From the IMG/VR virus record IMGVR_UViG_3300009285_000328, positions 1 to 26,237 of that record: 26,237 bases of DNA; one strand, 5' to 3'. Position numbers and translations under genes: made by a program. The notes under the pieces are model-generated. The model was not told where the DNA came from. It ran no database searches and saw only the letters and a list, made by a program, of their open reading frames with translations. This document shows, in pieces, positions 1-26,237 of the stretch (position 1 is the first letter of the stretch; each line of letters opens with the position of its first letter). This DNA is from a virus.

Positions 1-2818
1 TAGCTATGTCGGAATTTGCCACTCTCAGAGCGATGTCTTCGAGTTCGTTCGGTACTAACAGAATAGCCGGAACGTTTGCAGAGCCGAGAATGTCGTAAGA
101 ATCGCCGTAAGCAGTCAATGCTCTCATAGCAGCACGCATTTCAGCATAAGCGGCAGTCGATAATACGCTAGTCGTATAGTTTGCACGAGCAGAGGTCGCA
201 AGGGTTGTCGATCCGTCTTGTTCCAGATTGTTAAGGAACATACCGAATACGTCACGATGCAAGGTCAACGCAGCCGCACGGCCTAATTTCACCGGAATCT
301 TGCGGATGGCTTGCACATCATCGTTACCTACCATTTCCATCGTAAGATCATCGGTTCCACCTTTTTTCGCCGGCGTGAAAACTGCCTGCGTATCGGTCGG
401 ACTTGTCAACGGCTGATAGGTTGCACGTTCTGAAACGGTACTCAATACTCCATACCCGCCCATCTGTAAGCGTTTTTGTTCGAGGAAGTTTGTAAAGCTG
501 GAAATATCAGAACAGATATCCCGCCATGCCTGCAAGTCTGGGTTAGAGGCTTCCATCTGCATTTTTTTGTTAATGGCGTTTCCGAGAATTTCCGCCCAAT
601 CGCTGGTCTGCATACCGTAAGCTTCACGCATTCTTGATTCTCTGAAAGCTTTCCGGCGTTTGGCATCATAGGACTCAATCAAACGCGGCTGATCGCCAAC
701 CAACTCAGGCGTATAAAAATAAGAGTCGGAAAGGATAGTCCCGGCACTTGCAAAAGCAGCAGACGAATCATTCACGACATTGGCATAGGCTTCTTTGAAG
801 CTGATAAACCTGCGAACCTTTTTTCCGTCTTTGTCTTTTTCGTCTTGTCCTGAGAAAAATCCGTCCATTGCGATTCCGAGCTTGTCTTTCTCGTCACTGC
901 CCAATTGAACGCGAGCCTGGCCCGGCAATCCCTTGGATTCCTGCAACTTGGCCCAAACGTCTTGTTCGGCTTTAATGTCAGCCTGGAGTTCGTCTTCTTT
1001 GAAATCCTTATTGGTGTAACGGGTTTGCAGATTGGTTTTGATAGGATCAGGAAGATTCGATTCTGTTAATCGATTGGTTAGGATTACGCTTTTCTGCGAA
1101 ATGCGGATTGACTCTTGAAGTTTCTCTACTTCTTTTTTGATTGTTTCGTCTACAACTGGTTTTTCTACAATCTTTTCAACCGGCTTTTCGATAATCTTTT
1201 CAACTACTTCAGACTGCATGGCCTCTTTGAGCATGGCCAATGCATCGCTTTCGGTCAACTTGGTTTCGTCCTTGCCTTCCAAAAGCTTAGGTTTGTTTGC
1301 CTTGATTAAGGCAATGATTTCTTTTAAATCCATTTCGATTTCTCCATTGTTAACGGTTTGACTTGCTGCCAATCTGATTGCATGTCCCCCGGCAGCGGGG
1401 TAAGTTACCAGCGTGTTTTCCAATATTTCGGAAATCTCGCTTACATAGTCAACGGTCTCAGATCCCATTAATCTGGGCCACTCAGAACCGTTCCCGTCAA
1501 TGGAAAAACCTATCATGCGCCCTGCTTGCCACATTTCCATTAACTTAATCCGTAAATCTTTTTCGGATTCGTCAATGTAAACCGTGGCTAGTGCGCCTTC
1601 TTGCTTTTGTCCATTCTCGTCTATGAATTCGCCAAAGCGAACACTCTTTGCCCATCCAACAGTATTGCCGAATAAACCTCCCGGTTTGGATTCGGCTATG
1701 TCAATAGGCACGTGGTCGGCAAGGTCTGCTGAGAACTTGTATTGTGTTACAGGTGCTTTCTCGAATAGACCTTGCTCAACCGCTTTTTGTACGGCCTCAC
1801 GGCTATAATATCTCTTGTATCCGTGAGAACCGATATTCTTTGATTCGCCAACCTGCATTAATACTACATCCCACTCTTTGCCTTCTTTGTCTTTAGATTC
1901 TACTATTCTATGGGATTCTTTGAATAAAAATGCAGCTTCGCTTTCCTTTATAGTATTGTTTTGCTTTTTTTTTAATGTAAATATTGCAAATTCTGATTCT
2001 TGATTAATTTTTTCGCTTACATCTGGTATGTCTATTTTATCGATTTTTCTACCAGTCCTAAATGTTTTAATTGCAAATTTTAATGATTCTGATATGCTTC
2101 TAATTTTATTCTCATCCCAATAAGACATCCATTTGTTATTACCTACTTTTATTTTTGTATACAAAAATAATTTTGCTATTCCTCCTGGTTTTAATACGCG
2201 ATGTATTTCAGACAAAGAATCCTCTAATGGTGTCGAATGTATTGCGGCAACAGAATAAACGGCATCAAAATAATCATCCTTAAAATCAAGCTTTTCTGCA
2301 TCTCCAGCCTTGAAAGTTACATTTGAATTATTCTTATATATTTTTTTTGCTCTTGTTACGGCACTTTCTGCAACATCTATTCCAATAACTTTTATATTGT
2401 GTGATGCTATATAATTACTATCCACTCCGCTTCCGATGCCTATTTCCAATATCACCGGATTTTCAATATTTTCTGTTTTTATATATTTTATAAGATCGTC
2501 TGCAAGAGGAGAATGTTCTTTATTGTCTAACCAATGTGCTTCTCCTTCTTTTCTATAACTGTCTTGCCATTCCTCTGCTGTCATTTCCTTATTATATTCT
2601 TTTACAATATCTTCTTCTTCTTCTGTCAATGCTTCTTTCATAGCCTTTTTCATTACACCATTAGCAGAGGCAAAGGCTATTTTCTCTGCTTCGTCTTTAT
2701 CTTTTCCGTCCTTGATTGCTTTTTCGTATGCTGAATTCCAAACTGCTATCCATTGCTTTTTAATCTTTTCCGGCTTATCTTTCATACTGTCCGGCATGGT
2801 ATCCATTGTATAGGGCAT
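1..2818 (-). CDS. ChaB - SAM methyltransferase - prohead protease - scaffold - major capsid fusion protein (3' partial)
   Basis: One frame is open from an ATG at 2818 (upstream AGGAAAC) through 939 codons to the window edge with no stop. Residues 1-58 resemble ChaB (MPDSMKDK start, later IAFASANGVMKK). Residues about 83-287 are a complete class I methyltransferase: motif I EIGIGSG (125-131), acidic loop GIDVAES, GDAEKL, FDAVYS, then HRVLKPGG. Residues about 300-485 resemble XkdF/Mu-I-type prohead proteases, with a plausible catalytic His in DHVP (369) and Ser in GFSIDG (439). Residues 496-620 are a charged, EKP-rich scaffold-like segment. Residues from about 640 resemble a phage major capsid protein (DSYFYTPELVG, later LLVPNELEDIALRVANS). 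Protease-scaffold-capsid fusions are known in phages; the methyltransferase between ChaB and protease is the unusual part. It is visibly AT-richer than its flanks (roughly 1950-2560), suggesting later insertion. Its methyl acceptor cannot be told from sequence. Confidence 0.88.
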   Translation of the reverse strand, partial: MPYTMDTMPDSMKDKPEKIKKQWIAVWNSAYEKAIKDGKDKDEAEKIAFASANGVMKKAMKEALTEEEEDIVKEYNKEMTAEEWQDSYRKEGEAHWLDNKEHSPLADDLIKYIKTENIENPVILEIGIGSGVDSNYIASHNIKVIGIDVAESAVTRAKKIYKNNSNVTFKAGDAEKLDFKDDYFDAVYSVAAIHSTPLEDSLSEIHRVLKPGGIAKLFLYTKIKVGNNKWMSYWDENKIRSISESLKFAIKTFRTGRKIDKIDIPDVSEKINQESEFAIFTLKKKQNNTIKESEAAFLFKESHRIVESKDKEGKEWDVVLMQVGESKNIGSHGYKRYYSREAVQKAVEQGLFEKAPVTQYKFSADLADHVPIDIAESKPGGLFGNTVGWAKSVRFGEFIDENGQKQEGALATVYIDESEKDLRIKLMEMWQAGRMIGFSIDGNGSEWPRLMGSETVDYVSEISEILENTLVTYPAAGGHAIRLAASQTVNNGEIEMDLKEIIALIKANKPKLLEGKDETKLTESDALAMLKEAMQSEVVEKIIEKPVEKIVEKPVVDETIKKEVEKLQESIRISQKSVILTNRLTESNLPDPIKTNLQTRYTNKDFKEDELQADIKAEQDVWAKLQESKGLPGQARVQLGSDEKDKLGIAMDGFFSGQDEKDKDGKKVRRFISFKEAYANVVNDSSAAFASAGTILSDSYFYTPELVGDQPRLIESYDAKRRKAFRESRMREAYGMQTSDWAEILGNAINKKMQMEASNPDLQAWRDICSDISSFTNFLEQKRLQMGGYGVLSTVSERATYQPLTSPTDTQAVFTPAKKGGTDDLTMEMVGNDDVQAIRKIPVKLGRAAALTLHRDVFGMFLNNLEQDGSTTLATSARANYTTSVLSTAAYAEMRAAMRALTAYGDSYDILGSANVPAILLVPNELEDIALRVANSDIA
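1331..1345 (-). promoter_or_regulatory. Internal ribosome binding site and ATG for a scaffold-capsid product
   Basis: Inside the long fusion frame, GGAG (1342-1345) lies 8 bases upstream of an in-frame ATG (1331-1333) that begins MDLKEIIALIK. The position coincides with the end of the protease domain and the start of the scaffold-like segment. Nested in-frame scaffold starts are known in phages, for example lambda Nu3 inside gene C. Internal initiation here would supply scaffold-capsid in excess over the full-length protein. This is an inference from spacing and domain position. Confidence 0.5.
1964..1973 (-). other. A9G slippery tract at the methyltransferase-protease seam
   Basis: The coding strand reads TTA AAA AAA AAG in frame, a run of nine A followed by G (residues 282-285). 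It contains the heptamer A AAA AAG in the phase used for -1 ribosomal frameshifting (as in dnaX), and nine A also allows polymerase slippage. A -1 shift reaches TAG after about 18 codons and a +1 shift reaches TAA within a few, so either would release a ChaB-methyltransferase product of about 300 residues. No stimulatory downstream structure was established. Confidence 0.35.
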
Positions 2819-2830
2819 GTTTTGTTTCCT

Positions 2831-2859
2831 ATTTTATAGTCCTGCCCGGTCTATAAAAT
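2831..2859. repeat. Perfect 9-bp inverted repeat before the fusion gene's ribosome binding site
   Basis: Arms ATTTTATAG (2831-2839) and CTATAAAAT (2851-2859) flank an 11-base GC-rich loop. In the minus-strand transcript the hairpin ends directly before AGGAAAC and the ATG at 2818. It could be a translational control hairpin or a protein-binding palindrome; the sequence does not decide. Confidence 0.6.
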
Positions 2860-2860
2860 A

Positions 2861-2917
2861 AAAAAGGCAATGTTGACTAACAGGGCCAGAGGCATAAGAC
2901 CCTGTTAGTGCATTGCC
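2861..2917 (-). terminator. Rho-independent terminator-like hairpin
   Basis: Reading the minus strand, GGCAATG (2911-2917) and ACTAACAGGG (2900-2909) pair with CCCTGTTAGT (2876-2885) and CATTGCC (2866-2872) around a small internal loop and a 14-base terminal loop. A run of T follows (2861-2865 and beyond). This is a long stem with a U-tract in the transcribed direction. It lies between a promoter-like element and the fusion gene, so it would either end a short RNA or attenuate read-through into the capsid gene. Confidence 0.65.
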
Positions 2918-3022
2918 TCGAATAATGTCTTGGTGGGCAGATCAAGGGAGGGGGACTCAACCCACCCACCGATGGCTACGTAAGTAGCACTTTTTTAGAG
3001 CACTGATCCGCTAAGTCAATAT
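2861..3022 (-). ncRNA. Candidate structured small RNA or leader between promoter A and the capsid-fusion gene
   Basis: This coding-free stretch contains consecutive inverted repeats: GCTAC-TTAC-GTAGC (2975-2988), a GGTGGG/CCCACC hairpin (2932-2970, with two alternative right-hand partners), and the long terminator-like hairpin (2866-2917). It begins about where transcription from the -10 at 3030-3035 would start and ends at a T-run, giving an RNA of about 160 bases. On the plus strand the first hairpin has a GTAA (GNRA-type) loop and is followed by TTTTTT, so the opposite strand is not excluded. No known RNA family was recognised. Confidence 0.35.
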
Positions 3023-3029
3023 AATACTA

Positions 3030-3059
3030 AGTATAATATTTGAGATTTTCAATAGTCAA
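3030..3059 (-). promoter_or_regulatory. Promoter-like element A upstream of the leader and capsid-fusion gene
   Basis: On the minus strand TTGACT (3054-3059) is followed after 18 bases by TATACT (3030-3035), matching a sigma-70-type promoter. The -35 lies inside a 20-base sequence repeated at 18039-18058. It follows the end of a small membrane gene and precedes about 210 bases of non-coding leader. Confidence 0.5.
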
Positions 3060-3067
3060 TATTAAGC
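3048..3067 (-). repeat. Copy A of a 20-bp dispersed repeat overlapping a promoter
   Basis: The minus strand reads GCTTAATATTGACTATTGAA. The copy at 18039-18058 matches at 19 of 20 positions, differing only at one C/T. Both copies lie in intergenic gaps ahead of a gene block, oriented with transcription, which suggests a shared promoter or operator. Confidence 0.65.
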
Positions 3068-3107
3068 CGGAATCAAATTTCTCTTGATTTTTTAAAATGG
3101 TTGCGGT

Positions 3108-3212
3108 TTATTCCGGCCAAATTCTTTCTGCTATCCATGCTATGCTACGTGCCGTCCATACGCATAACATCCAGACAACAAACATTAATATTCCACCTTC
3201 AAGCATGGTCAT
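3108..3212 (-). CDS. Small single-pass membrane protein (34 aa)
   Basis: The reading frame encodes MTMLEGGILMFVVWMLCVWT followed by ARSIAWIAERIWPE. A hydrophobic, Trp-rich helix occupies residues 6-20 and an amphipathic tail follows. Its ATG overlaps the TGA of the upstream gene (ATGA), which supports translation by coupling. It is the last gene before promoter A and ends a run of small membrane proteins. No family recognised. Confidence 0.55.
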   Translation of the reverse strand: MTMLEGGILMFVVWMLCVWTARSIAWIAERIWPE

Positions 3213-3619
3213 TTCCCATCCCTCTTTCCATAGCATTTCAGGCAAAGTTCCGGGTCGTTTCTGGTTATCGCCCAATTATTGATATCCCTGTATATATAAA
3301 TATGTTTAGCGCAAAACCATAAATCGCAATCTTTGCATTCATATTCGCCCAAAGTTCCTATACCTTCACTTGAGCATTGTGTACAAAATGCTTTTTTGGT
3401 ATATATCCATCCCCCATATAACACGCTATAAACAAAATTAGCAGGCATTTCTATCTTTCGTTCATATTTCAAATTTGAGGCATTTTTGTACTCTATTTCA
3501 GCTATAAGATTACCATTCTTAACGGCCTGTATTGAATTTTGTTCAAAATATATAATTTCTCCATTCTTTCCATGATCTTTAATAAATAATTCAACATTTT
3601 CTGGCATATGCTTTCTCAC
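3209..3619 (-). CDS. Zinc-binding hypothetical protein with CxxC pairs (136 aa)
   Basis: The C-terminal half carries CTQC, CKDC, a FCAKH motif and CLKC, so at least two zinc-binding knuckles are likely, resembling a small treble-clef or ring-like module. The N-terminal half is mixed alpha/beta without recognised motifs. A GTG start at 3619 has AGGAGG five bases upstream; an ATG four codons later (MPENVEL) is an alternative. The gene lies among membrane-protein genes and overlaps the following 34-aa gene by ATGA. Function unknown. Confidence 0.75.
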   Translation of the reverse strand: MRKHMPENVELFIKDHGKNGEIIYFEQNSIQAVKNGNLIAEIEYKNASNLKYERKIEMPANFVYSVLYGGWIYTKKAFCTQCSSEGIGTLGEYECKDCDLWFCAKHIYIYRDINNWAITRNDPELCLKCYGKRDGK

Positions 3620-3654
3620 TCCATCCTCCTATTACTTACATTGTTGGCAGAGCA

Positions 3655-3873
3655 TTAATATTCTCCATTTATAAGATAATCAATACAGCGCACAATTGAG
3701 ACAATTGTAATCATACTGCAAATAATCCCAGCCGGAACCGCAATATAATCAGAAATTATGTCTTTAAATCCTAATCCCCATATATAAAGCTCTCCGCCAA
3801 TCCCTAAACTTAACCCTATAATCCCTACTGAAATATATTTAATCAAATTCATTGCAGTGTATTTATTTTTCAC
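3655..3873 (-). CDS. Two-helix membrane protein (72 aa)
   Basis: Two hydrophobic segments (about residues 10-33 and 42-63) separated by a short loop, with a charged N-terminus (MKNKYTAMNL), indicate a small integral membrane protein. I chose the GTG at 3873 because GGGGG lies five bases upstream and the codon overlaps the preceding gene's TGA (GTGA); the frame stays open upstream, inside that gene. The size and topology would suit a holin, but there is no family match to prove it. Confidence 0.6.
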   Translation of the reverse strand: MKNKYTAMNLIKYISVGIIGLSLGIGGELYIWGLGFKDIISDYIAVPAGIICSMITIVSIVRCIDYLINGEY

Positions 3874-4271
3874 TTTATCCCCCTCAGCCGTTCGATGAAG
3901 CCGGGGAAGGTTGGCTGTTTGTGAATCCACCCTGTGCGGTATACCAGCGTGCCGTCATTATTGGGGATGTGTCCCACTGTACTATCCTTATAGCATTCTT
4001 TTGCGTATTCATCGTATAAATCGAGCAATGTTGCGGCGAATGCTTGTCTGTTGATAATTACGGTGCTGTCCTCTTTTACGGTGAAAACTTCTTGGTATGG
4101 ACTCTTGCTCCATACTGGTTGTCGCAATGCGTAGACTGAATAAGTAGAATTATCCTGCCCCCACGCGCTCGCTGGCAATGCTATATCTATAAATACCCAT
4201 GTCAGAAACAAGCCAACCAGCCAGCCCACTACTATCCAGAATAGGATACTTTTTATGCTCAAGGTTTTCAT
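3870..4271 (-). CDS. Membrane-anchored exported hypothetical protein (133 aa)
   Basis: A hydrophobic N-terminal helix (about residues 8-30, FWIVVGWLVGLFLTWVFI) is followed by a soluble domain of about 100 residues, so the protein is probably anchored in the inner membrane facing outward. The soluble part shows no motif I can assign. It ends four bases into the next gene, implying translational coupling. It belongs to the small membrane-protein cluster between the MuF gene and the capsid-fusion gene. A role at the envelope (lysis or superinfection exclusion) is a guess. Confidence 0.7.
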   Translation of the reverse strand: MKTLSIKSILFWIVVGWLVGLFLTWVFIDIALPASAWGQDNSTYSVYALRQPVWSKSPYQEVFTVKEDSTVIINRQAFAATLLDLYDEYAKECYKDSTVGHIPNNDGTLVYRTGWIHKQPTFPGFIERLRGIK

Positions 4272-4282
4272 AGTTCCCTCCG

Positions 4283-4687
4283 TTATTCACAAATTACAGT
4301 ATATTTATTCCGAAGTTTATTTTGCTCTGCATTTTTTATGTCTTCGAATTCTTGATCTTTTGTAAATTTTATAAAATCCCATGCTGCTTGTTCTGCTTTC
4401 TTTGTATTATTATACCAACATATACTTACATATTGATTTTCATCCATCCATGTATATTCACCAAGTGCATTTTTAACAAGCTTCCAGCCTTCCGGTAAAT
4501 GACACTTGATATTGCTCGCTTCAAGTGAATCAACGCTATTTGGCGCGTTTTCGTATTGTACCAGTTTTCCGCGCAATGATTTTATTTCTTTGGCCTGCAC
4601 AAAAAGCAATACAGTGGCCATAACCAAAAGTAGTACAAAGGCTATAACCATAGCGGCTGAAGGCACATAACATAAATACTTTTTCAT
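4283..4687 (-). CDS. Signal-anchored hypothetical protein with a short coiled coil (134 aa)
   Basis: The N-terminus MKKYLCYVPS leads into a strongly hydrophobic helix (about 11-31), then a KEIKSLRGKLVQYEN stretch that looks coiled-coil, then a domain of about 80 residues containing EGWKLVKNALGEYTWMD. This layout resembles phage inner-membrane spanin-like or Rz-like proteins only in general form; no outer-membrane partner is identified. The ribosome binding site TAGGAGGG precedes the ATG. Confidence 0.7.
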   Translation of the reverse strand: MKKYLCYVPSAAMVIAFVLLLVMATVLLFVQAKEIKSLRGKLVQYENAPNSVDSLEASNIKCHLPEGWKLVKNALGEYTWMDENQYVSICWYNNTKKAEQAAWDFIKFTKDQEFEDIKNAEQNKLRNKYTVICE

Positions 4688-4697
4688 TGGTTCCCTC

Positions 4698-4778
4698 CTA
4701 AAAATTAAATGCAGGCTGCCCTTTATATTTAATCAACCTTATAATCGCAGTTTCTTCTACTTCTTTTACAATTTTCAT
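4698..4778 (-). CDS. Mini-ORF (26 aa)
   Basis: Encodes MKIVKEVEETAIIRLIKYKG followed by QPAFNF. A strong TTAGGAGGG lies just upstream of the ATG, and the ATG overlaps the end of the preceding gene, so translation is likely despite the size. Function unknown; it might only couple translation to the next gene. Confidence 0.4.
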   Translation of the reverse strand: MKIVKEVEETAIIRLIKYKGQPAFNF

Positions 4779-5134
4779 TACACCCTCCTAATCCTTTTTA
4801 TTGCCACCCTCAACAACCGGTTAAACACTACGCCGGATAAGTTACAAATCATATCCCCGCGCCCGAATCCCTCACCGCCTGCATAACCAAATCTTTCGTA
4901 TGGCAACAGGCCGTCTTTAACTTCCCATGCCGTACCCAGTCCCAAGGTTATCAAGTCCGCTTGCCACCATTTAAGGCCGCAATCCTCTAACTTCGTTGCG
5001 AGGAATGCCGAGCCTACAAAGTGCAATACCGAAGCGTCCGGGTTCTGCCAGATAGGTTCATAGCTCACACGGAATTGAGCAAAAGAACTCAGTGTAATGA
5101 GTAAGATTAACAAAATTGTTAATTTGGTTGTCAT
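4778..5134 (-). CDS. Exported DUF2279/YfiM-like protein (118 aa)
   Basis: From MTTKLTILLILLITLSSFAQ the protein has a clear signal peptide. The mature part contains VLHFVGSAFLATKL, a WEVKDGL segment and a C-terminal GDMICNLSGVV, matching the HF..G, KD/KE and D..N..G pattern of the DUF2279 (YfiM-like) periplasmic family. The start at 5134 follows directly after the upstream gene's TGA; the frame is also open upstream inside that gene. The biochemical role of the family is not established. In a phage it may act at the cell envelope. Confidence 0.65.
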   Translation of the reverse strand: MTTKLTILLILLITLSSFAQFRVSYEPIWQNPDASVLHFVGSAFLATKLEDCGLKWWQADLITLGLGTAWEVKDGLLPYERFGYAGGEGFGRGDMICNLSGVVFNRLLRVAIKRIRRV

Positions 5135-5138
5135 ATTA

Positions 5139-5339
5139 TCAAACGCAAACATAGTTTTTCTGAAAATATTCTTGATTGACGAACCACATGTCATTGTGAT
5201 TTGCTGGATTTCTGGCAATCATATCGCCGTCTTTTGGCGTGTCCTCTTTTGATACTGATATGCCCGTTAAATCTTCGCCCGGCACGTATGGCCTTGCTTC
5301 AACAGTGCCCTTTCTCTGATACAGCATAAACTCGTTCAT
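5139..5339 (-). CDS. Small conserved phage-type protein (66 aa)
   Basis: Begins MNEFMLYQRKGTVEARPYVP after an excellent AAAGGAGGATGT ribosome binding site. It continues with PGEDLTGISVSKEDTPKDGD and a MIARNP/MWFVNQEYFQKNY end. The opening R-K-x-x-V-E-A-x-x-x and the later D-x-I/M-A/V-x-N pattern recall a widespread family of small phage proteins of unknown function. No membrane segment. I rejected the upstream in-frame start because it lies inside the preceding membrane gene. Confidence 0.7.
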   Translation of the reverse strand: MNEFMLYQRKGTVEARPYVPGEDLTGISVSKEDTPKDGDMIARNPANHNDMWFVNQEYFQKNYVCV

Positions 5340-5349
5340 ACATCCTCCT

Positions 5350-5508
5350 TTAGTGAACAATACAGTAAACAGAGCCAATGAATAGCGCAAAAAATACAAC
5401 GCCAACAATGAATCTGCTTACATTGCTACCTTTTATTTGTCCGAAGAAACATATCCATGCCACTAGGAAATAAACCAAAACACCAACAACATTAATTGCA
5501 TTCTGCAA
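5350..5508 (-). CDS. Two-helix membrane protein (52 aa)
   Basis: A TTG start at 5508 is preceded by GGAGGGG. The product MQNAINVVGVLVYFLVAWIC continues to VYCIVH, with two hydrophobic helices (about 6-22 and 33-50) and a short polar turn containing KGSNVSR. A class II holin would look like this, but the neighbourhood has several such proteins and no endolysin, so the assignment stays open. Confidence 0.55.
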   Translation of the reverse strand: MQNAINVVGVLVYFLVAWICFFGQIKGSNVSRFIVGVVFFALFIGSVYCIVH

Positions 5509-5521
5509 GATTTCCCCTCCT

Positions 5522-5899
5522 TTAATTAGTTAACCCCAGCACCTTGTCCAACCACTTCCAGCCGGTGTTGAATTGTCTATTGTCCAGCCGTGACAATGGT
5601 ACTCTATAATAAAAATACACGTAATGCCACAAATAGTAACATGCGATAGTCATAGCCAACAGTAACAAAAACGGCCATAATTTTAAACGCCACAGTACAT
5701 AGTGCCATGTTGTCCCGATTGCCAGCACCAGGAACGAGCAGCCCGTCATAAACATACCGAATCTATCGGCCAACAGTTTCAACCAGTGCCACAAGTCGCC
5801 CATGGGCCTATCGCTCTTGGTGAAATTGATAGCGTCCATCGAGGCGTTGCCTATGGTATAGAGCAGGCAGGAAAGTATGAATACAATGTGTTCTATCAA
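5522..5899 (-). CDS. Multi-pass membrane protein (125 aa)
   Basis: At least three hydrophobic segments are visible (about 4-19, 45-63 and 72-95), rich in Trp and Tyr (WHYVLWRLKLWPFLLLLA). The start is a TTG overlapping the upstream TAA (TAATTG). No motif ties it to a family. It is the first gene of the membrane-protein run downstream of the MuF-ADP-ribosyltransferase gene. Confidence 0.7.
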   Translation of the reverse strand: MIEHIVFILSCLLYTIGNASMDAINFTKSDRPMGDLWHWLKLLADRFGMFMTGCSFLVLAIGTTWHYVLWRLKLWPFLLLLAMTIACYYLWHYVYFYYRVPLSRLDNRQFNTGWKWLDKVLGLTN

Positions 5900-6064
5900 T
5901 TATTCTTTGCCATTACCTTTTTCTTTAATGTTTTTCCGTTTTATAATATCATCAAATATTTTGTCTATCAGCTTTAATTCTTTTTTGTTCTTTTCAGGAT
6001 ATGCTTTTTGCAGCCAATCATCATTTTCATCATTAGCTGTCTCTATTATAATTTCTTTATTCAT
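5900..6064 (-). CDS. Small charged hypothetical protein (54 aa)
   Basis: Encodes MNKEIIIETANDENDDWLQK and a Lys/Ile-rich tail (IDKIFDDIIKRKNIKEKG). It is soluble and probably helical. It lies 17 bases after the ADP-ribosyltransferase-bearing gene, in the same AT-rich style, with a weak ribosome binding site (AAAGG about 17 bases upstream). A small immunity-type protein for the adjacent toxin-like domain is a possibility suggested only by position. Confidence 0.55.
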   Translation of the reverse strand: MNKEIIIETANDENDDWLQKAYPEKNKKELKLIDKIFDDIIKRKNIKEKGNGKE

Positions 6065-6081
6065 TGTTTTATTTTTTACCT

Positions 6082-7872
6082 TTAAATAGATTTTCTTATT
6101 TTGATCATTACATTATCATTTGTGCCACCTAATATAATAAATTCAAATTCATCTAAACAACCATATCCAGATATACATGATCCTATTATTCTATTAGCTG
6201 GTATTTTGGCCATTGATACTAAATTGCCAAATTCATTGGCTATATTATAGTCAGCGCTCCATGATTCAGCCGCATTCCCTTTATATTTGTTTATTGCTAA
6301 ATTCACTACTTTATTAAATTTATTGTCTGAAATCTTAACTCCCCTAAATAATATTACTTCATCAATATTCATACTTTTTAGTTTTTCTTGCGTTAAATCA
6401 TACATAGCGCGTAAAAATTTACGTGTTTCAACATTATTCATAACTGGCGTATTTATATATAATGAATCTATAGCTTGCATAGCATTGTATTTAAGTGATA
6501 AGCCCCTTTTCTCGGCATAATTTACAAATGTATCTATCACATCTTCTGTTTGGCCTGATATATAATTAGCTGCCGCTTTTTTTATCATTGTTGATACTTG
6601 TTCTTTGCTTTCAATCTGCAATTCATTCATTATTGTTTTGATATTATTATCTACTTGTTTTTGCGCTTTTACAAATTGTACCTTTTGCCACCTTGACATT
6701 GGAATATTGAATTCTTCAGACATTGCTTGTTGCATTTTTAGTGCAAATAAATTATTATCATTGCTTGTTTCTGCCCATTTTTTAATTGTTCTGTTTATTT
6801 TTTCTTTCTCAATACCGGTCTTGTTCGCTAAATTATCAATTATATTTATTTTAGTTTCTTCTGCATTCTCTTTTTTGAAAGCATTTATTATTTTCTTCCC
6901 GCTTGCCTCGGCTTCAATGCGTGATAATTGTTTCAATCTATCATCAGCATAAATTCTATCTAATTTATCTTTTAATATTACCGGCTTCGCTTTCCCGTAA
7001 TATTTTTCCAGTTCTGCATCATTAAATAATGTCGTACCCAATCTACACCGGCATTGGACTGACTCGCTCGCCGGCAATGATGGATCATGCGGCATCCGTC
7101 CCTGGTACTTGCCAAGACTAAACATTTCATTTGATTTGATCGGCACGCCCTTGTGTGACGGATTTGTTTTCAAATCTGCGTGTTGATGGTGCGGCCTTCC
7201 GCGCTTATCAAAGGTTGCCATCCAGAATTTCCTCAACTCATCGTATTCCTCTGCCATGCGTTCCATCTGTGCATAGTGCCCGGCTGCAAGTACCCGTCCT
7301 GTTTCTGTCCGGGCTATTGCCATTGTGCGGTGTGTCAGCGTCTTGAATGTCAACTGAGGCTGAAGCTTGCGTTTAGCGTCATTGACTATAATAGTTCCGA
7401 GCGCCTTCATTACGTCAAGTTGCGGCTTTTTTGCCAGTATACCATACTGTATTTGCTTCATTATCTCGCCCGAGGACGTGCGGGATATGTCCTTGACTAG
7501 ATCGGCTGCAAGTTCTTTGGTGACCGTCAAAGCCTCAGTGCCGATATTAAACAGGTTTGTAGGTATGTTTGCTACCATGAACGGCTTGTTAATCAAGTCC
7601 AAGCCATCATTCCATGCCTTTGTCAGTCCCTTGTCCATGCTGTTTCTCATAGCCGATTCGAGTTGCTGCGTTGCCCGTTCTATCTCAGTTCGCAAAAGCG
7701 GAATGTAATAAGCCTGCCAATCGGTTTGTGCTATCATGTCCAGCACTTGCAGCCGATAGTCTTTGAGTATCTTTACAAGGTCTAATGCAGTATTGTTTGG
7801 GATCCGCCCGGCCTTTTTCATGGCTGCATTAAAGGCTTTTTGAAAGATTAGTTTTTTCTCGAAATCGGTCAT
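6082..7872 (-). CDS. MuF-type minor head protein fused to an ADP-ribosyltransferase domain (596 aa)
   Basis: Residues about 180-280 form the SPP1 gp7/Mu F (MuF) head-morphogenesis domain: RTMAIARTETGRV, FWMATFDKRGRPHHQHAD and the terminal VQCRCRL. Residues about 435-596 look like a bacterial-toxin-type mono-ADP-ribosyltransferase of the R-S-E class: Arg510 in ILFRGV, the S-x-S element ESWSAD (537-539) and the E-x-E pair at 575/577 in DEFEFIIL. MuF proteins enter the capsid near the portal, so the domain could be injected with DNA and modify a host target. This delivery role is inference from similar fusions. The C-terminal half is visibly AT-richer than the MuF half. The ATG overlaps the preceding zinc-ribbon gene. 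Target unknown. Confidence 0.88.
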   Translation of the reverse strand: MTDFEKKLIFQKAFNAAMKKAGRIPNNTALDLVKILKDYRLQVLDMIAQTDWQAYYIPLLRTEIERATQQLESAMRNSMDKGLTKAWNDGLDLINKPFMVANIPTNLFNIGTEALTVTKELAADLVKDISRTSSGEIMKQIQYGILAKKPQLDVMKALGTIIVNDAKRKLQPQLTFKTLTHRTMAIARTETGRVLAAGHYAQMERMAEEYDELRKFWMATFDKRGRPHHQHADLKTNPSHKGVPIKSNEMFSLGKYQGRMPHDPSLPASESVQCRCRLGTTLFNDAELEKYYGKAKPVILKDKLDRIYADDRLKQLSRIEAEASGKKIINAFKKENAEETKINIIDNLANKTGIEKEKINRTIKKWAETSNDNNLFALKMQQAMSEEFNIPMSRWQKVQFVKAQKQVDNNIKTIMNELQIESKEQVSTMIKKAAANYISGQTEDVIDTFVNYAEKRGLSLKYNAMQAIDSLYINTPVMNNVETRKFLRAMYDLTQEKLKSMNIDEVILFRGVKISDNKFNKVVNLAINKYKGNAAESWSADYNIANEFGNLVSMAKIPANRIIGSCISGYGCLDEFEFIILGGTNDNVMIKIRKSI

Positions 7873-8162
7873 TCCCAGAGATTATTCCATAATTCATTGG
7901 CCTGTTCATACCCGTCCGCAAAAGGCCCGGTGAATCCGCAATCGTTGCAATATATCATTGCATCCTCATGGATATCATTAAGATAGGTTTGGCCTAAATT
8001 GTAACTGTTGCATTTTCTGCAAGGCATGAGTCCTTTTTCGTTCTTAGGCGGGATAACCTTAATCGTAATCTGATTCTTGTTATCCTCTATGATTTCTTCG
8101 GTTACTTTTATAACAGGCTCCGCTTTTGGCTGCGGCTTTATTTCTTTCTTTGGTCTAGGCAT
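7869..8162 (-). CDS. Zinc-ribbon protein (97 aa)
   Basis: The C-terminal half has CRKCNSYNLGQTYL and a later YCNDCGFTGPFADGYEQA, a classic CxxC...CxxC zinc ribbon followed by the A-x-x-x-W-N ending (EQANELWNNLWE) shared with Lar-like phage zinc ribbons. The N-terminus is Lys/Pro-rich (MPRPKKEIKPQPKAEP). The start at 8162 has GGAG eight bases upstream; an ATG at 8204, just after the previous stop, would add 14 residues. The stop overlaps the MuF gene's ATG. Confidence 0.75.
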   Translation of the reverse strand: MPRPKKEIKPQPKAEPVIKVTEEIIEDNKNQITIKVIPPKNEKGLMPCRKCNSYNLGQTYLNDIHEDAMIYCNDCGFTGPFADGYEQANELWNNLWE

Positions 8163-8205
8163 TTTGTCTGCTCCAAATAAATATTTATAGTTTTTTGTCG
8201 GCATA

Positions 8206-8340
8206 TTAGAATATCCATTGAATTAAAATTTTAACTATCCAATAAAGGACATAACCGATACCACCTGCTAGTGCTAAAAGAAACAAAATTATAAAACCAT
8301 CGCCTAATACATCTAATTGTTCGTCATGTGGATAATTCAT
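8206..8340 (-). CDS. Single-pass membrane protein (44 aa)
   Basis: Encodes MNYPHDEQLDVLGDGFIILF then LLALAGGIGYVLYWIVKILI. A short acidic N-terminus precedes one long hydrophobic helix. A perfect AAGGAGG stands upstream and the ATG overlaps the previous gene's TGA. Too short for family assignment. Confidence 0.65.
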   Translation of the reverse strand: MNYPHDEQLDVLGDGFIILFLLALAGGIGYVLYWIVKILIQWIF

Positions 8341-8444
8341 ACGTCCTCCTTTTTATCCCAATATCTACCAATACAAAATCCAATCCCTGCTCCAACCACA
8401 AAAGCAATTAACCATGTTATCCAAAACATTTCTTCAAAACCCAT
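8337..8444 (-). CDS. Single-pass membrane protein (35 aa)
   Basis: Encodes MGFEEMFWITWLIAFVVGAG then IGFCIGRYWDKKEDV, one Gly-rich transmembrane helix with a charged C-terminus. AAAAGGAGGG precedes the ATG, and a promoter-like element lies 20 bases upstream. It is coupled by ATGA to the next membrane gene. Confidence 0.6.
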   Translation of the reverse strand: MGFEEMFWITWLIAFVVGAGIGFCIGRYWDKKEDV

Positions 8445-8463
8445 TTTACCCTCCTTTTTCAGT

Positions 8464-8491
8464 AATATACTAAACCCATAAATTTAGTCAA
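8464..8491 (-). promoter_or_regulatory. Promoter-like element C
   Basis: On the minus strand TTGACT (8486-8491) and TATATT (8464-8469) are separated by 16 bases. The upstream flank GGCTTAATA...TATTGACT loosely resembles the two-copy repeat at 3048-3067 and 18039-18058. It would drive two tiny membrane genes, the zinc ribbon and the MuF gene. Confidence 0.45.
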
Positions 8492-8500
8492 TAATAATTA

Positions 8501-8644
8501 TTAAGCCAAATGCATTATTATTATAGCGACTAATGATACTACTACAAAGATACATAAAGCCACAAAACACAAGGCCATACATATCGCAATAATGCAGAAT
8601 ATGAATTTAAGCGCTAACTTTAATACGTTTATTATTTTTGTCAA
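8501..8644 (-). CDS. Possible hydrophobic peptide (47 aa), TTG start
   Basis: In a frame overlapping the end of the radical SAM gene, a TTG at 8644 (or 8647, with GGA upstream) opens MTKIINVLKLALKFIFCIIA, continuing almost entirely hydrophobic to IIIMHLA. It would be a membrane peptide like its neighbours. The weak start and the overlap make it uncertain. Confidence 0.35.
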   Translation of the reverse strand: MTKIINVLKLALKFIFCIIAICMALCFVALCIFVVVSLVAIIIMHLA

Positions 8645-9245
8645 CAATGTATTCCATCATCTCCCGATAGTGCGTAAATATCATACCATCTGGAGCTATC
8701 TGGAATCTTACGTTTCTAGGATGCTCCAAGTATTCTTCCGGCCCTTCACATTTCTTGACTGTACTCTTAACCGGCAATATGGCCGTGTCAAGTTCTTTGG
8801 CTACGACATGGCTGAATCTATAATCATAGGTATAGAAGTTAATAAGGAATAATTCCATGTCCTGTTGATGGTGATAGTTCGCGAGTATCCTCAACCTATC
8901 TGAAGGCTTTGCCTTGAATATATTGTTAACCGAGATGCCGTTTGTCTGTACTGTAACACATATCTTGTTGCTGGTTAAATAGTCTATAATCTGCCATACA
9001 TCCTTATACAAGTCAGGTTCGCCGCCTGATATAAAGGCTTCCTGCGTTTTATGCAATCCGGTGAACCGATCAAGCAAGTCAATCCATTGCTTTGCTGTCA
9101 GTTCTTTGTCAAGGTATGGCCGGTTATTTGCTATGCCATTTGGCTCACAATATCGACATTTCAACTTTTGGTTGCATCTCATTGTCGGATAAATTACTAT
9201 TCTATCCCCTCCTTTTAGTCTGCGTATTAAGCCATAGGGAATCAC
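8607..9245 (-). CDS. Radical SAM domain protein (212 aa)
   Basis: The N-terminus carries CNQKLKCRYC (Cys 24, 30, 33; CX5CX2C rather than the usual CX3CX2C), expected to bind a 4Fe-4S cluster, followed by AFISGGEPDLYKD (74-77 GGEP), the motif that contacts the SAM amino group. Length suits a minimal radical SAM core without auxiliary cluster domains. It probably cleaves SAM to a 5'-deoxyadenosyl radical; the substrate cannot be inferred. It is not clearly QueE or NrdG. The start is a GTG sharing a base with the upstream TAG. It sits between portal and MuF genes, an unusual place for such an enzyme. Confidence 0.82.
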   Translation of the reverse strand: MIPYGLIRRLKGGDRIVIYPTMRCNQKLKCRYCEPNGIANNRPYLDKELTAKQWIDLLDRFTGLHKTQEAFISGGEPDLYKDVWQIIDYLTSNKICVTVQTNGISVNNIFKAKPSDRLRILANYHHQQDMELFLINFYTYDYRFSHVVAKELDTAILPVKSTVKKCEGPEEYLEHPRNVRFQIAPDGMIFTHYREMMEYIVDKNNKRIKVSA

Positions 9246-9346
9246 TAGAATGTCCCAAATGTTTCTATTAAAACGTAAGCTAAGATGATCGGTATTATAA
9301 TCACGAGTATAATAACCAGACAGACTATTGACAATGTCTTCTTCAT
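9245..9346 (-). CDS. Single-pass membrane peptide (33 aa)
   Basis: Encodes MKKTLSIVCLVIILVIIIPI then ILAYVLIETFGTF, a Lys-Lys start and one long hydrophobic helix, which could also be an uncleaved signal sequence. The ATG overlaps the preceding gene's TGA (ATGA), the reason for preferring it over the longer frame that starts inside that gene. Confidence 0.55.
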   Translation of the reverse strand: MKKTLSIVCLVIILVIIIPIILAYVLIETFGTF

Positions 9347-9531
9347 ATCATACCACAAATATAACGAGCCATGCCAAAACAAGTCAGTAATAACCAGATT
9401 GAAAAGTAAACAAACAACTTGATTTGCCGTTGCTGCCATGTTCCGATTGGTTCATACTTGATGCTTTGTATTGTTATCGCCAGGCCGAACCAGACGGCAA
9501 GGAACAATCCTATTTCGTAAGGACTAATCAT
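9343..9531 (-). CDS. Two-helix membrane protein (62 aa)
   Basis: Two hydrophobic segments (about residues 6-22 and 39-60) flank a short basic/polar loop (KYEPIGTWQQRQIK). It follows the portal stop by seven bases. It resembles small phage holin-like proteins in size and topology only. Confidence 0.6.
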   Translation of the reverse strand: MISPYEIGLFLAVWFGLAITIQSIKYEPIGTWQQRQIKLFVYFSIWLLLTCFGMARYICGMI

Positions 9532-9538
9532 AATTTAG

Positions 9539-10978
9539 TTATTCTTCGTCTTCATTGATATCGGTATTGTTTGTATTTTTTGCATATAGTTTGAGCAAAT
9601 CCTTTGTGTCCTTTTCATCCTGTTTTGCTTCTATTTCTTCATCGCTTATATTAGGGTCTGTTCGCATTTCGTCCGGGATCTCCCAACCCATTTCCCTAGT
9701 CAAATAGTCTTGCGTTATTTGCATATTGGCCTGTTTCTTAACCCATCCCTGAACTTCAGATAGTGCAAGCGAGCGAGTCATGGTATCGAATGTTTCAGCC
9801 AAACCCTTCAAGTCCCTGGGTGATATTTCAGGGAATGATAGTACATAGGATAAGTCCATGCCTTTACTTATCATGCCTTTGGTCATTTGCCGTTTATGGA
9901 TTATGGCTTGTTGTATGACGAAATCAAACATCAACTCAAACGAAGATTTGACGTACTTTTGCCGTCTTTCGAGTCTCTTGAATACCGGCGCAGACATCTC
10001 ATAGCTGGTTGCCCTGTTTGAGTTGCCACCGATTGAGCTTAACCAATGATCCGGGATTCCCAGACTAACGGCGATTGTGCTAAACATGATTTGAAATAGA
10101 TTGAAGGTATCATTAGTTTTCAGGTCTGGGGTTATGGCTTGCCAGGCTACTCTATCATTATGAACATGAATTGTTCCCGGTCTTGGCGGATTGCTTTGTT
10201 CTTTTTTAAGATAATCCATAATCTGTGCATCATTCATGCCGGTTAATGTAATATCCCAAACAAAATTACGCATCAACATTCCCCGCTCAATTTCTGCAAA
10301 CATGAAATCATCCAATTGTCCTAATGTGTCGATGGTTGACATTAAACACCCGGCGCCTCGCTCTGCGTTGACAAGTTTGTTAATCTGGAAAAAGAATACG
10401 CCTTGTTTGAGTTTAAGGTCTTGAGAGGTCTGTTCTGCTGAATTGATTACCGGTATAATATCGTCCCGCCCTTTGATCTTTAAACTTGACGTTTTAAGCG
10501 CATTCTTTTCGTCAAGATTAACCTTAGAGATATTTGCCGGGTCAAGATAAGCTATCGACAGTTGCCCATTACGATCATTAACTTCAAACGGCAATGCCAA
10601 TTCCCCAAACAGGTGCAATACGTCTAAAAATTCAGGCATCCTAATATCGAAGTTCCACGGTTCGGCAAAGTAAAACTCTTCTAATAGTTCCTGGACATTT
10701 TCATCTGCCGCTTTGATCTGTATCCCTGAACCTATTATAAAATCAGTCAATATGTCCAGGCCCCGTTTGGCATACGGATTCGTCATCCAATACCAGTATG
10801 CCACAGTTGCGGCTCTTTGTAGTTTGTCCTCACTTAAATCCCGCGAACTGCTAGATAATGAGCGGTACAGATAAGCATCTCTGTCTAGATCATCAACTTG
10901 AATGCCTACTGCCGGACTAATGGCCTCTTTAAGTTTAGAGGGTAGTATTGATTTGCTTATTGATTCAATTAGTTTCAT
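9539..10978 (-). CDS. Portal protein, DUF935/Mu gp29-like (479 aa)
   Basis: Forms the dodecameric ring at the capsid vertex through which DNA is packaged and ejected. The sequence contains the portal-typical NPYAKRGLDILTDFIIGSG, a loop-rich wing with FGELALPFEVNDRNG, and the PGTIHVHND, FSTIAVSLGIPDHWLS and NRATSYEMSAPVFKRLERRQ segments expected from the stem and clip regions. The C-terminus is acidic (DINEDEE). Length matches the family. Terminase lies upstream, and the MuF protein downstream, the usual order except for intervening small genes. The first 14 bases overlap the preceding membrane gene. Confidence 0.88.
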   Translation of the reverse strand: MKLIESISKSILPSKLKEAISPAVGIQVDDLDRDAYLYRSLSSSSRDLSEDKLQRAATVAYWYWMTNPYAKRGLDILTDFIIGSGIQIKAADENVQELLEEFYFAEPWNFDIRMPEFLDVLHLFGELALPFEVNDRNGQLSIAYLDPANISKVNLDEKNALKTSSLKIKGRDDIIPVINSAEQTSQDLKLKQGVFFFQINKLVNAERGAGCLMSTIDTLGQLDDFMFAEIERGMLMRNFVWDITLTGMNDAQIMDYLKKEQSNPPRPGTIHVHNDRVAWQAITPDLKTNDTFNLFQIMFSTIAVSLGIPDHWLSSIGGNSNRATSYEMSAPVFKRLERRQKYVKSSFELMFDFVIQQAIIHKRQMTKGMISKGMDLSYVLSFPEISPRDLKGLAETFDTMTRSLALSEVQGWVKKQANMQITQDYLTREMGWEIPDEMRTDPNISDEEIEAKQDEKDTKDLLKLYAKNTNNTDINEDEE

Positions 10979-11273
10979 TGTAATGCGTCCTTACTATTGC
11001 GCCTAAATAGGTTAGCCCGGTGAAAATTATACTCATAAGTATAACGGTTGCCATTCGCTCTCCTGGAGTTTCCGGCATGACATAAAAATGCAAGGCAGCA
11101 GAAGCAGCCATACCCAGACACATGAATAAAACAAAAGGCCAGTCATGGCGCATGTTTTTACTTATTGGTTTTTCTGGAGCGTTGCTCTGCTGCCCTTTAT
11201 TCTTTTCCAACAATTTCTTATTCTGTTCTATAAGCGTTTGGATAATATGCGATTCTTGAGGCGGTAAATCCAT
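10965..11273 (-). CDS. Membrane protein with polar N-terminus (102 aa)
   Basis: Residues 1-45 are polar and probably helical (QESHIIQTLIEQNKKLLEKN). Two hydrophobic helices follow (about 47-65 and 75-95) and a short basic tail. It is wedged between terminase and portal with overlaps on both sides (TAATG upstream). No family recognised. Confidence 0.65.
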   Translation of the reverse strand: MDLPPQESHIIQTLIEQNKKLLEKNKGQQSNAPEKPISKNMRHDWPFVLFMCLGMAASAALHFYVMPETPGERMATVILMSIIFTGLTYLGAIVRTHYNETN

Positions 11274-11443
11274 TACATTTCCTCCAATTCGTCAGAATAA
11301 AAATAAACTTCTTTTGCAACGCCATCATAAAAATACCTTACTTCATATCTTGTACCTTTATCTGTTTCCCATATCGATATTATTCTACCTGGCCGTTCAA
11401 GTTCTATTATTCTAACCTTATCATGTAGTTTAAATTTTACCAT
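11273..11443 (-). CDS. Small beta-rich protein (56 aa)
   Basis: Encodes MVKFKLHDKVRIIELERPGR followed by IISIWETDKGTRYEVRYFYD and a short acidic end. The pattern (hydrophobic-DKV-R, PGRI, YEVRY) looks like a KOW/SH3-like small barrel common in phage mini-proteins. It overlaps the terminase end by seven bases and the next gene by TAATG. Confidence 0.65.
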   Translation of the reverse strand: MVKFKLHDKVRIIELERPGRIISIWETDKGTRYEVRYFYDGVAKEVYFYSDELEEM

Positions 11444-12810
11444 CTGCGCCTCTGCAAAATTGGTTCTGGATCATGAGAATAACTCGCAGCTGGAGGCCCG
11501 ATTGCTAATAGTTTATTAAATGCCCCACTTGCAGCGTCAACTATATCTTTTAGCGCTATATCCGGAAATCCATGGTGATCATCAATAAATTGTCTATTCC
11601 ACAGCCCGAATACAAGCTTAACATTCCCCGCTTCACATTGTGCGGCATAAGGCAATGCTCTTGTTACTTTATCGCCGGTTACTTTGTCCGCATGTACCTG
11701 ATATCCGGCAAGTTGTCTTGTAGTATTCTCTGCACTTTCTTTCCCACCGCTCCCAGGCTCTTGCTCGTGATATACTTCAACATCTTCGCCATCCAATTGG
11801 GCCGTTTGCTTTATGGCCTTTTCTCTATTCAAAGCACTCCATTGCCCATAAATACAATCTTCAACATAGAACATATTGTTTTCCGTTTTCAGCATAAGCA
11901 CACCAGCCGTCCTACATCCTGCCCCTTCAGTCCCAGCCTTGTCCCAATATCTTATTCTTCGCCCGATTGCCGGCGATGCTTCAACTATGCCAAACCATGC
12001 CCGATTAAATACATTGCCCGCCTCTGCCCTTATTTTCCAATTGCTCTTAAGCAATCTTTCTCTATCTATTTTTGATAGAGCCATAAGATTCGCTAGATAT
12101 CCCGGGTCTTTCTGCATTAATGTCGGGTTATCATCTATGGTTGCGTTGATATAGGTTACTGATTTAGGTGGAGCCAATAAAGCTAAATCTGGATTTTCCC
12201 CCTCTGCTTGCTCTTTAGTATCATACCATTTTATTTGATCATCAACTTGGTAAAACCACCTTAGAACACCACATCGTTCTAATATTGGATATCCTGTTTC
12301 TTGATTTATCCACCATTCTATGAATTTAGCAATCCAACTATCAACATCAGGATTACATGTTGCCCGGACATATGGCCTGACTCCGCACTTTGATCTATTC
12401 CGTGAAAGCATATAAAAAAATATACCTTCAGTAAAATGCTCTAATTGATCGAATTCTATAAGCGCAATCTGTGCGCCTTGCCAGTTCAGTTTTTCTTTCT
12501 CGCTCCCGATATGTGCAAACTTAATAGATGAACCTTGTTTAAATTGCCACTCTACATTACTTACTTTTGGCATTGCGCCTAAATGCGGATATATCTCAAC
12601 TGATTCATCCCACAGTCCACCTTCCATTGTTATCATCGGGAAGGTTGCCCGGAATATTACCGCCCCAAATCTACTATTATTTATATGTCTAAGTGGCTCG
12701 ACTAATAAGCTCCAAGTCTTTCCACCACCAGCCCCACCACCATATATTGCTATATCAGCGGGTGTACTCATAAACTGCTCTTGCGGGCCACTATGCGGTT
12801 TTAGATTCAT
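11437..12810 (-). CDS. Terminase large subunit (457 aa)
   Basis: The packaging motor ATPase and nuclease. Walker A is GGGAGGGKT (24-32), the Walker B region is QIALIEFDQLEHF, and a coupling-type segment is VRATCNPDVDSWI. The C-terminal RNase H-like nuclease shows RYWDKAGTEGAG, VYHEQEPGSGG and a final DIVDAASGAF acid, the expected metal-binding positions. Length is standard. The ATG overlaps the small terminase gene by 20 bases. The portal follows downstream after two small genes. Confidence 0.92.
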   Translation of the reverse strand: MNLKPHSGPQEQFMSTPADIAIYGGGAGGGKTWSLLVEPLRHINNSRFGAVIFRATFPMITMEGGLWDESVEIYPHLGAMPKVSNVEWQFKQGSSIKFAHIGSEKEKLNWQGAQIALIEFDQLEHFTEGIFFYMLSRNRSKCGVRPYVRATCNPDVDSWIAKFIEWWINQETGYPILERCGVLRWFYQVDDQIKWYDTKEQAEGENPDLALLAPPKSVTYINATIDDNPTLMQKDPGYLANLMALSKIDRERLLKSNWKIRAEAGNVFNRAWFGIVEASPAIGRRIRYWDKAGTEGAGCRTAGVLMLKTENNMFYVEDCIYGQWSALNREKAIKQTAQLDGEDVEVYHEQEPGSGGKESAENTTRQLAGYQVHADKVTGDKVTRALPYAAQCEAGNVKLVFGLWNRQFIDDHHGFPDIALKDIVDAASGAFNKLLAIGPPAASYSHDPEPILQRRRW

Positions 12811-13366
12811 CTCTGCCGTTGTCAGGTATATAAATAGTTACTGATTCTATCGGCCCGCCGTCTTTGCCGGTTAGTTCGTGCTTTGCCGGGCGATCAAACC
12901 CATTCATTTTTCTAAGTGCATCCATCGCGGAAAGTCTATCATAAAATTCAACCGTTATGCCATTTGCCGCTTCAGTCAGTTTTTTTATGCAGCGCCTTGT
13001 ATCTTCCGGCAATTCGCCTAATTTCTCAACTTTGACAAAAAATTGAGTTATGCCCTTGTCATCTACATGGCTGCTTATGCCAATCACTTTAGAAGGATCA
13101 AAATAAGCAATATTGGCGTATTCGTTTAAAAGGCGCACACGTTCAACTTCGCGCTCTTTCTCTCTTTTCTTAGCAAGTTCTAAAAGATATGCCTTAATAT
13201 TAGCTTTTGTTAGTTTTTCAGAACTATTGGCTCTAGCCGTTTGAGGCTGGCATTTATATCCAGCCTTCACATAAGCATCGCAAGCAGTTATGCCATCAAA
13301 ATAAAACTCACAAAACATACGCTCTCGCGGTTTTAACTTTCCCTCCTTTTTCTCTGTCTGTTCCAT
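12791..13366 (-). CDS. Terminase small subunit (191 aa)
   Basis: Recognises the packaging site on phage DNA and hands it to the large subunit. The N-terminal segment KLKPRERMFCEFYFDGITAC and following DAYVKAGYK match the Terminase_2 family, with an HTH-like fold, and the oligomerisation region lies around residues 60-150. The C-terminal tail has a loosely conserved IPDNGRD. The start is coupled to the upstream gene by TGATG. Confidence 0.87.
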   Translation of the reverse strand: MEQTEKKEGKLKPRERMFCEFYFDGITACDAYVKAGYKCQPQTARANSSEKLTKANIKAYLLELAKKREKEREVERVRLLNEYANIAYFDPSKVIGISSHVDDKGITQFFVKVEKLGELPEDTRRCIKKLTEAANGITVEFYDRLSAMDALRKMNGFDRPAKHELTGKDGGPIESVTIYIPDNGRDESKTA

Positions 13367-13758
13367 CAGCTTGCTTCCAGTTTTATCAACTGCTTATCTC
13401 TCTTCTTTTCCGTAAATCCCCACCAAGTCATTTCCCACAAACAGTGACATAATATATCTATCTCAGTATAGGCCAAATATGGCATAATGTCCATGCCTAG
13501 CCATTCATCCCAATCTACTGTTGATATGTTAAATATTTCCCCGGCCATGCCTAACACTGAATCGTATTCTTCGCCATCGCTATTTGTAATATGTTGTAAT
13601 ATAATAGTTAAGAGCGAATTTCTTGGCTGCATAACTTTAAGATTTTTTAGCAAGCGCTTATGTTTCTTTGCGTTTCTCTTTTGCTCGGGATACAATTCAA
13701 ATAGCCGGTCTTTTATCTCAGGCCATTTATGAGTGGTTATGAGTTCGTGAAGTTTCAC
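13366..13758 (-). CDS. Hypothetical phage protein, DUF6557-like (130 aa)
   Basis: Contains a basic helical N-terminus (QKRNAKKHKRLLKNL), then a conserved-looking acidic region (TNSDGEEYDSVLGM; VDWDEWLGM) and a Trp-rich C-terminal ECHCLWEMTWWGFTE-type segment (here DILCHCLWEMTWWGF). This layout resembles a small family seen in phages and mobile elements with no known function. The GTG start overlaps the previous TGA. Located directly before terminase. Confidence 0.65.
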   Translation of the reverse strand: MKLHELITTHKWPEIKDRLFELYPEQKRNAKKHKRLLKNLKVMQPRNSLLTIILQHITNSDGEEYDSVLGMAGEIFNISTVDWDEWLGMDIMPYLAYTEIDILCHCLWEMTWWGFTEKKRDKQLIKLEAS

Positions 13759-14165
13759 CCTACAAATACCTCATACTCTTTAGGTATCGTTACTTCATTC
13801 GGGTCTGGTATGTATAGCCCGTCTGTTGCGGCTAGTGCTTTAATCTTATCAACGTATTCCATAAACTGCATGGTATCTAATTCTGTTGTACTCTTAACCC
13901 GCGTAAATTTACCGTCCGATACTTGCAAGAATTGGTACTTCCATACCTCATGCATTTCCTTATTCAAGTAACCATACTTATCGCCGGTCATTGGTATCAC
14001 TACTCCCCAATAATAGGCGTTCTGGTTAAGTGAGCGTCTGTTCCGGTGTTTCTCAAGTACAAGGTAATATTCGCCTTCTATGCCTTCAAGGTACTTGTCA
14101 AATTGCGGCCTGTTGTATAAGCGCATTTTGCCGGATTCGATATTTGTACGAAAGCGAGGAATCAT
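13755..14165 (-). CDS. NinB-like recombination protein (136 aa)
   Basis: The core SLNQNAYYWGVVIPMTGDKY, the EMHEVWKYQFL helix, the STTELDTMQFMEYVDKI segment and the GLYIPDPNE end follow the NinB/Orf-like pattern of phage proteins that help recombination on single-stranded DNA. I chose the ATG at 14165 because it overlaps the previous TGA (ATGA); the frame continues 12 codons upstream inside the neighbouring gene. Function in lambda NinB (Orf) is RecFOR replacement; here it is assigned by similarity only. Confidence 0.75.
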   Translation of the reverse strand: MIPRFRTNIESGKMRLYNRPQFDKYLEGIEGEYYLVLEKHRNRRSLNQNAYYWGVVIPMTGDKYGYLNKEMHEVWKYQFLQVSDGKFTRVKSTTELDTMQFMEYVDKIKALAATDGLYIPDPNEVTIPKEYEVFVG

Positions 14166-14347
14166 GTATATAGCATCCAGTTTTGATATGCCATCGTACA
14201 CATTTGTACCGTACCCATATCAACTTTGTACTCTAAAAGTGTTCTGTAAAATGCCGCTACCATTCCGGCCAGCTCGCGAGCATTTCTTTCCCTATCTTCT
14301 TTTAAGACAAATTGAGCGGCTTCTTCTATAAGCGTACGATTGTTCAT
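14162..14347 (-). CDS. Small helical hypothetical protein (61 aa)
   Basis: Encodes an all-helical, soluble protein (MNNRTLIEEAAQFVLKEDRE at the start, FYRTLLEYKVD in the middle). Both ends overlap neighbours by ATGA, so it is part of the translationally coupled middle block. No family recognised. Confidence 0.65.
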   Translation of the reverse strand: MNNRTLIEEAAQFVLKEDRERNARELAGMVAAFYRTLLEYKVDMGTVQMCTMAYQNWMLYT

Positions 14348-14505
14348 ATAAACATTTCCTTTACATCATACGGCCTAAGGTGCGCAAGTTTATCCATGTC
14401 TACTACCTTAGCCCTTTTTATGCGTTTAGGCCGATTGAGTTCTTGCCGCAATAGTTGAATTTCATTCAGTATTGAGCGGAAAGCGTCTGCTAGTTCTTTG
14501 TCCAT
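14344..14505 (-). CDS. Small basic hypothetical protein (53 aa)
   Basis: Encodes MDKELADAFRSILNEIQLLR, a coiled-coil-like helix, then RPKRIKRAKVVDM. The ATG overlaps the upstream stop (TAATG) and the TGA overlaps the next ATG, strong hints that it is translated. A DNA-binding adaptor is possible from the basic patch, but this is not shown. Confidence 0.6.
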   Translation of the reverse strand: MDKELADAFRSILNEIQLLRQELNRPKRIKRAKVVDMDKLAHLRPYDVKEMFI

Positions 14506-14702
14506 TACTTGCCCCTCAGCTTATGCCACAATTGGACTAACAGGTTACGCCTATCCTGATAGTTCTCACATACTTCGCTATCCGGCTTTATTGTGCAGCA
14601 TTCAATATATGCAGCAACACGTCTGCCGTTTTTACGTACCGGCCATTTGCTTTCAAAGCATGTACCGGCGTTATAATGTTCGCAATGTTCACGATGTTTC
14701 AT
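14505..14702 (-). CDS. Cys-rich hypothetical protein (65 aa)
   Basis: Six Cys (at CEHYNAGTC, ECC and VCENY-like positions) and several His suggest a small zinc-binding fold. The C-terminus is basic (NLLVQLWHKLRGK). Coupled to the YopX gene upstream by ATGA. Function unknown. Confidence 0.65.
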   Translation of the reverse strand: MKHREHCEHYNAGTCFESKWPVRKNGRRVAAYIECCTIKPDSEVCENYQDRRNLLVQLWHKLRGK

Positions 14703-15088
14703 GGGTTGGCCTTTAGTAGCTCTTGATGTTCAAAGATATTGCCGATTACTTCCATATCGTTCCAAATATGGCCTAATCCTACATAAAATCCACACTTGTC
14801 TTGGTTGAAAGTTACTTGATTTGTAATGATCAACTGACCACCAAGCCTTTCATATCTTAATATATCCCCTTCCCATATCTCTTTTCCCGTGCAATCCTTT
14901 AAGCCGGTGAATTCCGTCATCTCAATGTCATTAAAACGCAGTTCGGCAATATCATACTTTGGGTTTGGGTTTTCATGACAATATTGGCCTACTAAATCAA
15001 ACATTGTCACTTCGCCAATTACATGAAAACCTGTTGCAACCCACTGTTTTTTATATGTGTCCCACGCTCTAAACTTTATTTCCCGCAT
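14699..15088 (-). CDS. YopX-family protein (129 aa)
   Basis: Starts MREIKFRAWDTYKKQW and contains MTEFTGLKDCTGKEIWEGDI, the hallmark sequence of the YopX family found in many Firmicutes and other phages (named after B. subtilis SPbeta YopX). Ends with the usual VIGNIFEHQELL. The family is structural-genomics defined but of unknown function. A strong AAAGGAGG stands before the ATG. Confidence 0.88.
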   Translation of the reverse strand: MREIKFRAWDTYKKQWVATGFHVIGEVTMFDLVGQYCHENPNPKYDIAELRFNDIEMTEFTGLKDCTGKEIWEGDILRYERLGGQLIITNQVTFNQDKCGFYVGLGHIWNDMEVIGNIFEHQELLKANP

Positions 15089-15102
15089 ACAATCCTCCTT
15101 TA

Positions 15103-15417
15103 CTATGCCTTAACTAATTCCCAATACTCATATAAATTTCTTTCAGCAACCCCAAATGTACCGTCTTTCTTCTTTGGATTTGCAATGATCCACGGCTTAG
15201 TTATTTCGCCATAAAAGTGCGGTTCTATTCTGCAAACGCGATATTCATTGTTCTTGTAAATTACTATAGAACCTACCTTTACTCCGAATCTTTCTGTTGT
15301 CATTTCTATTCCTAATGAGGAGCGTGTCTGTTTTATACATATCCTCACCGCCTCCAATTCTTCAAGCTCTTTGCCTAATTTTACATATTCCTTTTTTAAT
15401 TCTTCATACTTATTCAT
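15103..15417 (-). CDS. Hypothetical protein with N-terminal coiled coil (104 aa)
   Basis: Begins MNKYEELKKEYVKLGKELEE after AAGGAGGG, a coiled coil of about 25 residues, followed by a beta-rich domain (GSIVIYKNNEYRVCRIEPHF) that looks like a small barrel. The in-frame extension to 15483 lies inside the upstream HNH gene and lacks its own ribosome binding site, so I trimmed it. Confidence 0.65.
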   Translation of the reverse strand: MNKYEELKKEYVKLGKELEELEAVRICIKQTRSSLGIEMTTERFGVKVGSIVIYKNNEYRVCRIEPHFYGEITKPWIIANPKKKDGTFGVAERNLYEYWELVKA

Positions 15418-15434
15418 ACAACCCTCCTTTTTTA

Positions 15435-15668
15435 TTAAGCTAACTGTCTTTCTTTTAGCACCTGCAACCGCTCTTGCGTACAAGTCAAAACGCCATAAAG
15501 AGCGAGAAATCTAACCGGCCCTAGCGCGTGTGCTATTACATGATGTAAGCGGCATAGTGGTATAAGTTTTTCGTCTGGTTCATCTTCGCGCGAACCTATC
15601 CCCCTCCGTTTTGCATGGTGCATGTCTGCCGATTCATGGCAAACCACACAATGCCTATCCTTTTTCAT
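15435..15668 (-). CDS. HNH-type nuclease-like protein (77 aa)
   Basis: CVVC at residues 7-10 and the motif LCRLHHVIAHALG, with an intervening ADMHHAKRRGIG, match compact phage HNH/NinG-like proteins: the first His pair and the final HH..H would bind metal around a beta-beta-alpha core. A GTG start at 15701 would add 11 residues; I preferred the ATG with GGA eight bases upstream. Such proteins are either nucleases assisting packaging or recombination helpers; here position in the middle block fits the latter. Confidence 0.72.
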   Translation of the reverse strand: MKKDRHCVVCHESADMHHAKRRGIGSREDEPDEKLIPLCRLHHVIAHALGPVRFLALYGVLTCTQERLQVLKERQLA

Positions 15669-15708
15669 TGTTTTTCCATGGCGAATGTAGCGGGCAATCA
15701 CCGGTTAT

Positions 15709-15825
15709 CTAAAACATGGTTTCGCCACGTTCATCTGGCCCACATCCTGCGCCATGCTCGTTGTCTAATACAGGACATTTACAACCAAGTTTAATTGCTT
15801 CATCTGAGCCTGGATTTGGTTTCAT
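15709..15825 (-). CDS. Small conserved phage protein (38 aa)
   Basis: Encodes MKPNPGSDEAIKLGCKCPVL then DNEHGAGCGPDERGETMF. The NPGS-x-EA-x-x-x-GC-x-CPVLDN pattern is a widely seen short phage ORF, so it is likely real despite its size. The three Cys suggest metal binding. Coupled to the upstream gene by ATGA. Function unknown. Confidence 0.7.
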   Translation of the reverse strand: MKPNPGSDEAIKLGCKCPVLDNEHGAGCGPDERGETMF

Positions 15826-15995
15826 AATTCGCCCTGTATCCATTTCTTGGCCCTTATTATCCCCTCTGATAATTCTTTTTGCGGTTCGATAGACATACTA
15901 TCTGCAATAAGCTCTAAATCCTCTTGCAAACAGAGCAAGTGCTCTGCTATGTTCTTAATTGCCGCCTTTGCCTGCAAAAAATCTTGTTCTGTCAA
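15822..15995 (-). CDS. Small helical protein (57 aa), TTG start
   Basis: A TTG at 15995 with GGGGG nine bases upstream begins MTEQDFLQAKAAIKNIAEHL; the rest is soluble and helical. It follows directly after the TAA of the DUF4406-DUF1599 gene, and its TGA overlaps the next ATG. No family recognised. Confidence 0.55.
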   Translation of the reverse strand: MTEQDFLQAKAAIKNIAEHLLCLQEDLELIADSMSIEPQKELSEGIIRAKKWIQGEL

Positions 15996-15996
15996 T

Positions 15997-16629
15997 TTAT
16001 CGCCCCCATTTACCGTCTCTCAATAACTTTCCAATTAATCCGTAATTCGCTAAATCAAGGTAGGTATCATCTATGCTTTCGTTCTTAGCTTCTTTCGGTT
16101 TGTCAAATGAACTCTTTGCAATAGTAACATCAAAGCCGGTTAAATTCATAAGACGCGCAATTTTATCCCAAAGCCGAGTTACCAGTCCAATTTCGCCGGT
16201 TCCCAAAATATTTGCAGGACTGTAATCTTGATTTTTGATTAAATGCGTAATGTACATTTTCGCTTGGTATTCCCGAAATGCTCTGCATTGAATTGGTGAC
16301 TTAATTTCTGTCGGATGCAACTCCGGTATAGTAGGCCAATAATAGCAAAATAAACCTATTTGTTTGGCATATAAATATTCTGCTTGTGAGCCTTCGCTTT
16401 GTTCCCATCCTTCCAGCATAAGTATTGCATCACACCTTGCTAAAATATTCAAATCGCCGGACAGGTAAACTTCATCTTGACATTTGCAATCTACTTCAAA
16501 ATGCGCCGTATTCAAATGAGGACATATAGCTACGTTCCCAGATTCCCAAACGGCTATTGCGGCCTTGCGAGCTATTGCAATATTCTTATCTACTCCGCCC
16601 CGGTATGGCCCGGCAATGTAAACTAGCAA
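15997..16629 (-). CDS. DUF4406-DUF1599 fusion: nucleoside-modification type protein (210 aa)
   Basis: The N-terminal part (MLVYIAGPYRGGVDKNIAIA, then ILARCDAILMLEGWEQSEGSQAE) is DUF4406, a member of the nucleoside 2-deoxyribosyltransferase-like Rossmann group. The C-terminal part (KNQDYSPANILGTGEIGLVT, then a NESIDDTYLDLANYGLIGKL end) is DUF1599, a nucleotide-modification-associated domain. Together they suggest handling of modified or scavenged deoxynucleotides for DNA synthesis. The start is TTG after AGGAGGG. A second deoxyribosyltransferase-like gene lies at 21097-21468. Confidence 0.8.
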   Translation of the reverse strand: MLVYIAGPYRGGVDKNIAIARKAAIAVWESGNVAICPHLNTAHFEVDCKCQDEVYLSGDLNILARCDAILMLEGWEQSEGSQAEYLYAKQIGLFCYYWPTIPELHPTEIKSPIQCRAFREYQAKMYITHLIKNQDYSPANILGTGEIGLVTRLWDKIARLMNLTGFDVTIAKSSFDKPKEAKNESIDDTYLDLANYGLIGKLLRDGKWGR

Positions 16630-16639
16630 TGTCCCTCCT

Positions 16640-16882
16640 TTACTTGTTACCTGTCAATTCTTCATAGCGCTTTTTCAGAGTAGCAACATGTCCAAAACCG
16701 AACTTTTTTTTAAACTCTTTCGAAAGTGTTTGCCATGGTATCGGCTTGCCAAATTGCGGATCCCTGAAATGCAATAACGCTTTGTCTGCTTCCTCTGTAA
16801 ATTGAATTCTGCGAGGATCGTTGTCGCAGAATCTGTCAATATCTTGAATCCATTGATCGTATTCTATTGTTGGTGAATTCAT
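16640..16882 (-). CDS. Small phage protein with HTH-like C-terminus (80 aa)
   Basis: The C-terminal segment PIPWQTLSKEFKKKFGFGHV with a following TLKKRYEEL looks like a winged-helix or HTH half and could contact DNA; the N-terminal part is acidic. It is coupled to the phosphoesterase gene upstream (ATGA). No family is recognised with certainty. Confidence 0.65.
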   Translation of the reverse strand: MNSPTIEYDQWIQDIDRFCDNDPRRIQFTEEADKALLHFRDPQFGKPIPWQTLSKEFKKKFGFGHVATLKKRYEELTGNK

Positions 16883-17706
16883 ACAATTACAGTCTGGCTC
16901 CTTTTTACATTATTCACAAAATGTCTTGCATAAATGTCTCTATTGCCACAACGAATAAATGATCCCCCTATTTGTGGGGTTGTAACTCTCCCACCTGCCG
17001 TTTTGAATGTAAATGGTGTGCGTAATTGCCATCCCGCAGTGCAAAAACTTGTACCATTTCCATTTGCTGTAGGAATGCCAACATAAGCACAACGATGACG
17101 ATGACTCCTACACACAACATCTGGCGCCTTTTGTCGCCAACGGCCAGCCTCAGTAAACATTTCAGTCAACTCTTTATGAATTGCGCTTGATTCAAAATGA
17201 CTTGTTCCCGTTACTCCTATATGGTGCGCAAAATGAACAAGCCCAAACCCCAATCTTAACCACATGTCAAAGCGAGAAGAGTTCCCTTGTTCGTCTTGTA
17301 TGGCTCCTAAGCTTCGAGCAATCGATTCTTCGTCCTGCCCAGATTCCCCACCATGTGCCGGTGTACCGCGTATCACATAAAACTTGCCCTTACACTTTTC
17401 TACAATTGGCTCAAGCACTATTTTTGCAAGTTTTCTCTGGTCTTCTAAATTATGTGATATCTGTGTTACTGCTCTATGATGTACACCATCTATAATATCA
17501 CCATTTACTACAACGATAAACGGTTCTTTGTGGTCAACTTCCGGCACAAATTCGTCCCAGAACTCATTCCACCAATGCCACATTATCTTTTGATTCTTTG
17601 ATGCCTTATATTTTCCGCCGCCGTCAAGTGTAAATTCTGGTGGGCATAAACCAAGTTGACAACCTAAATGCAAATCTGATATTACTACACAGTTACTGAT
17701 TGGCAT
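16879..17706 (-). CDS. Calcineurin-like metallophosphoesterase (275 aa)
   Basis: Shows the metallophosphoesterase signature in order: SDLHLG (D11, H13), VNGDIIDG (D70), RGTPAHGGE (a variant of the GNHD/E motif with Thr-Pro in place of Asn), HFAHH (161-162) and RSHRHR (202-204). These bind two metal ions. Phages carry such enzymes as nucleases or as nucleotide or end-processing phosphatases; the substrate is not evident. Length is that of a full single-domain enzyme. Preceded by a TM/coiled-coil gene with TAATG overlap. Confidence 0.85.
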   Translation of the reverse strand: MPISNCVVISDLHLGCQLGLCPPEFTLDGGGKYKASKNQKIMWHWWNEFWDEFVPEVDHKEPFIVVVNGDIIDGVHHRAVTQISHNLEDQRKLAKIVLEPIVEKCKGKFYVIRGTPAHGGESGQDEESIARSLGAIQDEQGNSSRFDMWLRLGFGLVHFAHHIGVTGTSHFESSAIHKELTEMFTEAGRWRQKAPDVVCRSHRHRCAYVGIPTANGNGTSFCTAGWQLRTPFTFKTAGGRVTTPQIGGSFIRCGNRDIYARHFVNNVKRSQTVIV

Positions 17707-17972
17707 TATTTATCTTCTGTGTTTCGTTCAATGCGAGTTAGTGCGTCTTTTATCCATTCAATGTCTTTTTTATTTTCTGTCCGGCTCTCCTTCAACTCGC
17801 TTATGCTTTGTTCGTGTATATCTATCTTCTTTTCTGTTATTACCAGTCTCTTGTCCATAGGTTCTATTTTCGCTGAGTTGTACGCAGCTATACCTATGCC
17901 GGCCAGAGACGTCAGTAATAAAATTACCCCCAATATCTTTTGAATTCCGTTGAGTGTTATTCCGTTTGCCAT
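17706..17972 (-). CDS. Membrane-anchored coiled-coil protein (88 aa)
   Basis: MANGITLNGIQKILGVILLL and following TSLAGIGIAA give one transmembrane helix; residues about 40-85 are a charged coiled coil (KKIDIHEQSISELKES). It resembles phage XhlA-like or spanin-like membrane proteins in form, but no partner endolysin is present. I chose the ATG at 17972: the upstream frame runs into the promoter repeat. First gene downstream of promoter B. Confidence 0.65.
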   Translation of the reverse strand: MANGITLNGIQKILGVILLLTSLAGIGIAAYNSAKIEPMDKRLVITEKKIDIHEQSISELKESRTENKKDIEWIKDALTRIERNTEDK

Positions 17973-18015
17973 GTGTTGCCCGCTTGAAATATGTGATAGG
18001 TAGTCATTTCTTATC

Positions 18016-18043
18016 AATATATTGCAATTTGCGTAAAGTTCAA
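18016..18043 (-). promoter_or_regulatory. Promoter-like element B
   Basis: On the minus strand TTGAAC (18038-18043) and TATATT (18016-18021) are 16 bases apart, just after the methyltransferase stop and before the TM/coiled-coil gene. It overlaps the 20-base repeat copy B. A TTGATT eight bases further upstream gives an alternative -35 paired with TGCAAT 18 bases later. Confidence 0.5.
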
Positions 18044-18058
18044 TAATCAATATTAAGC
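18039..18058 (-). repeat. Copy B of the 20-bp dispersed promoter repeat
   Basis: The minus strand reads GCTTAATATTGATTATTGAA, differing from the copy at 3048-3067 at a single position. It lies in the only clear gap of this region, at a transcription-unit boundary. Confidence 0.65.
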
Positions 18059-18061
18059 TAT

Positions 18062-18469
18062 TTAAAACATTGTCTCTTGAATAACTTCCCGTTTAAATTC
18101 AGGCGCAAACAAATTCCCTTGTGCCTTGTGCCGTTCTATTCTTGCTTGTGCCGCTTCAAAATATTCTTTGTCTAACTCAAAGCCGATGTACTCAAAGCCC
18201 ATATCCAAACAGGCAATAACGCTGGAGCCGGAACCTAAGTGAGTGTCAAGAATTTTATCGCCTGTGTGAGCATAGTTCTTTAAAAGCCATTTGTACAAAG
18301 CAACTGGTTTTTGAGTGGGGTGAATTTTGTTTTCTTGTAACAATTTAGACCTTGAATAATCAAATATTCTTAATGAACTATCAAAAGAAGTCCACGCCAT
18401 TTCTCCGTCTGCAAAACTAAATTCCCGCTGTTTTTTATCCCATATAATCCAACATCTAGACTCGGGCAA
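18062..18469 (-). CDS. DNA methyltransferase, C-terminal part (135 aa; separated by frameshift)
   Basis: Holds the C-terminal half of a DNA N6-adenine/N4-cytosine methyltransferase: KIHPTQKPVALYKWLLKNYA (target-recognition/motif X area), then DTHLGSGSSVIACL, the SAM-binding FxGxG-like motif I, and a GFEYIGFELDKEYFEAA motif. The missing beginning lies in 18502-18774 in another frame. Restoring one base at the eight-G run joins them with QQYFNELNRVS and WGGNYFNLPESRCWIIWDK. The TTG start here is an artefact-like or secondary start rather than a native one. Overlaps nothing downstream; promoter B follows. Confidence 0.75.
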   Translation of the reverse strand: MPESRCWIIWDKKQREFSFADGEMAWTSFDSSLRIFDYSRSKLLQENKIHPTQKPVALYKWLLKNYAHTGDKILDTHLGSGSSVIACLDMGFEYIGFELDKEYFEAAQARIERHKAQGNLFAPEFKREVIQETMF

Positions 18470-18501
18470 ATTAAAATAATTCCCTCCCCAAATTATTTGA
18501 T

Positions 18502-18774
18502 TTATACTAACCCTATTAAGCTCATTAAAATATTGCTGGGGGGGGTATTTGAATCCCAGTCTTTAAATTTCCATTCCCTATATCCGTTTTTTCTACAAGC
18601 CTTCCCTCTTTGATGCAAATCTTGACTAATATTTATCCCATACGGCGGATCGCAAATAGCAAGACTCGCAAAATTATCTTGCATCACTCGCATTCCTTCC
18701 ATGCAATCCCCGCAAACAATACAATTAAAGGGCTTTCCTGCATCAATCCATTCTTGTACTGAATTAAAGTCCAT
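18502..18774 (-). CDS. DNA methyltransferase, N-terminal part (90 aa; ends after frameshift)
   Basis: Carries CIVCGDCMEGMRVM and CDPPYGIN (DPPY catalytic motif IV at 42-45) of an amino-methyltransferase that would methylate adenine N6 or cytosine N4 in a specific DNA site; the DPPY-then-FxGxG order is the beta class. After the run of eight C on the coding strand the frame changes and ends at a TAA (NILMSLIGLV). No cognate restriction endonuclease is adjacent, so it is probably a solitary, protective methyltransferase. The ATG overlaps the upstream HTH gene's TAA. Confidence 0.8.
   Translation of the reverse strand: MDFNSVQEWIDAGKPFNCIVCGDCMEGMRVMQDNFASLAICDPPYGINISQDLHQRGKACRKNGYREWKFKDWDSNTPPSNILMSLIGLV
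18538..18545. repeat. G8 homopolymer at the methyltransferase frameshift
   Basis: Eight consecutive G on the plus strand (C8 in the gene) sit exactly where the two methyltransferase frames part. Nine would give one continuous protein of about 237 residues; eight gives the truncated product. Such tracts are typical contingency loci, but also typical places for sequencing errors. Confidence 0.85.
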
Positions 18775-19127
18775 TAAAACAATCTCGCTTGCTCTATTAT
18801 CCGCACCTTTTCTAATTTCCGCCTGTTCCCGCCGCGCTTATGATGCACGCCTATTTTATTCAACTCGCGGTAGAATGTGACAAACCCTATGTTAAGAGCC
18901 TGCCAAATCTTGCTTGACGGAACGCGTCCATAGTGTTCCTCTATGTAATAGCGGATGCATTCAGAACGCACTTGCCTATAATCGATATGCCTACTTTCAA
19001 AAAACCGTTGCAGCCATGAGCGCGAAATGTTGTATTCTCTTGAAATATCTTTTATGGTATAATGAAGTGCCAGATCGTAAAGTTGCTCTATCAACACACT
19101 TTTCAAGTTCTGATAATTCATTCTCAA
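18774..19127 (-). CDS. Helix-turn-helix DNA-binding protein (117 aa)
   Basis: Residues about 24-45 (IKDISREYNISRSWLQRFFE) form a clear HTH, and a second HTH-like stretch is at 65-92 (VPSSKIWQALNIGFVTFYRE). The C-terminus is very basic (HHKRGGNRRKLEKVR). The layout suggests a small phage regulator. A TTG at 19127 overlaps the upstream TGA with AAAGG before it; an ATG two codons later is the alternative. Function as repressor or activator is unknown. Confidence 0.72.
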   Translation of the reverse strand: MRMNYQNLKSVLIEQLYDLALHYTIKDISREYNISRSWLQRFFESRHIDYRQVRSECIRYYIEEHYGRVPSSKIWQALNIGFVTFYRELNKIGVHHKRGGNRRKLEKVRIIEQARLF

Positions 19128-19480
19128 GCCGCCTTTATCGATTTATCCGGTTCCTGGATATCATATTTCAAGATATAATCATAAATCATTTTCCGATTGA
19201 CTTGCAATATCTCGGCTGCTTTGCTCTTGTTCCATTTGGATTCTTCAAGCGCCCGGATTATCTGTAAACGTGCGGCATTATAAACAGGCCCGGACAAAGG
19301 CACTAATTCTTCCGCTTTGCTTATTGCCTGTTCGCGCGTCAATGCCATAATCACTAATATTATACCAGTTTGCATTGAGCGGCTAAGAGAATAAAGTGTC
19401 CTGTAATTCAGGCTGAAAAATGAAATTGCATCCCAGCGACGCATATCACCGTCAGTCAATTCTACTACGAACCAAATCAT
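19124..19480 (-). CDS. Fis-type helix-turn-helix protein (118 aa)
   Basis: Residues about 70-107 (ARLQIIRALEESKWNKSKAA then EILQVNRKMIYDYILKY) match the C-terminal HTH_8 (Fis/NtrC-type) domain. Residues 1-45 are without recognisable motifs. GGAG six bases before the ATG and ATGA overlap with the upstream gene support the start at 19480; an internal ATG at codon 45 is possible. Probably a DNA-bending or late-gene regulator. Confidence 0.7.
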   Translation of the reverse strand: MIWFVVELTDGDMRRWDAISFFSLNYRTLYSLSRSMQTGIILVIMALTREQAISKAEELVPLSGPVYNAARLQIIRALEESKWNKSKAAEILQVNRKMIYDYILKYDIQEPDKSIKAA

Positions 19481-19656
19481 ACAGACTCCGGACGCTGTTC
19501 AAGGGTTTGTTGCCAGTCAAAGCCTTCGCTTACATCTATAATCATTCCTTCCCCCATATCTACAGCCCAACCATCATTAAGCATTTGGGGCCTATGTGAA
19601 AAATATAATACTTTACCGTCTGCGCTAATCGCTCTCCAATTAACCCACGCCGGCAC
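19477..19656 (-). CDS. Small conserved phage protein (59 aa), GTG start
   Basis: Encodes (M)PAWVNWRAISADGKVLYFSH and an acidic C-terminal half (DWQQTLEQRPESV). The W-V-N-W-R-A-x-x-A-D-G opening resembles a common phage mini-protein. The GTG lies six bases after the TGA of the zinc-ribbon gene in the same frame, and its own TGA overlaps the next ATG. Function unknown. Confidence 0.6.
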   Translation of the reverse strand: MPAWVNWRAISADGKVLYFSHRPQMLNDGWAVDMGEGMIIDVSEGFDWQQTLEQRPESV

Positions 19657-19662
19657 ATATGC

Positions 19663-19836
19663 TCAGCTAGGCTTATGCGGTTCATGGCGGGTGTTCCATG
19701 CGGCAATAGCTTGTTCCTCTGTTTCATATAACCCCGTTCTCATTCCGCAATTACCACATGTTACAATCCAATGCGGAAGCATTAAGGCGTGAGCACTTTT
19801 TGAACCACAGCACGGGCAACTCTTTAATTCTTCCAT
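19663..19836 (-). CDS. Lar-like zinc ribbon protein (57 aa)
   Basis: MEELKSCPCCGSKSAHALML and WIVTCGNCGMRTGLYETEEQ, ending AIAAWNTRHE, match the restriction-alleviation protein Lar-type zinc ribbon (two CxxC knuckles then A-x-x-x-W-N). In Rac prophage Lar eases type I restriction; for most family members no activity is known. GGAGGGAA precedes the ATG. Confidence 0.78.
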   Translation of the reverse strand: MEELKSCPCCGSKSAHALMLPHWIVTCGNCGMRTGLYETEEQAIAAWNTRHEPHKPS

Positions 19837-19844
19837 ATTCCCTC

Positions 19845-19997
19845 CTAATACTTTCTTTTTTTCCTGCTTAGTGACACGTTAATTAAATCGCCTAGCCTTG
19901 CCCTGAGTTTATCGCACTTTTCCTGCTGCTCAAGCAAAGCCGTTTCTTCTGCTTTCAGCACAGCCTTTTGCGCCTGTATTTGTTCGTCAAGCGTCAT
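19845..19997 (-). CDS. Short coiled-coil protein (50 aa)
   Basis: Encodes MTLDEQIQAQKAVLKAEETA then LLEQQEKCDKLRARLGDL and a basic end (SRKKRKY). One long heptad-like helix. The ATG overlaps the TGA of the HTH gene upstream. Probably an oligomerising accessory protein. Confidence 0.6.
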   Translation of the reverse strand: MTLDEQIQAQKAVLKAEETALLEQQEKCDKLRARLGDLINVSLSRKKRKY

Positions 19998-20275
19998 TCA
20001 AACACCGGACATTTGGTATGCAAATAGCAACGCTTTTCATGGCAGACGGTAAGCATAGGCTTGTCCGGCATACACGAATTTACATTCTCAGCCTTGTACT
20101 TGCGCCTCTCTGCGTGTTCTTTTTCCTTAATTTCAATATCGTGCTTGCTCTTGAGCACCATTGCGTATTGCGGTGTAATGTTGAGCTGCCCCGCTATCTC
20201 GCGATACGTCAACTTGTTATTGCGCATGAGTTCAATCGATTCCATTTTTATCGCCATGCCGTTTGATACTCGCAT
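19994..20275 (-). CDS. HTH protein with C-terminal Cys cluster (93 aa)
   Basis: Residues about 18-40 (NKLTYREIAGQLNITPQYAM) are an HTH of the sigma-70 region 4 or Cro type. The C-terminal part holds Cys/His (CMPDKP, TVCHEKRCYLHTKCPVFE) that could bind zinc. Probably a small transcription regulator. AGGAGAG lies upstream of the start. Confidence 0.65.
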   Translation of the reverse strand: MRVSNGMAIKMESIELMRNNKLTYREIAGQLNITPQYAMVLKSKHDIEIKEKEHAERRKYKAENVNSCMPDKPMLTVCHEKRCYLHTKCPVFE

Positions 20276-20290
20276 TTTTCTCTCCTTTCA

Positions 20291-20506
20291 TTAATCCCAA
20301 ATTGTATCTGTGTTGGCATATTCATGTATCCAGTTTCGGATGTACTCATATGCCTTATATGCTTCCTCTGATAATTCGCCGTGTTTCATTTTTAATCTGA
20401 GTTCGTTATCTAAATCTTGTAATAATGCCCGCCATTTACTGCCATTCAACGCGTCAAAATGCTCTTCGTTTTCTTCTGGCAAATTAAATTCAAGAGTTGC
20501 TTTCAT
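20291..20506 (-). CDS. Conserved small phage protein (71 aa)
   Basis: MKATLEFNLPEENEEHFDAL followed by N-G-x-x-W-x-A-L-x-D-L-D-x-x-L-R-x-K matches a short phage family often found beside replication and recombination genes. It is soluble and acidic. The function is unknown. Start chosen at 20506, six bases after the preceding stop. Confidence 0.75.
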   Translation of the reverse strand: MKATLEFNLPEENEEHFDALNGSKWRALLQDLDNELRLKMKHGELSEEAYKAYEYIRNWIHEYANTDTIWD

Positions 20507-20512
20507 TTCTTT

Positions 20513-21067
20513 TTATAGTTTCCGAATCTGTACACTCACCGTTGCGGCCTCAATTATAACTTGCTCAAAAACTATGCTCAATATTTCCGCACTAGTCGCA
20601 AGACTCGCATAGCCCTGTTGTGAGTTGTCATATTTTAAAGCCATTACGTCAGTTAAATTAATGTCCCCACTGCCCGGGCCGGTTGCCGTGAATACATGAC
20701 TGGCAATAAGTTTATTACCAGTGTCACCTGGCTTACTTCTGTCCACGCTTACGGCGATGTATGTCCGGCCTGTGAAATAGTTCTTGTTAAAATCTGCATT
20801 CTGCCCGGCAAAGATAGCGCCCGGAACTAACCGCCCCTGTTTCGGCACAAGGCAAGCCGGTGTTATTACATTGAATTGCACCAGGTGAAACATTGCCGAC
20901 GTGTTAATGCGAAAGTCAACCATAAACGAGTCCCCGGGCTGCACCTGGAATGTCTGCGTCAATGTAACGGGGGCGGCTTCCATTTGTGAAATTCCACTTG
21001 ATACTTTGAGTGCTGGTTTTGGCCCACAAGCCAAAAACACTAAGAAAACTGCAAGTAACTTTTTCAT
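20513..21067 (-). CDS. Cohesin-like lipoprotein (184 aa)
   Basis: MKKLLAVFLVFLACGPK is a lipoprotein signal with a lipobox-like FLAC (Cys14; Phe at -3 is atypical), so the protein is probably anchored at the cell surface. Residues about 35-168 resemble a cohesin beta-sandwich: FQVQPGDSFMVDFRI, HLVQFNVITP, a Gly/Asn loop, IAVSVDRSKPGDTGNKLIAS, then SGDINLTDVMALKY. Cohesins bind dockerins via calcium. A dockerin protein is encoded three genes upstream (21637-22263). The two could form a pair. GAGAGG precedes the ATG. Assignment is from the pattern only; a generic carbohydrate-binding sandwich is the alternative. Confidence 0.62.
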   Translation of the reverse strand: MKKLLAVFLVFLACGPKPALKVSSGISQMEAAPVTLTQTFQVQPGDSFMVDFRINTSAMFHLVQFNVITPACLVPKQGRLVPGAIFAGQNADFNKNYFTGRTYIAVSVDRSKPGDTGNKLIASHVFTATGPGSGDINLTDVMALKYDNSQQGYASLATSAEILSIVFEQVIIEAATVSVQIRKL

Positions 21068-21096
21068 TGCCTACCTCTCTATTCCATAATTTTTTT

Positions 21097-21468
21097 TTAA
21101 CACTGTGGTACAAGTTTTTTAAATTCATCTAACTCTATTGGTTCTAAAAACCTTATTTTTTTGTTTTTCCCATAGGCATACTGCATCTCGCTTTTAGTGC
21201 TTTCTCCTATATATCCACCAACATTCAAAACCATTATTTCATCGGCTAAATCAATTTTACGTTTGTGCAATTCGTCAAGCTTCTGCTTTATTTCTGCCAA
21301 CTCGCTTTCCGTTTTGTCTGTAAATAATTCCGCATCCGCCCTCATATCACATCCAATTGACAAAACTATTTTACCGGCAAGAGTTTCTTTGAGATTCGCA
21401 ATATGAAAATCATGATAGAAACGCGTAGAACCGCAAAGGCAAACTATTATTGGCATTTTATTTTTCAT
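21097..21468 (-). CDS. Nucleoside 2-deoxyribosyltransferase-like protein (123 aa)
   Basis: The N-terminus IIVCLCGSTRFYHDF has the GSTRF signature; KIDLADEIMVLNVGGYIGES followed by TKSEMQYAYGKNKKIRF is the typical conserved middle. This small Rossmann-like enzyme family cleaves N-glycosidic bonds of deoxynucleosides or nucleotides, or transfers deoxyribose to a new base. In phages it may scavenge or clean nucleotide pools. The central helix is highly charged (ESELAEIKQKLDELHKRK). Lies between cohesin and dockerin genes. Confidence 0.75.
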   Translation of the reverse strand: MKNKMPIIVCLCGSTRFYHDFHIANLKETLAGKIVLSIGCDMRADAELFTDKTESELAEIKQKLDELHKRKIDLADEIMVLNVGGYIGESTKSEMQYAYGKNKKIRFLEPIELDEFKKLVPQC

Positions 21469-21472
21469 TGTT

Positions 21473-21646
21473 TTACCTTTCTATAAACCAGTTAATTGTT
21501 ACCCATATTGGCTCTTTTATGCCTTCAAACTTAGTAAGGCATCTAATCCGCAAGGCATAATTATAGTGGTTTTCAATATCAATAATTTCAACTTCTTGCC
21601 CCTTGATATTTTTGTGATTGTATGTTTGTGCAAGTTTTAATTCCAT
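21473..21646 (-). CDS. Small hypothetical protein (57 aa)
   Basis: Encodes MELKLAQTYNHKNIKGQEVE then IIDIENHYNYALRIRCLTKF and a WVTINWFIER end. A beta-rich small soluble protein. GGGAG sits about eight bases before the ATG, which overlaps the end of the dockerin gene by ten bases. No family recognised. Confidence 0.6.
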   Translation of the reverse strand: MELKLAQTYNHKNIKGQEVEIIDIENHYNYALRIRCLTKFEGIKEPIWVTINWFIER

Positions 21647-22263
21647 TGTTGCGCTCCCATGTTTTTATTTTGCAATGCTCTGTCAATTATATTTATAGTC
21701 GCATTGCCGTCAAAATCTTTGCGTTCTGAATATTGCCAATCGCCCGCTATACTGCCAAGCGAGTTGTAGAATAGTGCCTTGTCAATAATGTTTACTTTGC
21801 CATCCCGGTCAACGTCACAGAACAGCCCGCGCTCTTGGCAGAATATTGCGCTAACTGTGTCGCTAGGTGTTGACTCAAAACCCATGCTGTCTTTTGCTGT
21901 GACAAAGAATGCAGCCTTTTCGTAGTATCTGACAAGTGGAACATTGGTGACATAAACCGTATCTCTCATGGCTCGCCAAACAACGTAATTCAAATAAATG
22001 CGATATTCCGCAATATCCGGCTCGGTATTCTTTTGCCATGTCAACTTGACGCTATCGCCGGTTACTGAGAAATAGGTGAATCGTTCGGCTGCAAAGGTAT
22101 TTAGCGCGAATAGTAACATAAGCAAGGCCATCCGTTCAAGCAACCTTGTCTGCTTGCGGCACATCCGCCGCGCCGCGCGTTGACTATTGAGTGCCGTCAA
22201 CTTGCCCCACGCAAGTATAATATAGTGCTCCAATATCGAGCATGAATGGCCTGAGAATTTCAC
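21637..22263 (-). CDS. Exported FN3-dockerin protein (208 aa)
   Basis: A hydrophobic signal segment MALLMLLFALNTFAAE (45-60) is followed by a fibronectin III-like domain (about 62-140: VKLTWQKNTEPDIAEYRIYL) and a type I dockerin (about 148-204). Both calcium loops keep the D-x-D-x-D/N-G/A...N-I-I-D pattern: DVDRDGKVNIID (150-161) and DFDGNATINIID (183-194). Dockerins attach proteins to cohesins. The GTG start overlaps the upstream TGA with GAGAGGCG before it; the 44 residues before the signal are unexplained, and an internal ATG (codon 34 or 45) may be the real start. A cohesin-like lipoprotein is encoded nearby. Confidence 0.8.
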   Translation of the reverse strand: MKFSGHSCSILEHYIILAWGKLTALNSQRAARRMCRKQTRLLERMALLMLLFALNTFAAERFTYFSVTGDSVKLTWQKNTEPDIAEYRIYLNYVVWRAMRDTVYVTNVPLVRYYEKAAFFVTAKDSMGFESTPSDTVSAIFCQERGLFCDVDRDGKVNIIDKALFYNSLGSIAGDWQYSERKDFDGNATINIIDRALQNKNMGAQQWN

Positions 22264-22685
22264 TTTATCGCCTCTCTTTTTGCGTATACCGCTTTGTAAT
22301 AGTCCAATACTGTTTGACGCGCCTCAATTTCAAAATATATATGCTCATAACCCCGCGCTATCCATTGCCAGAAGTATATGAGCGTCCACCAAAACAACCC
22401 TTGCCGCTGTTGCCACAAGTGGATAAATTCTTCGATTAACAGCCCTTCACCAAAAGTATCTGCCGGTTTACGAAAGTCATAGCGTTTATCCATAACTACT
22501 ATGAACCGCCAATAGCCCGCGCCATTAAACCAGCGTGAAAATAAATTCCAGAATGGCGAAGCGTAAACAATAAATACGCGATTCGCGAATTGAAAAGACT
22601 TAACGCCAAAGTTCTGAGAAAGCGTAAACTTCATTTCCCAACTGGCATTTTTGCGAAGATAACTATCTAATCGAAGTATCTTCAT
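22260..22685 (-). CDS. Degenerate HExxH-type hypothetical protein (141 aa)
   Basis: Residues 84-122 (IEEFIHLWQQRQ, a Trp/Tyr-rich spacer, YFEIEARQ) follow the pattern of small membrane-associated zinc metalloproteases with HExxH...Q and a downstream E-x-E-A. Here the first His is Glu (EEFIH). The spacer is rich in Trp and Phe and could touch membrane. Either a catalytically altered or inactive relative, or convergence. Coupled by GTGA to the dockerin gene. Confidence 0.6.
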   Translation of the reverse strand: MKILRLDSYLRKNASWEMKFTLSQNFGVKSFQFANRVFIVYASPFWNLFSRWFNGAGYWRFIVVMDKRYDFRKPADTFGEGLLIEEFIHLWQQRQGLFWWTLIYFWQWIARGYEHIYFEIEARQTVLDYYKAVYAKREAIK

Positions 22686-22890
22686 TTATGCCTCTGCTTT
22701 TTCCGATCCAGTGTTTCGCAAATATCTCGCTCATTTTTTCGTCTGCTATTGCACCGGCTTTGCACAGTGCCAGAAAAATGTAAAGTACAATGCATGTTGG
22801 TATAATGATATACCAACCTATTGCCTTGCATAAGGCGATATAGCCAAAGGCCAGCAACACCCAAAAGCAACTTCTAAGAATTAGTAGCAT
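22663..22890 (-). CDS. Two-helix membrane protein (75 aa)
   Basis: Hydrophobic helices at about 2-20 and 26-46 (IIIPTCIVLYIFLALCKA), then a basic, soluble tail ending EDTSIR. GAGAGGG six bases before the ATG. It overlaps the PD-(D/E)XK gene at its start and the next gene at its end. No family recognised. Confidence 0.65.
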   Translation of the reverse strand: MLLILRSCFWVLLAFGYIALCKAIGWYIIIPTCIVLYIFLALCKAGAIADEKMSEIFAKHWIGKSRGINEDTSIR

Positions 22891-23143
22891 GTTCTACCCT
22901 CTCAAAGAATTCCACTGCGTTTGTAATTACCAGATAATTTTTGCCAAACATATTTCTTACTAGCCCCTCGTGAGTAGTTAAGGAATCCTTAACAACTGCC
23001 TTGACTTCCACCAACCACACGCCACGGTAATTGCATATCAAGTCAAAGCCTATCCCTTGCGAGCTTACCACCAGCACAGGCACACCGGCATTTCTAAGTG
23101 CCTCTACAATAGCTGGCTGGTTAGCGTCAGTGCGGCAGCGCAT
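22874..23143 (-). CDS. PD-(D/E)XK nuclease, VRR-NUC-like (89 aa)
   Basis: RTDANQPAIVEALRNAGVPV then GIGFDLICNYRG and VWLVEVKA, later LTTHEG, form the compact phage VRR-NUC-like pattern: R..DaNq helix, Asp in F-D-L (usually P-D-L), and E-V-K. This nuclease fold acts on structured DNA or in replication/repair. The domain is of full length for the stand-alone phage family. TAATG overlap with the upstream gene supports the start. Confidence 0.8.
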   Translation of the reverse strand: MRCRTDANQPAIVEALRNAGVPVLVVSSQGIGFDLICNYRGVWLVEVKAVVKDSLTTHEGLVRNMFGKNYLVITNAVEFFERVEHATNS

Positions 23144-23439
23144 TATTCGGCCCTGTACTGTGGTGGAAGTGGTTGCCAGGCTTCTATCTCTCTAAGCCAA
23201 TAGTCCGCACTTGGTTTTACATAGAAAAGAATTGTGCGCATTTTAAGTATCTTATATTGCACAAGATATCTACACTTCTCTTTCGGCAAATCCGCTTCCG
23301 TGTGAATTTCAGTCCAGTCGCCGTGCTGTTCATAATCGGCAATAATCTTTTCGAGCCGCTTCTTCACGCTGTACGCCGGTGGGTATCTCTCTAATTCAAC
23401 CAGCGGCAAAAGCTCTTTTACTTTGTCTATCAGTTTCAT
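23143..23439 (-). CDS. DUF551-like protein (98 aa)
   Basis: The second half (DWTEIHTEADLPKEKCRYLV then a Y..L..AWQPLPPQ end) follows the DUF551 pattern W-x-x-...-LP-x-...-Y-x-V-...-H/A-W-x-P-LP. The first 38 residues are a helical extension. Family function is unknown; it is common in phage early regions. The following gene starts with TAATG. Confidence 0.68.
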   Translation of the reverse strand: MKLIDKVKELLPLVELERYPPAYSVKKRLEKIIADYEQHGDWTEIHTEADLPKEKCRYLVQYKILKMRTILFYVKPSADYWLREIEAWQPLPPQYRAE

Positions 23440-23451
23440 TTCGGCCTCCTG

Positions 23452-23724
23452 TTAAATTTTTACGCGTTTCATTTCTGGACTATCATCAATAAATTTAATA
23501 TTGTATGGTTCAACAGTATAGACTTCGCCGGATTCTAATTCTACCACACCGATGGCAATAGCACATTCTATGTCGTTGCAAAATCTTTGCTCATTTCCCC
23601 ATGTATGGAAATAGCCTGTTTTCTTGTATCTTTGGTTCATTGAATCGCGTAATTCAACTTCGCATTTTCGTAATTTTTCATTCATTGGTTTATTGTCCTT
23701 TCTAAAATGGTATGTCCTGTTCAT
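23452..23724 (-). CDS. Hypothetical phage protein (90 aa)
   Basis: A basic N-terminus (MNRTYHFRKDNKPMNEKLRK) and a beta-rich C-terminal half (AIGVVELESGEVYTVEPYNI). The ATG overlaps the DnaB TGA (ATGA); an internal ATG at codon 14 with AAGGA upstream is equally possible. No family recognised. Confidence 0.62.
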   Translation of the reverse strand: MNRTYHFRKDNKPMNEKLRKCEVELRDSMNQRYKKTGYFHTWGNEQRFCNDIECAIAIGVVELESGEVYTVEPYNIKFIDDSPEMKRVKI

Positions 23725-25127
23725 ATTGTGTTATTAATGGTTCTGTGGTACTTTTCTTCTATCTCTAAAAACTCTATTCTTTCAGGTACAAAATAGAACG
23801 GCACAATCACATTTGCCCGCCCGTCCCTGTTTTTCGTCACTGAAATAAACGCCGCGTTGTCTGTTGAATATGTTTTCTTTTCTTTTCCAGCGTCTATTGT
23901 CACTTCGCGCAGCCCGTACATTTCCGGCCTTATGACGAACATAACTATATCAGCATCTTGCTCTATGTGCCCACTCTCGCGCAAATCTGAATTTTGCGGC
24001 CAACGGAATTTCGGTTTTTTAGTCGCCTCATTATTTGAAGATGCTTTCTCTATATCTCTTGATAGCTGACACAAAACAAGCACCGGAATATCGAAATCTT
24101 TTGACATGCCCTTCAGCTTGCCGGTTACGGTTCCTATTTCAATGTTTTTATTATTGTATTTGCTTTGCGTGTCGATCAAGCCTAAATAGTCGATAATCAA
24201 TATTTTTATTTTCTTTTGAGCAACCAAACGCCGCGCTTTGGCCTTTATTTGCATTACTGTTTGTCCGCATCTATCATCAATGTATAAGGGCATTCTTGCA
24301 AGCCGTCCGGCTGAATTTGCTATATTAGGCCAGTCCTTTTTGTCGATGGTTCCAATACGGGCCTTTGAGCTGTCGAATTTTGCGTCTGTTGCAAGCATCC
24401 TTAACATCAATTGTTCTTTTGACATCTCAAGCGAAACAAATCCAACAGGAACGCCAGACAATGCTATCTTACGGGCAACGTTAAGCGCAAATGCTGTTTT
24501 CCCGTGTGACGGCCTCCCGGCAAGAATAGCGAGCCTGTTCGCCTCAATTCCGCACAATATAGAATCAAGCCTGGAATATCCAGTTATTATGCCGTGCATT
24601 TTCCCCGGAGTTTGCGCTCTCAGTTCCATATCATCTGTTACATTGTACAAAACAGAGCCGCATTCTTCAAATTGTTCCGTGTTTGTCGATATTGTAGTGA
24701 GCAGTTTTTCGTCTGTTTCTTCTACAATTTCTACAGCACTCTTTTCCTGTTCATAGCATTTATTTTCAATTTCCCTGGATAAAATTATCAGCCTTCGCAA
24801 TGCAGATAAATTATTCATCTTATTGCAATACTGCTCTATATTTGAAGTGGAAGGAATTTTTTCTATCAACTCTGTCAAATAATAATCTCCGCCAATTTCA
24901 GAGAGCTGACCAATCCTGGCTAATTCTGTTTTTACTGAAATAATATCAACAGCGTCGTTTCTGCCGTATACAGTTCTTGCCGCTTCGAATATTTTTCTGT
25001 GTTTTGGCTGGTAAAAACATTCTTCATTAAGCTGCTCAAAAACACACTCTGCAGCGTCTTTGTCCAGCATTGCACAGCCTAATGCAGCCATTTCAAATTC
25101 AGAATTATTTGGCGGAACTTTATTCAA
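23721..25127 (-). CDS. dnaB: Replicative DNA helicase, DnaB family (468 aa)
   Basis: A hexameric helicase that unwinds the phage replication fork. The N-terminal DnaB domain covers about 1-105 (PPNNSEFEMAALGCAMLDKD). The RecA-like C-terminal domain has Walker A GRPSHGKTA (204-212), Walker B ILIIDYLGLID (309-319), DLRESGHIEQDADIVMF, and a TKNRDGRANV arginine-finger segment. Length is normal. The TTG start has AAGGA upstream. It follows the initiator-like gene by 14 bases. No helicase loader was recognised, so loading may depend on the adjacent initiator or the host. Confidence 0.92.
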   Translation of the reverse strand: MNKVPPNNSEFEMAALGCAMLDKDAAECVFEQLNEECFYQPKHRKIFEAARTVYGRNDAVDIISVKTELARIGQLSEIGGDYYLTELIEKIPSTSNIEQYCNKMNNLSALRRLIILSREIENKCYEQEKSAVEIVEETDEKLLTTISTNTEQFEECGSVLYNVTDDMELRAQTPGKMHGIITGYSRLDSILCGIEANRLAILAGRPSHGKTAFALNVARKIALSGVPVGFVSLEMSKEQLMLRMLATDAKFDSSKARIGTIDKKDWPNIANSAGRLARMPLYIDDRCGQTVMQIKAKARRLVAQKKIKILIIDYLGLIDTQSKYNNKNIEIGTVTGKLKGMSKDFDIPVLVLCQLSRDIEKASSNNEATKKPKFRWPQNSDLRESGHIEQDADIVMFVIRPEMYGLREVTIDAGKEKKTYSTDNAAFISVTKNRDGRANVIVPFYFVPERIEFLEIEEKYHRTINNTI

Positions 25128-25141
25128 TGTTTATCCTTATG

Positions 25142-25945
25142 TTAAGCAAGCATCATTTTGGGGCCACATAGAATTTCTTCGTCTTCAATTGGATTGTCTC
25201 TTGCCTTCCGGTGATATTGCATTAACCTTTCATCTGCTTTGTTCCCATCGTTTACGGTATCAAAAAGGAAATATATCGATGCGTTCCCAGTACTTTTTGC
25301 CCACTCATCAGCCATCAATGCACGGTATGCTTCATGTGCTGCTGTAAATTTGTGTACGCCGTTTATGTCATGAATTAACTTCTTTTTTACTATTCTGTAA
25401 AGTTTTATAGTAAGATCGTGAGGATGTTGCGATTTAACTTCTTTTGTAATGACTTCATCTTTGAGATTTAGTAAAAATTCTCTTATCGGATCTGCAAGTG
25501 GGATTGGTTTGTTATTATTTTCTATTATTTCCTTTTCTTTACTTTCCTTTCCTTTGCCATTTTTAGCCATAGGCTCATATATAGCTGCGCTATGGCTATG
25601 CCATTTTTTACTCGCACCTATTTTACCGCTTTCGGAACGCTCTTTTCTAAACTCGAAATGCCTTAAAAGCCTTTCGCTGTATATAGTATTTCCATCGCAT
25701 TTTAAAAGCTCTAATTCAATACATTTATCAAGTATCTTTTCAAGCGTTTCTTTTGAAACGCCGAATTGTAACGCCTTGCCACTTAGTAAATTGTTATTTA
25801 ATTTCCCGCCGGACTCTGCAAGCATTTCTACCAACATCCAGAAAACGCCATAGCCCTCTGCTCCGCAATGCGCTCGAAGTTCAAGTATTCTTTCATCATT
25901 CCTTGCACTATAGTCATGCGAAAAATAATAAGCATCTTTCGCCAT
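25142..25945 (-). CDS. DUF4373-domain replication initiator-like protein (267 aa)
   Basis: YYFSHDYSARNDERILELRA and YGVFWMLVEMLAESGGKL give the DUF4373 (Lin1244/Lin1753-like) N-terminal winged-helix domain typical of phage replication proteins. The C-terminal half is charged, with a helical segment (AAHEAYRALMADEWAKSTG) that often contacts the helicase. Next to dnaB, the likely role is origin binding and helicase recruitment. The ribosome binding site is weak. No iteron-like repeats were noticed, so the origin is not located. Confidence 0.8.
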   Translation of the reverse strand: MAKDAYYFSHDYSARNDERILELRAHCGAEGYGVFWMLVEMLAESGGKLNNNLLSGKALQFGVSKETLEKILDKCIELELLKCDGNTIYSERLLRHFEFRKERSESGKIGASKKWHSHSAAIYEPMAKNGKGKESKEKEIIENNNKPIPLADPIREFLLNLKDEVITKEVKSQHPHDLTIKLYRIVKKKLIHDINGVHKFTAAHEAYRALMADEWAKSTGNASIYFLFDTVNDGNKADERLMQYHRKARDNPIEDEEILCGPKMMLA

Positions 25946-26009
25946 ATAGGGGCATCCACTACTTTATTTTACACCGCAGCAAAATGTTATTTAACGGGCT
26001 TTTTAAATC

Positions 26010-26049
26010 CCCCGGCCTTAGTTAATTTGGGAGACAGGGCAGGCCGGGG
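26010..26049. repeat. GC-rich 9-bp inverted repeat before the replication genes
   Basis: CCCCGGCCT (26010-26018) and AGGCCGGGG (26041-26049) flank 22 bases. No T-run follows in the direction of transcription, so it is not a classic terminator for the minus strand. It could be an operator, an origin element or a terminator for the opposite strand. The approximately 110 bases between the two genes hold no other feature I can support. Confidence 0.6.
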
Positions 26050-26056
26050 TTTAATA

Positions 26057-26170
26057 TTACCATGAATGGCATTTTAAACACCAATGCCGCGAATGAGCAT
26101 ATGGTACGCAACACCACAGTCCACATTCTGGACAGCGTCCGCACTTACCGCACAAACATTTAATTCTCAT
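26057..26170 (-). CDS. Cys-rich mini-protein (37 aa)
   Basis: Encodes MRIKCLCGKCGRCPECGLWC followed by CVPYAHSRHWCLKCHSW, with nine Cys and three His, enough for two zinc knuckles. AAGGAAACC precedes the ATG, which overlaps the end of a partial upstream frame. Probably a small DNA- or protein-binding zinc protein. Confidence 0.55.
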   Translation of the reverse strand: MRIKCLCGKCGRCPECGLWCCVPYAHSRHWCLKCHSW

Positions 26171-26237
26171 CGGTTTCCTTGTCCCCTACTGTTGCGGTGT
26201 TTGCGTTTGCAACTTGACTTGGTGTGTGTACCTTTAC
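26160..26237 (-). CDS. C-terminal end of an upstream gene (partial, 25 aa visible)
   Basis: The frame is open to the window edge and ends at TAA (26160-26162), encoding ...VKVHTPSQVANANTATVGDK then ETDEN. Its end overlaps the start of the Cys-rich mini-gene as elsewhere in this genome, which supports a real gene. Too short to identify; the acidic tail would suit a single-strand binding or recombination protein, but this is only a guess. Confidence 0.45.
   Translation of the reverse strand, partial: VKVHTPSQVANANTATVGDKETDEN

Follow-up and report, generated by a model that had tools for sequence, protein, structure and literature searches.

Why would a phage build an enzyme into the precursor of its own capsid? 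This question is raised by a gene at one end of the window, i.e., the full 26,237-base linear IMG/VR record of metagenomic origin analysed here, a fragment that lacks the end of the capsid protein. The gene and the features discussed below are the following:

2..2818, minus strand: polyprotein gene (ChaB-like domain, methyltransferase (MTase), prohead protease, scaffold, major capsid protein (MCP)), a single open frame
2840..3010, minus strand: structured 5' leader
2639..2818, minus strand: ChaB-like N-terminal domain (residues 1-60), from a sub-threshold Pfam match and alignment with the ChaB domain of a relative
1949..2638, minus strand: class I SAM-dependent MTase (residues 61-290), from Pfam, AlphaFold2, VIA-align and the motifs EIGIGSG, GIDVAES, GDAEKL and HRVLKPGG
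1965..1973, minus strand: A9 homopolymer at the C-terminus of the MTase; loss of one A would bring a TAA into frame just before AAGGA
1334..1918, minus strand: predicted prohead protease domain (residues 301-495), with His369 and Ser439, from invariant residues and a T4 gp21 fold
1331..1345, minus strand: predicted internal translation start, GGAGA followed by ATG (codon 496), an SD-like sequence and ATG at the protease/scaffold junction
749..1333, minus strand: putative scaffold/delta region (about residues 496-690, its end lying at 690-730), placed by alignment and by its position between the protease and capsid domains
2..748, minus strand: 5' part of the major capsid protein gene, running off the contig
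6082..7872, minus strand: gene for a MuF domain with a C-terminal ADP-ribosyltransferase-like domain

The sequence-only reading had described a single uninterrupted frame from ChaB to capsid, and this is confirmed: 939 minus-strand codons (2..2818) follow one another without a stop up to the contig end, downstream of genes on the same strand for the small and large terminase, portal and MuF proteins. Chance cannot explain a frame of this length with four recognisable domains, and the fusion is real and unusual. The outer start at 2818 has AGGA 8 bases upstream. No in-frame ATG, GTG or TTG is present between codon 231, inside the MTase, and codon 321, inside the protease; MTase and protease are therefore fused and not two adjacent genes, and protease and capsid would lack an ordinary start of their own unless one lies inside a domain. 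The domain limits first proposed mostly match those of the profiles (ChaB, residues 8-51; Methyltransf_11, 124-214; Phage_capsid_4, 733-933, E 8.7e-24; phrog_29592, 292-939, E 2.5e-78): they hold for ChaB, MTase and protease, whereas the capsid part begins nearer residue 690-730 than 640, with the scaffold/delta region extending from about 496 to 690-730. The leader of the gene (window 2800-3060, minus strand) is predicted to form several strong hairpins (MFE -86.2 kcal/mol, z -5.95, 0 of 200 shuffles as stable), for which Rfam gave no match.

The enzyme domain is, by its sequence and its predicted structure, an intact class I SAM MTase (Methyltransf_11/25). The Pfam match has an E of 5.2e-21 (75.5 bits, against a cut-off of 21.2), and motif I EIGIGSG (GxGxG), the acidic loop GIDVAES and HRVLKPGG are present, in agreement with the claim that a complete MTase lies inside the ChaB-protease-scaffold-capsid frame. 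A SAM-binding fold, whose absence from structure prediction would have spoken against that claim, was looked for with AlphaFold2 and is well predicted (pLDDT 90.1, pTM 0.85, from a 32-row alignment). The model has the Rossmann-like MTase fold, with a VIA-align Z of 22.1 to 5gm1 (rmsd 3.5 over 186 residues), and its neighbours at Z 19-22 are small-molecule and peptide MTases, matches that do not tell the substrate. Motif IV of DNA amino-MTases (Dam/N6A/N4C), (D/N/S)PP(Y/F/W), was searched for in residues 61-290, which contain no PP, the region reading DAVYSVAAIHST; because this motif is absent, canonical DNA amino-methylation by the window MTase is unlikely, and restriction protection through such methylation was ruled out. 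A reading as a defence gene was also rejected, the PADLOC model mad2 (E 5e-20) performing no better than generic MTase models.

The MTase region stands apart in composition: residues 61-300 have a GC3 of 0.19, versus 0.42-0.48 on both sides (Fisher P 2e-14 against residues 301-939). The best breakpoints are placed at residues 23-60 and at 309-312, where conservation in the protease core begins. At the N-terminus, Pfam ChaB matches residues 8-51 below its curated cut-off of 27 (E 1.4e-4, 22.9 bits). This ChaB-like domain aligns with that of L011, the closest ChaB-bearing relative found, which scores above the cut-off (41.1 bits); with either of the two, tblastn against phage records gave no match. 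In L011, ChaB is followed by a different domain of about 110 residues and then by protease and capsid. Since this relative has the same order with another domain in the middle, the MTase looks like an insert in an existing polyprotein, and the simplest reading is that an AT-rich MTase module took the gap between ChaB and protease. Other N-terminal domains take the place of the MTase in L002, L009, L011 and L027, while the gene next upstream of protease-capsid in L004 and L006 codes for a Dam-type protein; that of L006 (1347-5837, directly upstream; 1,496 aa) combines a Dam MTase with an ATP-dependent DNA ligase and other regions.

Homologues with the same architecture had been proposed as a check on the fusion. 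They were searched for in viral and genome contigs, and the exact fusion was found in one contig only: viral contigs scanned with the whole polyprotein and with ChaB-MTase as single-protein queries yielded no relative, and scans of genome contigs none either. For the MTase alone, a scan of viral contigs gave as closest relative a domain in L030, with about 43% identity (42-43%) over its whole length (E 5e-54; next match, E 8e-13). A scan for the MTase subfamily returned only the L030 contig again and one distant MTase, and the 11 contigs of relatives, themselves fragments, hold none of this subfamily. The L030 protein is 2,344 aa long, with the MTase at about residues 440-670; it also has LPD38 (E 2.6e-36) and an HEIGHH motif, and its contig encodes a virion structural protein as well as a major head protein. 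Because the closest MTase homologue belongs to an LPD38 polyvalent protein, the idea of a polyvalent protein or effector gains support, although the window protein itself is without an LPD domain.

A more distant architecture is seen in L071 (2-3673, with which L118 goes), where a partial class I MTase match, a DNA ligase, a uracil-DNA glycosylase (UDG) and an XkdF-type prohead protease are found in one chain, just upstream of a scaffold-position gene of unknown function and of genes for a major head protein and a tail sheath. Enzyme-prohead protease fusions therefore occur in a different head module. A 349-aa member of a protease family of Lactococcus phage 28201 (phrog_1530) that bears the label 'DNA methyltransferase' was considered and discarded as a precedent, as it looks misannotated: gp33 (L119, 2878-3927) is a head maturation protease in RefSeq and a DNA methyltransferase in the original GenBank record, and the MTase label of PHROG 1530 is probably a misannotation.

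The region that follows the MTase has no Pfam match, but its model (pLDDT 76) resembles T4 gp21 (5jbl), with a Foldseek probability of 1.00 and a Z of 11.7 (rmsd 3.4 over 142 residues), the next unrelated row standing at Z 4.0. The putative catalytic residues His369 and Ser439 are invariant in all 10 aligned sequences. The region is predicted to be a T4 gp21-type prohead protease fold, and the protease with His and Ser in the expected places, as originally read from the letters, is borne out. Fusions of prohead protease and MCP are already known (NF045541, NF045540; phrog_29592, Microcystis phage Mae-JY22) and, like the window gene, join protease, scaffold and capsid in one chain, to which the window adds the ChaB-MTase extension. 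The window protein, incomplete at the contig end and divergent, falls far below both NCBIfam cut-offs (88.6/525 bits for NF045541, a match confined to the capsid part, and 83.1/475 for NF045540).

Is the enzyme then carried by every capsid subunit? At the protease/scaffold junction, an ATG with an SD-like sequence of the GGAG/GAGG type is found in 11 of 11 family genes, and in 10 of these it ranks 1-4 among 19-63 in-frame starts (combined rank P 1.4e-6, not a strict probability since the genes are related). Shuffling of synonymous codons gives a weak control (P 0.018 for all genes, 0.45 for a diverse subset), and the SD signal may thus follow partly, or even largely, from the encoded amino acids. 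An internal start at codon 496 is likely on these grounds, and we infer that most capsid subunits start there, the MTase form being a minority. The predicted start would resemble that of lambda C/Nu3, where an internal start in the protease gene makes the scaffold alone; in the window, the predicted product would be scaffold plus capsid. Because the conserved start likely yields scaffold-capsid alone, the enzyme would be present on only some capsid subunits. The notion of an MTase in the capsid precursor stands as far as the fused frame is concerned, but the enzyme is probably borne by a subset of capsid subunits. By our own estimate from HK97 dimensions, a T=7 prohead would be largely or entirely filled if every one of its 415 subunits bore about 700 N-terminal residues, a consistency argument only.

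How such a precursor might work can be proposed step by step. The full-length ChaB-MTase-protease-scaffold-MCP protein would be a minority species initiated at 2818, and most capsid subunits would be scaffold-MCP initiated at codon 496. Both forms would co-assemble via their scaffold and capsid parts, thereby placing the N-terminal MTase inside the prohead, where the protease would cut itself, the scaffold and the MTase free. Once released, all or part of the ChaB-MTase would stay in the head, enter the next host with the DNA and methylate a protein or a small molecule early in infection. Every step, from internal initiation and co-assembly to the cleavage sites, retention and injection, is inferred here, as are activity and target, and we hold only tentatively, at slightly less than an even chance, that the product of the gene is a capsid precursor whose enzyme domain travels as cargo, being packaged, freed by the protease, injected and used for early methylation in the next host. 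In well-studied phages, the head does not keep the cleaved pieces of scaffold and protease, and retention of the freed enzyme is for this reason not assured. The broader proposal that the N-terminus of protease-capsid polyproteins is a cassette slot for effector enzymes, with scaffold-capsid made via the conserved internal start and a minority enzyme form via the outer one, the latter taken up in the lattice, released by the protease and injected, is possible but on balance doubtful.

The enzyme could instead do its work before the virion is complete. An MTase that modifies the capsid, some other virion protein or a host target while the producing cell still assembles its phages, or earlier, and that is then cut off and lost from the head, would suit the late-gene position, the tethering of the enzyme to a possible substrate, the capsid, and the usual departure of cleaved precursor parts from the prohead in HK97 and T4; the fusion would then serve only co-expression or placement. 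We consider this unlikely, though to be taken seriously: the closest homologue lies in a polyvalent protein, a class thought to be injected, and the enzymes of L071 are borne by the protease and not by the capsid protein, so that tethering to the capsid is not what the cases share. Alternatively, the domain may no longer be used as an enzyme and may serve as a folded spacer or an aid to assembly, in line with the unrelated domains that fill the N-terminal slot in relatives; given the intact SAM-binding motifs, the high-confidence fold and the concentration of the L030 identity (42-43%) in the motifs, this seems improbable.

Two further explanations bear on the fusion itself. The A9 run lies near codon 282, close to the C-terminus of the MTase; slippage there could release a free ChaB-MTase, since an A8 transcript would stop at a TAA shortly after, and the fusion would be a by-product. 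About 0.4 such A runs are expected by chance in the AT-rich stretch (own estimate), so that the run was dismissed as a signal for lack of significance, and the broken frame would leave an intact protease without an in-frame ATG, GTG or TTG; we give this explanation little credence. Finally, an assembly chimera of a foreign MTase gene and a capsid gene would account for the sharp GC3 change at the MTase limits and for the occurrence of the fusion in a single contig, but is very improbable: the ChaB and protease-capsid flanks belong to one ancestral gene, as in L011, two in-frame breakpoints would be needed, the frame is intact across both junctions, and the MuF protein encoded on this contig shows a like step in composition.

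That MuF gene (Phage_Mu_F at residues 169-278, E 4e-8) has a GC3 of about 0.55 that drops to 0.22 at residue 281, the point at which its ADP-ribosyltransferase-like tail begins. The tail matches DRAT below cut-off (E 1.7e-4) and contains the motifs FRGVK, SWSAD and EFEF. Two head proteins of the window phage thus appear, from their composition and profile matches, to carry acquired AT-rich enzyme-like domains; MuF-effector fusions were already known (PMC5512222). Between the portal and MuF genes, a radical SAM protein is encoded (window 8607-9245, minus strand), with weak QueE-like and viperin-like matches.

An effector domain brought into the prohead by the capsid precursor is the best-supported reading, by likeness to T4 Alt, an enzyme that is packaged, cut by gp21 and injected (PMC7411985). 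Alt and the internal proteins of T4 differ from the window protein in being encoded by separate genes, with short targeting peptides, and not as parts of the capsid precursor. Phage polyvalent proteins (Iyer et al. 2017, PMC5512222) and MuF/portal-effector fusions are alike in having an enzyme domain fused to a virion protein, the carrier in the window being the protease-scaffold-capsid precursor. Polyvalent proteins combine several unrelated activities per chain, as do the MTase and protease here; an LPD-type or other signature domain was looked for in the window protein as well and is absent, LPD38 being found only in its homologue L030. Release of units by a protease of the same chain was proposed for the MPTase domain of polyvalent proteins (PMC5512222), and the window protease could act likewise; ChaB goes unmentioned in the main text of that study, and 'prohead' appears only in a reference title. 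L071 resembles the window in that a class I MTase precedes the prohead protease in the chain, with scaffold-like and capsid genes alongside, but has a Peptidase_S78_2 protease, a separate capsid protein and several enzymes, and its MTase match is partial and distant.

Enzymes on portal and MuF proteins are known, and what is new here is the protease-capsid precursor as carrier, with possible dosing by an internal start; no report of an enzyme fused into the capsid precursor itself was found in the open-access literature. If the internal start is used, the enzyme form would be a minority species co-assembling with scaffold-capsid, and the conserved start is a testable prediction for the family of protease-capsid fusions. 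If the enzyme is packaged and injected, the fusion would offer the phage a simple route for loading an enzyme in a dosed copy number, and would suggest a natural design for enzyme-filled capsids.
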